IMG/VR virus record: IMGVR_UViG_3300021185_001079
Coordinates: 1-56,383 of that record
DNA: 56,383 bases
From: a virus
Direction: 5' to 3' (one strand)
A model generated the notes under the pieces. The model saw nothing but the letters and a program-made list of their open reading frames with translations. It did no database searches and was not told where the DNA came from. Positions 1 through 56,383 of the stretch are shown here, in pieces (within the stretch, counting starts at the first letter, position 1; each line of letters begins with the position of its first letter). A program made the position numbers and the translations under genes.

Positions 1-20
1 AATACTATTAGGAGAATAGA

Positions 21-623
21 ATGCCAGTAACAACATTACAAAACTTATCAGTACCTTTCGAGGGCGAGGCTAATTCATCACTGTTAATGCCTAAATTACA
101 GTATCGTTTTAGAGTAGCTTTTGATTTGTTTGGTGCTGATGTAGACAACAGTTTAAGAGTTTTACAAAGACAAGTTGTAGACGTAACCCGTCCTAACTTG
201 ACTTTTGATCAAATTACGCTTGAGGCGTATAACTCAAGAACTTACTTAGCAGGTAAGCATACGTGGGAGCCGATTACGCTAACACTACGTGAAGATGCAA
301 GTAACAACATTCAAAGAGCAGTGGGCAGCCAGTTGCAGAAACAGTTTGATTTCTTTGAACAAGCTAGTGCAACAGCAGCTAGTGATTATAAATTCCACAC
401 TAAGATTGAAATACTAGATGGCGGCAATGGTGATAAAGATCCAATTGTACTTGATAGATTTGAACTTAAAGGATGCTATATTGAATCAGCAAACTACAAC
501 ACTTTGTCATATGCAACAAGTGAAGCAGTTACAGTTAGTTTAAGTATTCGTTATGATAACGCAATACAAAAAGGTACTAATGCTGGAGCAATCACAGGTA
601 TTGGTCAAGAAACAGCTAGATAA
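21..623 (+). CDS. gp19: Tail tube protein (T4 gp19-like)
   Basis: This 200-aa protein looks like the T4 gp19 family, which stacks as hexameric rings to form the inner tube of the contractile tail. The length is close to the family's usual size. The start (FRVAFDLFGADVD) and the middle (LTFDQITLEAYNSRTY, then WEPITLTLRED) have the alternating beta pattern of tail-tube folds. The ATG at 21 follows a good ribosome site, AGGAGAAT. The first bases of the window (AATACTATT) could be the tail of a T4-type late promoter cut off by the window edge. The gene is followed by a hairpin terminator and a second tube-fold protein, which fits a tail module. Confidence 0.82.
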   Translation: MPVTTLQNLSVPFEGEANSSLLMPKLQYRFRVAFDLFGADVDNSLRVLQRQVVDVTRPNLTFDQITLEAYNSRTYLAGKHTWEPITLTLREDASNNIQRAVGSQLQKQFDFFEQASATAASDYKFHTKIEILDGGNGDKDPIVLDRFELKGCYIESANYNTLSYATSEAVTVSLSIRYDNAIQKGTNAGAITGIGQETAR

Positions 624-645
624 GTTGTATAAAAATAATTAATAA

Positions 646-675
646 AAACAGGGACTTTTTAGTTCCTGTTTTTTT
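646..675 (+). terminator. Rho-independent terminator after gp19
   Basis: An 11-bp stem (AAACAGGGACT pairing with AGTTCCTGTTT, one G-U pair) with a TTTT loop runs directly into a T tract. It lies between gp19 and the late promoter of the next gene. Confidence 0.85.
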
Positions 676-678
676 ATG

Positions 679-686
679 GATAAATA
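679..686 (+). promoter_or_regulatory. T4-type late promoter, leaderless geometry
   Basis: GATAAATA is followed by only four bases (CTAT) before the ATG at 691. T4 late transcripts start about 5-6 nt after the octamer, so the mRNA would begin at or next to the start codon. Confidence 0.65.
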
Positions 687-690
687 CTAT

Positions 691-1818
691 ATGACACAAC
701 AGTTCAATCCTGAGGATAATACTCATTTACGCGATGCACAACATGCAATGAATCTATACAGACAGTATGGATTTGCATTTGCGCCTAAAACAAAATTTTT
801 ATATCATGTTGTTTTCTCTTTGAAAAATGATATAGTTGAAAAAGCTGCACCTTATACTAAGCATTATTTAAAGCAACTTGGTGTACTAGCTAAGTCAGTT
901 GACTTGCCTCAATACAGAGCAAGTGTTGAAACAAGACAACAGTATAATAGAAAAAAGAATATTCAAACTAGATTATCATACGACGAATGTAGAATACAGT
1001 TACATGATGACAATAATCATGCAACGTCAACAATGTTAAAAGAATATTATAATTATTATTTTAGAGACGGACGTATTGATAGTAATCGCATTGAGACTAG
1101 AGACAAACATTCACAAACATTGCGTAATCGTTATGGATTAGACAATGGGCAATTTGATTCATTTTTTAGAAATATAAAAATTTATCAACTTACAAAGCAA
1201 ACATGGTTTTCGTATACACTAGTAAATCCTATGCTTACTAATTGGGGGCACGATTCTTTAGATTACTCTGATGGCTCGGGTATAATGTCAAACTCAATGT
1301 CAGTTGCATACGAAAGTGTAGTTTATAATAACGGTAACATTGACGATGAACCGTTAAACTTTACTGATGCTGAAACAGGTTACGATAATACACCTAGTCC
1401 GTTAGTCGGTGAGTATGACGGCGGATATACGCCTAAGATTATTGCTCAGCCAAAGTTTGCATCAACTACTACAGAATTTGTACAAAATCCTGTAACTAAC
1501 ATTCCGGCTACATCGATATTTGGAAATTTATTTAGAAATAATACAACAGTAACTACTACAAATGCGGTTGGACGTTACAGCACAACAACACCGTCATCGT
1601 TATTAACGCCTTCGGCAATCGGATCGGCGCTTAGTACTAATCCGTCAAAGGTTGCAACACTTGCAACATCGGCAGTGCTATTAGGACTAGTATCAGGCGA
1701 TTCGCCACAAGAAGCAATACGAGATACAGTAGTATCACTTGCAACTAGCGATCCGTCACAAACTTCAACAAATTTTAAATTAGCACAATTAGCAACAACT
1801 ATAATTACACGAGACTAA
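691..1818 (+). CDS. Tail-tube-fold baseplate protein (gp54/gp48-like)
   Basis: A 375-aa protein whose first 220 residues resemble phage tail-tube folds: a basic, aromatic start (FLYHVVFSLKN), a beta-rich middle (KNIQTRLSYDECRIQLHDD) and a segment with YTLVNPMLTNWGHDSLDY. The C-terminal 130 residues are Ser/Thr/Ala-rich and low in complexity. Next to gp19 the best guess is the baseplate protein that caps or starts the tube (T4 gp54, or the related gp48). I cannot separate these by eye. An upstream in-frame ATG at 676 exists, but it lies upstream of the late-promoter octamer, so 691 is preferred. Confidence 0.6.
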   Translation: MTQQFNPEDNTHLRDAQHAMNLYRQYGFAFAPKTKFLYHVVFSLKNDIVEKAAPYTKHYLKQLGVLAKSVDLPQYRASVETRQQYNRKKNIQTRLSYDECRIQLHDDNNHATSTMLKEYYNYYFRDGRIDSNRIETRDKHSQTLRNRYGLDNGQFDSFFRNIKIYQLTKQTWFSYTLVNPMLTNWGHDSLDYSDGSGIMSNSMSVAYESVVYNNGNIDDEPLNFTDAETGYDNTPSPLVGEYDGGYTPKIIAQPKFASTTTEFVQNPVTNIPATSIFGNLFRNNTTVTTTNAVGRYSTTTPSSLLTPSAIGSALSTNPSKVATLATSAVLLGLVSGDSPQEAIRDTVVSLATSDPSQTSTNFKLAQLATTIITRD

Positions 1819-1819
1819 T

Positions 1820-2269
1820 ATGACAGAAATTATTACACAACAACCTGACTTAGGGATAAATGCAAACGAATTTGATGCGTTAGTAGGATATTTTACAAAC
1901 AGAGGGTTTCAAGATATTCCTGCTAGAGATATAAGTGGACAATTTATTGAACAAGCGAAAATTGATAACGTTCCTGTATTTGTGCTTATTGATACATTAA
2001 AAAAATTAAATCCTATAGAATTGAATGATATTACAACACAGTTAATAAATTCAAAAAGAGGCAAATCGAGTACAATAGGGTTTAATATTAGACAGCCGGG
2101 TGATAACTTTGACATACGAAACATTGAAAGCTTTTATGCAACCAATGATGCGTTTGTTGAAATGACTGTATCCGTAGACACACCGGTTGTCCAGATTATT
2201 GAAGATTCTGGAGAAGATGATGTTACATACATGCGTCCAGGATATGTAAAACCAAAATATGTAAAATAG
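1820..2269 (+). CDS. Conserved virion-module protein of unknown function
   Basis: A 149-aa protein starting one base after the previous stop, so it is almost certainly co-translated with it. It is acidic, with a helical first half (NEFDALVGYFTNRGF, then VFVLIDTLKKLNPIELNDITTQLINSKRG) and a beta-like C-terminus ending in a basic tail. The layout recalls small structural proteins of marine T4-like phages. The position between a tube-fold protein and a tail protein suggests a baseplate or tail role, but I do not recognise a specific T4 gene. Confidence 0.6.
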   Translation: MTEIITQQPDLGINANEFDALVGYFTNRGFQDIPARDISGQFIEQAKIDNVPVFVLIDTLKKLNPIELNDITTQLINSKRGKSSTIGFNIRQPGDNFDIRNIESFYATNDAFVEMTVSVDTPVVQIIEDSGEDDVTYMRPGYVKPKYVK

Positions 2270-2281
2270 AGGGAATTTCAC

Positions 2282-4438
2282 ATGCCATTAATACTACGAC
2301 AAAATAAAGATGTGCCGTTAACACATTCAGAACTTGACGGCAACTTAGGATATTTAGAATCAAGAATAAACGATTTAGTTAGTGAAAATGCAAACTTTAC
2401 TTTATCGTGGACAGAGTTAACAAGTAAGCCCGTATTATTTAGTGGCGACTATAACGACTTAAATAACTTGCCAACATTATTTGATGGTGATTATAATAGT
2501 TTAACAAACCTACCTGGAGTGTTTGACGGCGATTATGATAATCTTACTAATAAACCGTTTTTACCTAGTAATCTTTCTGATTTATCTGATACAAATATTA
2601 CATCACCAAGTGTAGGACACGCTTTATTATGGAATGGAGCACAATGGTGGCCGCAGTCAGTATTTGACGGTGACTATACAAATTTAACAAATACTCCACT
2701 TATACCTAGCAATGTAGAAGATCTTGCAAATATTGCTCCTACAGTTCCAACTTCAGGACAAGTATTAAAATGGGATGGCAGTCAATGGGCACCTGCTGAC
2801 GATGCAATATCGTCAGCTTCTTTAGATGCAGATTTACTAAATGGACAAGCAGGATCATATTATTTAGATTGGACAAACATAACTAATCCACCTGCATTAT
2901 TCGATGGTGAATGGAATTCACTAACTGGCAAGCCAATTATTCCTGAAGTTCTTACACAACTATCAATATCAGACGGTTCTCCGAATCAAGTACTTTCAAC
3001 AGACGGATCAGGAAACTTTTCCTTTGTTGATCAACTAGATACAGGAATTGCATATACTGATTTAAGCGTCGGCGCAGATGATTTAGCAAACGGCCAAGGT
3101 GGAATTGATTACGATAGTTCTACAGGTACTTTTACATACACGCCGCCGGATCTTACAATATACAGTCAATTTAATGGTGATTATAATTCTCTTGCTAACA
3201 GGCCTGCAATCCCAACTAACATTGGTGACTTATCTGATGTAGATAATACTATCCCAGTAGTTGGATATGTTTTAAAATGGTCTGGTACTTCTTGGTCACC
3301 AGCGGCTGATGCAGGAGGTAGCGGTGGCGCTGCTGGTGCATTAAGTATAGCAGGCAATATTGGTATTGGCACAGTAGACATTGATACTCAAACGTTTACT
3401 GTAACAGGTACAGCTAATCAGATTGATACATTAGTTTCAGGACAAGAAGTAACCCTAAGTTTGTCTGATAGTTTAGTACTTGAAGGTTCGATAACTTCAG
3501 ACTTTATAGGGTCAGTATTTGCTGATGATTCAACATTACTTGTTGATGGCGTTAATGGCGCGATACCATGGAGCGTATTAGACGGTACACCAACTACATT
3601 AGCTGGTTACGGAATTACTGATGCCCCGGTTGTAACTGGTCATTCCAATCTTATTGCATGGGACTTATCGGATGCTGCAAATTCAAAAGTATTAGATGCA
3701 GGCACATCGATTGATACAGCATGGTATTACGGTGATGTAGTATCAGATCCTGCTAATCCTAATACAAGTGTAGTGTTAGACATTTCACAGGCTACATTTG
3801 CTGGTAACGTAATGGGCGAAGTACACGGTGATGTTAAACAGGCAGACGGTCTAACACTTATTCTTGACGTAGATGCTGGTGTAGGAACAGCAATGTATTA
3901 CGGTGATGTAACTGGTAATGTAACTGGTAATGTTACAGGTGATGTTACTGGTAGTATTGACGCTTCTGCTGTTGGTAAAACAATTATGGGGGACTTAGAC
4001 GGTAGTGTGCGTACAAGAGATGGCGGCACAGTTATACTTGATGTTGACACCGAGGTATTAAATGCAGAAGTCTCTGGTAATGTTACAGGTAATGTTACAG
4101 GTAATTTAGTTGGTAAAGTTATACATAAATTTACTATCGGAGCAAATGGTACTACTGATTATACATTTAGTGATGCCGATAATCATTGGTTTCCAACTAC
4201 TGAAAATGATCCTGAAATATTTTTGCGTCGAGGCGAAACTTATGAGTTTAATAATACTTCCGGCGCACACCCATTTGAAATTAGAGTATCAAATGGCGGC
4301 GCTGCTTATAGTACCGGTGTTACAAATAATGGTACTATTGGTGTAGTTATATTCAAAGTACCAATGAGTGCGCCGTCAACATTATACTATCAATGCACTG
4401 TACACTCTGGAATGGGCAACACTATTAACATTGTTTAA
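2282..4438 (+). CDS. Repeat-containing tail fibre or tip protein with cupredoxin-like C-terminus
   Basis: A 718-aa protein built from repeats. The motif F(D/S/N)GDYxxLxNxP occurs about six times in residues 55-310, the later part holds repeats of the type NVTGNVTGDVTG, and an AGYGITDAP segment of the kind common in phage fibres lies in between. The last 90 residues look like a small cupredoxin beta-sandwich. His663, Cys705, His708 and Met711 match in kind and order the type-1 copper ligands of plastocyanin-like proteins. The role inferred is a receptor-facing or structural tail protein with a possible metal-binding tip. Ribosome site AGAGGGAA precedes the ATG. Whether copper is bound cannot be told from sequence. 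Confidence 0.72.
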   Translation: MPLILRQNKDVPLTHSELDGNLGYLESRINDLVSENANFTLSWTELTSKPVLFSGDYNDLNNLPTLFDGDYNSLTNLPGVFDGDYDNLTNKPFLPSNLSDLSDTNITSPSVGHALLWNGAQWWPQSVFDGDYTNLTNTPLIPSNVEDLANIAPTVPTSGQVLKWDGSQWAPADDAISSASLDADLLNGQAGSYYLDWTNITNPPALFDGEWNSLTGKPIIPEVLTQLSISDGSPNQVLSTDGSGNFSFVDQLDTGIAYTDLSVGADDLANGQGGIDYDSSTGTFTYTPPDLTIYSQFNGDYNSLANRPAIPTNIGDLSDVDNTIPVVGYVLKWSGTSWSPAADAGGSGGAAGALSIAGNIGIGTVDIDTQTFTVTGTANQIDTLVSGQEVTLSLSDSLVLEGSITSDFIGSVFADDSTLLVDGVNGAIPWSVLDGTPTTLAGYGITDAPVVTGHSNLIAWDLSDAANSKVLDAGTSIDTAWYYGDVVSDPANPNTSVVLDISQATFAGNVMGEVHGDVKQADGLTLILDVDAGVGTAMYYGDVTGNVTGNVTGDVTGSIDASAVGKTIMGDLDGSVRTRDGGTVILDVDTEVLNAEVSGNVTGNVTGNLVGKVIHKFTIGANGTTDYTFSDADNHWFPTTENDPEIFLRRGETYEFNNTSGAHPFEIRVSNGGAAYSTGVTNNGTIGVVIFKVPMSAPSTLYYQCTVHSGMGNTINIV

Positions 4439-4446
4439 GGAAATCT

Positions 4447-4884
4447 ATGGCAAGGTACGCACAAGGTAAGTTTCATATGAAAAACCCTGATAAGTATATG
4501 GGCAATACCTCGCCGACGTATCGCAGTGGCTGGGAATATCATTTTATGAAGTTTTGTGATGACCATCCTAATGTACAAAAATGGGTAAGTGAAGGTATTC
4601 GTATACCTTATAGAAATCCTCTAAGCGGTAAACAAACAATTTATGTTCCTGACTTCTTTATTAGTTATATGGATGTAAAGGGTGCCACACACAACGAACT
4701 TATCGAAGTAAAGCCTAGTAACCAAGCACTAAAAGAAAAAGTTGGCAAATCAAAATACAATCAAGCACACTATGTTATTAATCAAGCCAAGTGGGGCGCA
4801 GCAAGAGCATGGTGTAAACAGAAAGGTGTGATCTTTCGTATTGTAACTGAGCAAGACATTTTTCATACCGGCCGTAGAAGATAG
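4447..4884 (+). CDS. gp4: Head completion protein, nuclease fold (T4 gp4/gp50)
   Basis: A 145-aa protein matching the T4 gp4 (50/65) family, which finishes filled heads before tails join. The family signatures are in order: TYRSGWEYHFMKF near residue 24, IPYRNPLSGK near 53, VPDFFISY near 67, LIEVKPSNQ near 85 and AARAWCKQKGVIFRIVTE near 118. PDF and EVK form the acidic core of a PD-(D/E)xK-type nuclease fold. It lies eight bases after the tail protein and directly before the small terminase. Confidence 0.85.
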   Translation: MARYAQGKFHMKNPDKYMGNTSPTYRSGWEYHFMKFCDDHPNVQKWVSEGIRIPYRNPLSGKQTIYVPDFFISYMDVKGATHNELIEVKPSNQALKEKVGKSKYNQAHYVINQAKWGAARAWCKQKGVIFRIVTEQDIFHTGRRR

Positions 4885-4885
4885 C

Positions 4886-4893
4886 GATAAATA
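4886..4893 (+). promoter_or_regulatory. T4-type late promoter before gp16
   Basis: GATAAATA followed by CTACTAT lies just after the gp4 stop. The ATG at 4916 is 22 nt downstream, with AGGTAAG as ribosome site, so this is a normal leader. Confidence 0.65.
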
Positions 4894-4915
4894 CTACTAT
4901 AACTAGGTAAGCATT

Positions 4916-5422
4916 ATGACAAAGAAATTAGAAGACCTTTTAAATCTTCCCGACTCTAAAGAAATGATCGAAGAAGCTGAAAAGCAAGATAAAAAAGAAC
5001 AAAAGAAAGAAATCAAATCTCAGGAAAAAACATTCCGTGAAATAGAAGAATTTGATAAAATTAGTTCAGCTCTACCTGCTGTAAAAGGCTTAGGAGAAAT
5101 GGCTGATAGAGAGCTCAATGAAGTTGCTGATAAAGCAATGTCTGCATATGACGATCTAATGGACTTAGGTATGAATGTCGAAAGTCGTTATAGCGGTCGT
5201 GTGTTTGAAGTAGCTGGAAACATGCTCAGAACAAACTTAGATGCTAAGGTTGCAAAATTAGACAAAAAATTAAAAATGGTCGAATTACAACTTAAAAAAG
5301 AAAAAATGGATAAAGATGGCAGTCAGCGCAGTGACGGAGATATTGTTAGCGGAGAAGGCTACGTTGTTACTGATCGCAATAGCTTATTACAGAAGCTTAA
5401 AGGCATAGATAATGATAAATAA
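4916..5422 (+). CDS. gp16: Small terminase subunit (T4 gp16-like)
   Basis: A 168-aa, charged, mostly helical protein with the features of T4 gp16, the DNA-recognition part of the packaging motor. The N-terminus is a Lys/Glu-rich coiled coil, the middle has an acidic helix (MSAYDDLMDLGMNVESRY), and the C-terminal half has the family pattern VAGNMLRTNLDAKVAKLDKK followed by a second coiled coil. The size fits the family. The large subunit gp17 lies about 2.3 kb downstream, separated by two structural-type genes and a metabolic gene. Confidence 0.75.
   Translation: MTKKLEDLLNLPDSKEMIEEAEKQDKKEQKKEIKSQEKTFREIEEFDKISSALPAVKGLGEMADRELNEVADKAMSAYDDLMDLGMNVESRYSGRVFEVAGNMLRTNLDAKVAKLDKKLKMVELQLKKEKMDKDGSQRSDGDIVSGEGYVVTDRNSLLQKLKGIDNDK
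5414..5421 (+). promoter_or_regulatory. T4-type late promoter before the 185-aa protein
   Basis: GATAAATA overlaps the last codons of gp16. The ATG at 5439 lies 17 nt after it and has TAAGGAA as ribosome site. Confidence 0.55.
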
Positions 5423-5438
5423 TGTATAAGGAATTACG

Positions 5439-5996
5439 ATGAGATCATTTTCAGAAATATTAAACGAGTCTAAAAAAACATACGAATTTAAAATCGGTAT
5501 TGCAGGTACACTACCTGAAGGATGTGCTGATAGTTTAGAATCATGTTTAAAGAAATATAATTTAACTAGCATATCAAAAGGTAAAGCAACACCTATACAA
5601 GAACGCCCGTTAGATTTCCCGCAACTAAGAAATATGGAAGTTACATATTATGATATTGAAGTTGGATACCCGACAACTACACAAGTATTGCAAAGCTATG
5701 TAGGAAACTGTTGTGGTATACATGAAAGTCATGTGATAGTACGTGGAGCAGATGACCCAAGAATTGAAGAGCAAGAAGCAAAAAACGATGGTCCGTATGA
5801 GACTATCTTAACTAAAGAAGAATTAGGCGGCGAGTCTGGACAGGATGCAGTAGCAGGTAATAGAGTAATGGAGTTACTTAAAGAACTAGAAACTGCACGT
5901 AAGGAACGCGATCATGATCCAATGGAGGCTGCACCAGCAGGTGAGTCTAGCGATATTGATACTTCTGAAAATTCCAAAGCAGTTGTAGGAGGCTGA
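5439..5996 (+). CDS. Conserved protein of unknown function in the packaging/head module
   Basis: A 185-aa protein starting MRSFSEIL. The first 110 residues form a compact alpha/beta domain with several cysteines (ADSLESCLKKY, then VGNCCGIHESHVIV). The last 70 residues are an acidic, low-complexity tail. It starts 16 bases after gp16 and ends four bases before the next gene, so the two are probably co-expressed late. A head-assembly or internal head role is an inference from position only. Confidence 0.6.
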   Translation: MRSFSEILNESKKTYEFKIGIAGTLPEGCADSLESCLKKYNLTSISKGKATPIQERPLDFPQLRNMEVTYYDIEVGYPTTTQVLQSYVGNCCGIHESHVIVRGADDPRIEEQEAKNDGPYETILTKEELGGESGQDAVAGNRVMELLKELETARKERDHDPMEAAPAGESSDIDTSENSKAVVGG

Positions 5997-6000
5997 TAAC

Positions 6001-6945
6001 ATGAGTATGAAAAAATTAATCGAATCAATGGATAACATTGAAGAGTGTGGCATGAACGCTAGTGCTGATCCAGCAATGGCACCGCAGCCAGCAGACGAAG
6101 GTATGCCGGTCAGTATGAACATTAGCCTTAATGCAAGTGGCGAAAAGAATGTACAAGACTTAATTAAAATGATGAAGAACGCAGGTCTTCAAGATGCAGA
6201 ACCAGTAACACCAGCTATGATGCCAATGCGTCAAGATATGGAAAGACTAAATGCTATCGTAAGTGATCCAGAGGATCAACCAGACATGGAACCGTCAGTA
6301 GGCCAAGAAGAGATGGTTAATGCTGGATACGATAATGCTCCGGACCCAGAGTATAGCGATCATCAAATGATGACTAAAGACTTATCAGGTGGATTAAACA
6401 GAGAAAAAGGTTCACACAAGCCAGTAGCTGGCGGCGACAATCCGATGCAAGAAAGCGGCCAACAAGAAGGTGATTATTATGATGATGATCTTCAAGGCAC
6501 AGTTAATTGGGTATACGACGAAGATGGTGAGTTCCGTGCTACTTTTTCAAAAAGTGGTGATGTAGATACTGAGTTTGGCCCACAAGCACGTGACGAAGAG
6601 TACGAACTTGATGGCGAAGATCTTGAACGTGCTAAAGATAGAGTAGACCAAGATATGCAAGATGCTGAAGATGATCGCGGCGATGCAATGATGCATGCCA
6701 GACAAGACGATATGATGGACGATGACGAAACTACTTATGCTATTAAAGGTAAAAGTCCAGAAGCACAAGGCGAACTTGCTCGTAAAGCAACCGCAATGGA
6801 AAATAGTATCAAATCAAAACTATTTGCAGCACTAAGCGAAAAGAAAAAGCAACCAGATCTAAATCACGACGGCAAGAATGACTTCAAAGATGTTCAGATT
6901 GCACGTAAGAACGCAGCAGCAAAAGCAGCAGCTAAAAAGAAATAA
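6001..6945 (+). CDS. Acidic structural-type protein with C-terminal EF-hand-like loop
   Basis: A 314-aa, very acidic, Met- and Gln-rich protein with long disordered stretches. Near the C-terminus is a DxNxDGxxDFxD loop (PDLNHDGKNDFKDVQIA), which matches the calcium loop of EF-hand and dockerin motifs, followed by an Ala/Lys tail (KNAAAKAAAKKK). Acidic proteins with a basic tail in this position are usual for head or internal proteins of marine T4-like phages. The function is not known. It is the last gene before a terminator. Confidence 0.6.
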   Translation: MSMKKLIESMDNIEECGMNASADPAMAPQPADEGMPVSMNISLNASGEKNVQDLIKMMKNAGLQDAEPVTPAMMPMRQDMERLNAIVSDPEDQPDMEPSVGQEEMVNAGYDNAPDPEYSDHQMMTKDLSGGLNREKGSHKPVAGGDNPMQESGQQEGDYYDDDLQGTVNWVYDEDGEFRATFSKSGDVDTEFGPQARDEEYELDGEDLERAKDRVDQDMQDAEDDRGDAMMHARQDDMMDDDETTYAIKGKSPEAQGELARKATAMENSIKSKLFAALSEKKKQPDLNHDGKNDFKDVQIARKNAAAKAAAKKK

Positions 6946-6974
6946 GAACGTTCTACCGACAGAGCGAACGGCCC

Positions 6975-7002
6975 AAATAGCACCTTAGGGTGCTATTTTT
7001 TT
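6975..7002 (+). terminator. Rho-independent terminator
   Basis: A 10-bp perfect stem (AAATAGCACC pairing with GGTGCTATTT) with a short loop is followed by a T tract. It ends the packaging/head operon that starts upstream of gp16. Confidence 0.9.
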
Positions 7003-7003
7003 G

Positions 7004-7011
7004 GTTAAATA
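7004..7011 (+). promoter_or_regulatory. Late-type promoter of the MTHFR-like gene, leaderless geometry
   Basis: GTTAAATA is followed by TAAT and then the ATG at 7016, the same four-base gap as at 679, 9293 and 36496. It gives the metabolic gene its own late promoter directly behind a terminator. Confidence 0.55.
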
Positions 7012-7015
7012 TAAT

Positions 7016-7717
7016 ATGAACATTAGTATAGAGAAAACACCTAAGCAAGTTTTATCTCACTATGCAGTTGATACCGCAAGTGCAGTTAGCATAACACATT
7101 TGCCAGGTACACACTTATCAAAAGTAAAAGACGCTGCTATTGAACTAAATGAAATTGCAGGTAGTGCAAAAGCTGTAATGCATATAGGTGCTAGAAATAT
7201 TCAGACTGAATCTGAATTACATGAAACGTGTATTGCTGCAAAGAAAGCCGGCATTGATAAAATATTGTGTATAGGCGGCAGTACATATGAAGGTAAAGTA
7301 TACCAAACTGTATTTGACTTATACGATCAATTAGCACCGTACGGATTTGAATTATCCTGTGGTGTATATCCTCAATCAGAAAGTTTTAACAATGTAGAGT
7401 GGGTACGCTACAATAAGTTCAGAGGTGGCGGCATATCGCAGTTGTGCTTTAACCCTAAGATACTAAACAATTGGATTAAGAAAACCAAGATAGGTGTGCC
7501 TAGTAATTGTAGTCTAAAAGGCTTATATAAATATATTAGACTATGTGGGTTGACCGATAGTTTAGCACATGCACTAGGTAATCTAAAAGGTATGCGGTAT
7601 GTAACTACTGACGGATTTAACACAGTTAAGTTTGTAAACGATCTTAATGGACAAGATATTCATGTCTACAATTTTGGAAAACTAGACCAAACATTAATGC
7701 AGTTGGAGTTTAAATGA
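7016..7717 (+). CDS. Methylenetetrahydrofolate reductase-like protein (auxiliary metabolic gene)
   Basis: A 233-aa protein that fits the TIM-barrel of MetF/MTHFR, the flavoenzyme reducing 5,10-methylene-THF to 5-methyl-THF for methionine synthesis. Recognisable parts in order are HIGARNIQTESELHETC (the LTC segment of MetF), AGIDKILCIGG (family GIRHIVALRGD), GVYPQSES (family AYPE), a strand with SQLCFNPKILNNWI (family ITQFFFD) and a C-terminal DIHVYNFGK (family FHFYTLN). It is shorter than bacterial MetF (about 296 aa), so cofactor contacts may be reduced. A TTG start at 7001 is in frame but overlaps the terminator and promoter. It overlaps gp17 by 4 bp. Confidence 0.7.
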   Translation: MNISIEKTPKQVLSHYAVDTASAVSITHLPGTHLSKVKDAAIELNEIAGSAKAVMHIGARNIQTESELHETCIAAKKAGIDKILCIGGSTYEGKVYQTVFDLYDQLAPYGFELSCGVYPQSESFNNVEWVRYNKFRGGGISQLCFNPKILNNWIKKTKIGVPSNCSLKGLYKYIRLCGLTDSLAHALGNLKGMRYVTTDGFNTVKFVNDLNGQDIHVYNFGKLDQTLMQLEFK

Positions 7718-9294
7718 GTAAATCACTTGACGGTGTTCTTATTAAAAAAGCAAATAAGCAAGAACAATATACCGAAGAACAAATAGATCAGTTACTAAAA
7801 TGTATGGATCCTGATACCGGATATTTGTATTTTGCTGAACACTTTGCATACATTCAACACCCAGTCAAAGGTAAGTTATTATTTAAACCTTTTGAATACC
7901 AGCTAGGACTAATGCACTCGTACCATAACTATCGATTTAACATCAATATGATGCCTAGACAAACAGGTAAGACTACGTGTGCCAGTATATACTTAGCATG
8001 GTATGCTATGTTTGTACCAGATCAAACATGTCTTATTGCTGCACACAAGTATACAGGTGCCCAAGAGATTATGTCTCGTATACGCTTTGTTTATGAAAGT
8101 TGTCCTGATCATATTAGAGCAGGTGTTACAAGTTACAACAAAGGTTCAATAGAGTTTGAAAATGGAAGTCGAATAGTTAGCCAAACAACAACAGGCAACA
8201 CAGGACGTGGTATGTCAATTTCATTACTATACTGTGACGAATTTGCATTTGTTATGCCTAATATTGCTGAAGAGTTTTGGACTTCGATATCACCTACACT
8301 TGCAACAGGTGGCCGTGCTATTCTTACAAGTACACCAAACTCAGACGAAGACACGTTTGCTACTATTTGGAAACAAGCTGAAGATAAATTCGACGAGCAC
8401 GGTAACGAACAAGAGCTAGGGTCAAATGGATTTCACTCGTTTATTGCACACTGGAGCGAACATCCTGATCGTGACGAAGAATGGAAAAAGGCTGAAATTG
8501 GACGTATTGGCGAAGAAAAGTTTCGTCGTGAATACGGTTGCGAGTTCTTAGTCTTTGACGAAACATTAATTAACAGTCTTAAACTTGTTAATATGGAAGG
8601 TATATCACCGATTACAAATATGGGTCAAGTACGCTGGTACAAGAAGCCTACAAGTGATTATACATACTGTATCGCATTAGATCCGTCGATGGGAACCGGG
8701 GGCGACTATGCTGCAATACAAGTATTTGAATTACCAACATACAAACAAGTTGCTGAATGGCAACATAATACAACTGCTATACCTGGGCAGATTAAAGTTC
8801 TATCAGAAGTATGTAAATACCTCGTAGAACAAACTCAAAACCCGCAGGGAATTTATTGGAGCGTAGAGAACAATGGTATAGGCGAGGCTGCGTTAATCGT
8901 TATAAACGACTTTGGAGAAGAGAACATTCCGGGTTTGTTCGTCAGTGAGCCTATACGTAAAGGACATGTCCGTAAATTCCGCAAAGGATTTAATACTACA
9001 CATAGTACAAAAATTACTGCATGTAGTAGACTAAAGACTATGATTGAAAATGACAAAATGCATGTAAAAAGCAAGCCATTGATATCAGAATTAAAAAACT
9101 TTGTTGCAACATCAACTTCGTATATGGCAAAGCCTGGAACAACAGATGACCTAGTAAGTGCAACACTTCTTGCCCTCAGAATGATGGCAGTACTTAAAGA
9201 TTGGGATCCTCGAGTTTACGATTCGTTTAATCAAGCTGATGATTATGACGACTATGATATGCCAATGCCAATCTTCATTAGCAGCAATTATTGA
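7714..9294 (+). CDS. gp17: Large terminase subunit, ATPase-nuclease (T4 gp17)
   Basis: A 526-aa packaging motor protein. The ATPase domain has Walker A PRQTGKTT at residues 81-88 and Walker B LLYCDE at 171-176, followed by the coupling motif STP near 206. The C-terminal RNase-H-like nuclease starts with the acidic strand IALDPSMGTGGDYAA near 325 and continues with WSVENNGIGEAAL near 389. Both domains are complete and the length is near normal for the family. The start overlaps the MTHFR-like stop by 4 bp, so the two are translationally coupled. Confidence 0.95.
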   Translation: MSKSLDGVLIKKANKQEQYTEEQIDQLLKCMDPDTGYLYFAEHFAYIQHPVKGKLLFKPFEYQLGLMHSYHNYRFNINMMPRQTGKTTCASIYLAWYAMFVPDQTCLIAAHKYTGAQEIMSRIRFVYESCPDHIRAGVTSYNKGSIEFENGSRIVSQTTTGNTGRGMSISLLYCDEFAFVMPNIAEEFWTSISPTLATGGRAILTSTPNSDEDTFATIWKQAEDKFDEHGNEQELGSNGFHSFIAHWSEHPDRDEEWKKAEIGRIGEEKFRREYGCEFLVFDETLINSLKLVNMEGISPITNMGQVRWYKKPTSDYTYCIALDPSMGTGGDYAAIQVFELPTYKQVAEWQHNTTAIPGQIKVLSEVCKYLVEQTQNPQGIYWSVENNGIGEAALIVINDFGEENIPGLFVSEPIRKGHVRKFRKGFNTTHSTKITACSRLKTMIENDKMHVKSKPLISELKNFVATSTSYMAKPGTTDDLVSATLLALRMMAVLKDWDPRVYDSFNQADDYDDYDMPMPIFISSNY

Positions 9295-9300
9295 TAAATA
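9293..9300 (+). promoter_or_regulatory. T4-type late promoter, leaderless geometry
   Basis: GATAAATA overlaps the gp17 stop and is followed by CATT and the ATG at 9305, again a four-base gap with no room for a ribosome site. Confidence 0.65.
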
Positions 9301-9304
9301 CATT

Positions 9305-11326
9305 ATGAAAGATCTAAACACAATAGGCGAAGAATTATTCGACAAGCTACGAGGCCGATTCCAGAGCGTCACTATAGGCGGCGAGGACGGAAAGGTTACT
9401 AATATACCAACTGAAGCAAGGTTCTTTGATTTTGAATATACTGCTAATGGATCACCCTTAGGCAACATCAGTGTTTCAATATCTGAGGACGAAGGGTTAA
9501 CTGTTATATATTCTAAAGATATTGTTGCAACAGTAGAAGAAGAAAATGTAAAATCAGATTGGTTTGACTTTTTAAAAGAACTTAGAAGATTTAGTAAGAA
9601 AAGGTTGATGGACTTTGATATAAGAGATATTACAAAGTCAAATTTAACAAAAAGAGATTATAAATTTTTAGCGAACAAGCGTTTCGGAGACGGTAATATG
9701 AACGAATCAAAATTATATGGTACAGCACGTACAAGCTATCAAAAAGTTGGCGAAGCACGTATTATGATTAAGCATACAGAAAATGTAAACTTAGAAGTAG
9801 CTAACCCGCGTACAAAAAAGATATCAAATATCTATATTGAAAGCGCACAAGGCGAAAGATTCAAGTATCCATTCAAGCACCTAAGTGGCGCAAGAGCAAT
9901 GGCTCGTCATGTAGCAGAAGGCGGCAACTTGTATGATGACTTTGGTTCGCACATCATTGGACTATCAGAAGAGATGGCAAAACTACGCAAGTTTAAATCA
10001 TATATGGGTCGTTCAGCAGTAATGGCTGAAAGCCTAAGCGAGTATGTTGATGTTGTTAAAGATCGTATCAATACAGTAAGAAAAACAATTACTGCATTAC
10101 AAAAACCAAAGTTTTATGCAGAGGCATTTGCTGCATACGAAACACCTATCATGGAAGAAGTACCGGCAGACGTTGCAGAGAATTGGACTGATCAACTTAC
10201 TATTAAACAGTTTAATGAAGAACTAGCAGATGTATTTCCATACATTTATAAACTAGTAAGTGAAGCTACTAAAGCACAAGAACTAGGACTAGAGGACTTA
10301 GTAGATGAATCAGCACTTATGGCTTATGCAGGTGAAAAGAAGCACGGCAAAGAATATATGAAGAAAGCAGCAGCCGCAGGACGTGACGGCGCTTCGCAAG
10401 AAGAACTAGGCGCACTAAAAGACAAGTATAGCAAAGCAGAAAAAAATAAAAAAACTAAAGAAGAAATTGCTGTAGAGCAAGGCTTTGAAGAAATGATGGG
10501 ACAGTTTGCTGAAAGCCCGCAAGGACAAGCAGATGGTGAAATGAAAAGAGATAACGCAGCGTCTTTAAGCAGAGGCGAAGTTAAGGCTCAAAGAAAATCA
10601 ACTCGTGCAAAGCAGCGTGTAGCAAATAAAAAAGCAGCAAAAGTAGACGAAGCATATATTAACAATGCAAAAGATGCTGTAGACGCATTAGGTCAACTTC
10701 GCAGTAAAGGTAAACAAATTGAACGCGGTGACGGCACATACGAAGGCAACTTAGCAAATGAGTATGTAAACGATGTATGGGATGTATATACATGGCTACA
10801 GAATAAAACTCAAGATTTTCAAGGAATGGACAAGAACGCCAAAGCTACAATCGACGCAATGATGAAATTACGTAGCGAAGCAAAGAAACTTGAAACAGAA
10901 GCAGGCTCGGGATCAAATGGACGCTTTGGTAATGCAATCGTTAATACATTATATCCAGTAATGGAACTTATTAATAGTATGAAGCTCGAAGACGACGACA
11001 CAATGGACGTTAAAATCGATCCTAAAACAGGCACAATGGCAAAGGCAGATGCGCCTGAAGAAAAGAAAGAAAAGACACAAACTCCAATAAGTGAATTTAT
11101 CCTAAGTTATTTCGATAAAGAAACAGGTCAATTTCCAAAAGGAGAAACTGCTGTACTTACTATGATCGAAAAGGATTATGGCGAGCAGTTTATTGATCCT
11201 GCTAAATCGTTTATTGAAAAGGTTACTGCTAGGTTTGAAGAGCATCAGATGCGCACACAACCGCAGCAGATGGAAACGGACGATGAAGAGTTTGATCGAG
11301 TACGTCAACTAGCTGGACTAAGATAA
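9305..11326 (+). CDS. Large conserved protein, probably virion-associated, unknown function
   Basis: A 673-aa protein with the start placed at the ATG right after the late promoter (upstream in-frame ATGs overlap gp17). Residues 1-130 look globular, with beta strands (RFFDFEYTANGSPLG). The middle has a basic segment (MIKHTENVNLEVANPRTKK) and a helical section. Residues 380-480 are a Lys/Glu/Ala-rich coiled region, and the C-terminus ends RVRQLAGLR. Its place between large terminase and gp32 and its own late promoter suggest a structural or internal protein. I recognise no enzyme motif. Confidence 0.6.
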   Translation: MKDLNTIGEELFDKLRGRFQSVTIGGEDGKVTNIPTEARFFDFEYTANGSPLGNISVSISEDEGLTVIYSKDIVATVEEENVKSDWFDFLKELRRFSKKRLMDFDIRDITKSNLTKRDYKFLANKRFGDGNMNESKLYGTARTSYQKVGEARIMIKHTENVNLEVANPRTKKISNIYIESAQGERFKYPFKHLSGARAMARHVAEGGNLYDDFGSHIIGLSEEMAKLRKFKSYMGRSAVMAESLSEYVDVVKDRINTVRKTITALQKPKFYAEAFAAYETPIMEEVPADVAENWTDQLTIKQFNEELADVFPYIYKLVSEATKAQELGLEDLVDESALMAYAGEKKHGKEYMKKAAAAGRDGASQEELGALKDKYSKAEKNKKTKEEIAVEQGFEEMMGQFAESPQGQADGEMKRDNAASLSRGEVKAQRKSTRAKQRVANKKAAKVDEAYINNAKDAVDALGQLRSKGKQIERGDGTYEGNLANEYVNDVWDVYTWLQNKTQDFQGMDKNAKATIDAMMKLRSEAKKLETEAGSGSNGRFGNAIVNTLYPVMELINSMKLEDDDTMDVKIDPKTGTMAKADAPEEKKEKTQTPISEFILSYFDKETGQFPKGETAVLTMIEKDYGEQFIDPAKSFIEKVTARFEEHQMRTQPQQMETDDEEFDRVRQLAGLR

Positions 11327-11350
11327 ATCCAATAATAAAGCATTTTATGC

Positions 11351-11379
11351 TTGACAAGATAAATAACATCGTGTAGTAT
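11351..11379 (+). promoter_or_regulatory. Early sigma70-type promoter of gp32
   Basis: TTGACA at 11351-11356, a 17-bp spacer, and TAGTAT at 11374-11379. The leader to the gp32 ATG is about 60 nt and contains the strong ribosome site AGGAGG. Confidence 0.8.
11358..11365 (+). promoter_or_regulatory. Late promoter octamer nested in the gp32 early promoter
   Basis: GATAAATA lies inside the spacer between the -35 and -10 boxes of the early promoter, so one stretch could serve both phases. Confidence 0.45.
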
Positions 11380-11448
11380 GTAATAGTGCTGCACATTTAG
11401 GCACACGACTTAAACAACGACATAGGCAACATATTAGGAGGCACAACT

Positions 11449-12459
11449 ATGGCATCATTAGCAGAAATCCGAGCGAAGCTCAAAGAACAAGAAACACGTT
11501 CAACAGGTGGTTCACAAAGCGGCGGCGATAACGCAATTTACCCATTTTGGAATATTAAAGAAGGCGAGAGTACAACTTTCCGTTTCCTTCCTGATGGAGA
11601 TGCAGACAACACTTTCTTTTGGAAAGAGCGTTTGATGATCAAACTACCATTCCAAGGTATTAAAGGTGAAACAGACTCACGTCCAGTACAAGTACAAGTT
11701 CCGTGCATGGAAATGTATGGCGACGGATGCAACATTCTACAAGAAGTACGTGGTTGGTTTAAAGACCCTGCTCTTGAAGATATGGGTCGTAAATACTGGA
11801 AGAAGCGTTCTTATATCTTCCAAGGTTTTGTAACGGACAATCCGCTAACAGACGACACTACTCCTGAGAATCCAATTAGACGTTTTATTATTGGTCCTCA
11901 AATCTTTCAAATTATTAAGCAGGCTCTTATGGATCCTGACATGGAAGAACTACCAACAGATTATACTGCTGGTGTAGACTTCCGTCTTAACAAAACATCA
12001 AAAGGTGGTTATGCAGACTATGGCACAAGCACATGGGCACGTAGAGAGCGTCCATTAGGCGATGCTGAAATGAATGCAGTAAATACACACGGCTTGTTTA
12101 ACATGAGCGACTTTTTGCCTAAGAAACCAGGCGAAGTAGAAGTTAAGGTAATGTCAGAGATGTTTGAAGCATCTGTAGATGGCGAAGCATATGATGCAGA
12201 ACGTTGGAGTCAATACTTCCGTCCTGCAGGTATGCAAGCACGTACAGGTGATCCAATGAAAGCAGCATCACCACAAGCAACTGCTACAAGTCAAAGTGCA
12301 CCGGCTCCTGCTCCAGCAGCAGACCCGCGCAACGATGACATTCCTTTTAAGTCAACTGAAGAAGCAGCAGCAACAGAAGCAGCAGCACCAGCAGCAGCCG
12401 CTGAACCTGCAGGCGGAGCACAGGACATTCTTGCAATGATCCGCGCTCGTCAAGGTTAA
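11449..12459 (+). CDS. gp32: Single-stranded DNA-binding protein (T4 gp32)
   Basis: A 336-aa protein matching gp32, which coats ssDNA at the fork and loads the recombination and priming machinery. It has the short basic N-terminal arm for cooperative binding, an OB-type core beginning YPFWNIKEGESTTFRFLPDGD near residue 31, and an Ala/Pro-rich acidic C-terminal linker that ends in a helix (DILAMIRARQG). T4 gp32 holds zinc with one His and three Cys. Here only Cys86 and Cys94 are evident in that region, so the zinc site may be missing or changed. It is followed by UvsX in a replication/recombination block. Confidence 0.93.
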   Translation: MASLAEIRAKLKEQETRSTGGSQSGGDNAIYPFWNIKEGESTTFRFLPDGDADNTFFWKERLMIKLPFQGIKGETDSRPVQVQVPCMEMYGDGCNILQEVRGWFKDPALEDMGRKYWKKRSYIFQGFVTDNPLTDDTTPENPIRRFIIGPQIFQIIKQALMDPDMEELPTDYTAGVDFRLNKTSKGGYADYGTSTWARRERPLGDAEMNAVNTHGLFNMSDFLPKKPGEVEVKVMSEMFEASVDGEAYDAERWSQYFRPAGMQARTGDPMKAASPQATATSQSAPAPAPAADPRNDDIPFKSTEEAAATEAAAPAAAAEPAGGAQDILAMIRARQG

Positions 12460-12470
12460 TACGACTATAT

Positions 12471-12486
12471 GGCCCCTACGGGGGCC
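12471..12486 (+). terminator. Very stable UACG-loop hairpin after gp32
   Basis: GGCCCC, loop TACG, GGGGCC. C(UACG)G is a UNCG-class tetraloop, which is unusually stable in RNA. No T tract follows, so it may act as a 3' stabiliser or partial terminator rather than a classic terminator. Confidence 0.6.
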
Positions 12487-12513
12487 AATCATCTAGCTTA
12501 ATAAGGAGTAACT

Positions 12514-13584
12514 ATGGCTAAATCATTTGATGTTAGTAAGTTCCGCAAGGACTTAACAAAAAGTATTTCAGGTATGAGCACAGGGTTTAATGATCCAACT
12601 GATTGGATTAGCACAGGTTCATACGCACTAAACTATCTTATTAGTGGCGACTTTCATAGAGGCGTTCCGCTAGGTAAGGTAACGGTGTTTGCAGGAGAAT
12701 CAGGCGCAGGAAAAAGTTATTTCTGCTCAGGTAACATTGTAAAACACGCACAAGATCAAGGTATTTTTGTAGTATTAATTGACTCAGAAAATGCACTTGA
12801 TGAAAGTTGGCTACATGCTCTAGACGTTGACACTAGTGAAGATAAACTTCTTAAACTAAACATGTCAATGATTGACGATGTAGCAAAGACTATCTCAACA
12901 TTTATTACAGATTTTAAAGCAATGGACGAAGAAGACCGTCCTAAAGTATTATTTGTAATTGATTCGTTGGGTATGTTACTAACTCCTACTGATGTTGATC
13001 AGTTTAACAAAGGTGACATGAAAGGTGATATGGGTCGTAAGCCTAAAGCACTAACTTCATTAGTCCGTAATACTGTTAACATGATTGGCTCTCTTAATGT
13101 AGGATTAGTATGTACTAATCATACTTATGCATCACAGGACATGTTTGATCCAGATGATAAGATTAGTGGCGGTAGTGGATTTATCTATGCATCAAGTATT
13201 GTTGTTGCAATGAAGAAAATGAAACTAAAAGAAGACGAAGCAGGTAATAAGATCTCAGAAGTTATGGGTATTAGAGCTGGTTGTAAGGTAATGAAGACAC
13301 GTTATGCAAAACCTTTCGAAGGTGTGCAAGTTAAAATTCCTTACGAAACTGGCATGAATCCGTATAGCGGTCTAGTTGAATTGTTTGAAAAGAAAGGCTT
13401 GCTTGTTAAGCAAGGCAATCGTCTAAAATATATTGATGTAAATGGTGAAGAACATCTTGATTATCGTAAGCAATGGATTGGTCCAAAGTTAGATATGGTA
13501 ATGAATCAGTATGAAGAAAAAATTGCTCCTGTGGTAAATAATGACACAGTAGAGACAGCTGATGAAGAGGCTGTTGAAGAATGA
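12514..13584 (+). CDS. uvsX: UvsX, RecA-like recombinase
   Basis: A 356-aa strand-exchange protein. Walker A GESGAGKS is at residues 61-68, the Walker B strand VLFVIDSLGML is near 145, and a DNA-binding loop region with GDMGRKPKAL is near 168. The order and length match T4 UvsX. Its partners gp32 (upstream) and UvsY (downstream) flank it. Ribosome site AAGGAG is well placed. The acidic C-terminal tail (DTVETADEEAVEE) is typical of the family. Confidence 0.95.
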   Translation: MAKSFDVSKFRKDLTKSISGMSTGFNDPTDWISTGSYALNYLISGDFHRGVPLGKVTVFAGESGAGKSYFCSGNIVKHAQDQGIFVVLIDSENALDESWLHALDVDTSEDKLLKLNMSMIDDVAKTISTFITDFKAMDEEDRPKVLFVIDSLGMLLTPTDVDQFNKGDMKGDMGRKPKALTSLVRNTVNMIGSLNVGLVCTNHTYASQDMFDPDDKISGGSGFIYASSIVVAMKKMKLKEDEAGNKISEVMGIRAGCKVMKTRYAKPFEGVQVKIPYETGMNPYSGLVELFEKKGLLVKQGNRLKYIDVNGEEHLDYRKQWIGPKLDMVMNQYEEKIAPVVNNDTVETADEEAVEE

Positions 13585-13829
13585 GGAGCAAAACAGTGAA
13601 TGAGGAACAAATATCAGATATTTGGTCTTTGTTTAAAGAGTATTTAGACAAAAAACAAATCGAGCTAGTCGCTGAGAAGTATGTAGATCTTCTTGCCGAC
13701 TATGGTGTAGAAGATATTACACTAAAAGATTGCCTAGGAGTAGATTCAAATCTAGACACTGCAATTGGTTACTATTTAGAAATAGATGCCGATGCATATG
13801 TTGATGATGAAATTGAATGGGACGAGTAA
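13581..13829 (+). CDS. Small acidic protein between UvsX and UvsY
   Basis: An 82-aa, strongly acidic helical protein (EEQISDIWSLFKEYLDKKQIELVAEKYVDLLADYG). The ATG overlaps the UvsX stop by 4 bp and the gene ends directly at the UvsY start, so it is translated as part of the recombination operon. The function is unknown. A recombination-mediator accessory role is inferred from coupling only. Confidence 0.7.
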   Translation: MRSKTVNEEQISDIWSLFKEYLDKKQIELVAEKYVDLLADYGVEDITLKDCLGVDSNLDTAIGYYLEIDADAYVDDEIEWDE

Positions 13830-14285
13830 ATGGGCTGGTATAGTAATGTAAGCAGGGATATTAATCAAATCCCTGCTGCTATCCAATACTTCGAGACTGA
13901 ACTTGTAGATGCAAAATTAGAAGTAAAACTAAAGGGTAATGTTGAACGTGCTGCGTCTGAGATGCCCGGTATAGTTGAACACCGATTTAATCAGCTACAA
14001 GAACTAGAAGCAATTCTAAACTATTTAAATATTGAGCTTCGTAGATTACGTAGTTCTTTCTTTAAACAATATCTCGAAAGCTATCAACGAGCTCTGTCAA
14101 GCCGTGACGTAGAAAAATATGTAGACGGTGAGGCAGACGTTGTTGACTATGAAAAGATTATTAACGAGTTTGCGCTAATGCGTAACAAGTGGTTAGGCGT
14201 ATTAAAAGCACTTGATCAAAAACAATGGCAGATAACAAATGTAGTTAAGCTGCGTGTAGCAGGAATGGAAGACGCATCTCTTTAA
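13830..14285 (+). CDS. uvsY: UvsY, recombination mediator
   Basis: A 151-aa helical protein matching T4 UvsY, which loads UvsX on gp32-covered ssDNA. The typical order is a helical N-terminus, an LNYLNIELRRLRSSFFKQYLE segment from about residue 63, and a C-terminal helix with KWLGVLKALDQKQWQITNVVKLR. It starts at the base after the previous stop. The last 27 nt of coding sequence reappear almost exactly 1.38 kb downstream (see the repeat entries). Confidence 0.88.
   Translation: MGWYSNVSRDINQIPAAIQYFETELVDAKLEVKLKGNVERAASEMPGIVEHRFNQLQELEAILNYLNIELRRLRSSFFKQYLESYQRALSSRDVEKYVDGEADVVDYEKIINEFALMRNKWLGVLKALDQKQWQITNVVKLRVAGMEDASL
14255..14281 (+). repeat. uvsY 3'-end repeat, copy 1
   Basis: TGTAGCAGGAATGGAAGAC followed by GCATCTCT at the end of the uvsY coding region. 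It matches 25 of 27 bases with 15637-15663. Confidence 0.9.
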
Positions 14286-14293
14286 TATAAATA
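14286..14293 (+). promoter_or_regulatory. Consensus T4 late promoter (TATAAATA)
   Basis: An exact TATAAATA lies two bases after uvsY. The ATG at 14310 is 16 nt downstream with AAGAGGTG as ribosome site. Confidence 0.7.
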
Positions 14294-14309
14294 TATTAAG
14301 AGGTGCGTT

Positions 14310-15605
14310 ATGCTTGTAAATAATCTAGGTATCATTTGGCCTAATAAAAATATATTAACATCCAACGTGTTAAATAGGCTCAAACAACTATCTAATGTTA
14401 CTTACGAGTGCGAGTTAAAATTAGAAAATTTAAGCCAGTTAATTTTTGATGTGTATTCTTTTGACAAGGGGTTAAAAGTCTTTAAGGCAGAAAACATTCT
14501 TGCTAAATTAGAAAGATTAAAAGCACAAGGGCATACCAAAGTAACTTTTGTTGAATTTAACAATGAAACTTTTAAAGATACTGTAAAATCTAGAAATCAA
14601 ATACGGGAAGAATTTAATGCAATGACAAGTAGTCCTGCATTTGATATCTTTCATTGTGCATCTAATATAAATGAATATAATCATTTATATAACATTATTT
14701 TTAGCAAAGCAACATTACAGAGCTACAGTATTCGGCCTCAAATGACTAGTAACCTTATTTCTAGACTGACAGATTTAAAAAAATGGGCTAGAGACACAAA
14801 TACTCCTCTTTCGGATATTTGTGTCGTTGGCGGCGCAGTTTTAGATTTGTACGGGTATAAATTGTGTGATGATATTGATATTGTAATAAAACAATCAATA
14901 CGAGATGAACGAAATTACGGTTCCAGCCCGAAGCTTTTAACAGATGGCATAGACATTGTTAAAAGTAATTATTCTCGAAAAAAGAAAATTGGTAAATGGT
15001 TTACCGATGACGAATTAATTTATAAACCTAACCTTTTTGTACAAGCATGTGGTATAAAGTTTGCTAGTTTAACGATTGTTAATTTTAGGAAACAATATAG
15101 TGCTAGACCTAAAGATTTAGCAGATATAGAAAAAATTCAATTTAATATGCAGCTCTCCAACGTACATAAAATAGATCCAATAGACTTATTGTTTGACGAT
15201 AGACTAGATATAATTTGTAAATATATGTTTTTTAAAGATTTACAAAATAGCACTCAAGATTCTAAAATTGAAGATATGTATAGAGATCACATATTCCGCA
15301 GGACTAAGGGCAAAGGTGATAATAAAAATTCTATTGATGATTATGTAAGTGCTGCTAAGAGTTTATTTGACTCTATGAAAACAAATGGATTTAACTCATT
15401 GTATCCGGTGCCATATACATCTAAAGGGATTCAGAATGGCGCTCATAGAATTGCTTGTGCGTTAGCACTTGGAATTAAGCAAATTGATGCAGTACAAATA
15501 ACGCATAATGCTAAACACTTACCGTGGAGTGAAAGTTTTTTTAATGCTAAGGATATTCGTTATTTAAATGAAGCTAAAATAAAATTAAAAACGGTTCAGA
15601 CCTAA
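14310..15605 (+). CDS. Two-domain protein: nucleotidyltransferase-like and ParB-like
   Basis: A 431-aa protein. Residues 171-193 hold VVGGAVLDLYG followed by DDIDIVIK, the GG...DxD layout of the pol-beta-type nucleotidyltransferase fold. Around residues 370-398, YTSKGIQNGAHRIACALALGI resembles the nucleotide-binding motif (GxHR) of ParB/sulfiredoxin-like domains. The N-terminal 160 residues are of unknown type. It begins the glycan island, so an enzyme acting on a nucleotide sugar or cell-envelope precursor is possible, but a role in nucleic-acid modification cannot be excluded. It is bracketed by the uvsY 3'-end repeats. Confidence 0.6.
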   Translation: MLVNNLGIIWPNKNILTSNVLNRLKQLSNVTYECELKLENLSQLIFDVYSFDKGLKVFKAENILAKLERLKAQGHTKVTFVEFNNETFKDTVKSRNQIREEFNAMTSSPAFDIFHCASNINEYNHLYNIIFSKATLQSYSIRPQMTSNLISRLTDLKKWARDTNTPLSDICVVGGAVLDLYGYKLCDDIDIVIKQSIRDERNYGSSPKLLTDGIDIVKSNYSRKKKIGKWFTDDELIYKPNLFVQACGIKFASLTIVNFRKQYSARPKDLADIEKIQFNMQLSNVHKIDPIDLLFDDRLDIICKYMFFKDLQNSTQDSKIEDMYRDHIFRRTKGKGDNKNSIDDYVSAAKSLFDSMKTNGFNSLYPVPYTSKGIQNGAHRIACALALGIKQIDAVQITHNAKHLPWSESFFNAKDIRYLNEAKIKLKTVQT

Positions 15606-15636
15606 GTATTTTAAATTAAAAAAGTACTAATTACTA

Positions 15637-15663
15637 TGTAGCAGGAATGGAAGACACATCACT
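15637..15663 (+). repeat. uvsY 3'-end repeat, copy 2
   Basis: TGTAGCAGGAATGGAAGAC followed by ACATCACT, with two mismatches to 14255-14281. It lies outside uvsY, just before the methyltransferase start at 15664, and has no uvsY reading frame upstream. Confidence 0.9.
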
Positions 15664-16257
15664 ATGATATTTAATTTTGATAGGAATACATTAATTAAAC
15701 TCTTACCAGAAGGTATATGTGCCGAGATTGGTGTAGCTAAAGCAAAGTTTAGCATGTACATTCATGCAAATACAACCCCAAAAATGTTTTATCTTATTGA
15801 CGCATGGAAAAACTTTGATTTGGGATACAACGACAGTAATATGGTTACACAAGCTGAGCATAATCGACGCTATTCTAATGCAATAAGAAATTTAGGATAT
15901 CATGATAATATTGATATAGTTCGTGCGTTAAGTGTAGAAGGCGCTAGTAAGTTTTCAGACAATACGTTTGATTGGGTGTATATTGATGCTGATCATAGCT
16001 ATAACGGCTGCAAAGATGATTTAAATGCATATAAAGACAAAGTAAAAGAAGACGGCTATATATGTGGACATGATTATTTAAGAGAAGGCTTTGAACTACC
16101 AGGGTACGGAACTAACCAAGCAGTAGACGACTTTGTGTCTGAAAACAATTACTTCTTAACTATTCTTACTAATGAAAAAAAGCATAAGTCATATGCTATT
16201 AGTAAAAATAAAGAAAGCCATGAACGACTGTTAGTAAAAGCAAATCAAACCCAATAA
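15664..16257 (+). CDS. Class I SAM-dependent methyltransferase
   Basis: A 197-aa protein with the Methyltransf_24 look: motif I EIGVAKAKFSMYI near residue 22, an acidic strand YLIDAWKNFDLG near 43, WVYIDADHSYNGCKDDL near 105 and ICGHDYLREGF near 133. IDADHSY is typical of methyltransferases in glycan and small-molecule clusters. The probable role is O-methylation of a sugar, inferred from the neighbours. It converges with a GT17-type gene and overlaps it by 13 bp. Confidence 0.72.
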   Translation: MIFNFDRNTLIKLLPEGICAEIGVAKAKFSMYIHANTTPKMFYLIDAWKNFDLGYNDSNMVTQAEHNRRYSNAIRNLGYHDNIDIVRALSVEGASKFSDNTFDWVYIDADHSYNGCKDDLNAYKDKVKEDGYICGHDYLREGFELPGYGTNQAVDDFVSENNYFLTILTNEKKHKSYAISKNKESHERLLVKANQTQ

Positions 16258-17030
16258 GGACTTGAGCCTATAATATCCATTACTTCTTTAGGATAATCAA
16301 AGTCAACTTTACGTGTCCTACATTTGTGATTAATTGCAATTTCTGTCTTTAGTTCTTTAAAGTTATTAATTGTTTTGTCAGCATCCCAGTGCTTAGTCTC
16401 TACACAACTTTTAACTTTGTTACGAATTCGATCGTCAGTGCCAACCCAAGACCAATGCCATCCTGCTGTTTCTGGATAATGCACTGCATGACTTCTATCT
16501 TTGCGTTTGTGATTTTTTCCTCTATAAAGCCTTTGCGGATTTTCAAACATACGCTTACGTGCAACCATAGAACCTTTCCAGCCTCTATATGCTTGTAAGT
16601 TAAAAGCATAAAAGAACATATGCATTTTACATGCTACAGGTTTATCTTTATCATCCATAAGCTTTATAATATCAGGAACAAGACCTGGGTCTAAGTTTTC
16701 ATCTAAGTCAGAATGTATAATAATATCTTCAGTATCAAGTCTGTCAATACCTTGCTGCAAAGACATACGGCTAAAGTTTTCAATTATCCAGTGCTTTGGC
16801 ACATTAGGTAACGTAACAGACCTTGGTATGTCAAGTGATATAACTTCTATTCTATCACCATATTTTGAATATCGATCTATGTTTTCTTTTAAGTTAAATG
16901 TCTTAGGCTTCCAGCTCCACGTTTTGTTGCCTTCTAAAATGATCCATTTATCAACATACTTTTCAGTAAGAGCTAATCGAATGTCGAGCATTTCGAATTC
17001 GTCATTAAATAAAAATGTATCTACAATCAT
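16245..17030 (-). CDS. Glycosyltransferase family 17-like
   Basis: A 261-aa protein resembling GT17 (beta-1,4-N-acetylglucosaminyltransferase type). It starts MIVDTFLFNDEFEMLDIRL, close to the family's D(S/T)F.FNNELDLLEIR pattern, then VDKWIILEGNKTW near residue 26. The metal-binding DxD is in IIIHSDLDE near 104, and a conserved GWHWSWVG is near 198. It is coded on the minus strand together with the methyltransferase upstream of it (one-base gap), so the two form a small operon inside the plus-strand island. Confidence 0.78.
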   Translation of the reverse strand: MIVDTFLFNDEFEMLDIRLALTEKYVDKWIILEGNKTWSWKPKTFNLKENIDRYSKYGDRIEVISLDIPRSVTLPNVPKHWIIENFSRMSLQQGIDRLDTEDIIIHSDLDENLDPGLVPDIIKLMDDKDKPVACKMHMFFYAFNLQAYRGWKGSMVARKRMFENPQRLYRGKNHKRKDRSHAVHYPETAGWHWSWVGTDDRIRNKVKSCVETKHWDADKTINNFKELKTEIAINHKCRTRKVDFDYPKEVMDIIGSSPYWV

Positions 17031-17031
17031 T

Positions 17032-17661
17032 TTAAAACCTATATATTATTTGATACTTATCCCATAGAGGAAAAATATCTTTAGCAGCAAGATAGTCGTA
17101 TATTGCTCTACCTTTTCCAGTTCTAGTACCGTCTGCTTTAAATGCGTTGTCGTCTATACCTACAATGCAATCTTTTAAGTAAGGTTCGATTGCCTTGAAT
17201 TCATTTAAATGATGTTCAGCACTCGGAGTGTCGTCCATCCATTTTACATCGTAACTATCTAAATAAAACAAATCAACATTAGACAAATCGTCTAACGATT
17301 CTAACCAAGCTACGCTATCACTCTGATACGCTTTAAAATAATTGTTATCAATAAACTCGTTAGCGGCGTTTACTGCATTCTTTTTTAAATCTACAGATCT
17401 TACAAAGCCGCCTTGCATTTTTACAAGTTCGGCAAATATCATTCCGCTATTGCCATCTTTCCAGTTATTAGGTTTACGCACAGTGCCAGTTTCAATAATT
17501 TGTAATTCGCTATTAGTCAAGTTTAATAGCTCAGTAAACAAAAATTCAAATCCCTCAGACCGGTCATATAAATCAGATTTTAAACCTCGTTTAGATCCGC
17601 TTGCAATAACTCTTAAATGTTTTTTATAGTGAGTATTATAGTGTTTAATCCATTTGTGCAT
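17032..17661 (-). CDS. Class I SAM-dependent methyltransferase
   Basis: A 209-aa protein with IIETGTVR as motif I near residue 55, VRSVDLKKNAVNAA near 88, VDLFYLDSYDVKWMDD near 129 and IVGIDDNAF near 162. This is the same broad family as the protein at 15664 but clearly diverged. It is the first gene of a two-gene minus-strand operon with the GT17-like enzyme. Sugar methylation is the likely role. Confidence 0.7.
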   Translation of the reverse strand: MHKWIKHYNTHYKKHLRVIASGSKRGLKSDLYDRSEGFEFLFTELLNLTNSELQIIETGTVRKPNNWKDGNSGMIFAELVKMQGGFVRSVDLKKNAVNAANEFIDNNYFKAYQSDSVAWLESLDDLSNVDLFYLDSYDVKWMDDTPSAEHHLNEFKAIEPYLKDCIVGIDDNAFKADGTRTGKGRAIYDYLAAKDIFPLWDKYQIIYRF

Positions 17662-17665
17662 AAAT

Positions 17666-17673
17666 TATTTATT
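17666..17673 (-). promoter_or_regulatory. Late promoter on the minus strand, leaderless geometry
   Basis: On the minus strand AATAAATA is followed by ATTT and the ATG at 17661, the four-base gap seen at plus-strand late genes. Confidence 0.55.
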
Positions 17674-17675
17674 TA

Positions 17676-17683
17676 GGTAAATA
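17676..17683 (+). promoter_or_regulatory. Late promoter on the plus strand
   Basis: GGTAAATA lies back to back with the minus-strand octamer, two bases apart. The ATG of the glycosyltransferase at 17706 is 22 nt downstream. Confidence 0.5.
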
Positions 17684-17705
17684 TTTAAACAACACGGAAT
17701 AGAAT

Positions 17706-18392
17706 ATGATTATTATATCAGGATCAAATGGTAACAAGTATAATGCTGATGTAAATCACAAAAATTATGCAAAGCAACATAACATTGAATATCATTATTT
17801 TACTGATATCGATTACAAACAAGGTGTAATGCAACATCCAGGATATTTAAAAACTTACGCAATAAGACAAGCACTCGAATCTCATGATAGAGTTATGTGG
17901 ATTGACGATGATGCATTTTTTATAGATTTTAATTGGGATTGTAGAACAGTCTTTGACCAATATACAAAACCTTGGATTGTTAGTCAAAGTCATCCTGTAA
18001 AGGCTAGACAAGCAATTTTAAATAGTGGTATTATGTTTTATCGAAAAAATTTAGAAATTATTAATATGCTTTCTGAAATTCCTAATATTACTGATAAAGA
18101 AAAGTTAAATTCTTGGCAAGAAGAATGGGGAACTACTAAAGGTAACGATCAGCCTCGCTATATACTTATGAGTCAAACAAAGTATAAAGACTGTGTAGAC
18201 ATTGTTCCTTATAATCAAAATGGCTGGAATAAAAGACGTGAATTGTGTATGCGATCACATCAACAAATTGTTCACTTTGCAGGAACAAACAAAGAAAGCC
18301 GAATGAGAGATTTTGAACGTAGAGTAAAAATAGATCTAAATCATAGCGAAATAACTTATAATATCAAAAAAAATAAGTACACTAGTCGATAA
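17706..18392 (+). CDS. Glycosyltransferase with DDD motif
   Basis: A 228-aa GT-A-type protein. The donor-binding acid cluster is VMWIDDDAFFIDF near residue 65, preceded by MQHPGYLKTYAIRQAL, and ILNSGIMFYRKN near 103 is the usual following strand. The layout resembles GT34/GT8-like transferases. The C-terminus is basic. It starts a plus-strand run and is followed after 14 bases by the first GT-B-like paralogue. Confidence 0.7.
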   Translation: MIIISGSNGNKYNADVNHKNYAKQHNIEYHYFTDIDYKQGVMQHPGYLKTYAIRQALESHDRVMWIDDDAFFIDFNWDCRTVFDQYTKPWIVSQSHPVKARQAILNSGIMFYRKNLEIINMLSEIPNITDKEKLNSWQEEWGTTKGNDQPRYILMSQTKYKDCVDIVPYNQNGWNKRRELCMRSHQQIVHFAGTNKESRMRDFERRVKIDLNHSEITYNIKKNKYTSR

Positions 18393-18406
18393 TAGATAAT
18401 TACAAT

Positions 18407-19183
18407 ATGAGTCCTAATTTTGATCACTTGTATTATTTCAATAATCCCCATAATGTTTTAAGAAATATGATGCCTTCTATGGAAAAGGCATGCACACTAA
18501 CAGAAACTTCTGAGGTAAACTTAGATCACACATACTTTGTAGTAGGTCCATGGAAGTACAATGAAGAACGACAAGCTGTATTTAACAGTCATTATTTGCA
18601 TGTAGACAATGGATATTTTTTTAAAACTAAAGCAGCAAGCATGTTTAGGCTAACGTATAGAGGATTACAAGAATCTAAAATATTTGATTGTGATAATAAA
18701 AGATTAGATACTTGCAATTTCAAAATTAAAAAATGGAATAACAACGGTGACTACATTTTAATTGTTGCACCAGATGTGTGGCCACCGAGATATTATGATG
18801 GATTAAAAACTGATATAGAATGGATTATAAACGTAAAACACGAATTGCGTAAGTATACAGATAGAAAAATATTTTATAGATTAAAAGAATCTCGTAAAGA
18901 CAGGGGTGACGATAAATTAGATCGATATTTAGATAATGCATGGGCAGTAGTAACATCTCAAAGTTTAGCATCTATCGAGAGTATTTGTTCAGGTGTTCCT
19001 GTGTTTAACTTAGCACCGAGTTGTTGTGATAATGTTGCATTACAAGATTTGTCAAAAATAGAACACCCGTATAGACCTGATAACAGACAAGAATGGTTAG
19101 CTAGTCTAAGTTACGGACAGTTTAGTAGAGACGAAATATCAAGCGGATTTGCTCGTGAAATTTTAAAGGATCGATACTTATGA
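18407..19183 (+). CDS. GT-B-like glycan protein, paralogue A
   Basis: A 258-aa protein, one of five diverged copies in this island. The shared C-terminal frame here is ELRKYTDRKIFYR near residue 141, then NAWAVVTSQSLASIESICSG near 178, VPVFNLAP, LSKIEHP and YGQFSRDEI near 242. This resembles the donor half of capsule-polysaccharide-type GT-B proteins, where an Arg-containing segment and a Ser/Glu pair bind the nucleotide. The N-terminal half is unlike the other copies, which suggests different acceptors. The exact sugar is unknown. Confidence 0.62.
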   Translation: MSPNFDHLYYFNNPHNVLRNMMPSMEKACTLTETSEVNLDHTYFVVGPWKYNEERQAVFNSHYLHVDNGYFFKTKAASMFRLTYRGLQESKIFDCDNKRLDTCNFKIKKWNNNGDYILIVAPDVWPPRYYDGLKTDIEWIINVKHELRKYTDRKIFYRLKESRKDRGDDKLDRYLDNAWAVVTSQSLASIESICSGVPVFNLAPSCCDNVALQDLSKIEHPYRPDNRQEWLASLSYGQFSRDEISSGFAREILKDRYL

Positions 19184-19205
19184 AGAACAAAAAAGAACAA
19201 TTATA

Positions 19206-20123
19206 ATGTTAGGAGTTATTGTCCGTCAGGCAAAATGGAAAAAACTTAGAGAAATAGGTAATCTCATAGGTAAGTACGAACATGGCATTATTGATCTTGA
19301 ACTAGCTGAACTTAAGAATGTACAATATGACTTTCTAATACAGAACGGTGTAAAAAAGCCTAGTAGGCCGACAGAAGATATTTATATAGCACTTGAAAAA
19401 TTAAACAAGCCCATTCTAATACGAGAAGCTCCTAACTTACGAATGATTGACGACGGAAGTTCTTGTAGGGCAATTCCGTTTGATTCAAAGTGGTTCAAAT
19501 TTTCTTGGAATCATTACTTTTTAGATGAAGGAATTTATCCATATGACAACACTTATGATAGGTGGACGCAGTTAAGCAAAGAATATAACATTAATGTACA
19601 CGACTGGAAACGTAGAGGAGATAATATATTATTAAATTGTCAAAAGCCGGGAGACAGTGCATTAAATAAGTTAACTTATAATAACATTAATTATAAAGAT
19701 TATATTGTAAATGTAATTAATAAAATTAAAAAAGTTTCTGATAGACCGTTAATTATAAGACCGCATCCTAAAGACAATACATTAAGACTGCATTTAGACA
19801 CAATATTTGATAATCTCACATATTCAAATAAAACATTATACGAAGAACTAGATAATGCATGGTGTGCTATTACATACAATAGCACAAGCAGTGTAGAAAC
19901 TTCTTTATACGGCACACCAACAATTGTGCTAGATCCTAGTGCAGCAAGCACTCCGGTATCGCAAACCGAAATAGAACATATCGAAAACACCTGGGAACCT
20001 TGCAGAGAGCAATGGTTGAAAAGAATTGCATTTATGCAGTGGGAAGGTAAAGAATTACGTGACGGGTATGTATGGGATTTATTAAAGTCAGTTATGCCTA
20101 ATCATGGGCCAAAAATCAACTAA
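19206..20123 (+). CDS. GT-B-like glycan protein, paralogue B
   Basis: A 305-aa copy of the same family. It keeps SDRPLIIRPHPKDN near residue 178, the clearest form of the basic donor loop, then NAWCAITYNSTSSVETSLYG near 219, TPTIVLDPS and a C-terminal QWLKRIAFMQWEGKELRDG. It lies 22 nt after paralogue A, with no obvious ribosome site, and is followed within 8 nt by the cytidylyltransferase-cupin gene. Confidence 0.62.
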   Translation: MLGVIVRQAKWKKLREIGNLIGKYEHGIIDLELAELKNVQYDFLIQNGVKKPSRPTEDIYIALEKLNKPILIREAPNLRMIDDGSSCRAIPFDSKWFKFSWNHYFLDEGIYPYDNTYDRWTQLSKEYNINVHDWKRRGDNILLNCQKPGDSALNKLTYNNINYKDYIVNVINKIKKVSDRPLIIRPHPKDNTLRLHLDTIFDNLTYSNKTLYEELDNAWCAITYNSTSSVETSLYGTPTIVLDPSAASTPVSQTEIEHIENTWEPCREQWLKRIAFMQWEGKELRDGYVWDLLKSVMPNHGPKIN

Positions 20124-20131
20124 TTACTTTT

Positions 20132-20893
20132 ATGAACATTGTATTAGTAACAGGGGGCTTTGATCCTTTACATTCAGGACACATTGCATACTTTAAAGCA
20201 GCAAAGGCACTAGGTAATAAACTTATTGTAGGTGTAAATTCAGATGAATGGCTTACTCGTAAAAAAGGTAGACCATTTATGCCACTTGTCGAACGCACTA
20301 CAATTATTCAAGAGTTAGATGTAGTAGACGAGGTTATTACATTTGACGATAGTGATAATAGTGCATGTGCTGCTATTATGAAAGTTTTATCAATACACAC
20401 AGGTAATCTTATATTTGCAAACGGCGGAGATAGAACAAACACTACAACACCAGAGTTTGCTACATACGGTAACCGTCCTGATGTAAAATTTGCTTTTGGC
20501 GTAGGCGGCGAAGATAAAAAGAACTCAAGTAGTTGGATACTAAGTGACTGGAAAGCACCTAGAACTGATCGTCCTTGGGGATTTTATAGAGTGTTAGACA
20601 CAGGACCAGGCTGGGCTGTAAAAGAACTTACAATAATGCCGGGTAAGAGTTTATCAGATCAACGTCATCATTATAGATCAGAACATTGGCATGTAGTGCA
20701 AGGTACTGTTACAATTGATACTGAATGGAATAATTTAAAACGTACAACGTTTGTACCGCCACAGTCAAGTTACGATATTGGAAAACAAGTATGGCATCGT
20801 CCATATAATAATACTGATGAACCTGTTAAAATTATTGAAACGTGGTTTGGAGATATATTAGAAGAATCAGATATAGAACGGAGAGAAGAATGA
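20132..20893 (+). CDS. Cytidylyltransferase-like domain fused to a cupin
   Basis: A 253-aa protein. Residues 1-140 are a nucleotidyltransferase of the HxGH class: VTGGFDPLHSGHIAYFKAA at the start, GVNSDEWLTRKKGRP near 35 and a C-terminal switch strand. Residues 145-250 match the cupin of mannose-6-phosphate isomerase type II: RPWGFYRVLDTGPGWAVKEL, SDQRHHYRSEHWHVVQGT and ETWFGD. The fusion joins activation of a sugar phosphate with a sugar-isomerase-type cupin, suggesting one step of nucleotide-sugar supply for the neighbouring transferases. It overlaps the next gene by 4 bp (ATGA). Confidence 0.75.
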   Translation: MNIVLVTGGFDPLHSGHIAYFKAAKALGNKLIVGVNSDEWLTRKKGRPFMPLVERTTIIQELDVVDEVITFDDSDNSACAAIMKVLSIHTGNLIFANGGDRTNTTTPEFATYGNRPDVKFAFGVGGEDKKNSSSWILSDWKAPRTDRPWGFYRVLDTGPGWAVKELTIMPGKSLSDQRHHYRSEHWHVVQGTVTIDTEWNNLKRTTFVPPQSSYDIGKQVWHRPYNNTDEPVKIIETWFGDILEESDIERREE

Positions 20894-21582
20894 AAGTATT
20901 TGTAGGATACGATTCGAGAGAAGATATTGCATATCAAGTATGCAAGCACAGCATCTTAAACAAACAGCCTAATGCAACTGTTACTCCGTTGATTCAAAAA
21001 GAATTAAGAGAACAAGGACGTTACACTCGCCCAGTAGACAAACTTTCGTCAACTGAATTTACATTTACACGTTTCTTAATACCGGAGCTATGTAATTTTA
21101 ATGGCTGGGCGTTGTTTATGGATTGCGATATGATACTGCTTACAGATATCAAAGAACTATTTGATCAATGCGACGACAAGTATGCAGTAATGTGTGCGCA
21201 TCACGATTACACGCCTAAAGAAGGCACAAAGATGGATGGACAAACACAAACAGTTTATCCACGCAAAAACTGGTCAAGTGTAATGTTACTAAACTGCGGA
21301 CATCCTAGCAACAAAAAACTTACACAAGACTTAGTTAATGACGAAAGTATTACAGGTGCATACTTGCATAGATACAGCTGGTTGGATGATTCTGAAGTAG
21401 GTGAAATATCACATGAATGGAACTGGTTAGTAGGTTGGTATAATCAGCCACAAGACGGCAAGCCTAAGTTGTTACACTACACCGAAGGCGGTCCATGGTT
21501 TGAAAACTATCGTAATTGCGAATATCATTACGAATGGAAAACTGAACTCCATGAGATGATGAATGATAACATGCCTAAGTAA
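20890..21582 (+). CDS. Glycosyltransferase, GT8-like
   Basis: A 230-aa protein starting at the ATG that overlaps the previous stop. MKVFVGYDSREDIAYQVCKHS is a typical start for this group. The DxD motif is WALFMDCDMILLTD near residue 79, and SVMLLNCGH near 131 and LLHYTEGGPWFE near 199 follow. All parts of a small GT-A enzyme are present. An upstream in-frame ATG at 20842 would overlap the cupin deeply and is less likely. Confidence 0.78.
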   Translation: MKVFVGYDSREDIAYQVCKHSILNKQPNATVTPLIQKELREQGRYTRPVDKLSSTEFTFTRFLIPELCNFNGWALFMDCDMILLTDIKELFDQCDDKYAVMCAHHDYTPKEGTKMDGQTQTVYPRKNWSSVMLLNCGHPSNKKLTQDLVNDESITGAYLHRYSWLDDSEVGEISHEWNWLVGWYNQPQDGKPKLLHYTEGGPWFENYRNCEYHYEWKTELHEMMNDNMPK

Positions 21583-22339
21583 AAATAGACAAGACGTCTA
21601 TATAAACATGTTAGCAAATGGCGCTAGATTACAGGTTACAGACTATCACGATGATTTACCTAGTTCTCCTGTTGTTATTAGAAGTTTAGCAAAAGCTGAT
21701 ATACTAAAGTATAGAAAGGAACATAATCTTCCTTTTTATTATATGGATACCGGATATACTGGTGGCCATGAAAAAGTTACAAAGGAAGACTTAAAGCCTA
21801 TACATCGAATTGTTTACAATGATTTACAACTTAGTGATATAGTTGAACGACCGAGTGATAGATGGAAAAAGTTTGGACATAATATAAACGACAAAAAGAA
21901 TTCAGGTAGGTATATATTATTAGTGCCGCCTAGTGAAAAGCCGTGTAACTATTATGGAATTAATGTAGAAACATGGCTACCAGAAGTAAAAAAAGAAATT
22001 AGAAAATATACTGATCGTCCTATTAAAATTAGATATAAACAATCTCGACAATATCGTAGACGATCAAAACCAATATATACAGATTTACAAGATTGTCATG
22101 CACTAGTAACATATCAAAGTATTGCAGCAATTGAAAGTATTTTATTCGGAGTACCTGCATTTACACTAGCACCTTGTGCAGCAGATCCGGTTGCAGACAA
22201 GGATCTTAGCCAGCTTGAACATCCAACGGTACAAGATCGAGATAAAATACATAAGTGGGCCCATCATTTAGCGTACGGACAGTTTCACGTTAATGAATTA
22301 AAAGATGGCACTGCATGGAGGATATTACATGGCACTTAA
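21563..22339 (+). CDS. GT-B-like glycan protein, paralogue C
   Basis: A 258-aa copy of the family with EIRKYTDRPIKIRYKQS near residue 148, LVTYQSIAAIESILFG near 181, VPAFTLAP, LSQLEHP and LAYGQFHVNELKDG near the end. It is closest in pattern to paralogue A. The start is uncertain. The ATG at 21563 overlaps the GT8-like gene by 20 nt and keeps a plausible N-terminus (KNRQDVYINMLANGA). The ATG at 21608 would avoid the overlap. The gene ends inside the pyruvyltransferase-like gene. Confidence 0.6.
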   Translation: MITCLSKNRQDVYINMLANGARLQVTDYHDDLPSSPVVIRSLAKADILKYRKEHNLPFYYMDTGYTGGHEKVTKEDLKPIHRIVYNDLQLSDIVERPSDRWKKFGHNINDKKNSGRYILLVPPSEKPCNYYGINVETWLPEVKKEIRKYTDRPIKIRYKQSRQYRRRSKPIYTDLQDCHALVTYQSIAAIESILFGVPAFTLAPCAADPVADKDLSQLEHPTVQDRDKIHKWAHHLAYGQFHVNELKDGTAWRILHGT

Positions 22340-23258
22340 ATATATAGTCACACATCGGGTAGACGAAAACAATGTAGGAGATATGGCAAGTAACCCTCTA
22401 CAATATTTTTTATCTGAAGATGAATACATGGTAGTTGATATAGATAAACTAGGTACAACACAATTACCATCCGGAGTTCCAATTATCGCCGGCGGCGGCG
22501 GCCTAATTGAAAATGAACTGTTTGGTGCAAATCTATTCACAATACTACACAATCCTGACGTTCGAAGTGCAATGCTACACTGGCAGACTTTAATAAAGCA
22601 AGGATCGCCAGTCAATAATCAGATTAAATCAGAATTCTTTGATAAAGTACAACCACTTGTTTCTGAGTATCTTGAAAAACTACAAACTACTACTGATAGG
22701 CCTAGTACTGCTATTTGGGGAGCAGGCGTTAATAAAGAAATTGAAGATAAAAAAAACAATTCGTTGTTATCTTTGCCTAACTGGATATCTTGGTTTAATC
22801 TAATTGGAATCAGAGACGATCCTAGTCCGTATAGATGGGTACCGTGTGCAAGTTGCATGCATCCTGCATTTGATAAAACTTATAACGAAACTAACGAATT
22901 TATATTTTTTGAACATAAAAAACAATTAATAAAACCAATGGAGTTTGGATCTCTTCCAATGCCACGATTTACTAATGCTGGCGCAAATTTGGAGCAAACT
23001 ATAGAAATTTTAGGTAGTGCAAAAAACATTATTACTAACAGTTATCATGGTGTATATTGGGGAACACTATTAGGAAAAACTGTGTACTGTGCAGGTAATT
23101 GGAGTTCTAAATTTTTCTATTTTAAGCATAAACCAACAATGATTGGTAAAACAACTGATCTTTCTAGACACTTGAAAAAAGCTAAACCTTATAAAAATGC
23201 ACTAGACGAGTGCAGACTTGCAACTACAGAATTTTGGAAAGAAGTAAAAAACTTATGA
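22329..23258 (+). CDS. Polysaccharide pyruvyltransferase-like protein
   Basis: A 309-aa protein starting at the ATG 7 nt after GGAGG. An upstream in-frame ATG at 22305 lies within the previous gene. Family features in order are VTHRVDENNVGDMASNPLQYF at the start, IAGGGGLIEN near residue 56, AIWGAGVN near 131, IGIRDDPS near 160 and NIITNSYHGVYWGTLLGK near 236. These match the pyruvyl/CsaB group, which adds ketal pyruvate to sugars. This would add negative charge to a glycan. Confidence 0.72.
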   Translation: MALKYIVTHRVDENNVGDMASNPLQYFLSEDEYMVVDIDKLGTTQLPSGVPIIAGGGGLIENELFGANLFTILHNPDVRSAMLHWQTLIKQGSPVNNQIKSEFFDKVQPLVSEYLEKLQTTTDRPSTAIWGAGVNKEIEDKKNNSLLSLPNWISWFNLIGIRDDPSPYRWVPCASCMHPAFDKTYNETNEFIFFEHKKQLIKPMEFGSLPMPRFTNAGANLEQTIEILGSAKNIITNSYHGVYWGTLLGKTVYCAGNWSSKFFYFKHKPTMIGKTTDLSRHLKKAKPYKNALDECRLATTEFWKEVKNL

Positions 23259-24163
23259 AAAAAGTAGTAGCGTATGCTGCCGGAGTACCTAGTCCGCACA
23301 AAAATGAGCAAAAGGTTTTAATTTTAAAAAACTTTATCGAAGGTGTAAGTGCAAAAGGCGACAACGGTATATTATATAAAGGAAAGGTAGTAGACACTAC
23401 TGCCGATCTAGCAGTAATACAAGGATGGGTGCATTCAGGTAGTCCAAATACACCGCATCTAGTTTTAAGAAAAAACGTATTTGAAAAAAGTAAAAATACA
23501 ATTATTGTAGATAGTAATTTATTTAATTATAACCTAGGTAAAGATCACCATCTTCAATATCTTAGATATAGTATGAATGGTGTGTTTCCGACTACTGGAA
23601 ATTACTTTGACAGAGTTCCAGATATGAATAGATGGAAGCAGATATCAAATGATCTACAGTTAAAAATTAAACCATGGAGAAGTGGTGGCGAACACATACT
23701 TATACCAACACAACGTAATGGTGGATGGAGTATGCAAGGATTATCAGTAACTGATTGGCTTGACAAAACAATTGGAGAGATTAGACAATATTCAGACAGA
23801 CCAATTGTAGTAAGAGGACACCCGGGCGATAAGGAAAAACATCGTTATCTTAAACGTGATGCTAGATATACATTAAGTCGAAATCCTAATATTCAAGATG
23901 ATTTAATAAATGCTTGGGCAACAGTTACATATAATAGTTCACCCGGTGTTGCTAGTGCAATCGAAGGCATACCGGTATTCGTTACAGATCCTAATCCAGC
24001 AGCAAGTCAAGCACACGATGTAGCAAACACTAACCTTGCTACTTTAGAAAATCCAGCAACGTTTGAAAGAGATTATTGGTTAGCTAAGTTAAGTATGTCT
24101 CATTGGAAATTTAGTGAATTAAAAGATGGCACAGCCTGGCAGCATATGAGGAAATTTTTATGA
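23255..24163 (+). CDS. GT-B-like glycan protein, paralogue D
   Basis: A 302-aa copy of the family with EIRQYSDRPIVVRGHPGDK near residue 181, NAWATVTYNSSPGVASAIEG near 227, IPVFVTDPNPAAS, LATLENP and KFSELKDGTAWQHM at the end. The ATG at 23255 overlaps the previous stop (ATGA), which fixes the start. This copy and B have the GHP/RPHP loop that A and C lack, so the five copies fall into at least two kinds. Confidence 0.63.
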   Translation: MKKVVAYAAGVPSPHKNEQKVLILKNFIEGVSAKGDNGILYKGKVVDTTADLAVIQGWVHSGSPNTPHLVLRKNVFEKSKNTIIVDSNLFNYNLGKDHHLQYLRYSMNGVFPTTGNYFDRVPDMNRWKQISNDLQLKIKPWRSGGEHILIPTQRNGGWSMQGLSVTDWLDKTIGEIRQYSDRPIVVRGHPGDKEKHRYLKRDARYTLSRNPNIQDDLINAWATVTYNSSPGVASAIEGIPVFVTDPNPAASQAHDVANTNLATLENPATFERDYWLAKLSMSHWKFSELKDGTAWQHMRKFL

Positions 24164-24891
24164 AAACAGCTATTGTTACAAGCATGGACGAGGCATACTT
24201 TGATAAATGCGGCCAGTCAATGTTGCTAAGTTATTTAAAATATCAAAAATCTGAGGACATTCCGCTATACCTTTATAACGAAGGTGACTTTGATGTTCCA
24301 AAAGGAATTAAAAAATTAGGATTCGAGCTAGGAAGCGAATTTGATAATTTTAATAATCGCCATTCACACCGAAAATCAGCAATAAAAAGAAAGTTTGCTA
24401 AGAAAGGATTTTCAATTATTCATGCAATGGATAATATTCCTTGCACAAGATTAATGTGGTTAGATGCAGATACATTAATGAAGAAACCAATGTCAGAGAA
24501 TTTTTTAAGTACACTTTGTAATTCTAAAACTTTAAGCGCACATTTTTCAGTATGGCATAATGCTAAAGGACAAAAATGGCATAGTTGTGAAACAGGATTT
24601 TTCTTACTTAATAAAGCGCATAAGCATTTTGATGAGTTTAAAAACACGTATAAAGACATTTATTATAACGATAATATCGAAGGAATGCGTAGATTTTATG
24701 ACGGCGAAGTTTACGGAAAAACTGTAACAACTATGGCTAACTGCGGATATAAGCTACGTGATTTAAACACTGCAAAAAATAAATCACCAATTGGTAAAAG
24801 TGTATTAAAAGATTATATAGATCATTTCAAAGCAAAGTCTGGTAAAGTAAAGCTTACAAATGAAATTCTAATCGGCCGTCATAACTTATAA
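24160..24891 (+). CDS. Glycosyltransferase with DAD motif
   Basis: A 243-aa GT-A-type protein. The donor motif is LMWLDADTLMKKP near residue 98, and ETGFFLLNKAHKHFDEF near 146 follows. It starts with an ATGA overlap after paralogue D, the last of a run of coupled genes. It converges with, and resembles, the minus-strand glycosyltransferase that follows (both carry W(L/M)DADT), and the two overlap by 6 bp. Confidence 0.7.
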   Translation: MKTAIVTSMDEAYFDKCGQSMLLSYLKYQKSEDIPLYLYNEGDFDVPKGIKKLGFELGSEFDNFNNRHSHRKSAIKRKFAKKGFSIIHAMDNIPCTRLMWLDADTLMKKPMSENFLSTLCNSKTLSAHFSVWHNAKGQKWHSCETGFFLLNKAHKHFDEFKNTYKDIYYNDNIEGMRRFYDGEVYGKTVTTMANCGYKLRDLNTAKNKSPIGKSVLKDYIDHFKAKSGKVKLTNEILIGRHNL

Positions 24892-25695
24892 CCAATGATC
24901 CTCGGATCGTTTAACTTTTAGATCACTGCGTTTAGATTTGCCTAAAGACTTCCTATCACCTTTCATATGATCAATATATGATCCTAGTTCAGTATTAATA
25001 ATAGGATGCCCTTCACCTTTAATTAATCCTTTAGCGTAGTCGTTGTTTTTAACATCAAATTTAGATTCATGCCACTTGCGTACTACATCAAATATATAAC
25101 TATCGTGCCATTCTTTTTCTTTAAATATACCATTATCTGCATCTTCGTACATACGTTCAAACTCATTAAAGAACGGTAATGCATACACATGTTTAAGATT
25201 CATACTGTACCATCCGCACTCTGTATACTTGCTTCCGCGTCCTGCATAAGATAAAAATACATCATTAGGTATAAAGTTTTCAAAAAATTCCAACGGCATT
25301 TTGTTATGTACGATTGTGTCTGCATCCATCCATATAAGAATATCACTACCGCATGTATGTGCAGCATCTAGAACTGCATACACTTTATTAGCAAATCGTA
25401 TTGCATCCCATTTAAATTTTTTCTTAGCATCAGGCCGTTTCATATCAGGACCTTGACCATTTGCTCTTGGATCGTTACGCCAACAATCTTTAAAAAAAAC
25501 TAATTTAGGTAATGTTGCATGATGATCAACTATTGTTATTTGATTGGGATCAGGATTAATAGGATTACAATCTTCAGCATACGCAATCATCTTAACACGT
25601 TTATCTACATATTTGTGAAAAGAATTTAAAAACTTTTGTGCATATAAGTCAAGTCCGGGTTTATGAAATGTAGTAACTACTGTAATTTCTCTCAT
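24886..25695 (-). CDS. Glycosyltransferase with DAD motif, minus strand
   Basis: A 269-aa GT-A-type protein with ILIWMDADTIVHNKMP near residue 120, TECGWYSMNLKH near 158 and EKEWHDSYIFDVV near 193. Its start region is shared with the promoter of the divergent paralogue E gene. Its pairing with the convergent gene at 24160 suggests an inverted duplication or a reorganised pair. Confidence 0.7.
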   Translation of the reverse strand: MREITVVTTFHKPGLDLYAQKFLNSFHKYVDKRVKMIAYAEDCNPINPDPNQITIVDHHATLPKLVFFKDCWRNDPRANGQGPDMKRPDAKKKFKWDAIRFANKVYAVLDAAHTCGSDILIWMDADTIVHNKMPLEFFENFIPNDVFLSYAGRGSKYTECGWYSMNLKHVYALPFFNEFERMYEDADNGIFKEKEWHDSYIFDVVRKWHESKFDVKNNDYAKGLIKGEGHPIINTELGSYIDHMKGDRKSLGKSKRSDLKVKRSEDHWL

Positions 25696-25723
25696 TGACT
25701 TATCTTTCTAACTATGCTATATT
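25695..25723 (+). promoter_or_regulatory. Early-type promoter of paralogue E, leaderless geometry
   Basis: TTGACT, a 17-bp spacer and TATATT, then five bases to the ATG at 25729. The spacer ends in GC before the -10 box, as in most minus-strand early promoters. Confidence 0.65.
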
Positions 25724-25728
25724 TAACT

Positions 25729-26601
25729 ATGAAATTTAAATTATGGAGAGAACATGGAGCGCAGAATGCCCGTCCCATTTTTGATGCTTTTGAGCATTCT
25801 TGTATTAATAATGGCCACACTATTGTCAGTAGTAATAGTAGTAACGATTCCGATTGCGATGTTATTTGGAGTGTGCTTTTTCACGGCAGAATGGCTCGTA
25901 ACAAAGATATTTGGACCCGTAATACTAAACTTTCTAAACCAACTATCGTACTCGAAGTCGGAGGAATCGAAAGAGGTAAGACGTGGAAGGTAGGACTAAA
26001 TGGTATCAACCGTGATGGGCATCTTGGCCCTAGTGACAATGATAACAATCGTGCTAGGAGTATGGGATTAGAGCTCTCTCCTTGGAGACTAAACGGAAAA
26101 TATATTCTATTATGCGGCCAACATGATCAAAGTTTGCAGTGGGCAAATATGCCTAGTATGAAAGACTGGATGCATAGTATTATACAACAGATTCGAAAAC
26201 ATACTGATCGTCCAATACTTATTAGGCCGCATCCGAGGTGTAAAATAAGACACATTAATCAGAATTATTCTAATGTGCATATACAAGAACCAAAACAGAT
26301 AAAAGGCACATATGATGATTTTGATATGGGGTTTAATAATATATATTGTACTATTAGCTATAGTAGTAACCCTGGTATCCATTCTGCCATCAACGGTGTC
26401 CCTACTTTTGTTAGCCATAGTAGTCTTGCTTATCCTGTAGGCAATGATATAGACTTTATACATAATATCGAAACGCCGTTAATGCCGGACAGACAGCAAT
26501 GGTTAAACGATTATGCCTGGACAGAATATACTGTAGAAGAAATAGCTGCTGGTATTCCTTTGAATTACTTGACAAATTTAATTAAACCTGTTAGTATATA
26601 A
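25729..26601 (+). CDS. GT-B-like glycan protein, paralogue E
   Basis: A 290-aa copy of the family with QIRKHTDRPILIRPHPRCK near residue 155, a weaker NNIYCTISYSSNPGIHSAING near 199, VPTFVSHSSLAYPVG and a C-terminal PDRQQWLNDYAWTEYTVEEIAAG. The start is set by the promoter, since an ATG at 25714 lies upstream of the -10 box. It ends the glycan island. The stop overlaps the promoter of the next gene. Confidence 0.62.
   Translation: MKFKLWREHGAQNARPIFDAFEHSCINNGHTIVSSNSSNDSDCDVIWSVLFHGRMARNKDIWTRNTKLSKPTIVLEVGGIERGKTWKVGLNGINRDGHLGPSDNDNNRARSMGLELSPWRLNGKYILLCGQHDQSLQWANMPSMKDWMHSIIQQIRKHTDRPILIRPHPRCKIRHINQNYSNVHIQEPKQIKGTYDDFDMGFNNIYCTISYSSNPGIHSAINGVPTFVSHSSLAYPVGNDIDFIHNIETPLMPDRQQWLNDYAWTEYTVEEIAAGIPLNYLTNLIKPVSI
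26569..26597 (+). promoter_or_regulatory. Early promoter before the UvsW partner, leaderless geometry
   Basis: TTGACA, 17 bp, TAGTAT, then ATAAT and the ATG at 26603. No ribosome site can fit. Confidence 0.7.
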
Positions 26602-26602
26602 T

Positions 26603-27787
26603 ATGATAGAATTAAACTCAATAGAAGATTGTTTAGAAGTGCTAGTTGGCTTGCAAGAGCACTCGTATAATTTTACAGTAGATAGTAATGATATTGGCAT
26701 CATGCGTAGTATTGCTCGTCAAGTATTTACAGGCACTGCCCTTACTGATCGACAGTTTGATCTTATGCAAAAAAAATTAGTAGACTATAAATCACAGTTC
26801 ACCTCGTATCAGTTAGACATCGATAAAGCTATTGTCCAGTCTCGACAGCCTTTACGTGAAATTGATAGAAGTAAAACTGTTGAATTAGTTGATAACTATA
26901 TTAAAGTAAGATTTCCATTTAATAGAAAATTAGCAGCAAAAATACAGAAGTGTATTAGAAAAGTTAAAACTAAATCTTACAAACATACAAAAAGTTCAAA
27001 CGAGCATTATTTTATTTTTAACGAAACAAATACACTAATTGTACTTGACGAATTTTCTGATAGTGCATTTTCTATTCAAGAAGAACTTGTAAATTTTTAT
27101 AAAAAAATACAAGAAATTAGTAATAAGCCAACTGATTATATACCAGGTATTTTAGATAATCAGTTAATAAATGTTAATGATACTGTTTTAGAAAAACTTA
27201 AAAAAGACACAAACAATAACATTCTTAAGATTGTAGATAGACAGCGTAGATACGGATTAACTAATTTTAATTTCAAAACAGATAATCCTAACTTAACTTC
27301 TAAGATTGCATTAAGGCCGGAACAATCGATATATTGTCCGGTAACGGAATACTCGTTAAATCAGTGTTACGAGGCAATTGATAAATTAGATCGATACCCG
27401 TTACTTATAATAGTCGAACCAGGACAAGAAGAAAAACAAATATTTCAATCATATTATATATTTGAAAAGTACTTGCAGCCTAATGCACAAACAGTATTTT
27501 TTAGACAAGATGGTGATACTAAACTTAATAAGTTTATTGCTGAGAAACAACTAAATTCAACGATTGACAAAACTACTAAAGTAGTGTATATTAAAGCTAA
27601 CAAGTTTCCAAAAGTGTTACTGTCAATAGATTGGAAGCCGATTACGGCATTTAGATTTAGTAATACAGATACACCAAACTATAAGAAAAGCACTGTGCTG
27701 TATATAAATGAGCACTGTGATCTAATACTAGAAAGAGAAGACTCGGTGTACGCAAACTACATGAATAAGTATCGGTGGAAAATATGA
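26603..27787 (+). CDS. Conserved protein coupled to UvsW, unknown function
   Basis: A 394-aa protein. The N-terminal 90 residues are helical and acidic. The middle (KVRFPFNRKLAAKIQKCIRKVKT) is strongly basic and could bind nucleic acid. The C-terminal half has beta strands (YPLLIIVEPGQEEKQIF, KVVYIKANKFPKVLLSID) without clear ATPase motifs. The stop overlaps the UvsW start (ATGA), so the two proteins are made together and may act together in recombination-dependent replication. Confidence 0.6.
   Translation: MIELNSIEDCLEVLVGLQEHSYNFTVDSNDIGIMRSIARQVFTGTALTDRQFDLMQKKLVDYKSQFTSYQLDIDKAIVQSRQPLREIDRSKTVELVDNYIKVRFPFNRKLAAKIQKCIRKVKTKSYKHTKSSNEHYFIFNETNTLIVLDEFSDSAFSIQEELVNFYKKIQEISNKPTDYIPGILDNQLINVNDTVLEKLKKDTNNNILKIVDRQRRYGLTNFNFKTDNPNLTSKIALRPEQSIYCPVTEYSLNQCYEAIDKLDRYPLLIIVEPGQEEKQIFQSYYIFEKYLQPNAQTVFFRQDGDTKLNKFIAEKQLNSTIDKTTKVVYIKANKFPKVLLSIDWKPITAFRFSNTDTPNYKKSTVLYINEHCDLILEREDSVYANYMNKYRWKI
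27564..27592 (+). promoter_or_regulatory. Possible internal promoter before uvsW
   Basis: TTGACA, 17 bp and TATATT inside the upstream gene, 191 nt before the uvsW ATG. The spacer contains the palindrome ACTACT, AA, AGTAGT, as in the minus-strand cassettes. It may be chance inside coding sequence. Confidence 0.35.
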
Positions 27788-29247
27788 GTAGTTGTAAACT
27801 AATCATTGAAGACGAAGTAAACATTAAGATCGAAGGTCTTGATGTTGATGTTCGTAGAAAACTTTCTAATGCGCTCAAGTTCGAAGTGCCGTATGCAAAA
27901 CATATGCCACAGTATAAACTAGGACGCTGGGATGGCAAAGTTGCTTTCTTTGGTATCGGTGGTACTGGCTATGTTAATCATCTTAACGTAGTACAGGAAG
28001 TACTTGCTAAGAACAAAGTACAGATTGTTGACATTGAAGATCGAAGACATCCTATACAATTAGACTTTAAACCGGTAACAGAAAACTACTGGAAGGATCA
28101 AGGCGTTGTATGGCCTGAGGGTCATCCAGCAGAAGGTGAAGATATTATTCTACGTGACTATCAAGTAGAAGCAATTAATAACTTTATTAATAATCCACAG
28201 AGCTTGCAACAGATTGCTACTGGTGCAGGTAAAACAATTACAACAGCAACGTTGTCACATATAAGCGAGCCGTATGGTAGAAGTCTTGTGATTGTTCCTA
28301 ACAAGTCGTTAGTGGAACAAACAGAAGAGGACTATATTAACTGCGGCTTGGACGTAGGTGTGTACTTCGGCGATAGAAAGAACCTAGGTAAGACTCACAC
28401 TATATGTACTTGGCAGAGTTTGAATATTCTCGACAAGAAGCATAAGGACGGCTCAGCAGTGTTATCACTTGCAGAGTTCCTAGAAGGTGTTAGCACTGTT
28501 ATCGTCGATGAGGTACACCAGGCAAAGGCAGAGGTTCTCAAGAACCTGCTTACACGCAACCTACGGAATGCGCCCATTCGTTGGGGACTCACTGGCACAG
28601 TGCCAAGAGAAAAGTTTGAGTTTGAAAGTATTCATGCTTCGCTAGGTCCAGTCATTGGACAAATTAGTGCTAAAGAATTGCAAGACAAAGGTGTGCTTGC
28701 AGAGTGTCATGTTAATGTAGTACAGATGATAGACACAGTAGCACATGCAGGTTATCAAGAAGAATTAAAATATCTAACAACAAATACAGAACGATTAGAG
28801 TACATAGGCAAGCTACTGAATACAGTAAAAGAATCAGGCAACACATTAATATTAGTAGACAGAATTAGTGCCGGAGAGGCACTAGCAGAACTTATCCCAG
28901 ATAGCACTTTCGTAAGTGGTGCAGTAAAAAATAAAGATAGGAAAGAAACATATGATACTATACGTGAAGGAACTAATGAAGTTATCATCGCTACATACGG
29001 AGTGGCCGCTGTGGGTCTCAACATTCCTCGTATTTTTAACCTGGTTCTTCTCGAGCCTGGAAAAAGTTTCGTAAGAGTAATTCAGTCAATTGGTAGAGGT
29101 GTAAGGAAGGCAAAGGACAAAGACTTCGTACAAATATGGGACTTGACATCGACATGCAAGTTTGCGAAGCGGCACCTTACTCAACGTAAAAAGTTTTACA
29201 AAGAGGCGCAATACCCATTTACTATTGAAAAAGTAGATTGGAAATAA
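27784..29247 (+). CDS. uvsW: UvsW-type DNA helicase
   Basis: A 487-aa superfamily 2 helicase like T4 UvsW, which unwinds R-loops and branched DNA and helps the switch from origin to recombination-driven replication. It has an N-terminal DNA-binding part, RDYQVEAI near residue 124, Walker A ATGAGKT at 145-151, VIVDEVH near 240, GLTGT near 273 and C-terminal motifs with GLNIPRIFNLVLLEP and QSIGRGVRK. The ATG overlapping the previous stop is used here. Confidence 0.92.
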   Translation: MSSCKLIIEDEVNIKIEGLDVDVRRKLSNALKFEVPYAKHMPQYKLGRWDGKVAFFGIGGTGYVNHLNVVQEVLAKNKVQIVDIEDRRHPIQLDFKPVTENYWKDQGVVWPEGHPAEGEDIILRDYQVEAINNFINNPQSLQQIATGAGKTITTATLSHISEPYGRSLVIVPNKSLVEQTEEDYINCGLDVGVYFGDRKNLGKTHTICTWQSLNILDKKHKDGSAVLSLAEFLEGVSTVIVDEVHQAKAEVLKNLLTRNLRNAPIRWGLTGTVPREKFEFESIHASLGPVIGQISAKELQDKGVLAECHVNVVQMIDTVAHAGYQEELKYLTTNTERLEYIGKLLNTVKESGNTLILVDRISAGEALAELIPDSTFVSGAVKNKDRKETYDTIREGTNEVIIATYGVAAVGLNIPRIFNLVLLEPGKSFVRVIQSIGRGVRKAKDKDFVQIWDLTSTCKFAKRHLTQRKKFYKEAQYPFTIEKVDWK

Positions 29248-29248
29248 A

Positions 29249-29755
29249 ATGAAAATATTAACATTAGAAAACAAATGTTATAACTTAGACGACTTACCAG
29301 ATAGACTTGAAGACGATGTAAGATTTAGTGTTCTTGATAATAGTGATCCAAAAGAGCCAGATTTCTTTTTTGTTCCACTTATCTTTTTAGAATCTTTTAG
29401 TTCGCCTGCTATGGTTTTAAGAATTGGTCAAAACGAAATTACTATGCCTGTTGATTGGAGCGTAGCAGTTGGCTGTTCCGAAAGTGGTAATGATATTGAA
29501 ATACTTCCGCTAACTAGTATTAACGATAGAGGATTTGAAGCCTTCCTTTTTAATCCTTTAACTAGTTACAAAACAGGATTTGACGAATTAGAGATTGTAA
29601 ATTTTTATACAGATGTAAAATGGTATTTTCCTAAAATGAAAAACGGCCAGTTGCTAACAGTACCATTAACTAATGGAGATAATCCTGACTGTGCATTCTT
29701 TGTAAAAGATATTTCAAAGCAATGTGAAGTAATAGATTATGGAAAACTTTTATGA
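29249..29755 (+). CDS. Conserved marine T4-like protein of unknown function
   Basis: A 168-aa, acidic, beta-rich protein (FFFVPLIFLESFSSPAMVL, then VDWSVAVG, then VKWYFPKMKNGQLLTVPL). It lies one base after uvsW and overlaps the oxygenase by 4 bp, so it belongs to the same transcription unit. I know no assigned role. Confidence 0.62.
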   Translation: MKILTLENKCYNLDDLPDRLEDDVRFSVLDNSDPKEPDFFFVPLIFLESFSSPAMVLRIGQNEITMPVDWSVAVGCSESGNDIEILPLTSINDRGFEAFLFNPLTSYKTGFDELEIVNFYTDVKWYFPKMKNGQLLTVPLTNGDNPDCAFFVKDISKQCEVIDYGKLL

Positions 29756-30387
29756 TACATGACGAAGAAATTTTAGATATTGATTTTTTACGCAGCTATT
29801 ATATCGATCTAGATATAGTTGATGAAATATATAATACAGCAATAAACGAAAAGGAATTTTCTCAACCAGGCTTGAGTGGCGGAAGAATTCAACCTGAAGT
29901 AAAATCAAGTTTTGATCTTCGTCTAGATGACTACCCGAGGCTACATGAAAAATATATGCTTCAGTTGCAAAAATGTCTAGAAGCATATATGGACGATTAT
30001 CCGTGGTGCAACAATTATAATCCGTTTACAACAAAAGACTTTACAAACATTCAACGATACGAACCTGGACAAGGGTTTTCAGCATGGCATACCGAACGAG
30101 GTGGTGTTGACCCGGTTGAATGTAATAGACATTTAGTGTTTATGACATACCTAAATGATGTTACTGATGGTGGCGAAACAGAATGGTTACATCAAAATAT
30201 AAAGGTACGAGCCGCAAAAGGTCGAACAGTAATATGGCCAGCGGATTGGACATTTACTCACAGAGGGATAGCCTCTCCAACACAGGAAAAAGTTATAGTA
30301 ACAGGTTGGCTATCATATTATAGTAGAGAAGGAGATACAAATGAAAGCAGGAAAAATTTGGGGTCAGACAGAATTGGTCCACGCTAA
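29752..30387 (+). CDS. 2-oxoglutarate/Fe(II)-dependent dioxygenase (prolyl 4-hydroxylase type)
   Basis: A 211-aa protein with a double-stranded beta-helix pattern. Probable iron ligands are His113 and Glu115 (AWHTERGG) and His170 (TFTHRGI), with Lys180 as likely 2-oxoglutarate contact. The ligand triad uses Glu where most members have Asp. Before the core is FTNIQRYEPGQGFSAW, typical of the phage/P4H group. Such enzymes are common in marine T4-like phages and their substrate is rarely known. A protein or base hydroxylation target cannot be chosen from sequence. Confidence 0.78.
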   Translation: MIHDEEILDIDFLRSYYIDLDIVDEIYNTAINEKEFSQPGLSGGRIQPEVKSSFDLRLDDYPRLHEKYMLQLQKCLEAYMDDYPWCNNYNPFTTKDFTNIQRYEPGQGFSAWHTERGGVDPVECNRHLVFMTYLNDVTDGGETEWLHQNIKVRAAKGRTVIWPADWTFTHRGIASPTQEKVIVTGWLSYYSREGDTNESRKNLGSDRIGPR

Positions 30388-30706
30388 CGGCGTATTAGAA
30401 TTTCACCGTATTGAATATAAAGCAGGATTTAAATGTTCAGAACATGAGCATCAATTTAAATGGAATGGATTTTTTGTAGAGTCAGGAAAGATGCTTGTAC
30501 GAGTATGGCAAGATGATCAAGATCTAGTTGATGAAACCATTCTTGAAGCCGGACAGTTTACACAAGTAAAGCCCGGAAAGATACACCAGTTTGAAGGACT
30601 CGAAGACGGCGTAGCATTTGAGTTATACTGGGCAGAATTTAATCATGATGATATAGTGAGGCGTACCAGTGGAACCGTGGTTGAAAAAAGATCCAAAAAC
30701 AAATAG
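30341..30706 (+). CDS. Cupin-domain protein
   Basis: A 121-aa single cupin: SEHEHQFKWNGFFVESGK near residue 28 (His-x-His metal motif) and AGQFTQVKPGKIHQFEGLEDG near 72 (second cupin motif with His). It starts inside the oxygenase gene with ribosome site AAGGAG, a 47-bp overlap. A metal-dependent sugar or small-molecule role fits the following Kdo genes, but this is inference. Confidence 0.7.
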   Translation: MKAGKIWGQTELVHANGVLEFHRIEYKAGFKCSEHEHQFKWNGFFVESGKMLVRVWQDDQDLVDETILEAGQFTQVKPGKIHQFEGLEDGVAFELYWAEFNHDDIVRRTSGTVVEKRSKNK

Positions 30707-30962
30707 ACTAATACCAGGACAGCCTTTGATATACGAAAGAGCAAATGGTGTAGTTTATGCAAGGTATAGAGATCCACCACACAACAATATACCTCGTTGG
30801 GTAATTGGTGGTGATCCAGGTGCTGTTGCTCGGGCCCAAGGTAGGCTATTAGATTATAGTGAATGGTTAGCACTATGTGACTTAGTAGATGATAATCCAA
30901 CTCTTAAAAAATTAATGGATCAACTTATTACAACATACTACCTTATAAAGGAAGATCAATGA
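30669..30962 (+). CDS. Small conserved protein, GTG start
   Basis: A 97-aa protein read from a GTG start overlapping the cupin gene, with GAGG eight bases upstream. It begins EPWLKKDPKTNRLIPGQPL and has a conserved-looking VVYARYRDPPHNNIPRWVIGG block. It ends by overlapping kdsA by 4 bp. The function is unknown, and coupling on both sides supports a real gene. Confidence 0.6.
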   Translation: MEPWLKKDPKTNRLIPGQPLIYERANGVVYARYRDPPHNNIPRWVIGGDPGAVARAQGRLLDYSEWLALCDLVDDNPTLKKLMDQLITTYYLIKEDQ

Positions 30963-31732
30963 GAATCATAGCAGGCCCATGTCAGCACGAAACACTTGGA
31001 CAGTCTGTTGCTATTGCAAGAGAATGCAAGCGTGTATGTGACAAACATAATATAGAATATATTTTCAAAGCAAGTTATGATAAAGCAAATCGAACAAGTG
31101 CTAATGGTATCCGAGGCATGGGAATGGATGCAACAATGAACGACTTCCGTGCAATTAAAGAAACTTTTAAAATTAAAACACTTACTGATGTACATGATTA
31201 CGTGCAAGTAAATCGAATCTCAAGAGAGTTTAACGATGCAGTTGATGTACTACAAATACCTGCATTCCTATGTAGACAGACTGATCTTATTACAGCGGCA
31301 TGTGCAACAGACAAAGTTGTAAATATTAAAAAAGGCCAGTTCTTAGCGCCTTGGGATATGCAAGGTGTGCTAAGTAAGACTACAGACGCTAAAGAAGTCT
31401 GGGTAACAGAGAGAGGAACTAGTTTTGGATATAATACCCTTGTTGTTGATTATTCAGGGATTGATTGGATGCTTAATAATCTTTGTGTTCCTATTGTGTT
31501 TGATTGTACACACTCTGCCCAAAAGCCCGGAGGGAAGGGTAGTAGTTCAGGCGGGAATCGTGATCTTGTTCCTGGGTTCGCTCGTAGCGGGTCTGCTTTC
31601 GGGATTTCAAATTTCTTCCTCGAAGTACACGAACTGCCTGATAACGCACCATCAGACGGTCCAAATATGCTTCAACTAGATAAATTTGAGGAGGTTGTAG
31701 ATGACATCGTCCGCTATTCTTATACCCGCTAG
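30959..31732 (+). CDS. kdsA: 3-deoxy-D-manno-octulosonate 8-phosphate synthase (KdsA)
   Basis: A 257-aa aldolase joining phosphoenolpyruvate and arabinose-5-phosphate to make Kdo-8-P for lipopolysaccharide. Motifs are AGPCQHE at residues 5-11, FKASYDKANRTS near 38, RGMGM near 54, TDVHD near 75, VDVLQIPAFLCRQTDL near 97, NIKKGQFLAPWDM near 123, VFDCTHSAQKPG near 181 and a C-terminal FLEVHE near 227. All catalytic regions look present, and the size is slightly below the bacterial enzyme (about 280 aa). It is followed by kdsB. Confidence 0.9.
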   Translation: MRIIAGPCQHETLGQSVAIARECKRVCDKHNIEYIFKASYDKANRTSANGIRGMGMDATMNDFRAIKETFKIKTLTDVHDYVQVNRISREFNDAVDVLQIPAFLCRQTDLITAACATDKVVNIKKGQFLAPWDMQGVLSKTTDAKEVWVTERGTSFGYNTLVVDYSGIDWMLNNLCVPIVFDCTHSAQKPGGKGSSSGGNRDLVPGFARSGSAFGISNFFLEVHELPDNAPSDGPNMLQLDKFEEVVDDIVRYSYTR

Positions 31733-32396
31733 ATATCACAGCACACGCTTTCCAGGTAAGCCTCTATGTATGCTAGATGGCAAGACTATGATACAACGTG
31801 TAGTTGAAGCATGTAAGCAAACAGATTATGACGTATACGTGCTTACTGATCACAAGTTAATTGCACAAGCAGCCCAAGCCGCAGGCGCAGAGTTTTTTAT
31901 CGATAGTGAGACATATGAAAATGGCACTGAAAGAGTAGCAGGTGCAATACGTAGCCGTAAGTTCGACGAGTATGATCAGTTTGTAAACGTACAAGGTGAC
32001 ATGCCTGATGTAACACCGGAGTGTATTGATAAATGCATGTGGCACTTAAAAAACTATCAAGTGACAACAGTATTCACAGAGATGCCAGCAGCAATGCAAA
32101 ACGATCCTAACTCAGTTAAGTTAATTAGAGCTGGAGACCAAGCACTATGGTTTGGTAGAGGTATAACAGGTTACGGAGACTGGCACTTGGGCGTGTATGG
32201 ATATAAGAAAAATCCTTTACACTTGTACCATATATTAAATGTTACAAAAGAAGAACGTGTAGAAAAATTAGAACAACTGCGCTGGCTAAAAAGTGGTTGG
32301 CAAATTGGTTGTTTGAGTGTACAATTTAAAGGTACAGAGATAAACGCACCTGAGGACATTAAGACATGGCAGACAACGCACCAAAAGATAAACTAA
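31701..32396 (+). CDS. kdsB: CMP-Kdo synthetase (KdsB)
   Basis: A 231-aa cytidylyltransferase that activates Kdo with CTP. It starts SAILIPARYHSTRFPGKPL (family IPARxxSxRxPGKPL). It also shows MIQRVVEACKQ near 31, DVYVLTDH near 45, NGTERVAGA near 75, FVNVQGDMPDVTPE near 96 and HLGVYGYKK near 161, where bacterial KdsB has HIGIYGYR. It overlaps kdsA by 32 bp with ribosome site GAGGAGG inside kdsA. Together the two genes supply activated Kdo, although the A5P isomerase and phosphatase steps are not encoded here. Confidence 0.9.
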   Translation: MTSSAILIPARYHSTRFPGKPLCMLDGKTMIQRVVEACKQTDYDVYVLTDHKLIAQAAQAAGAEFFIDSETYENGTERVAGAIRSRKFDEYDQFVNVQGDMPDVTPECIDKCMWHLKNYQVTTVFTEMPAAMQNDPNSVKLIRAGDQALWFGRGITGYGDWHLGVYGYKKNPLHLYHILNVTKEERVEKLEQLRWLKSGWQIGCLSVQFKGTEINAPEDIKTWQTTHQKIN

Positions 32397-32833
32397 ATTT
32401 AAAACAAATATTCGGCTGTGTAGATATGAACTACAAAGGCGCCTGGAATGAGTTCTCAGATGAAGAAAAGAAAAGTGTTGCGTTTTGGTTACATAATCGA
32501 TACATTAGTAGTGTTGCTGGTAACCGTGCTAAACAAGAACGTGCAGTAGAATTAGTTAATGAGAACTTTAATAAAAACTTTAACGAAATTCAATCTAAAC
32601 ATAAACAATTGCTATGGCAGTCATTATGTACAGCCGGCGCAACAGGCAATATTGAGTTTCATCCGTGGATAGGTTTTAAAAAGAAAAAGAATGCAAAATC
32701 AAATAATAAAGCAGTAAAACTTTTTCAACAGTTATATCCTGCAATGAAACTTGACGATATTGATTTATTATCTACAATGTATACTGATAAGGAAGTTAAA
32801 GATCTTGCTGAGCAACTTAATATCAAAATTTAA
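32366..32833 (+). CDS. Conserved marine T4-like protein, possibly a clamp-loader subunit
   Basis: A 155-aa helical protein with FSDEEKKSVAFWLHNRYISS near residue 28 and KHKQLLWQSLC near 77. The HNRYIS-type motif and the size hint at small clamp-loader subunits (gp62) of marine T4-like phages, but I could not confirm this. The C-terminus is acidic and helical. It overlaps kdsB by 31 bp. Confidence 0.5.
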   Translation: MADNAPKDKLNLKQIFGCVDMNYKGAWNEFSDEEKKSVAFWLHNRYISSVAGNRAKQERAVELVNENFNKNFNEIQSKHKQLLWQSLCTAGATGNIEFHPWIGFKKKKNAKSNNKAVKLFQQLYPAMKLDDIDLLSTMYTDKEVKDLAEQLNIKI

Positions 32834-32879
32834 AAAACCAAGTAACGATTTAGTTTTTTATACGCCAGTGACGCCTATA

Positions 32880-33575
32880 ATGAAAATGTATCCTATTGAA
32901 CCGATGTCAAAGGTAAAGTTTGACTGGGTACCAAAAGTTCTGCAGGAATTTAAACAAGCACAAGAAATACCACATCCGGTCCCGTATACAACTATACGAA
33001 AATGTCCAGCAGTATTTGATATTTTAAAGACTGGGTACATTGTTCGACTTCCGTATGATATACACATTGATATAACACATACACCTGAATTTGAGTTTAG
33101 ATGGACAATTAAATCTGAACGCCTTAAAGATATTTCACTAGTACCTAATCTTGTTGATTCACAAAATCCGATAGCTGGACATAGGCGTCCGCACTCTGCA
33201 GATTCGGTATTAAAATTTTCTTTGCCATGGAGATGTAATGCGCCCAAAGGTGTAAAGATATTACATAGTCCGATACCGTATTCAGATACATATGATATTG
33301 AATCATGTATCGGCGTATGGGATCCAGAGCAGTCTCCGCAGTTAAATGTTCAAGCTTGGGTTAATCATCGTGAATCTAGTTTTACTATATTAGCCGGAAC
33401 GCCGATATGTCATCTTATTCCAATTACGGATCAAAAATTAAATTTAGTTGTAAGAGAACCAACACAGAAAGATATAGAATGGATACATCTAGAAGACTAT
33501 TACATATCGCACAAACTTCACTATGATCATAAAGCAACTAAAGAACTTTACCGTGAGCACTACTATGGCAAGTAA
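32880..33575 (+). CDS. Conserved phage protein of unknown function, beta-rich
   Basis: A 231-aa protein beginning MKMYPIEPMSK. It contains VPYTTIRKCPAVFDILKTGYIVRLPYD, a hydrophobic strand cluster, and LNVQAWVNHRESSFTILAGTPICHLIPI near residue 170. The pattern fits a beta-sandwich or cupin-like protein found in phages and bacteria without known activity. In-frame coding-like sequence extends upstream into the previous gene (SKFKKPSNDLVFYTP), so the true start may be earlier. Confidence 0.55.
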   Translation: MKMYPIEPMSKVKFDWVPKVLQEFKQAQEIPHPVPYTTIRKCPAVFDILKTGYIVRLPYDIHIDITHTPEFEFRWTIKSERLKDISLVPNLVDSQNPIAGHRRPHSADSVLKFSLPWRCNAPKGVKILHSPIPYSDTYDIESCIGVWDPEQSPQLNVQAWVNHRESSFTILAGTPICHLIPITDQKLNLVVREPTQKDIEWIHLEDYYISHKLHYDHKATKELYREHYYGK

Positions 33576-34251
33576 ACCTTATGTATGTGAATATTGTAAA
33601 ACAGGTTATACACGAGAAAAAACTCTTGCTGTGCATATGTGCGAAAAGAAACGCCGTGCATTACAAAAAGATGAAAAAAGAGTTAGATTCGGTATGTATG
33701 CATTTCAGAGATTCTATAAGTTAAGTGCAGGTACTAAAAAAGAAAAAACGTATGAAGAGTTTTGCAAAAGCCAATATTATAATGCATTTGTAAAGTTTGG
33801 TAGTTTTGTTAATAATGTAAAACCTCTATATCCTGAGAAGTATATTGATCACGTAGTAACATCTGGTGTAAAACTTGACCATTGGTGTAAAGAAGAACTG
33901 TATGAAAAATATGCATTAGATGTTATCTTAAAAGAAGATGTTGCGACTGCGTTAGAACGCAGTGTAACAACAATGACAGAATGGGCGCAAGAACATCAAC
34001 CTGCACCATGGAATCATTACTTTCAGCATGTTAGTGCTAATCGAGCAGTATGGCATATCAAAGATGGTAAAGTATCGCCTTGGCTCATTTTGAATTGTAA
34101 GAGTGGTAAAGAAATGTTAAGTACATTCAATGACGAACATCTTGACTTAGTCTATCACGTTATCAACCCTGAACACTGGGCAATGCGTTTTAAGAGACAT
34201 CCGAAAGATGTTGAACTAGTAAAACAAGTTGCTACTGAAGCAAAATTATAA
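33565..34251 (+). CDS. Zinc-finger-containing conserved phage protein
   Basis: A 228-aa protein whose N-terminus YVCEYCKTGYTREKTLAVHM followed by C is a C-x2-C-x12-H-x-C finger. The rest has a helical centre (YEEFCKSQYYNAFVKFGSFVNNVK) and a C-terminal part with HVINPEHWAMRFKRHP. It overlaps the previous gene by 11 bp. A nucleic-acid-binding role is inferred from the finger. The start is placed at the ATG directly before the finger. Confidence 0.62.
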   Translation: MASKPYVCEYCKTGYTREKTLAVHMCEKKRRALQKDEKRVRFGMYAFQRFYKLSAGTKKEKTYEEFCKSQYYNAFVKFGSFVNNVKPLYPEKYIDHVVTSGVKLDHWCKEELYEKYALDVILKEDVATALERSVTTMTEWAQEHQPAPWNHYFQHVSANRAVWHIKDGKVSPWLILNCKSGKEMLSTFNDEHLDLVYHVINPEHWAMRFKRHPKDVELVKQVATEAKL

Positions 34252-34262
34252 AGGAATAAAAA

Positions 34263-34772
34263 ATGGAATTAGTATATCACCCTAGTAAACTATTAGAAAC
34301 ACGTTGTGATGAAATTGATATCGAAAATATTAATTTTAATCCTACGGAACTTAAAGACGAAATGATCGATTTTATGCGATCAAAAAACGGTATTGGTATG
34401 AGTGCTAACCAAATTGGTATTACTGATAAACGATTGTTTGTTATGACAGATAGACACGGCGGACAATCAATTATGTGTATGAATCCAACAGTAGCGCAGC
34501 ATACAACTGAACACATTGTAGTTGAGGAAGGTTGCATGAGCTTTCCAAATGTATGGATGAAAGTAAAACGTCCTAGAGAGATTCTTGTACATTTTTGGGA
34601 CGAAAATTGTGTAGAACAAATTTTTAAAATGGATGATGTAAATGCAAGAATCTATTTGCATGAAATGGATCATACATTAGGAATTACGTTTAAAGATCGA
34701 GTAACATCAGCTAAATGGGATTTAGCAAATCGTAAAGCAACAAAACTTAATAAACGATTGGCCAATGCATGA
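34263..34772 (+). CDS. def: Peptide deformylase
   Basis: A 169-aa deformylase, a metal enzyme that removes formyl groups from new proteins. All three family motifs are present: GIGMSANQ at residues 43-50 (GxGLAAxQ), EGCMS at 89-93 (EGCLS) and HEMDH at 133-137, with Cys91, His133 and His137 as metal ligands. It has full bacterial length. Phage deformylases are known from marine phages, where they may speed maturation of phage or host membrane proteins. It overlaps the next gene by 4 bp. Confidence 0.92.
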   Translation: MELVYHPSKLLETRCDEIDIENINFNPTELKDEMIDFMRSKNGIGMSANQIGITDKRLFVMTDRHGGQSIMCMNPTVAQHTTEHIVVEEGCMSFPNVWMKVKRPREILVHFWDENCVEQIFKMDDVNARIYLHEMDHTLGITFKDRVTSAKWDLANRKATKLNKRLANA

Positions 34773-34951
34773 CAGTACGAACACTCAAGGATGGATCTAC
34801 AGTTAAAGAGTTTGACAAAGCAATAACTCTTAGTGTTAGGACTAGAAGCCCTGAGAAGTGGAAACTAATTGATTTAGAAACAGGTGAAGAGTATATTGGT
34901 AATACACCAAACAACTCTCATTCGTTATCGTGGAATAAAATAAATGCCTGA
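34769..34951 (+). CDS. Small conserved protein
   Basis: A 60-aa protein (TVRTLKDGSTVKEFDKAITLSV...). It is beta-rich, overlaps def by 4 bp and the DnaE-like gene by 8 bp, so it is translated as part of the same unit. The function is unknown. Confidence 0.55.
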   Translation: MTVRTLKDGSTVKEFDKAITLSVRTRSPEKWKLIDLETGEEYIGNTPNNSHSLSWNKINA

Positions 34952-35504
34952 TATTGATATTGACTTTGCTAATAGAGATATAATACTTTCTCAAATTAAG
35001 CATAGGGTTGCAAAATTAGATACTGAAAAGAAGCACAATACTGGCGTATATGTTACTGAGTGTCCACACAACCCAGTCAATAATCTTTCTACAATTGATT
35101 ATAAAACTGCAGAAGATCGAGGGTATTTTAAACTCGATTTTTTAAATGTCAGTATCTATAAAGATATCAAAAATGAAGAACACTTAACAACATTAATGAA
35201 AGGAGAACCTCTATGGCAACTACTGGAACACGCGGACTTCGTCGATCAAGTATTTCATCTAAGCGGGCACGCCGATCTCTTGAAGCAATTGAAGCCTACT
35301 TCCATAATCCAACTCGCCGCCGCTCTGAGCATCATACGACCAGCGAAGAGACACTTGGCGAATCAAGACTGGAATACTATACTGAACGAAGTATGGATAA
35401 AACCCACAAGTGGTGAATACTATTTCAAAAAAGCACATGCTGTTAGTTATGCAGCAGCATGCGTAGTACATATGAACTTAATTTGCGAACAGATTAATGA
35501 ATGA
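34944..35504 (+). CDS. Miniature DNA polymerase III alpha (DnaE)-like protein
   Basis: A 186-aa protein that strings together pieces of bacterial DnaE. It starts MPDIDIDFANRD, matching the PDFDxDF palm motif (Asp3, Asp5). GYFKLDFLNVSIYKDI (Asp65) matches the KFDFLGL third catalytic Asp. DLLKQLKPTSIIQLAAALSIIRP matches the finger segment (KQMKP...ALYRPGP), and YFKKAHAVSYAAACVVHMN matches the NKSHAAAYA segment. In E. coli DnaE the first and third acids are about 150 residues apart; here they are 60. PHP, tau-binding and most thumb parts are absent. Activity is uncertain. Confidence 0.7.
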   Translation: MPDIDIDFANRDIILSQIKHRVAKLDTEKKHNTGVYVTECPHNPVNNLSTIDYKTAEDRGYFKLDFLNVSIYKDIKNEEHLTTLMKGEPLWQLLEHADFVDQVFHLSGHADLLKQLKPTSIIQLAAALSIIRPAKRHLANQDWNTILNEVWIKPTSGEYYFKKAHAVSYAAACVVHMNLICEQINE

Positions 35505-36123
35505 TATACATACACTAACATTTCCAAATAATAAAAAATTACTAATTGCCATTCCAAATAAGAACGGATCTAGTACAGCAATATCAATGATCGGTTTTCC
35601 GATAATGGGTGAATTTAAATATAGAAAAGAACGTAGGCCAATTATGCGTCAAAGCAATTGGCAAGAACGGTCGATCGATCGGATAGCAGTTGACGAATGG
35701 TATTCGTATACTATGCGCATTGCTATCTTGAGAGATCCTGTAAAAAGATTTGTAAGCTGCTACAATGATAGGATTGTAAACAAGAACAAACACGGTACTA
35801 GAGATTACGTAACAGATATTGAATATTTTATTGAAAACATAGATGAAATTTGTAGCAAGTCAACAGATATAAGAAATCACAGTCGAGCACAGTATTCATC
35901 TATCGGTCCTACAAATATGTATACTAATATATTTACATTAGAACAATTAGATACAGAATTTAAAACATTAATCGAACAGTATAGCGATACCGCTGATATT
36001 CCGTTATTTAGAAATAAGCATAGTAATAAAGCACCTAAATTAGAGCTAACAGACGATCAGACATCAAGGATACAAAATATATATTCAGTTGATTATCAGA
36101 TGTATGGAAGTTTTTTTACTTAG
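35497..36123 (+). CDS. Sulfotransferase-like protein
   Basis: A 208-aa protein with the two PAPS-binding signatures of the sulfotransferase family 2 group: LLIAIPNKNGSST near residue 15 (5'-phosphosulfate loop) and IAILRDPVKRFVSCYND near 75 (3'-phosphate loop RDPxxRxxSxY). It lies outside the glycan island but would fit with glycan decoration by sulfate. It converges with the next gene and overlaps it by 8 bp. Confidence 0.75.
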   Translation: MNDIHTLTFPNNKKLLIAIPNKNGSSTAISMIGFPIMGEFKYRKERRPIMRQSNWQERSIDRIAVDEWYSYTMRIAILRDPVKRFVSCYNDRIVNKNKHGTRDYVTDIEYFIENIDEICSKSTDIRNHSRAQYSSIGPTNMYTNIFTLEQLDTEFKTLIEQYSDTADIPLFRNKHSNKAPKLELTDDQTSRIQNIYSVDYQMYGSFFT

Positions 36124-36487
36124 TAGATTTTCGAACTAACTGTATAGCTTTACGTTTAATACGTTTTACTGACAAGTTATTTAAATTTACAGTTGGGCCT
36201 ACGGTAACATTTACGTCTTTTGAGTTCATTGTTATAATAATATATCTAAATTTTTCTAAATCTTTTTTAAGAAATATATTAATCGGAATCATTCTATTTG
36301 ATTCCCACCACCAAGTTTCGCCCAATTGTAAGAACTCTTGTTCTTGATGTTCGTCCTTAATATCAGTGTAGACATACATAGACGTCACCCACTGATCCTG
36401 GTTAATGATAATACCTACGTACTCATTACCGCCGTATTGTACGACACTTAAAAATGGAAAGTTCTCTTGGATATTCTTTAACAACAT
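36116..36487 (-). CDS. Conserved protein of unknown function, minus strand
   Basis: A 123-aa protein with YVGIIINQDQWVTSMYVYTDI and a basic C-terminus (SVKRIKRKAIQLVRKSTK). It is the only minus-strand gene between the glycan island and 40999. It is convergent with the sulfotransferase and divergent from the structural protein at 36508. Confidence 0.6.
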   Translation of the reverse strand: MLLKNIQENFPFLSVVQYGGNEYVGIIINQDQWVTSMYVYTDIKDEHQEQEFLQLGETWWWESNRMIPINIFLKKDLEKFRYIIITMNSKDVNVTVGPTVNLNNLSVKRIKRKAIQLVRKSTK

Positions 36488-36495
36488 TATTCTTT

Positions 36496-36503
36496 ACTAA
36501 ATA
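36496..36503 (+). promoter_or_regulatory. Late-type promoter, leaderless geometry
   Basis: ACTAAATA, then CAGT, then the ATG at 36508: a four-base gap identical in form to 679, 7004 and 9293. Confidence 0.55.
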
Positions 36504-36507
36504 CAGT

Positions 36508-37284
36508 ATGCAACTTGTACCAAGATATTTATTAAAAAATCAAATAACTGTGACGGTTAATGAAGCAGGATTTACGACGGAGTATTCACCAGTGTATAGT
36601 AGACAAATAAAACTTTATAGAGGTATTAAAAATACCTTACAATTTAAAATGCTAAACGCAGATCAAAAGCCTGTAGATATTTCAAACTATACGCCGAAGT
36701 TCCTAGCATACGACGAAAACAAAACACTTATAGTAGATAGACTAGCAACAGTTACCGATGACGGAAGCACAACGACACGTGGTACATGTATTGTTGAAGT
36801 GTCTGATAGCGATTTACTTAACGTACAAGATCAGTTTATAACATATTCTATATTCTTATATGACGAAGTAAATGGTAGTACAATTACATATTCTGATACA
36901 GGATTTGGTAATACAGGTATTGCAGAAATAAGTTCAGAAGCATTTCCAGGCGTACAACCGACAACTGAACTAGTTTCGTTCTTTGAAAATAATGAAGAAT
37001 GGGTATCGAACAGTATTTCAGCTCAACCTGGAATAAATGGCAATTCAGCATTACATACAGCCGTATTTTATACAGACGGTTTTATTGGTGACATTATAGT
37101 TGAAGCTACATTAGATAACACCCTTAGTGCAGCTACAGGCTGGAGTGCTCTTCAAACAATAACTTGTACAGGTGCTGAAACAGAACCAATGCCTATAAAC
37201 TATTACGGTGTGTTTAATCATACCCGATTTAGAGTTACTGCTAACCCTGCAGAAAAGATTACAAAGGTATTAGTCAGAAACTAA
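36508..37284 (+). CDS. Virion structural protein, probably baseplate or fibre-associated
   Basis: A 258-aa beta-rich protein beginning MQLVPRYLLKNQITVTVNEAG, with YRGIKNTLQFKMLNADQKPVDIS near residue 43 and a C-terminal region (GVFNHTRFRVTANPAEKITKVLV) of the kind seen in phage baseplate upper proteins. Its own late promoter supports a virion role. An in-frame ATG at 36454 would overlap the divergent gene and the promoter, so it is rejected. Confidence 0.6.
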   Translation: MQLVPRYLLKNQITVTVNEAGFTTEYSPVYSRQIKLYRGIKNTLQFKMLNADQKPVDISNYTPKFLAYDENKTLIVDRLATVTDDGSTTTRGTCIVEVSDSDLLNVQDQFITYSIFLYDEVNGSTITYSDTGFGNTGIAEISSEAFPGVQPTTELVSFFENNEEWVSNSISAQPGINGNSALHTAVFYTDGFIGDIIVEATLDNTLSAATGWSALQTITCTGAETEPMPINYYGVFNHTRFRVTANPAEKITKVLVRN

Positions 37285-37312
37285 TTGACAAATACTATTG
37301 CGATGTTATAAT
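37285..37312 (+). promoter_or_regulatory. Strong early promoter of primase, leaderless geometry
   Basis: TTGACA, 16 bp and a perfect TATAAT, then five bases to the ATG at 37318. Confidence 0.75.
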
Positions 37313-37317
37313 ATAGT

Positions 37318-38298
37318 ATGAGCATCGTATCCGATACATTGACTATATTCTTACCAGGCAAGCGTAAAACAACGCCTAGCGGATGGACTTCGTTTAATGC
37401 ACCATGCTGTGTGCATAACGGCGAGTCGGCAGATAAAAAAGCTCGTGGCGGATTAATAACAGAAGTTGACACAGTTAGCTATCATTGTTTCAATTGCGGA
37501 TATAAAGCAAGCTGGCAACCGGGAAGATCCTTTTCACATAAGATGAAAAAGCTATTTCAATGGCTTGGTGCACCGGATGATGTCATTACTAAAGTTGCAC
37601 TTGATGTAATGAGAGAGAACGAAGGTGTAGAAGTTCGAGAGCGCAAAATAGAAATACCTACTTTTCAAACAGTTCCACTTCCGCCAGATGCTGTAAAGAT
37701 TGCAGACATTACTGAATTTAATAAGTTTAGCATTGCTGTATTAGAATATATAGCTGCACGTAACTTAAACTTAGATGACACAACGTATTACTGGAGTTCT
37801 AGTCTTGCATATAGAGATAGAATTATTATTCCGTTTTATTTTGAAAAACGGATTGTAGGTTGGACAGCTAGAACTATAACAGTAGATAAAAAACCTAAGT
37901 ATATAAACGAGCAGCAGCCTGGGTTTGTATACGGCCTAGACAATCAAACGTTTGATAAGCAGTTTGCAATACTGTGTGAAGGACCAATCGATGCTATTCA
38001 TGTAGGCGGCTGCGCTATCGGCGGTAGTGAAGTTAATGATACCCAAGCATTACTGCTGAACAGGTTAACAAAAGATATCGTAGTTGTTCCTGATAGAGAT
38101 AGTGCAGGTAAGAAGTTAGTTGAAAGAGCAATCGATTTAGGATGGAGTGTTAGTTTACCAGATTGGACTTCGGACATAAATGATATCGGAGATTGCGTTA
38201 ATAAATACGGCAGACTATATGCACTGTATAGTATAGCATCAGCGGCAGAGAGCTCGCCACTAAAGATAAGACTGAAGGCAAAGAAATGGTTCGTTTAA
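37318..38298 (+). CDS. gp61: DNA primase (T4 gp61-like)
   Basis: A 326-aa primase. The N-terminal zinc finger has APCCVHNGE near residue 28 and YHCFNCGYK near 56. The TOPRIM core has LCEGPIDAIHVGG near 222 and VVVPDRDSAGKK near 261, holding the catalytic Glu and Asp residues. Length and order match T4 gp61. The helicase gp41, with which it forms the primosome, lies 640 bp downstream. Confidence 0.9.
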   Translation: MSIVSDTLTIFLPGKRKTTPSGWTSFNAPCCVHNGESADKKARGGLITEVDTVSYHCFNCGYKASWQPGRSFSHKMKKLFQWLGAPDDVITKVALDVMRENEGVEVRERKIEIPTFQTVPLPPDAVKIADITEFNKFSIAVLEYIAARNLNLDDTTYYWSSSLAYRDRIIIPFYFEKRIVGWTARTITVDKKPKYINEQQPGFVYGLDNQTFDKQFAILCEGPIDAIHVGGCAIGGSEVNDTQALLLNRLTKDIVVVPDRDSAGKKLVERAIDLGWSVSLPDWTSDINDIGDCVNKYGRLYALYSIASAAESSPLKIRLKAKKWFV

Positions 38299-38480
38299 AG
38301 AAACGTATTTTAGATTACGCAATAACTACTAAACTGTTTTGGCGTATATGGCTTTGGTGGGGCATTAAGCAGGCTCGAATACGTAGAATAGAAAGTGAAC
38401 AGCGTTTGGCAGCAATGCCTAAACTTACATTAGAAGAGTATTGGGAGAAGATAAGCAATGACAGAGATAATTATATATAA
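38286..38480 (+). CDS. Small basic protein after primase
   Basis: A 64-aa protein with a tryptophan-rich helix (KLFWRIWLWWGIKQARIRRIE) that is amphipathic and basic, possibly membrane- or nucleic-acid-associated. It overlaps gp61 by 13 bp and the next small gene by 23 bp. Confidence 0.55.
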   Translation: MVRLKKRILDYAITTKLFWRIWLWWGIKQARIRRIESEQRLAAMPKLTLEEYWEKISNDRDNYI

Positions 38481-38568
38481 CATACTATTCTGGGTACCAT
38501 ACATTTGGTTATGTAGTTTACCTGAAAGATTGATGGATTATGCTATGAAGGACGACAATGGAAACTAA
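38458..38568 (+). CDS. 36-aa membrane peptide
   Basis: MTEIIIYNILFWVPYIWLC followed by a short polar tail, a single hydrophobic segment. It overlaps both neighbours, which gives a continuous chain of coupled reading frames from gp61 to 38905. It is too short to be certain. Confidence 0.45.
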   Translation: MTEIIIYNILFWVPYIWLCSLPERLMDYAMKDDNGN

Positions 38569-38905
38569 TATTCTCAAAACAACACAGATGCTACAAGGTA
38601 ATAGCGCACAGCCTATGAACGAAGGCGACAAATCAGTACAGGGCAATTCTAAGAACATGCCTTTCAATGCACATACATTTCCTAATTCAGAGAATGTATC
38701 ACCGCCTGTAAACAAAGCAGCAGTACGTGTAGTGGAACCATCTACAAGAGCATCAGTTAGAATGAGTCCTACCGAACTATACCATAAGAAAAAAGAACTG
38801 CTAGAACACGAAATGCGACAAGGTATTATGGTAGAATATCTTAAGGATGGTTCAATTAAGCCACCTAAGATCGACACAGGCAGTTTAATTGATATCGACG
38901 TTTAA
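38558..38905 (+). CDS. Small hydrophilic protein before helicase
   Basis: A 115-aa protein, disordered at first (Asn/Pro/Ser-rich), then with a charged helix (PTELYHKKKELLEHEMRQGIMVEYLKDG). It ends five bases before the helicase promoter. The function is unknown; the position suggests a replication accessory. Confidence 0.55.
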   Translation: METNILKTTQMLQGNSAQPMNEGDKSVQGNSKNMPFNAHTFPNSENVSPPVNKAAVRVVEPSTRASVRMSPTELYHKKKELLEHEMRQGIMVEYLKDGSIKPPKIDTGSLIDIDV

Positions 38906-38909
38906 TAGA

Positions 38910-38938
38910 TTGACAACTTTTTACTTTGAAAGTACAAT
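38910..38938 (+). promoter_or_regulatory. Early promoter of gp41, abutting the start codon
   Basis: TTGACA, 17 bp and TACAAT. The -10 box directly touches the ATG at 38939. A transcript starting six or seven bases later would begin at the second in-frame ATG at 38945. Confidence 0.7.
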
Positions 38939-40363
38939 ATGAGTATGACTAGACAAAACACAGACTACGGGTACGAGATACAGAAAGTGTATCTTGAAAT
39001 GATGATGACAGATGCAGAGTCGTTTGTTAGAGCCCAAGCTGTGTTCGAGCCAACTAGCTTTGATCGTCGCTTGCAAGATACAGCAACGTTTTTAAATGAT
39101 TATGTTATAGAGCATAATGCACTGCCTACGTTTGACATGATTAATGCAGCAACTGACGGACAGTTGAAACACCCGGGCGACTTACAAGAGAATCACTATG
39201 ACTGGCTACTAAAAGAGTTTGAAACGTTTAGTAAGCATAAAGCATTAGAGAAAGCTATCTTAGACAGTGCCGACTTACTTGAGAAGGGTGAGTACGGAGC
39301 GTGTGAAGAGCTAGTCAAGAAAGCTGTACAGATAGGACTACAGAAAGACTTAGGTACAGACTACTGGGCTGACCCTCGAGGTAGACTAGAAGCGATTAAA
39401 GATAAGAACGGACAGATTAGCACAGGCTGGCCGGCACTAGATAAGAAATTGTTTGGTGGGTTCAACAGAGGTGAGCTTAATATCTTCGCAGGTGGTTCAG
39501 GGTCTGGTAAGAGTTTGTTCTTGGCTAATATGGGGGTGAACTGGGCACTAGCAGGTCTTAACGTAGTTTACTTAACGTTTGAGCTTTCAGAGAACTTGGT
39601 TAGTATGAGGGTCGACTCAATGACCACAGACATCCCCAGCAGAGATGTATTCAAGAGCATTGATGACGTAGAGATGAAGGTTAAGATGATCGGCAAGAAG
39701 TCGGGTGCCCTGCAAGTTAAGTATATGCCCACAGGCAAAAACGCCAATGACATCCGCTCATATTTAAAAGAGTATGAAATAAAAACAGGCAAAAAGGTAG
39801 ACGTATTGCTTGTAGACTACTTAGATTTGATGCACCCTATTGCAGCAAAGATAAGTGCAGAGAACTTGTTTGTAAAAGACAAGTACGTATCAGAAGAGCT
39901 TCGTAACCTAGCAATGGAACTACAGTGTATCTTTGTTACAGCGTCACAGCTAAACAGAAGCTCAGTAGAAGAGATTGAGTTTGATCACTCGCATATCTCG
40001 GGTGGTATTTCAAAGATCAATACAGCAGATAACTTGATTGGTATCTTTACAAGTAGAGCAATGCGTGAGCGCGGACGTTATCAGATTCAGTTGATGAAGA
40101 CACGTTCTAGTTCGGGTGTAGGACAAAAGATTGATCTAGAGTTTGACGTAGACAGTTTACGCATACGTGATTGTGAGCAAGACGACGATGACGGGTACAG
40201 CCCAAATACTTCAACTACTAGCAGCAACATACTTAGCAGTCTCAAGAGATCTCCAACTAATCCAGTAGACTCTCCAGACGAAGGTACAAGCATAGGCAAA
40301 GTAAACGCACAAACAGATTCAACTAAACTGCGTAGCTTCATTAACAATCTTGGTGGAGATTAA
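38939..40363 (+). CDS. gp41: Replicative DNA helicase (T4 gp41, DnaB-like)
   Basis: A 474-aa hexameric helicase. Walker A GGSGSGKS is at residues 185-192, the Walker B strand VDVLLVDYLDLM is near 280, and a DnaB-type TASQLNRSSVEE is near 331, followed by a C-terminal disordered Ser/Thr-rich tail. With a leaderless transcript the protein may start at the second ATG (MTRQNTDYG) two codons later. It is followed directly by a GNAT-like gene. Confidence 0.93.
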   Translation: MSMTRQNTDYGYEIQKVYLEMMMTDAESFVRAQAVFEPTSFDRRLQDTATFLNDYVIEHNALPTFDMINAATDGQLKHPGDLQENHYDWLLKEFETFSKHKALEKAILDSADLLEKGEYGACEELVKKAVQIGLQKDLGTDYWADPRGRLEAIKDKNGQISTGWPALDKKLFGGFNRGELNIFAGGSGSGKSLFLANMGVNWALAGLNVVYLTFELSENLVSMRVDSMTTDIPSRDVFKSIDDVEMKVKMIGKKSGALQVKYMPTGKNANDIRSYLKEYEIKTGKKVDVLLVDYLDLMHPIAAKISAENLFVKDKYVSEELRNLAMELQCIFVTASQLNRSSVEEIEFDHSHISGGISKINTADNLIGIFTSRAMRERGRYQIQLMKTRSSSGVGQKIDLEFDVDSLRIRDCEQDDDDGYSPNTSTTSSNILSSLKRSPTNPVDSPDEGTSIGKVNAQTDSTKLRSFINNLGGD

Positions 40364-40795
40364 ATGTTACAGAAACTAGATATTAAAACTATTGAAGCAA
40401 TCATAAAAGATGATCCTGTGCGTCCGCATATTCCAGCTGAGTGGAGAAACGGCAGTGGATCAGAAGTATACGGCTTATGGGATGAAGACTTCACCCGCAT
40501 CTGTGCAGCAGTATGTGTACACTATACAGATGTAGTTCCTACAAGCGAACTAGAGATGCTACACGCAACAGGTGATAGCATTGCTGTATTCTACACAGTA
40601 TGGAGTTATGCCAAAGGCAGTGGCAGAGAGATTATCTTTAGTGTTGCGAATCATATCAAGCAAACTCATCCCAACGTAAGTAGATACGTAACACTAAGTC
40701 CTCTTACTGATATGGCAGAACAATTCCATCTACGAAACGGCGCGACACTGGTCGGACGTTACGACACAGCGCAGAACTTCGAGTACGAGATCTAG
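40364..40795 (+). CDS. GNAT-like acetyltransferase fold protein
   Basis: A 143-aa protein starting at the base after gp41. AVFYTVWSYAKGSGREIIFSVANHI near residue 73 has the GNAT shape (central strand, then a Gly-rich acetyl-CoA loop and helix), and YVTLSPLTDMAEQFHLRNGATLVG near 108 fits the C-terminal part. The substrate is unknown. It is the last plus-strand gene before the transcription switch. Confidence 0.55.
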   Translation: MLQKLDIKTIEAIIKDDPVRPHIPAEWRNGSGSEVYGLWDEDFTRICAAVCVHYTDVVPTSELEMLHATGDSIAVFYTVWSYAKGSGREIIFSVANHIKQTHPNVSRYVTLSPLTDMAEQFHLRNGATLVGRYDTAQNFEYEI

Positions 40796-40998
40796 GGCGC
40801 ATATGCCAACAAGCACGAAGTGTTTGCTGCAAAAATTTTTTTCACTTAAACTACACACTTAACTAGCATATACTCATATTCCAGTACACTGCTACAAGCC
40901 GTACGCATAATAAAAAAACGAGTTCAACCTTAACGACAGACACATTCCGCCTAAGCGTTTTATACTGTTTTTAAAGGTTTTTAAAAAGATGGTTCTTT
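40796..40998. other. Convergent junction between plus- and minus-strand blocks
   Basis: About 200 bp with no gene. It contains A/T runs and, on the minus strand after the gene at 40999, a weak AAAAAGA/TCTTTTT hairpin that could end transcription. No convincing promoter was seen. Confidence 0.5.
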
Positions 40999-41202
40999 TT
41001 AGAGTAATTCAAAGTCTACAGAGTGCAGTTTCATAGTAGCTAGTGTGCGATGCGCAACACAGTCAAACTCTAGTACACTCGACGAACTTTGATATGACTC
41101 TATTCCATGCTGTGTGTACAGTTCTAAACATAATGCGGCTGTGCGTGTGTCAGCTGTGTCGTAAGCGTAGGAGCTAGGATAGAGTATTCTGAGTTTAAAC
41201 AT
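40999..41202 (-). CDS. Small protein with its own late promoter
   Basis: A 67-aa protein (MFKLRILYPSSYAYDTADTR...), Ser/Tyr-rich with three cysteines. A minus-strand late octamer lies five bases before the ATG. Unlike the early genes that follow it has no TTGACA cassette, so it is probably expressed late. The function is unknown. Confidence 0.55.
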   Translation of the reverse strand: MFKLRILYPSSYAYDTADTRTAALCLELYTQHGIESYQSSSSVLEFDCVAHRTLATMKLHSVDFELL

Positions 41203-41207
41203 ATGTG

Positions 41208-41215
41208 TATTTATT
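41208..41215 (-). promoter_or_regulatory. Late-type promoter, minus strand
   Basis: On the minus strand AATAAATA, then CACAT, then the ATG at 41202. Confidence 0.5.
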
Positions 41216-41343
41216 GCACACAGCGTTTCAGCTAGTCTGCTGAAGTGTAGTTATTCGCTATGCGGGCTACTGAGTTGATTGTTCGGACTGTGAGTAAGCA
41301 CTGTGCGCAACATATTTAGCGCACGGTTAAGAGGTCCAGTTTA

Positions 41344-41362
41344 AATTGAGCGTAGCTCAATT
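41344..41362 (-). terminator. Hairpin overlapping a stop codon
   Basis: Perfect 8-bp stem AATTGAGC/GCTCAATT with a 3-nt loop at the end of the gene at 41357, followed on the minus strand by a short T-rich stretch. Confidence 0.5.
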
Positions 41363-41557
41363 AGCTGCAAGCAGCTTTTCTATTATCGTACGTAGTTGTT
41401 TGCGTTGCGTGTGCGTTAGACTAGAGTTAGCATCCAACTCTTCTCTTATACGCTGTATGAGACCGTCCACGTCATCTGGGTGTACTGTGAGCACTGTAGT
41501 AAGATGACGTATAAGATAGTCTATAAACATTAGTGTAGCCCCAAGCTCCACATCCAT
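41357..41557 (-). CDS. Small helical protein
   Basis: A 66-aa protein (MDVELGATLMFIDYLIRHL..., ending RKQLRTIIEKLLAAN), fully helical and amphipathic. It overlaps the small membrane protein at 41530 by 28 bp and is probably translated with it from the late promoter at 41654. The function is unknown. Confidence 0.5.
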   Translation of the reverse strand: MDVELGATLMFIDYLIRHLTTVLTVHPDDVDGLIQRIREELDANSSLTHTQRKQLRTIIEKLLAAN

Positions 41558-41649
41558 ACAGGAATAATTATGAAATGAAAAGCTACACATAGAAACAGCA
41601 TGAGTTTCACTGTGAGCATATTACCTCGACCATCGTTATTATTGTTCAT
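41530..41649 (-). CDS. 39-aa membrane protein
   Basis: A short polar start with four Asn, then one transmembrane helix (MLTVKLMLFLCVAFHFIII). It has a late octamer exactly four bases before the ATG. A small late membrane peptide next to a helical protein could belong to lysis timing, but nothing in the sequence proves it. Confidence 0.5.
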   Translation of the reverse strand: MNNNNDGRGNMLTVKLMLFLCVAFHFIIIPVWMWSLGLH

Positions 41650-41653
41650 ATCG

Positions 41654-41661
41654 TATTTACC
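41654..41661 (-). promoter_or_regulatory. Late-type promoter, minus strand, leaderless geometry
   Basis: On the minus strand GGTAAATA, then CGAT, then the ATG at 41649. Confidence 0.55.
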
Positions 41662-41846
41662 CGAAATGGGTCCTAGCGTAAAAAAAAATTGCTGCGCGGA
41701 TTTTTTAGGTGAAGTACTTACAGAAGTGAGGTGGTGATTTTGCATCACTCCATTTTTTAAGGCTTTGTTGTTTGTTTTTGTAAAGTAAAAAATTTAATTA
41801 TATAACCCCGACCCCCCGAGATTTATTTTTTTATTTTTTTTATAAC

Positions 41847-41887
41847 ATAAAAAAATTTGTAATGCAAGTGTTTTTTTTACTTGCATT
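41847..41887 (-). terminator. Rho-independent terminator, minus strand
   Basis: A 9-bp perfect stem (AATGCAAGT pairing with ACTTGCATT) followed on the minus strand by ACAAATTTTTTT. It separates the early array from the late genes at 41649 and beyond. A C-rich tract (41806-41817) follows. Confidence 0.75.
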
Positions 41888-41908
41888 ACTATTTTATTTG
41901 TGCTAGTG

Positions 41909-42121
41909 TTATTTTAAAAAACTTAACACTTGTGCTTCCGTGTAGCGTGTGCAGTCGTTTGCATTAGCTGTGCGCAAGCTGCGCTGTAGCTGTTGCGTGT
42001 AAGGTGCTACGCTAAACGCATCTGCGCGATAGTAGTGTTGCAGCTTTGCTACTGCTGTTGCTGATAGCTTTTGTGCGTATGTTAAATGTGTTAAGCCCGG
42101 CTCCGTTACAACGTAATACAT
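41909..42121 (-). CDS. Small early protein
   Basis: A 70-aa protein (MYYVVTEPGLTHLTYAQKLSA...) ending TEAQVLSFLK. Ribosome site AAGGAG is present. It is the most promoter-distal gene of the early array. The coding region already has few GA/GG steps on the plus strand. Unknown function. Confidence 0.5.
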   Translation of the reverse strand: MYYVVTEPGLTHLTYAQKLSATAVAKLQHYYRADAFSVAPYTQQLQRSLRTANANDCTRYTEAQVLSFLK

Positions 42122-42149
42122 AGTGCGCTCCTTGTGCTGCTATACAACT

Positions 42150-42178
42150 GTTGTAGCACTTGCGCTATACAAACGCAA
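42150..42178 (-). promoter_or_regulatory. Early promoter cassette, variant with TTGCGT
   Basis: TTGCGT, 17 bp, TACAAC. The palindrome GCACTTGCG/CGCAAGTGC (9-bp arms) spans from the -35 box to the -10 box. Confidence 0.6.
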
Positions 42179-42201
42179 GTGCTAATTTGCTTTTATTTAA
42201 A

Positions 42202-42396
42202 TTAATTTTGCCACGCTAACACTTTGCCGTTTTGCACTTGCACTATGCAGCGTTGCATGTGTCCGCATACAGTGCGCACGTTTGCATAGTAATGCACAAT
42301 GTCGCCTGCTGCTGCTTTAACTTTGTTATAGTATTCAAAGCTAGTAAACGTAAGCGAGTTGTGTACAAGCGCATGTTTGTTACATAATGTTTTCAT
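42202..42396 (-). CDS. Small early protein
   Basis: A 64-aa protein from the ATG at 42396 after AAGGAGC (the longer frame upstream runs through the promoter). It contains YYNKVKAAAGDIVHYYANVR and three Cys. Unknown function. Confidence 0.5.
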   Translation of the reverse strand: MKTLCNKHALVHNSLTFTSFEYYNKVKAAAGDIVHYYANVRTVCGHMQRCIVQVQNGKVLAWQN

Positions 42397-42423
42397 TTGC
42401 AGCTCCTTGTTTGCTATACATAC

Positions 42424-42452
42424 TGTGTAACAGCTTTTGCATAACAGTGCAA
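42424..42452 (-). promoter_or_regulatory. Early promoter cassette with TTGCAC
   Basis: TTGCAC, 17 bp, TACACA. A separate hairpin (CAGTGCA/TGCACTG) lies just upstream and can end the previous transcript. Confidence 0.55.
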
Positions 42453-42482
42453 GTAAAAAATGCACTGTTATGCTTTTTATTT

Positions 42483-42740
42483 TTAATTAATATACGTTAG
42501 TTGTGCGTGTATATTTTCACGTACTACAGTGTCTAACGTGCTGCTTAGTGCAGCGTTTGCTAAACTTGCTGCATTAGTATGCTGTGCGTAGTTTGCATAT
42601 ACATACTGCAATGCTTGCACATTGTCTAATATGCTGTAGTCATTTTTTTCCGCTACGCTGTCATGTGCAGCAGCTTTTATTTTTGTAGCTAAATTTTCAA
42701 TAGTTGCAATAACTGTGTTTGTGTATTTTGTGTTTTGCAT
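42483..42740 (-). CDS. Early protein inside the GA/GG-free island
   Basis: An 85-aa helical protein rich in Ala, Asn and Thr, without Gly, Pro or Trp. The leader before the ATG (CAGCAAAGTAGTAAAAC) has no Shine-Dalgarno sequence and is shared with the genes at 43354 and 47630. The plus strand shows no GA or GG through the whole gene, while TC/CC still occur. Unknown function. Confidence 0.55.
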   Translation of the reverse strand: MQNTKYTNTVIATIENLATKIKAAAHDSVAEKNDYSILDNVQALQYVYANYAQHTNAASLANAALSSTLDTVVRENIHAQLTYIN

Positions 42741-42776
42741 GTTTTACTACTTTGCTGTTTTGTTGCTTACAAATAT

Positions 42777-42805
42777 GTTGTAGCATGTTAAGCGTAGCAT
42801 AGCAA
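42777..42805 (-). promoter_or_regulatory. Early promoter cassette with TTGCTA (GA-free)
   Basis: TTGCTA, 17 bp, TACAAC. A 10-bp inverted repeat (GCATAGCAAG/CTTGCTATGC) overlaps the -35 box. Confidence 0.55.
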
Positions 42806-42835
42806 GCACTAACTGCACTTGCTATGCTTTTTATT

Positions 42836-43354
42836 TTAGTTTAAGTTAAGCGTTTGCTTGTTAGCTGTTATGCTGTTAATATTGTGCAGCGCTATTGTGC
42901 GTACTACAACGCTATGCGTTACGTTGTTAGTAGCGTTGTACGTTGTGCTTGTGTTAGTTAGCAGCTTTTGTGCTGCACTAGCAGTTAAGTATTGCGCTAC
43001 TTGCTGCTTTGTTGCTGCTACGTTGTTAATTGTATACGTGCTGCTTGCTGCGTTAAAAATTGCATACAAATACAAATTGTTGTTTGTTTTGTGCTGCACA
43101 ATGCTATAGCAGCTTGTGTGCTTAAAGTAATTGCTGCTAGTAACAAAATTTTGTGTGTTTGCATTTTTGTTTACTGCGTTTGCAAATACGCTAGTAGCAG
43201 CTTTAATGTTTGCAAATAGCTGCACGTTTGCGCTAGTAGTTTTTTTAATTACTACAGCTTTGTGCGCTGCTGCTGTTTTAACTGTTGTAGTGTAGTTTAC
43301 GTTTGCAAAAGTTGTGCTTGCGTTTGCTAGTAATTTTTTTATTTGCTGTTGCAT
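42836..43354 (-). CDS. 172-aa protein lacking Asp, Glu, Gly, Pro and Trp
   Basis: The reading frame is intact over 172 codons although neither strand contains GA, GG, TC or CC. As a result it has no acidic residue and no Gly, Pro or Trp. Ser comes only from AGY and Phe only from TTT. It is rich in Asn, Thr, Ala and Lys, and so basic, with a helical basic start (MQQQIKKLLANASTTFANV) and a beta-like middle (YSIVQHKTNNNLYLYAIFNA). There is no ribosome site. The function is unknown; a non-folding or nucleic-acid-binding protein is conceivable. Confidence 0.6.
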   Translation of the reverse strand: MQQQIKKLLANASTTFANVNYTTTVKTAAAHKAVVIKKTTSANVQLFANIKAATSVFANAVNKNANTQNFVTSSNYFKHTSCYSIVQHKTNNNLYLYAIFNAASSTYTINNVAATKQQVAQYLTASAAQKLLTNTSTTYNATNNVTHSVVVRTIALHNINSITANKQTLNLN

Positions 43355-43388
43355 GTTTTACACTTTGCTGTTTGTTGCTTACAAGTAG

Positions 43389-43417
43389 TGTATAGCAGCT
43401 TTTAAAACAGTTGTAAA
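43389..43417 (-). promoter_or_regulatory. Early promoter cassette with TTTACA (GA-free)
   Basis: TTTACA, 17 bp, TATACA. The spacer holds the palindromic core CTGTTTTAAAAGC. Confidence 0.6.
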
Positions 43418-43603
43418 GCATAAAATTAATTTATTTTAGCTATTGCATTACATTTTTATTTGTGCTACAGTTAAGTAGCGGCCTCTGAGGTTTGGTCCGA
43501 CTGAGGTAAAAGTAGGAGACAACTGTTGCCAGCTGCCTCCTTGTGGGGTTGTGTGTGCCGCTTGCGCCTGTGTGCTACACCTCTGCGCCTTAGCTGCGGC
43601 TTG
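43418..43603. other. Intergenic segment, G+C-rich in part
   Basis: From 43478 on the composition jumps to G+C-rich, with CCTCTGAGG and a second CTGAGG, unlike both neighbours. No reading frame or promoter was found. It may hold an RNA element like that at 50688-50813. Confidence 0.4.
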
Positions 43604-43732
43604 CTAGTATCCAAAGCCATATGCAATATACATTACGACTGGTGGAATGGCGAATAAACTTAATACGCTTAGTACATCTTGTGCAAAGTTCTTTAGCGTT
43701 AAGTCTGCTAGTACTTCGTTTAAATAATTCAT
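43604..43732 (-). CDS. 42-aa membrane protein
   Basis: MNYLNEVLADLTLKNFAQDV followed by a hydrophobic helix (LSVLSLFAIPPVVMYIAYGF). The start is set by a strong ribosome site (AAGGAGC) after its cassette. Composition is normal for GA/GG, in contrast to the adjacent island. Unknown function. Confidence 0.55.
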   Translation of the reverse strand: MNYLNEVLADLTLKNFAQDVLSVLSLFAIPPVVMYIAYGFGY

Positions 43733-43758
43733 CGTGTGCTCCTTTGTTGCTTAGTAGT

Positions 43759-43787
43759 ACACTAGCGCATTGCTGCGCTAGTGTCAA
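43759..43787 (-). promoter_or_regulatory. Early promoter cassette, standard palindrome
   Basis: TTGACA, 17 bp, TAGTGT, with a perfect palindrome of arms ACACTAGCGC/GCGCTAGTGT and loop AGCAAT across spacer and -10 box. Confidence 0.75.
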
Positions 43788-43794
43788 CACCTAA

Positions 43795-43968
43795 TTAGTC
43801 ACTCATGCAACGTTCCATTGCTTCGCCTTGTGCAAGTGTAATGCCATACTGTTCAAAGTGCTGTGCATCTGCTGCTACACGCATCTCTGTTGCTTTACGT
43901 GCTTGCTCGGCAGTAAGCCCTGTTTGCATTGCGTTAAGGAAAAATTCGTCTTGCTGTAAGTCTGTCAT
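43795..43968 (-). CDS. 57-aa acidic helical protein
   Basis: MTDLQQDEFFLNAMQTGLTAEQARKATEMR..., ending ERCMSD. It is helical and acidic, with ribosome site GAGGAGC. Unknown function. Confidence 0.6.
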   Translation of the reverse strand: MTDLQQDEFFLNAMQTGLTAEQARKATEMRVAADAQHFEQYGITLAQGEAMERCMSD

Positions 43969-43995
43969 GTTGTGCTCCTCATTTGCTATACAAGT

Positions 43996-44024
43996 ACACT
44001 AGCGCCTTTCAACGCTAGTGTCAA
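43996..44024 (-). promoter_or_regulatory. Early promoter cassette
   Basis: TTGACA, 17 bp, TAGTGT. The stem is intact (TAGCG/CGCTA region) with loop TTGAAAGG in place of AGCAAT. Confidence 0.7.
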
Positions 44025-44027
44025 CAC

Positions 44028-44246
44028 CTAATTAAAATTAACTTTGACAACTTTGCCTGCAGGATCAAACATTACACTAACACGTTTGGTTGCAGTGCGG
44101 CCTCTGGTTCTAGTTTCCCACCAAGCATCCGCTTCTTCTTGTGTGTCAACCAACAGCACTGAATTCTCCAAGTCGCCTTGTGTTGCGGGCTTACCTGTGT
44201 TGCTGTCCATTTGTCTTTTGCTAAACTGTCCTCTAAGTTCCCACAT
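44028..44246 (-). CDS. 72-aa early protein
   Basis: Read from the ATG at 44246 after AGGAGGT. MWELRGQFSKRQMDS leads to a small alpha/beta protein with EADAWWETRTRGRTATKRVSV. Unknown function. Confidence 0.55.
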   Translation of the reverse strand: MWELRGQFSKRQMDSNTGKPATQGDLENSVLLVDTQEEADAWWETRTRGRTATKRVSVMFDPAGKVVKVNFN

Positions 44247-44269
44247 CGTGTTACCTCCTGTGTAAGCAA

Positions 44270-44298
44270 CGTGTAACACGATGCGGGACCTGTGTCAA
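44270..44298 (-). promoter_or_regulatory. Weak early promoter, divergent cassette
   Basis: A clear TTGACA but only TACACG at the expected 17-bp distance. The palindrome here is CGTGTTACACG. Confidence 0.4.
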
Positions 44299-44341
44299 CC
44301 AATAATAACGATCTTATAGCAGAGATCTTATTGGCTCTTAC

Positions 44342-44620
44342 CTAGCTGAGGGCATTGGCTAGGCGTAGTGTTTCCAGTTTGTGCATAATGCCCGAGACAT
44401 CAGCTGCGTCTAGTCCAGGAATAACATCATCGGAGAACTCTTCGTAGTAGTCAGGATGTATGCCTGGCAGTTGGACAAACCTATCGTCATCAAACACAGC
44501 CACTTCGTACAGTGTTTTCCACGGCTCCAGTATTACACTCAGTTGATACTGGCCGAACTGTGCCTTGGCTTGCTTGATGCCTGTTTGTGGGACTGTTTTA
44601 AATTCTAGCGTGTTAAACAT
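44342..44620 (-). CDS. 92-aa early protein
   Basis: Starts MFNTLEFKTVPQTG at the ATG after GAGGAGC. The first half is beta-rich (YQLSVILEPWKTLYEVAVFDDD), and the C-terminus is acidic and helical. Unknown function. Confidence 0.55.
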   Translation of the reverse strand: MFNTLEFKTVPQTGIKQAKAQFGQYQLSVILEPWKTLYEVAVFDDDRFVQLPGIHPDYYEEFSDDVIPGLDAADVSGIMHKLETLRLANALS

Positions 44621-44644
44621 TGTGTGCTCCTCTGTTGCATGTTT

Positions 44645-44673
44645 GTTGTAGCACATTGCTGTGCCACTGTCAA
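44645..44673 (-). promoter_or_regulatory. Early promoter cassette with changed stem, kept loop
   Basis: TTGACA, 17 bp, TACAAC. The stem is GCAC/GTGC instead of GCGC/GCGC, around the same AGCAAT loop, a compensatory change. Confidence 0.65.
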
Positions 44674-44680
44674 CCTCTTT

Positions 44681-44923
44681 TTAATCTAAATCGCACTGCC
44701 ATCTGTTGTTCTTAAATTCTGCCACCAACTTAGTGTCCATCATTCCAAACGGGCTGCAAATGGTTGCATATGGCGATGATGCGTCATTGAGGAACAAGTC
44801 AAAGCGCTGGCAACGGATCGTGCCTTCTTCTGTGCCGAAGCCTGAATTAAAGAAGAAAACATCTAATGTGTCTCCGCTTTGGATGTTGCGTGTTTTTGGA
44901 AATTTGCTTACGAACGGTTTCAT
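44681..44923 (-). CDS. 80-aa early protein
   Basis: MKPFVSKFPKTRNIQSGDTLDVF... is beta-rich, with YATICSPFGMMDTKLV and an acidic end (CDLD). It has a good ribosome site GAGGAGC. Unknown function. Confidence 0.55.
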   Translation of the reverse strand: MKPFVSKFPKTRNIQSGDTLDVFFFNSGFGTEEGTIRCQRFDLFLNDASSPYATICSPFGMMDTKLVAEFKNNRWQCDLD

Positions 44924-44949
44924 CTTGTGCTCCTCTGTTGCTTAGTAGT

Positions 44950-44978
44950 ACACTAGTGTCTGGCAGTCCCAGTGTCAA
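44950..44978 (-). promoter_or_regulatory. Early promoter cassette
   Basis: TTGACA, 17 bp, TAGTGT. The palindrome is rearranged into two short ones (CTGG/CCAG and ACACTAGTGT). Confidence 0.65.
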
Positions 44979-45262
44979 CCAAAAACAGCGTATTCGTTAT
45001 TCTTTTTCAGGTGCCATTTCTCTACTACAGGAAGACCAAATTCATCTTCGTCCACAACGATCACAGCAACCGTTTTCTTAACGTGCGCAAACCTATAGCC
45101 TGTCATGCCGCATACACCGCCGCCACCTACCCAAACCTTGTGTGGGAAGTCTTCGGAAAAGCCTGAAATAGGTTCATCGTTGACACTGTATTCAAAATAG
45201 TTACCAGTGTCCTTCTCTACGAAGCAACCAATTGGATCTTTTGTGTAAGTGTAATAAGCCAT
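44975..45262 (-). CDS. 95-aa early protein
   Basis: MAYYTYTKDPIGCFVEKDTG..., with a Gly-rich turn (VWVGGGGVCGMTGYRFAHVKK) and a C-terminal strand. Unknown function. Its stop overlaps the -35 of the next cassette. Confidence 0.6.
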   Translation of the reverse strand: MAYYTYTKDPIGCFVEKDTGNYFEYSVNDEPISGFSEDFPHKVWVGGGGVCGMTGYRFAHVKKTVAVIVVDEDEFGLPVVEKWHLKKNNEYAVFG

Positions 45263-45292
45263 GTGCGCCTCCTGCTGCCTTGCTATACAAGT

Positions 45293-45321
45293 ACACTAGC
45301 GCCTTTCAGCGCCAGTGTCAA
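45293..45321 (-). promoter_or_regulatory. Early promoter cassette
   Basis: TTGACA, 17 bp, TAGTGT. The stem has one changed pair (CTGGCGC against GCGCTAG). Confidence 0.7.
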
Positions 45322-45334
45322 CCTTTTTATTTGG

Positions 45335-45496
45335 TTACGATTTGGTTACAGTCACTCTGTGATGAGCACGACCTGAGTAGGCGCTTGCACTTACCCCTGC
45401 AATGCGACAGCCTTTTTCATGTGCTGAGTGTTCGCCCAGTGCCATTACTTCGCCGATCAACTTGCTGTCATAATATACTTTGTATCTCTCAAACAT
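45335..45496 (-). CDS. 53-aa early protein
   Basis: MFERYKVYYDSKLIGEVMALG... is a small beta-rich protein ending in HHRVTVTKS. The start at 45496 follows GAGGAGC. Unknown function. Confidence 0.55.
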   Translation of the reverse strand: MFERYKVYYDSKLIGEVMALGEHSAHEKGCRIAGVSASAYSGRAHHRVTVTKS

Positions 45497-45522
45497 AATT
45501 GCTCCTCGTTTGCTATACAAGT

Positions 45523-45551
45523 AAACTAGCGCATTGCTGCGCTAGTGTCAA
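45523..45551 (-). promoter_or_regulatory. Early promoter cassette
   Basis: TTGACA, 17 bp, TAGTTT. Standard palindrome with loop AGCAAT. Confidence 0.75.
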
Positions 45552-45559
45552 CACCTAAA

Positions 45560-45883
45560 TTAGTTGTCTAGCGCATCATTTAGCGCTTCAATCACAGCCG
45601 CTACCGCCTTGTCGTTGTATCCGCCTATGTGCCAATCGTAGCTGGCTACAGGTGTGTATCCTGTTTTCCAATTGTATATGCTTGCTACAATGTACTCATC
45701 TGCCTGTGTGTCGTACAGCTCTATGTTCCACTCTGTGTTTACTTTCTCATTCCTGTCATCGATGTTGTATGTTGGAGCACCAAATGCAATTACTAAGTCT
45801 GCATAGGTTGTGCGTACTGTGCCTAACAAGCTAGTGCCGTTTACTGCTACGTCTGCGCCTGTATCTGCAATTGCCATAACCAT
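45560..45883 (-). CDS. 107-aa early protein
   Basis: Starts MVMAIADTGADVAVNGTSLLG at the ATG after AAGGAA. It is a mixed alpha/beta acidic protein with WNIELYDTQADEYIVASIYNW in the middle. Unknown function. Confidence 0.55.
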   Translation of the reverse strand: MVMAIADTGADVAVNGTSLLGTVRTTYADLVIAFGAPTYNIDDRNEKVNTEWNIELYDTQADEYIVASIYNWKTGYTPVASYDWHIGGYNDKAVAAVIEALNDALDN

Positions 45884-45916
45884 TTGTAAGTTCCTTGTTT
45901 GTGTTCCTATACAAAC

Positions 45917-45945
45917 ATCATAGCGTCTTTGCACTGGGCTGTCAA
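45917..45945 (-). promoter_or_regulatory. Early promoter without full palindrome
   Basis: TTGACA, 17 bp, TATGAT. The spacer ends in GC like the others but its arms no longer pair well. Confidence 0.65.
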
Positions 45946-45964
45946 CACCTAAATGAAAGTTTTT

Positions 45965-46144
45965 TTAGAAACCAAAGTACCACCAAACCACTTTGTAAGC
46001 AACCCAACATCCAAATAGAATGGTAACATTGTAAAGGAGGCTCGCCCAGACTTGTTCGAAGAATCCACTCTCTTCGTTACATGCGTGACACCTCGGTGCG
46101 AAGAAACTCTTGTCCATAGTGTGACAGTTAATGCATATTGCCAT
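45965..46144 (-). CDS. Zinc-ribbon plus membrane-segment protein
   Basis: A 59-aa protein with two CxxC pairs (MAICINCHTMDKSFFAPRCH then ACN) typical of a zinc ribbon, then one transmembrane helix (LLYNVTILFGCWVAYKVVWW). It lies 21 nt after the tRNA cluster and has no cassette of its own, so it is probably read from the tRNA promoter. Ribosome site GGAGG is present. Confidence 0.6.
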   Translation of the reverse strand: MAICINCHTMDKSFFAPRCHACNEESGFFEQVWASLLYNVTILFGCWVAYKVVWWYFGF

Positions 46145-46165
46145 AAGCGGCCTCCTTTGTGTGTT

Positions 46166-46242
46166 TGGTGCTCCCACTAGGACTCGAACCTAGGACCAAA
46201 GCGTTATGAGCGCTCTGCTCTAACCAACTGAGCTACAGGAGC
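46166..46242 (-). tRNA. tRNA with CAU anticodon (Met or Ile2)
   Basis: A complete cloverleaf with encoded CCA. The acceptor stem starts GCTCCTG, the D-arm is GCTC/GAGC, the anticodon loop CTCATAA, and the T-loop TTCGAGT. Whether it is elongator Met or a lysidine-type Ile tRNA cannot be decided by eye. Confidence 0.9.
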
Positions 46243-46252
46243 ATTATTATAT

Positions 46253-46328
46253 TGGTGAGCCGTACAGGATTTGAACCTGTGACCCACTGATTAAAAGTCA
46301 GTTGCTCTACCAACTGAGCTAACGGCCC
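46253..46328 (-). tRNA. tRNA-Lys (UUU)
   Basis: A 76-nt cloverleaf with anticodon loop CTTTTAA, T-loop TTCAAAT and encoded CCA. It reads AAA/AAG, common in this AT-rich genome. Confidence 0.93.
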
Positions 46329-46338
46329 ACTTTATATT

Positions 46339-46422
46339 TGGTACCCGCGGCCGGACTCGAACCGGCACGCCTTGCGGCCACAGATTTTAAGTCTGTTATG
46401 TCTACCATTCCATCACGCGGGC
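46339..46422 (-). tRNA. tRNA-Leu (UAA)
   Basis: An 84-nt class II tRNA with a long variable arm, anticodon loop CTTAAAA, T-loop TTCGAGT and encoded CCA. It reads TTA, a frequent leucine codon here. Confidence 0.93.
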
Positions 46423-46426
46423 GTAT

Positions 46427-46503
46427 TGGCGGTCCCTATAGGATTCGAACCTATGACCTACTGCTTAGAAGGCAGTTGCTCTATCCAGCTGAGCTAAGGA
46501 ACC
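46427..46503 (-). tRNA. tRNA-Arg (UCU)
   Basis: A 77-nt cloverleaf, acceptor GGTTCCT/AGGGACC with wobble pairs, anticodon loop CTTCTAA, discriminator G and encoded CCA. It reads AGA, which is frequent in the plus-strand genes. Confidence 0.92.
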
Positions 46504-46516
46504 TTTGTTGTAATTT

Positions 46517-46545
46517 ACTATAGCATAGTCATTGTGTGTTGTCAA
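46517..46545 (-). promoter_or_regulatory. Promoter of the tRNA cluster
   Basis: TTGACA, 17 bp, TATAGT, followed closely by tRNA-Arg. There is no palindrome in this spacer. Confidence 0.75.
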
Positions 46546-46805
46546 TCACAATCATCATGCCAGCTTGAATTAATCTCTCCTCTGTAAAAGACATTGTGAG
46601 CCCATTCGTCTGCGTCATCAAAGAACTCTGAGCTCACAAGGAACACGTTCGACTCGTCCGTCTCCTCGATGTCAACATTCATTCTAGCGGCTTCTTCATA
46701 CAGTGTGTCATATGTGTCCGCAGTCATCGCCGCATACACTACAACCTGTTCGTCTTGCACCTCCCAGACTCCTTTGGCAGTTGCTTCTTCGTGTCCTAAA
46801 ATCAT
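46542..46805 (-). CDS. 87-aa acidic early protein
   Basis: MILGHEEATAKGVWEVQDEQVVVYAAMTADTYDTLYEEAARMNVDI... is strongly acidic, with an alpha/beta start and ending SSWHDDCD. Many early phage proteins that mimic DNA or bind host proteins look like this, but no role is known. Ribosome site AAGGAGAG. Confidence 0.58.
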   Translation of the reverse strand: MILGHEEATAKGVWEVQDEQVVVYAAMTADTYDTLYEEAARMNVDIEETDESNVFLVSSEFFDDADEWAHNVFYRGEINSSWHDDCD

Positions 46806-46827
46806 CTTGCTCTCCTTACATGTATAG

Positions 46828-46838
46828 CAGCGGGGCCT
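46828..46838. repeat. CAGCGGGGCCT repeat, copy 1
   Basis: Lies between the promoter at 46860 and the ribosome site of the gene at 46805, so it would be in that gene's leader. Confidence 0.75.
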
Positions 46839-46859
46839 GTCGCCTCTGCGTTGTGTGTT

Positions 46860-46888
46860 ACACTAGCACATTGCTGCGCTAGTGTAAA
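46860..46888 (-). promoter_or_regulatory. Early promoter cassette with TTTACA
   Basis: TTTACA, 17 bp, TAGTGT. The palindrome has loop AGCAAT and one mismatched arm base (GCGC against GTGC). Confidence 0.65.
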
Positions 46889-46901
46889 GTGTTTTTATTA
46901 G

Positions 46902-47150
46902 CTATGCTAATACGTCATATGCTGCTTCTATAATATTATGCGCACAGCTGTCTGTAGCAAAGCCCTCCTCCGCTGCAAAATCAACGCTGCTGCTGCACAT
47001 AATAACATCTGTTTGCCAATTAATGTTATGTTGCTTAAACACTGCTGCTAATTGTGCTGCTGTGTTTACTGCTGCAACTTGTACGTTGTTAACAGTTACA
47101 ACAATTACTGCGTCTTGTGCGTTTAAAAATACGTTGTTTGTTTTTTGCAT
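46902..47150 (-). CDS. Early protein in GA/GG-free island 2
   Basis: An 82-aa protein (MQKTNNVFLNAQDAVIVVTVNN...) with a beta-strand start and acidic end. The plus strand contains no GA or GG across the gene (no TC or CC on the coding strand), but GA is used on the coding strand, so Asp and Glu are present. Ribosome site GAGGGAA remains. Confidence 0.58.
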   Translation of the reverse strand: MQKTNNVFLNAQDAVIVVTVNNVQVAAVNTAAQLAAVFKQHNINWQTDVIMCSSSVDFAAEEGFATDSCAHNIIEAAYDVLA

Positions 47151-47184
47151 AATACTTCCCTCTATGCTTGTTAACTTATAAAGT

Positions 47185-47213
47185 ACACTAGCACATTGCT
47201 GCGCTAGTGTAAA
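47185..47213 (-). promoter_or_regulatory. Early promoter cassette with TTTACA
   Basis: TTTACA, 17 bp, TAGTGT, palindrome with loop AGCAAT. A second possible -10 (TATAAG) lies downstream. Confidence 0.65.
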
Positions 47214-47222
47214 GTGTTTTTT

Positions 47223-47630
47223 TTAATATGCTGCAAAAATATTTGCTGCTAAGTTTGCAAATGTGCTGTCGTTAGCAGCAGCGTCATTACACGCATCCTC
47301 AAATTGCTCCGCTATGCACTCCCTGTACTCTGTGTCGTAGCATAGCAGTGCTTGTGCTGCTTGTGCTAGTGTAAACGTAAACACAGCACTATCGTCGTCT
47401 GCTGTTGCATAAAGCATTTGCAAATTGTCTAGCACTTCCATTGCGTCCTGTAAACGCACAAAGTACTGCTCGTCGTCGTCTGTTACGCAGCTTGCGTTTA
47501 ATGCTGTTAAGTTTTGCAATACGTCTGCAATAAACTGTACTACAAACGCTTTGTGTGCTTGTGTAAGTGTAAAGTTTACAACTGTATTGTTGTTTAAATT
47601 TGTAAAAACTTGTGTGTTTACTGTATACAT
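47223..47630 (-). CDS. Early protein without Gly, Pro or Trp
   Basis: A 135-aa acidic protein (MYTVNTQVFTNLNNNTVVNF..., with VTDDDEQYFVRLQDAMEVLDNL in the middle). The coding strand lacks TC and CC entirely. The leader before the ATG is the SD-less type (CAACAAACAGCAAAG) shared with 42740 and 43354. Ala/Asp-rich and helical; unknown function. Confidence 0.6.
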   Translation of the reverse strand: MYTVNTQVFTNLNNNTVVNFTLTQAHKAFVVQFIADVLQNLTALNASCVTDDDEQYFVRLQDAMEVLDNLQMLYATADDDSAVFTFTLAQAAQALLCYDTEYRECIAEQFEDACNDAAANDSTFANLAANIFAAY

Positions 47631-47667
47631 GTTTTTTACTACTTTGCTGTTTGTTGCTTACAAATTT

Positions 47668-47696
47668 GTTGTAGCAGTTTTAAAACAGCAACGCAA
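47668..47696 (-). promoter_or_regulatory. Early promoter cassette with TTGCGT (GA-free)
   Basis: TTGCGT, 17 bp, TACAAC. The spacer is the near-palindrome TGCTGTTTTAAAACTGC. Confidence 0.6.
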
Positions 47697-47739
47697 GCAC
47701 AAATTGCAATAAAATGTGCTTGCTATACTTTTTTTACTA

Positions 47740-47800
47740 AACTATACTTTAGTATAGTTCGCCCCTACTTATGCGCACTTGACAATACTAAAGTAGGGGC
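47740..47800 (-). terminator. Two tandem inverted repeats
   Basis: GCCCCTACTT/AAGTAGGGGC (10-bp arms, 47761-47800) followed on the minus strand by AACTATACT/AGTATAGTT (9-bp arms, 47740-47759). Together they form a strong structured block after the gene at 47809. Confidence 0.6.
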
Positions 47801-47808
47801 CTCTGAAT

Positions 47809-48072
47809 TCAGCCTTCGTAAACTCCTAGCACGCCGGGGTTGATCCACTCTGCAAACAATCCGTTTGCCTCTAGCACATCGTTAATCTCTTTCTTTACAC
47901 CAAACCGGTATGCAGGTTCGTTGCAATACTCTTCGTAGTAGTCTGCCCACACAGTGTCATAGTTGGACTCTGCGCTGATGCGGAATGTATCTTCGCCGTT
48001 GTCACCGCCGCGGATTACTGGTGCGCCCATTTTGCGTAGTGCGTCAAAAGCTGTTCTATAGTTGCGTTTCAT
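47809..48072 (-). CDS. 87-aa early protein
   Basis: MKRNYRTAFDALRKMGAPVIRGG..., with WADYYEEYCNEPAYRFGVKKEI and ending GVLGVYEG. It is an alpha/beta protein with normal dinucleotide use. Ribosome site GAGGAGC. Unknown function. Confidence 0.58.
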   Translation of the reverse strand: MKRNYRTAFDALRKMGAPVIRGGDNGEDTFRISAESNYDTVWADYYEEYCNEPAYRFGVKKEINDVLEANGLFAEWINPGVLGVYEG

Positions 48073-48099
48073 TGTGTGCTCCTCATTTGCTATACAAGT

Positions 48100-48128
48100 A
48101 CACTAGCGCCTTGCAGCGCTAGTGTCAA
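48100..48128 (-). promoter_or_regulatory. Early promoter cassette
   Basis: TTGACA, 17 bp, TAGTGT. Palindrome with loop TGCAAG. Confidence 0.75.
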
Positions 48129-48131
48129 CAC

Positions 48132-48296
48132 CTAATCTTCCATAAAACGCTCTGAAAGTTCGTTACAGTCTAACATGTCTGCAACATCATCTGTTGACAT
48201 ATATTTCAATGCCATTACTAGCATGTCTTCTGCTGATACCATTCCTTCGTCAATCAGCTCAAGTGCTGTGTCTCTGCTGTTAGTAATGCGTTTCAT
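48132..48296 (-). CDS. 54-aa acidic helical protein
   Basis: MKRITNSRDTALELIDEGMV... followed by helices and ending SERFMED. The start is the same as in the neighbouring gene (MKR, GAGGAGC site). Unknown function. Confidence 0.58.
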   Translation of the reverse strand: MKRITNSRDTALELIDEGMVSAEDMLVMALKYMSTDDVADMLDCNELSERFMED

Positions 48297-48323
48297 TGTG
48301 TGCTCCTCATTTGCTATACAAGT

Positions 48324-48352
48324 ACACTAGCGCATTGCTGCGCTAGTGTCAA
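48324..48352 (-). promoter_or_regulatory. Early promoter cassette, standard palindrome
   Basis: TTGACA, 17 bp, TAGTGT, loop AGCAAT, near-identical over about 60 bp to the cassette at 43759. Confidence 0.75.
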
Positions 48353-48360
48353 CACCTAAT

Positions 48361-48597
48361 TTACTCTTCTACTTCACGTCCTTCTGCAAACAGCATCAAC
48401 TCTACAGCCAACTGCCGCGCCTGCGTTCTGTCAAGCTGCAAGCTATTAAACCATTTGTCTGTTGCCTCTGCGCGAGCTTTGGGCTTGCGTTGCGTTATTT
48501 GTAAACACTGCAAACGATCCGCTCCGCCCCAGAAGCGTGTTTGTGTAAGTTCGTTTTGTGCTCTGCACCCGGGGACATTTCTAAGTTGCGTTGACAT
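48361..48597 (-). CDS. 78-aa basic early protein
   Basis: MSTQLRNVPGCRAQNELTQT... then a basic middle (QITQRKPKARAEATDKW) and a helical acidic end. A nucleic-acid-binding role is possible from charge alone. Confidence 0.55.
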   Translation of the reverse strand: MSTQLRNVPGCRAQNELTQTRFWGGADRLQCLQITQRKPKARAEATDKWFNSLQLDRTQARQLAVELMLFAEGREVEE

Positions 48598-48626
48598 ATC
48601 TAGTGCTCCTCATTTGCTATACAAGT

Positions 48627-48655
48627 ACACTAGCGCCTTGCGGCGCTAGTGTCAA
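48627..48655 (-). promoter_or_regulatory. Early promoter cassette
   Basis: TTGACA, 17 bp, TAGTGT. Loop changed to CGCAAG with stem kept. Confidence 0.75.
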
Positions 48656-48668
48656 CACCTTATTTTAA

Positions 48669-48869
48669 TTAAAATTCAGCTTGCAGCTCTTCTCTAAAAT
48701 CTGCTTGCGGCTTGACCCACTCTTGCATCATTGATACAGCTTCAATATCTGATGTAGCGTTACGTGTCACCATTTCAATTTCATCGTCTGCATAACACTC
48801 TACTACAATATCCCAACCATTAACTTCGTAATTGGCATTTGCAAACGCTTTAACTACTTCTACAAACAT
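48669..48869 (-). CDS. 66-aa acidic early protein
   Basis: MFVEVVKAFANANYEVNGWDIVVECYADDEIEMVTRNATSDIEAV... is an acidic alpha/beta protein. Ribosome site GAGGAGC. Unknown function. Confidence 0.55.
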   Translation of the reverse strand: MFVEVVKAFANANYEVNGWDIVVECYADDEIEMVTRNATSDIEAVSMMQEWVKPQADFREELQAEF

Positions 48870-48898
48870 AGCTTGCTCCTCTGTGTTGCTATGTAGTA

Positions 48899-48927
48899 GT
48901 TATAGCAAAGGTAAAAGCGCATTGCAA
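48899..48927 (-). promoter_or_regulatory. Early promoter with longer hairpin
   Basis: TTGCAA, 17 bp, TATAAC. The inverted repeat GGTAAAAG/CTTTTACC reaches from upstream of the -35 box into the spacer. Confidence 0.6.
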
Positions 48928-48956
48928 CCAAAAAATGCACTTTTACCAAATCTTTT

Positions 48957-49475
48957 TTATGCTTCGTGATTGCCTCCCCAGACAGTCTCCAGCTCTTCCT
49001 CTGAGGCGTACCAGTCAGCTGCACAAAAGTCTTCGATCAAACTATGTAGTACAGGATCTTCTTCTGCTGTGGTTTCTAATAGTTCGTCTACATTCTCCCA
49101 GTAATCATCGCCGCCCTCTGAGTCATACAACCCAATGAAGCACAGACCTGGTTCAAAGTATTTCAACTCAATGTAACATGAGTCCCAGTCTTGTGCTAGT
49201 GTAGTAAACGCCTCTACAGGTGGGCTCCATGCTGAGTCAAAATAACCTTCTATTGTGCTAGTGCCGTCTCCGTTGTCTATGTACTCAAGACCTTCTGTGC
49301 TTACATCCCATTTGGTTCCCCACTTGCTGAGTGCTGCTTCTCTATCGTACTCTCCGATAGGTGCAATGGCTTCTAGTAGTCCTTCTTCGCTGTCTTGTTC
49401 AATGATTGACTTCAGCTGCACCAATGTGCTAGTGTTGCCTGTGATTAGTAATGAGTTGCTGCACCAGTTAGGCAT
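48957..49475 (-). CDS. Ferredoxin-fold Api92-like phage protein (DUF1281 type)
   Basis: A 172-aa protein starting MPNWCSNSLLITG, a signature of the Api92-like group found in phages and mobile elements. REAALSKWGTKWDV near residue 45 and GYFDSAWSPPVEAF near 77 fit the same group. The function of the group is not known to me. The start overlaps the upstream 50-aa gene by 8 bp. Confidence 0.72.
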   Translation of the reverse strand: MPNWCSNSLLITGNTSTLVQLKSIIEQDSEEGLLEAIAPIGEYDREAALSKWGTKWDVSTEGLEYIDNGDGTSTIEGYFDSAWSPPVEAFTTLAQDWDSCYIELKYFEPGLCFIGLYDSEGGDDYWENVDELLETTAEEDPVLHSLIEDFCAADWYASEEELETVWGGNHEA

Positions 49476-49620
49476 AGTGTTCGTCCTCCCCTAAGATCTC
49501 TGTGTCTACGATGTCTGCATGTTCAAAGGCGTAGTCGCACTCTGCAATCACTTCCTGTTCGTTAGCGTCACGCAGTATCTCTAGCGCAACGGTAATATAT
49601 ATCTTGCGTGTAGTATCCAT
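49468..49620 (-). CDS. 50-aa acidic protein coupled to the Api92-like gene
   Basis: MDTTRKIYITVALEILRDAN... then an acidic end (DTEILGEDEHYA). The Shine-Dalgarno sequence for the next gene (GGGGAGGA) lies inside this gene, so the two are translationally coupled. Confidence 0.55.
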   Translation of the reverse strand: MDTTRKIYITVALEILRDANEQEVIAECDYAFEHADIVDTEILGEDEHYA

Positions 49621-49650
49621 CTAGCATTGCTCCTCTATCTGTGCTTAACT

Positions 49651-49677
49651 TTTATAGTCATCTGCTATGCGTGTCAA
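49651..49677 (-). promoter_or_regulatory. Early promoter with 15-bp spacer
   Basis: TTGACA, 15 bp, TATAAA. An 11-bp inverted repeat (TGCTATGCGTG/CACGCATAGCA) surrounds the -35 box. Confidence 0.55.
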
Positions 49678-49698
49678 CACCTAAATGCACACGCATAG

Positions 49699-49709
49699 CA
49701 GCGGGGCCT
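49699..49709. repeat. CAGCGGGGCCT repeat, copy 2
   Basis: One of five exact copies of the 11-mer; the others are at 46828, 55748, 56188 and 56331. Here it directly follows the stop of the gene at 49710. Confidence 0.75.
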
Positions 49710-50165
49710 TTATGCTACAAACGCCTCTGCGTCTGCTCTAATCTGCTCTATGATGTTAGCAGTCTTGCTTGGATTGCTACGCAGCTCTGCGGGTATGTTG
49801 CTGCCCATAAACGTGTAGGGCTTGTTCCAGCCTCCGCCTATGTTGATGTCTATGTAGTGGCTGCGGTGGAAGTAATCAGACATTGAATCGTCTTCGTTAA
49901 AGTACCGCTCGCCCTTGCAAGCGTCTAGCAGCTCGTTTAAGAAGTCACGTGCGATGCCGCTGTAGTGTGTGTCAATATGGTAGACGTTTACGTCTTGATA
50001 TACATCTCTCATGTACTCTGAAAAGTCAATGCGTCCTGAGCGCAGTGTAACGACTAGCGTCATGTGATGACGGACAGCAATTGAACCCTTCATGTCGTAC
50101 TTTTTAAGTACAGCTTTGATGCCTGGTGCTAAACGTGCTTTGTCTTCTTTACTTACATATGCCAT
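49710..50165 (-). CDS. Conserved phage protein, possible LPD29-like domain
   Basis: A 151-aa protein starting MAYVSKEDKARLAPGIKAVLKKYDMKG then SIAVRHHMTLVVTLRSGRIDF, a helix-strand-strand layout that recalls polyvalent-protein domain LPD29, and IDINIGGGWNKPYTFMG near residue 105. Known relatives have no assigned function. The start at 50165 is chosen over the ATG two codons earlier by closeness to GAGGG. Confidence 0.6.
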   Translation of the reverse strand: MAYVSKEDKARLAPGIKAVLKKYDMKGSIAVRHHMTLVVTLRSGRIDFSEYMRDVYQDVNVYHIDTHYSGIARDFLNELLDACKGERYFNEDDSMSDYFHRSHYIDINIGGGWNKPYTFMGSNIPAELRSNPSKTANIIEQIRADAEAFVA

Positions 50166-50198
50166 TTGCAAACCCTCTTTGCTTGTTGCTATATAAAC

Positions 50199-50227
50199 AT
50201 CATAGCGCCGTTGCGCTACGATGTCAA
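50199..50227 (-). promoter_or_regulatory. Early promoter cassette
   Basis: TTGACA, 17 bp, TATGAT. Stem TAGCGC/GCGCTA with a short loop. Confidence 0.7.
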
Positions 50228-50235
50228 CAGTTATT

Positions 50236-50406
50236 TTACATATCTGGAAATTTATCTACAGCCTTCTCAGCTGCCTCAAACATCGTGTAGCCTAAGCTGA
50301 GCAAGTGATCCTTTTGATCTCTACCAATCAACATGCCGTTGATGATGCTGTCTACCTTGTCTAGTGCCTCGTCTAGTTGGGCCAGTCTGTCTGTATTGTT
50401 ACTCAT
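50236..50406 (-). CDS. 56-aa acidic helical protein
   Basis: MSNNTDRLAQLDEALDKVDS..., ending AVDKFPDM. The ATG overlaps the stop of the upstream gene by 4 bp, so the pair is co-translated. A coiled-coil role is possible. Confidence 0.58.
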   Translation of the reverse strand: MSNNTDRLAQLDEALDKVDSIINGMLIGRDQKDHLLSLGYTMFEAAEKAVDKFPDM

Positions 50407-50606
50407 GCTGTCTTCCTCCCTGTGCGTAAGTTGTACTCAAAACGCAACCCGCCTAAGCAATCACGGCAGCGGATATAATCAAAGTATCCTTGCGTCTTCA
50501 TGGCTGCGTGTACAGTCTTGCCATCTGCTGCTGAGCTTACAGTGTCTACCCATTCCTCAGCGCCGCCGTCTTTTACTCCAAAAATCTTAAAGCTTCTACG
50601 TGCCAT
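50403..50606 (-). CDS. 67-aa early protein
   Basis: MARRSFKIFGVKDGGAEEWVD..., with an unpaired CxxC motif (IRCRDCLGGLRFEYNLR) and a basic end. Ribosome site GAGGAGC. Unknown function. Confidence 0.58.
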   Translation of the reverse strand: MARRSFKIFGVKDGGAEEWVDTVSSAADGKTVHAAMKTQGYFDYIRCRDCLGGLRFEYNLRTGRKTA

Positions 50607-50632
50607 TGTGTTTGCTCCTCTGTGTATGCTTT

Positions 50633-50661
50633 GTTATACGCTCAACAATCGACAGTGTCAA
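50633..50661 (-). promoter_or_regulatory. Early promoter
   Basis: TTGACA, 17 bp, TATAAC. The palindrome is partly lost here (GACAGTGTC remains). Confidence 0.65.
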
Positions 50662-50687
50662 CACCTAATTTAAATAAAGTTGCCCCC

Positions 50688-50813
50688 GCAGCTGAGGGCG
50701 GGCTGCGAGGGCTATATGGAGCAGAGCGTGAGGGCGGCGCTTACTGCTCCGTCTACACTAGATGAGGGGCTCTAGCGTAGTATGCTGCAATGCGGAAGGC
50801 TGAGGGCTTAGCC
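50688..50813. ncRNA. Possible structured RNA: four hairpins with a shared TGAGGG loop
   Basis: Hairpin 1 is GCAGC/GCTGC with loop TGAGGGCGG (50688-50706). Hairpin 2 is GGAGCAGAGCG paired to CGCT-TA-CTGCTCC with the same nine-base loop (50718-50750). Hairpin 3 is CTAGA/TCTAG with loop TGAGGGGC (50758-50775). Hairpin 4 is GGCT/AGCC with GAGGGCTT (50798-50813). The segment is G+C-rich in an AT-rich genome and lies between two minus-strand genes. Strand is unknown: the plus RNA would show UGAGGG loops, the minus RNA CCCUCA loops, which could pair with the GAGG ribosome sites. Confidence 0.5.
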
Positions 50814-51809
50814 ACGTCGCATAACAGTATTTTCAGCCATTGACTCCCAGCTATCTGGAAATGCTTTGGCTAAGTCTGCAATCTTAAGGACAGTTCGCAA
50901 ACTCAGTTCTCTTAGCTTTGACTTATTAATGTCAACAAAGTCGACAATGTCTTGAATCAGTTCATCGGAGAACTTATAATCATTTAGCATTCCGTCATTG
51001 GTGATCTGCTTGATTCTGAGCATCTTCTCTCTGTCTGAGTCAATAGTCAAGTCCATGTAGTGACAGCGTGACTCTAACGCACTCAAGTGCTCGCGGATCT
51101 TACCTTTGGCTTTGTCAAACTTCAGATTGGTTACAAAGATTGCACTTGCTTCAAAGTTAAAGCTATCTGGTACACCTTCGTTGCGCAGCTTGTATGAGTC
51201 TGTATTCCAGTGAATGGTGCGCTTCTTCTTAGAGTCTAATGCTGCCTTTAGGATGTTCAAGCTTAGTTCGTCGCTAAAGATTGAGTCGCAGTCATCAAAC
51301 ACAACTACCTTGCCCTTGTCTGCCATCTTGTATAGCTTACAGTACAAGCCAATGGGCGACATTGCACCTTTGACAACTTCGTAACGTTGCTCACCACCTA
51401 GTGCTTCTATAGTTGCGTAGCGGTCTAGTACTGTCTCAATACCGTGTGACTTACCTACGCCCGGGGGACCCGACACAATCATTGCTCGCACATCGCCTTT
51501 GCGAACAGCCTTTGTCATGTCTGACAGCATGTCAAATCTGTCTCTAAGGCGTTCAATGATCTCACTGTCAGTTTCTTCACGCTGTGTAGTCTTAGTATCT
51601 AAGTCACACAACTCGTAATCCCCCGGGCCGTCGCACTTGATCTTAATGTTGCGATCCGGAAAGCCGTTAACGGCAGAGCCGTCTACTGTTACAAAGCCGC
51701 CTTGTGAGCCAACTTTGAATGTTTCCACTAGTGGAAATACAATACCACTCATGTCTGTGTCGTTACCGCGAATCTTGTATACGCCGTTTATAATTCTTAC
51801 ATTTGCCAT
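50808..51809 (-). CDS. AAA+ ATPase
   Basis: A 333-aa protein with Walker A SGPPGVGKS near residue 112, Walker B VVVFDDCDS near 168, a sensor-like FVTNLKFD near 226 and an Arg-rich C-terminal helical lid (SKLRELSLRTVLKIADLAKAF). The N-terminal 90 residues look like a separate beta domain. It is the only large enzyme in the early array, conserved in the marine T4-like phages I know of, with unknown target. A role in moving or remodelling a host or phage complex is likely for the family. Confidence 0.75.
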   Translation of the reverse strand: MANVRIINGVYKIRGNDTDMSGIVFPLVETFKVGSQGGFVTVDGSAVNGFPDRNIKIKCDGPGDYELCDLDTKTTQREETDSEIIERLRDRFDMLSDMTKAVRKGDVRAMIVSGPPGVGKSHGIETVLDRYATIEALGGEQRYEVVKGAMSPIGLYCKLYKMADKGKVVVFDDCDSIFSDELSLNILKAALDSKKKRTIHWNTDSYKLRNEGVPDSFNFEASAIFVTNLKFDKAKGKIREHLSALESRCHYMDLTIDSDREKMLRIKQITNDGMLNDYKFSDELIQDIVDFVDINKSKLRELSLRTVLKIADLAKAFPDSWESMAENTVMRRG

Positions 51810-51843
51810 CTTGTTGCCCTTTTGTTTCTAACCCTATGCACTT

Positions 51844-51872
51844 AATATAGCACATAGGGCAGTGTGTGTCAA
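51844..51872 (-). promoter_or_regulatory. Early promoter of the AAA+ gene
   Basis: TTGACA, 17 bp, TATATT. The inverted repeat CCCTATG/CATAGGG surrounds the -10 box. Confidence 0.7.
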
Positions 51873-51879
51873 GTCCTAA

Positions 51880-52152
51880 TTAGCCACCAATTGCCAACGG
51901 AGTTAGCAGGCTTGCTGTAACTTTCCAATTGGTCATTCCGGCTTTGACTATCACAGTCTTCTGGTTGACCTTTGTAACTGTGCCAGTAACAGTTTCGCCT
52001 CTGCGTCCTTCAAAGCTCACTGTGTCGCCTACTCGCAGGCTACGTGCTGTGTTCTTTGCTAGGAATGTGCGGCGGAGTTTGATCTCGTCAACTACACGGT
52101 TCAGTTCTTCTGCGTTCATGTTACGAACGTTATCTAATACTGTCATCATCAT
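51880..52152 (-). CDS. Small protein with KOW/SH3-like strand pattern
   Basis: A 90-aa protein with a basic N-terminal helix (MNAEELNRVVDEIKLRRTFL) and a C-terminal SH3-like barrel (SLRVGDTVSFEGRRGETVTG then TVTKVNQKTVIVK). KOW-type barrels bind RNA or RNA polymerase factors, so an RNA-related role is plausible. Confidence 0.65.
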   Translation of the reverse strand: MMMTVLDNVRNMNAEELNRVVDEIKLRRTFLAKNTARSLRVGDTVSFEGRRGETVTGTVTKVNQKTVIVKAGMTNWKVTASLLTPLAIGG

Positions 52153-52181
52153 TAGCTTTGCTCCTCATTTGCTATACAAGT

Positions 52182-52210
52182 AAACTAGCGCCTTTCGACA
52201 CTAGTGTCAA
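52182..52210 (-). promoter_or_regulatory. Early promoter cassette
   Basis: TTGACA, 17 bp, TAGTTT. The left arm is changed (CTAGTGTCG), partly breaking the palindrome. Confidence 0.7.
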
Positions 52211-52449
52211 CACCTAAATAAACAATAATCAACTAATTTACTATATACTTGATCACGTACATCAGTATCAAAGGCTTCCTCAAAGCCTGTACGACCACTT
52301 AGGGTGAGTAGTTGCTCCTGCACCCACTTCCATACCTTTTCGTCGCTGGTGCTGCGAGGAAATTGACTTGCAGCATACACAATCTCTTGTACCTTGCGAT
52401 CACCTTCGGCGCTAAACATTCCGAAGCCATTTATATTAAAGTAACTCAT
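52207..52449 (-). CDS. 80-aa acidic early protein
   Basis: MSYFNINGFGMFSAEGDRKVQ..., helical in the centre (DEKVWKWVQEQLLTLSGRTG). Its last codons overlap the next -35 box. Unknown function. Confidence 0.58.
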   Translation of the reverse strand: MSYFNINGFGMFSAEGDRKVQEIVYAASQFPRSTSDEKVWKWVQEQLLTLSGRTGFEEAFDTDVRDQVYSKLVDYCLFRC

Positions 52450-52476
52450 GTCGTGCTCCTCATTTGCTATACAAGT

Positions 52477-52505
52477 ACACTAGCGCCTTGCGGCACTAGT
52501 GTCAA
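52477..52505 (-). promoter_or_regulatory. Early promoter cassette
   Basis: TTGACA, 17 bp, TAGTGT. Stem CTAGTGCCG against CGGCGCTAG type, loop CAAG. Confidence 0.7.
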
Positions 52506-52513
52506 CACCTAAT

Positions 52514-52867
52514 TTAGGCTGCTGCTAAAATACTTGGACCGCGGTTTGCGGGCTTGTGCAGGGTCACGTGCGTTGCTGAGTAACGCTCGCTACTGTCTGC
52601 TTTGTTAACAAAGCTGGTGTACTTGTAGGGGTCGTAAGTTACAGCTACAGTGTCCTCTGTGAACAGCTCGGGCTGCTCTACAAGTGTGCCACGTACAAAC
52701 GCATGCACGTTCTTCTTGCCTTCTTCACGCACCTTGCGGTTGCCTGCGGCTTGCACTGCGAAGGTTACGTCCTCCAGCTGTACGTTGTAGGTATGGGCAA
52801 TTACTTTGCCTTTGTGACGAACGCTGAACAAGTTCTTATGTAAGTTGTAATATACTTCTACACGCAT
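52514..52867 (-). CDS. Conserved phage protein of unknown function
   Basis: A 117-aa protein with an MRVEVYYNLHKNLFSVRHKGK start, typical of a family seen in many phages, and GNRKVREEGKKNVHAFVRGTL near residue 42. Basic in the middle. The start at 52867 is used, with another ATG two codons earlier. Confidence 0.62.
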   Translation of the reverse strand: MRVEVYYNLHKNLFSVRHKGKVIAHTYNVQLEDVTFAVQAAGNRKVREEGKKNVHAFVRGTLVEQPELFTEDTVAVTYDPYKYTSFVNKADSSERYSATHVTLHKPANRGPSILAAA

Positions 52868-52901
52868 TTTCAAGCCCTCACTTGTTTGTTGCTATAGTAG
52901 T

Positions 52902-52930
52902 ACACTAGCGCCTTTCAACGCTAGTGTCAA
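52902..52930 (-). promoter_or_regulatory. Early promoter cassette
   Basis: TTGACA, 17 bp, TAGTGT, loop TTGAAAGG as in the cassette at 43996. Confidence 0.72.
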
Positions 52931-52939
52931 CACCTTTTT

Positions 52940-53149
52940 TTAATCTTGTAGGTTAGTTATTGCATTATTTAGGAGCTTCATCTCGTCAGCAAACATCTCG
53001 TCGCTCATGTTCGCCAGCGCATATGTCATTGCGCTTTCTAAATAGCCCGCAACGTATGCTTGCCCATTGTGTGGGTGCTTTGCTTCCGCAGCGTGTGCAA
53101 ATGCTTTTAAAGTGTTTCTTGCGCTGTCCAGTTTAGTTACAAAGTCCAT
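52940..53149 (-). CDS. 69-aa helical early protein
   Basis: MDFVTKLDSARNTLKAFAHA..., a helical protein with YVAGYLESAMTYALANMSDE. The start at 53149 follows GAGGAGC. Unknown function. Confidence 0.58.
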   Translation of the reverse strand: MDFVTKLDSARNTLKAFAHAAEAKHPHNGQAYVAGYLESAMTYALANMSDEMFADEMKLLNNAITNLQD

Positions 53150-53178
53150 AGCGTGTGCTCCTCTGTTGCTATAGTAGT

Positions 53179-53207
53179 ACACTAGCGCCTTTCAGCGCCA
53201 GTGTCAA
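53179..53207 (-). promoter_or_regulatory. Early promoter cassette
   Basis: TTGACA, 17 bp, TAGTGT, stem with one non-pairing base (CTGGCGC). Confidence 0.72.
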
Positions 53208-53210
53208 CAC

Positions 53211-53525
53211 CTAATTGTTAGGTGTTACACGTTTAAGCACGGAGATATAATAATCCCTTGAGCTCTGCGGCTCACCTGCATCGTCAGGCAAGTCGTTTAG
53301 CCATTCGTCGTATGCGCGAATCTCGCATGGGTATTCCTTCCATGCAATATTGTTCTCCATGCACATGGCGGCTACAAATGCCATAGCGTCGGCTGGACGG
53401 TCTAGGTCCTCTACTAGATAGGTGTCGCCGCCTTTGAACTTCCAGTGGCTGAAGCCGTCGGCATGCTTGCCGCTGTCAGCGTGTGCACCGTAGTTTTCTA
53501 AAGTCTGTGTATGAACTATAAACAT
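53211..53525 (-). CDS. 104-aa early protein
   Basis: MFIVHTQTLENYGAHADSGK..., with FKGGDTYLVEDLDRPADAMA and YDEWLNDLPDDAG. The start FIVHTQTLENYGAH is a pattern I associate with conserved phage proteins of unknown role. Acidic. Confidence 0.6.
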   Translation of the reverse strand: MFIVHTQTLENYGAHADSGKHADGFSHWKFKGGDTYLVEDLDRPADAMAFVAAMCMENNIAWKEYPCEIRAYDEWLNDLPDDAGEPQSSRDYYISVLKRVTPNN

Positions 53526-53552
53526 GTCGTGCTCCTCATTTGCTATACAAGT

Positions 53553-53581
53553 ACACTAGCGCCTTGCAGCGCCAGTGTCAA
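53553..53581 (-). promoter_or_regulatory. Early promoter cassette
   Basis: TTGACA, 17 bp, TAGTGT, stem as at 53179, loop TGCAAG. Confidence 0.72.
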
Positions 53582-53588
53582 CACCTAA

Positions 53589-54113
53589 TTAGTCTTCTGG
53601 GTCGTTTTCTTCCCAACTATTAATTTCTTCTTGATCCTCAATCCAGTCTTCGCAGCTCTGACAATGACTGCCCCAGCTACCGTCTGCAACATCGTCGCAC
53701 TCTTCGCAGTAGTGTTGCTCTTCATCTTCGTGGTCAAACATGCTTTCTGTATTGGCCTGCTCTAGCAGTTGCGGCCTGTCTAGGATGTGTTGTACTGTTT
53801 GCGTTACAACTTCTTCTATGCTTACCTGCAGCGCATCGCCTGTGTAGTTTCCGCTGTACAAGCGTCCTAGCGTGTAAGGTTCTATGATGGTCTGCAGAGT
53901 GCTGTTGATAACTCCCTTGTTGTAGAGGAAGTTAAGTGCGCCGCTTGTGTTGTTGCCCATTCCGTTGTTGTAAAGGTCATAAGCTAGTCTAGTACAAGCA
54001 CGTAGCAGCTCTCCTGCTACAGTATCTGATTCTCCGCTGGCAGGTACAAGCGCAGTTAAACGTGTGTAGTCTTCTTGCAGTTTGCCATTGCCGTTCCAGT
54101 AAGTGTTTTCCAT
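53589..54113 (-). CDS. Conserved phage protein with C-terminal zinc ribbon
   Basis: A 174-aa protein with a conserved core (CTRLAYDLYNNGMGNNTSGA then LNFLYNKG) and a C-terminal CEECDD...CQSC zinc-ribbon-like pair in a very acidic tail. The family occurs in diverse phages, without known function. The ATG at 54113 follows AGAGGGA. Confidence 0.65.
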   Translation of the reverse strand: MENTYWNGNGKLQEDYTRLTALVPASGESDTVAGELLRACTRLAYDLYNNGMGNNTSGALNFLYNKGVINSTLQTIIEPYTLGRLYSGNYTGDALQVSIEEVVTQTVQHILDRPQLLEQANTESMFDHEDEEQHYCEECDDVADGSWGSHCQSCEDWIEDQEEINSWEENDPED

Positions 54114-54151
54114 TTGCTTAATCCCTCTAGCATGGTTCAACTTATATGTAC

Positions 54152-54180
54152 AACATAGCGCCTAAACGCTATGCTGTCAA
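54152..54180 (-). promoter_or_regulatory. Early promoter cassette, changed stem
   Basis: TTGACA, 17 bp, TATGTT. The palindrome is CATAGCG/CGCTATG with loop TTTAGG, another compensatory variant. Confidence 0.7.
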
Positions 54181-54188
54181 CACCTAAT

Positions 54189-54383
54189 TTACGTGCGTCC
54201 CATTAAAATATCGTAAGCACCTTGTTCTAGTGTGTCATCGTCCATCAGTTGTTCTAGCCCAAGTTGTTGTCTCAACACACGAGCTTGTGCGGTGCATTGC
54301 GCAAGTGTTGTGTTGTGGGCTGATTCTACAGTGTCCCATAGTGCTTCTTCTAGTGCAATTGCACGATCCTTCATGCGTCCCAT
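54189..54383 (-). CDS. 64-aa early protein
   Basis: MGRMKDRAIALEEALWDTVES... is a helical protein with a start at 54383 or the ATG at 54374. Unknown function. Confidence 0.55.
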   Translation of the reverse strand: MGRMKDRAIALEEALWDTVESAHNTTLAQCTAQARVLRQQLGLEQLMDDDTLEQGAYDILMGRT

Positions 54384-54411
54384 AGCGTTGCTCCTCTGTT
54401 GCTATACGAGT

Positions 54412-54440
54412 ACACTAGCGCATCGCTGCGCTAGTGTCAA
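54412..54440 (-). promoter_or_regulatory. Early promoter cassette
   Basis: TTGACA, 17 bp, TAGTGT, loop AGCGAT in place of AGCAAT. Confidence 0.74.
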
Positions 54441-54448
54441 CCCCTAAT

Positions 54449-54610
54449 TTAGTTCGCACTAGCAGTTTTATACAATTTTGATAGTTGTGCTTGTGTGACA
54501 GTGTACAAGCACGGCAGTGTAACATTGTGTGCATAACGCTGCTGCTGTGTTGCAAGGTCTACAATTAAAAGTGTATTGTAGTTAATTACAGTGTGTCCAA
54601 ATTTTGGCAT
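54449..54610 (-). CDS. 53-aa early protein
   Basis: MPKFGHTVINYNTLLIVDLA..., then a Gln-rich middle and a polar C-terminus. The plus strand has few GA/GG steps (about five), so it is partly like the islands. Unknown function. Confidence 0.55.
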   Translation of the reverse strand: MPKFGHTVINYNTLLIVDLATQQQRYAHNVTLPCLYTVTQAQLSKLYKTASAN

Positions 54611-54634
54611 CGTGTGCTCCTCAGCTTGTAGCGT

Positions 54635-54663
54635 ACACTAGCGCATTGCTGCGCTAGTGTCAA
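54635..54663 (-). promoter_or_regulatory. Early promoter cassette, standard palindrome
   Basis: TTGACA, 17 bp, TAGTGT, loop AGCAAT. Confidence 0.75.
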
Positions 54664-54673
54664 CCACTTTTTT

Positions 54674-54862
54674 TTATTCGTCTGCTGCTGCTTCTTCTAG
54701 CATTGTGTTAACATCGTAGCCGTACACTAGCATCTCTTGCAACAATTGCTTGCACGTCTCATAGCTGTCCCACTGTTGTATTTCAAACTCGTCCTCGCAG
54801 TCATACGCATTGCTTAGTGCTATTTGCATGTTGTAAAACATTTTTGTGTGTGCTGCTTGCAT
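54674..54862 (-). CDS. 62-aa acidic early protein
   Basis: MQAAHTKMFYNMQIALSNAYDCEDEF..., helical, ending EEAAADE. The coding strand lacks TC and CC. A ribosome site (CGGAGC) is kept. Unknown function. Confidence 0.55.
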   Translation of the reverse strand: MQAAHTKMFYNMQIALSNAYDCEDEFEIQQWDSYETCKQLLQEMLVYGYDVNTMLEEAAADE

Positions 54863-54897
54863 AGTAGTGCTCCGTTTTTGTTTGTTGCTACAGTTAC

Positions 54898-54926
54898 GTT
54901 GTAGCAGCTTTTAAGCAGCAGCGCAA
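54898..54926 (-). promoter_or_regulatory. Early promoter cassette with TTGCGC (GA-free)
   Basis: TTGCGC, 17 bp, TACAAC. The spacer is a near-palindrome around CTTAAAAG. Confidence 0.58.
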
Positions 54927-54974
54927 GCAAAAAATGCATAAAAATAAAATTAATTTTTTTTAATTTAGCTGTTG

Positions 54975-55122
54975 ACCTTTGCACTAGATGATGTTATACG
55001 TTGTGTGAGGTCAGCAAAGCGGCGAGGGGCGCAAGTAGGGGACGGGTTAGGAGTGCGGGGTGTGACCTCCGGTTCTAGCGAGAATCCAAAAGAACGAGCG
55101 ACACCGTGGTGCCGCTCCTGGT
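54975..55122. other. G-rich structured intergenic segment
   Basis: No gene. An inverted repeat GAGGTCA (55007-55013)/TGACCTC (55063-55069) encloses four G tracts (55026-29, 55038-41, 55044-46, 55057-60) that could form a G-quadruplex on the plus strand. A second short stem GTTCT/AGAAC follows. It has no function I recognise. Confidence 0.5.
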
Positions 55123-55473
55123 TCACATGCTCCAGTAGGTCTCGGTAGCAGGGCTCATATGCGCTGGCGTGTTCACCGGCTCATCGAACTCCTTAGTGGG
55201 ATCCATTAAGCTTGATCTGCGCCGTGACTTCTCAATCATTAAGTGGAAGTATTCACAGTCTGCAACAGCATACCGAAAGATTGGATTGTTGGGCGAATCA
55301 GTTCCCTCTGTGTGCCGCGCTTCGCTCGCATACCATTCAACACAAAACCTAGTGATTGCAGCCTTTGCTGCGGCCATAGTTTTGTAGGTCTTGCGGTAGT
55401 CCGCTCGAACGACGCCTCGGCTGTCCATCTTGCCCATGATAAACGTTGACGATCTTTCATATACGTAAAACAT
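55123..55473 (-). CDS. 116-aa early protein
   Basis: MFYVYERSSTFIMGKMDSRG..., with YKTMAAAKAAITRFCVEWYAS and a basic IEKSRRRSSLMDPTKEF. Ribosome site AGAGGGAAG. Normal dinucleotide use. Unknown function. Confidence 0.58.
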   Translation of the reverse strand: MFYVYERSSTFIMGKMDSRGVVRADYRKTYKTMAAAKAAITRFCVEWYASEARHTEGTDSPNNPIFRYAVADCEYFHLMIEKSRRRSSLMDPTKEFDEPVNTPAHMSPATETYWSM

Positions 55474-55506
55474 TTCTCTTCCCTCTAGCTCTGTTTCTAC
55501 ACTATT

Positions 55507-55535
55507 AATATAGCATCACTCGAACACCGTGTCAA
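55507..55535 (-). promoter_or_regulatory. Early promoter
   Basis: TTGACA, 17 bp, TATATT. The spacer ends ATGC and has no full palindrome. Confidence 0.68.
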
Positions 55536-55668
55536 CCACTTTCTTTTGAGTCATCTTCACATATGTTCGAGCGAGATCATGCCGCGATCGAACCTCACAC
55601 AGCGCACGAGCATCCGCCTCTGATGTACAGTAAGCCACAACTCGATCTTCTTCTAGTATCATAAACAT
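55516..55668 (-). CDS. 50-aa early protein
   Basis: Starts MFMILEEDRVVAYCTSEADARAL at the ATG after AGGAGGATC; the longer frame runs through the -10 region. It has a small alpha/beta start, resembling the start of its downstream neighbour (MFYVYE). Unknown function. Confidence 0.55.
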   Translation of the reverse strand: MFMILEEDRVVAYCTSEADARALCEVRSRHDLARTYVKMTQKKVVDTVFE

Positions 55669-55688
55669 CTCTGATCCTCCTAGTACTA

Positions 55689-55717
55689 GTAGTAACATCA
55701 ACAACCGAACCTGTCAA
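55689..55717 (-). promoter_or_regulatory. Early promoter
   Basis: TTGACA, 17 bp, TACTAC. Confidence 0.5.
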
Positions 55718-55747
55718 TGGCCAAAAAGAACTTTTCTAAGGCCTTAA

Positions 55748-55760
55748 CAGCGGGGCCTAT
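55748..55760. repeat. CAGCGGGGCCTAT repeat, copy 3
   Basis: Extended copy preceded by TTAA, immediately downstream (minus strand) of the promoter at 55765. Confidence 0.8.
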
Positions 55761-55764
55761 TGTG

Positions 55765-55793
55765 TGTATATACTAGTAGTGTAGTGTTGTCAA
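55765..55793 (-). promoter_or_regulatory. Orphan promoter reading into the CAGCGGGGCC element
   Basis: TTGACA, 17 bp, TATACA. The transcript would begin near the GGCCCCGCTG element and soon meet AGAAAAG/CTTTTT, a terminator-like stretch at about 55723-55738, suggesting a very short RNA. Confidence 0.5.
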
Positions 55794-56108
55794 GAGCCTA
55801 TAGTAGTACTAGTAGTAGAGTGTTGTGTAGTAGTAACACTAGTAGTACTAGTAGTAAGCACAGTGTACAAGTTACTAGTAGTGTAGAGCAAATTAGGTGT
55901 TGACCTTTGAATAGCTAGACAGTACAAGTGTGCTGTAGACACTAACAAAAAGGTGCTTGTAGAGTGAAATTAGGGTGTTGCAATGGTGAATAAATGGTGT
56001 TAAACTCAGTTTCAATGTGGATTAATCGTGGATTTCTTCAACGGTTAGCCAGATTTGCATAGGATATAAAAATTTCTTGAGCAAGGTGACGATAGGCATA
56101 GTTCAAAT

Positions 56109-56140
56109 ACTTTTCCTACTTTTCCTACTTTTCCTACTTT
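56109..56140. repeat. 9-bp tandem direct repeat (ACTTTTCCT)
   Basis: 3.6 exact copies of ACTTTTCCT in a row in the gene-free end. Iteron-like spacing, one turn of DNA or slightly less. Confidence 0.85.
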
Positions 56141-56187
56141 GCTCTACCATCCTCTACTGCTGTCTAGATCTCTACTACTCGTGTTAA

Positions 56188-56200
56188 CAGCGGGGCCTAT
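56188..56200. repeat. CAGCGGGGCCTAT repeat, copy 4
   Basis: Preceded by TTAA as in copy 3. On the minus strand it follows a TAGTAT/TATATA stretch. Confidence 0.8.
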
Positions 56201-56330
56201 ATACTACTAGTACTGTGATCTACACTAGTATAGTTCTACTCTTTACTACTAGTAGTGTATTCGATTATATCTAGGTGTGTGCGCTTGCGCAGTGTATATA
56301 CGTGTGTGTACATATGTGCAACTAGTACAG

Positions 56331-56343
56331 CAGCGGGGCCTAT
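56331..56343. repeat. CAGCGGGGCCTAT repeat, copy 5
   Basis: On the minus strand it follows TAGTAT directly, like an initially transcribed sequence. Confidence 0.8.
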
Positions 56344-56383
56344 ACTATGTTGTTTTCTTATACTCAGCTACATCTACATCCCA

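Follow-up and report, generated by a model that had tools for sequence, protein, structure and literature searches.

Gene islands without TC or CC on the coding strand in a jumbo phage lineage and their association with 7-deazaguanine genes

The sequence analysed, called the window throughout, is the whole 56,383-base virus record IMGVR_UViG_3300021185_001079. It covers part of the genome of a jumbo myophage, from a lineage of giant aquatic phages; among named phages, Pseudomonas phage PA5oct has the nearest replicative helicase (56%). An original prediction described within it 782 bp free of GA, GG, TC and CC on either strand, spanning a whole gene that stays open. What could strip four dinucleotides from such a length of DNA, and on which strand and which molecule does it act?

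The 782-bp segment and the coding-strand rule

In what follows YC stands for TC or CC and GR for GA or GG; YC on one strand is GR on the opposite strand. By direct count the segment is exactly as described, and the protein of its open gene has no Asp, Glu, Gly, Pro or Trp. The features concerned are as follows.

42699..43480, both strands: 782-bp segment without GA, GG, TC or CC (direct count, shuffles)
42836..43354, minus strand: open reading frame of the 172-aa gene
43389..43417, minus strand: sigma70-like promoter of the 172-aa gene by consensus match, TTTACA-17-TATACA, free of GR and YC

Base composition predicts 135 GR/YC in this segment, where none is observed (Poisson P ~1e-58). No other run of this kind in the window is as long, the second being 234 bp (47525-47759), and across 200 shuffles in 100-bp blocks the longest run was 72 bp. 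When the 172-aa protein was recoded by the codon preferences of nearby genes in the module, the mean was 44 GR/YC and the minimum 28 in 1000 recodings. Chance or ordinary codon bias is thus inadequate, as had been claimed.

No DNA match to the 172-aa gene was found in the phage collection. Ordinary dinucleotide use in homologues had been named as evidence that would count against the pattern, and here the two orthologues diverge. That of L239/L241, 66% identical, has zero YC and zero GR and sits within a 785-bp run free of both, whereas that of L199, 63% identical, is partly purged, with 8 YC and 5 GR. Among the three genes dN/dS is 0.12-0.20 (0.15-0.20 for the window gene against the others); the 172-aa gene is therefore a maintained gene, and the island genes are under purifying selection. 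The YC sites of L199 differ from the purged orthologues by C-to-A in 7 cases, C-to-T in 3 and C-to-G in 2. The pattern recurs in other contigs, both in orthologues and in gene families. The 66% orthologue, the dN/dS values and the differences other than C-to-T therefore exclude an assembly artefact and deaminase mutation.

The description by GA, GG, TC and CC is incomplete. The stricter rule is that YC is banned from the coding strand, so that on the template strand no G precedes a purine. The rule holds in all three codon phases, in this phage and in many relatives, over clusters of small genes of up to 2077 bp. The 782-bp segment and the 785-bp run of L239/L241 are extremes of this wider rule, with both dinucleotide classes missing. 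Islands and genes of the window are listed below, with YC counted on the coding strand.

42357..43480, minus (coding) strand: island 1, 1123 bp without TC or CC, GR-free on the plus strand
46835..47781, minus (coding) strand: island 2, 946 bp without TC or CC (strand-wise count)
54607..54974, minus (coding) strand: island 3, 367 bp without TC or CC (strand-wise count)
42202..42396, minus strand: near-strict gene of 64 aa, YC 1 versus 18 expected (per-gene count)
42483..42740, minus strand: strict gene of 85 aa, YC 0 of 21 expected, in a family with members in L007, L008, L053 and L059
46902..47150, minus strand: strict gene of 82 aa, YC 0 versus 19 expected (per-gene count)
47223..47630, minus strand: strict gene of 135 aa, YC 0 versus 37 expected (per-gene count)
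54674..54862, minus strand: strict gene of 62 aa, YC 0 versus 13 expected (per-gene count)
50808..51809, minus strand: AAA ATPase (phrog_1250) of the same module, a lineage marker with ordinary dinucleotide use

Homologues of the 82-aa gene, 68-72% identical, are likewise strict or near-strict. Related contigs carry YC-free coding-strand runs of 911 bp (L053), 1258 bp (L019), 1358 bp (L054), 1495 bp (L058) and 2077 bp (L203), and in L019 and L058 the YC-free strand swaps when neighbouring genes change direction. Searches of the island proteins gave no match in Pfam and a single marginal match in PHROGs.

Codon statistics were taken over 29 strict or near-strict genes (3062 codons). C is the third base in 3 of 470 codons with a pyrimidine in second place versus 593 of 1031 with a purine, i.e. 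it is favoured wherever it is allowed. Fourfold codons end in a pyrimidine in 0 of 186 cases before C versus 63 of 154 before T. Serine is encoded by TCN once in 146, AGY codons being used instead, and proline makes up 0.1% of codons. GR on the coding strand is avoided far less than YC: it is down about threefold where silent, is retained for Asp, Glu and Gly, and is close to normal in many homologous islands (e.g. 50 of 59). The A6 gene family, recognised by its ending FTEQGMQDDGxAS, is bimodal in YC content with few intermediates. In its purged state (43 loci) Pro is absent and YC is zero where 15-30 are expected; in its unpurged state (about 25 loci) YC is near expectation and there are 2-5 Pro.

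A repeated 11-mer, AGGCCCCGCTG, lies on the minus strand between module genes at 46828, 49699, 55748, 56188 and 56331. Copies resembling it are located at the ends of YC-free runs in L007, L019 and L058.

Promoters and the limits of the purge

Strict genes are preceded by sigma70-like promoters, whose positions are consensus matches rather than mapped transcript ends. In the spacer between -35 and -10, 62 strict genes have 2 YC versus 79.5 expected, compared with 450 versus 513 in 324 normal genes. The 20 bases before the -35 box hold 14 YC versus 87.5 expected in strict genes and 455 versus 451 in normal genes. For the 21 genes that come first in their islands, with no purged gene upstream, the spacer has 2 YC versus 31.5 expected, and further upstream the count is 446 versus 611. 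The purge thus spans from about 20 bp upstream of -35 through the stop codon, and YC is back within tens of bases after the last one. The rule changes strand when the genes do and includes the promoter spacer, which is untranscribed; it therefore acts on DNA and not on mRNA.

These data bear on what had been offered as causes. Selection at the dinucleotide level stands, since the rule is followed at synonymous sites, across codon boundaries and in promoter spacers, and dN/dS is low; the agents put forward for it (deaminase attack, a nuclease, PAM-like recognition) are unsupported. A coding constraint is at odds with a promoter that also follows the rule, and codon or tRNA bias is ruled out because codon boundaries, leaders and promoters follow it.

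The inverted repeat ACACTAGCGCAGCAATGCGCTAGTGT and variants of it lie between -35 and -10 of module promoters (46855-46890, 47185-47215 and 54625-54660), possibly as an operator or a hairpin.

7-Deazaguanine genes in the lineage

Neither the strand asymmetry nor a link to a guanine-modification pathway was part of the original prediction. FolE and QueE are encoded in relatives of the window, with QueD in some records, and relatives with core proteins 74-91% identical to the window's carry folE/queE or a transglycosylase. In the window's own 56-kb fragment, covered by a TGT family search and inspection only, no pathway gene was seen. The gene of most interest is found in a relative.

G007 212974-214533: 519-aa transglycosylase-like protein near FolE/QueE, with motifs DSGGFQ and FDCxSP

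This DpdA2-like protein retains both TGT motifs. Across 12 diverse members the catalytic Asp D106, with most of DSGGFQ, and the nucleophile Asp D299 are invariant, and both align with E. coli Tgt (the latter with its FDC). By hhalign the profile match to Tgt is weak (probability 30, E 5e-4), and AlphaFold2 models are of low confidence (pLDDT 40 and 34). No match was obtained with this protein in Pfam, PHROGs or NCBIfam, with the TGT Pfam model against the window and its relatives, or with CAjan DpdA as query. Motifs, genomic context and the weak profile match thus suggest kinship to TGT. The protein occurs in at least 598 IMG/VR stretches, and homologues are encoded by PA5oct (as gp168) and its relatives, by Sinorhizobium phage Phosso and by Vibrio phage 2.275.O. 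In the last it is part of a preQ0 cluster that also encodes FolE, a queuosine biosynthesis protein, a transporter of the YhhQ type and a 7-cyano-7-deazaguanine reductase; in G007 too the protein is genomically linked to precursor genes for preQ0. A published survey credits PA5oct with a system for deazaguanine synthesis and incorporation (PMC7824862).

Pathway and islands are associated across the A6-family records together with G013. Among strict records of at least 180 kb, FolE and QueE are present in 8 of 8 and the DpdA2-like transglycosylase in 6 of 8; of the two exceptions, the G037 record stops at folE and that of G013 breaks off shortly before the syntenic position in G007. FolE, QueE and the transglycosylase are each found in 0 of 6 records with unpurged homologues (109-222 kb). 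With seven strict lineages the Fisher P of 6e-4 is indicative, as the records are incomplete and share ancestry. Intermediate cases exist. G007 (357 kb) carries the pathway but no island. In G048 and G054 the pathway coexists with half-purged homologues, the transglycosylase frame of G054 being interrupted by an in-frame TAG. G043 lacks the pathway over its 266 kb, and YC has partly returned to its island. A search for strict families in contigs retrieved via the transglycosylase, mostly fragments, gave no match.

Genome-wide, the synonymous YC odds ratio is 0.28-0.63 in relatives and DpdA carriers and 0.69-1.03 in five control phages taken as lacking DpdA. The lowest control is T4, whose DNA is itself cytosine-modified. 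Comparison of gene content between island-bearing records and G007 gave no obvious modification gene beyond the deazaguanine set. A search for QueC found a single QueC-like protein, a PP-loop protein (Pfam QueC E 1.9e-6) that adjoins a carbamoyltransferase-like protein at G015 40282-41909; the pair is possibly an extra step of base modification.

Stretches free of both GR and YC also occur in PA5oct, where 17 runs of at least 60 bp are found versus 2.2 expected in shuffles.

L021 (PA5oct) 30558-30774: GR/YC-free stretch
L021 28215-28355: GR/YC-free stretch
L020 27594-27698: GR/YC-free stretch

The longest PA5oct run, 216 bp, lies upstream of a tRNA cluster and contains two identical promoter-like repeats. 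Another, of 104 bp, has 48% GC, and several fall in intergenic promoter-like sequence.

A candidate mechanism and its rivals

It is probable, in our estimate, that the islands represent transcription units from which the phage's own guanine-modification context has been removed, leaving them readable by host RNA polymerase on modified DNA. The lineage would make a 7-deazaguanine precursor via FolE, QueE and sometimes QueD. The DpdA2-like DNA-guanine transglycosylase would probably insert it at a G before a purine, and virion DNA would then carry the modified base. The small genes, with sigma70-like promoters of their own, are probably read by host RNA polymerase from modified injected DNA and may be immediate-early. 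Loss of every GR from their template strand, and of nearly every GR from the promoter, would spare promoter opening and elongation from hindrance by modified guanines, which may slow the polymerase. GR on the coding strand would hinder less and be tolerated where Asp, Glu and Gly are needed; in the 172-aa gene it would have been removed too. The strict genes would be the ones that the phage requires earliest and most. This mechanism agrees with the strand asymmetry, with the purge of the promoter and its end past the stop codon, and with the pathway link.

Published work bears on the proposal from both sides. Bulky major-groove changes reportedly stop bacterial RNA polymerase at promoters, and with T7 polymerase it is modification of the template strand that matters; small 7-deazapurines are reportedly tolerated by bacterial RNA polymerase, which counts against the explanation (PMC11550810). 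Other points against it are that the majority of module genes are presumably transcribed unpurged, that avoidance of all GG is broader than CAjan's GGC, and that the pathway occurs without an island in G007 and with half a purge in G048 and G054.

The known DpdA/7-deazaguanine systems (9g, CAjan, nt-1 DpdA2) are similar in pairing FolE and QueE with a TGT-like protein that has the two catalytic Asp motifs. CAjan DpdA places 7-deazaguanine at GA and GGC, within the context avoided in the islands (PMC8306585; PMC10002423). They differ in that the transglycosylase here is beyond recognition by Pfam, NCBIfam and PHROGs, and the literature found holds no modification-free recoded gene islands; a literature search for phages that avoid their own modification motif returned nothing. 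Restriction-site avoidance in phage genomes likewise removes a short word by selection, whereas in the islands it is a dinucleotide that is excluded, absolutely but in certain transcription units only, and on one strand set by gene direction.

An unlikely alternative is that another coding-strand mark, e.g. a modified C after a pyrimidine, is being avoided, with the deazaguanine genes linked by descent only. Template-strand GR and coding-strand YC are indistinguishable by sequence, and the same pattern is predicted. The target of Mom is S-A-S, which is still common in the islands, and no cytosine-modifying enzyme was identified, in a search that was not systematic. The known DpdA contexts, GA and GGC, match GR. 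PA5oct does also encode five Mom-like enzymes (PMC7824862), which favours such a mark. CmoX-type cytosine modification, with motif GC, is ruled out because GC is enriched here rather than avoided.

Selection on mRNA is quite unlikely. A host or phage ribonuclease cutting UC/CC would be evaded by genes working during its activity, and YC is indeed missing from the coding strand and leaders and reappears soon past the last stop codon. This requires confinement to transcribed sequence, whereas the untranscribed -35/-10 spacer obeys the rule, the first genes of islands included, and the double avoidance that extends to GR is left unexplained. ACA-free messages that evade MazF-type mRNA interferases resemble the islands as genes recoded to dodge a sequence-specific enzyme, but the purge of the islands' untranscribed promoter points to DNA.

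Mutation, in the form of a YC-specific cytosine deaminase that exhausted every YC where heavy transcription of a gene exposes its non-template strand, is very improbable: strand asymmetry does track transcription, but differences at YC sites, a small set, are mostly not C-to-T, the island genes are under purifying selection, the purge reaches some 20 bp beyond -35, and Ser is conserved as Ser through AGY codons. Nor does the deaminase origin put forward earlier agree with the frequent use of C where it is allowed, or with a -35 box TTGACA whose counterpart in a similar promoter that is purged reads TTTACA rather than TTAACA.

The odds seem slightly in favour of self-modified viruses being able to keep whole transcription units unmodifiable by strand-specific recoding, even forgoing proline, for immediate reading by host RNA polymerase, with the purged dinucleotide giving the specificity of the uncharacterised DpdA2 family. 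If so, the transcriptional cost of a genome-wide DNA modification would be great enough to determine which amino acids proteins contain (no Pro, and in one gene also no Asp, Glu, Gly or Trp). The purge would reveal, from sequence alone, the strand and the promoter-flanking DNA that RNA polymerase needs unmodified, as well as the target of an unknown modification enzyme, and would mark candidate early host-takeover genes in uncultured phages. The idea is testable because the cultured relatives PA5oct, Paride and Callisto carry the transglycosylase homologue and PA5oct can be propagated on laboratory Pseudomonas.

Further features were seen in the window. An Rfam search found tRNAs only, four of them clustered on the minus strand inside the module at 46169-46503. 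Judged by eye, ORFs at 30959-32396 resemble KDO-8-phosphate synthase and CMP-KDO synthetase, and many glycosyltransferase-like ORFs lie at 14-26 kb beside the KDO-type ORFs. The DIDIDF-type motif of DNA polymerase III alpha is found in short ORFs (window 34944-35504; G015 36457-38106 and 45389-45961), and by eye this polymerase is apparently split into pieces across the genome.
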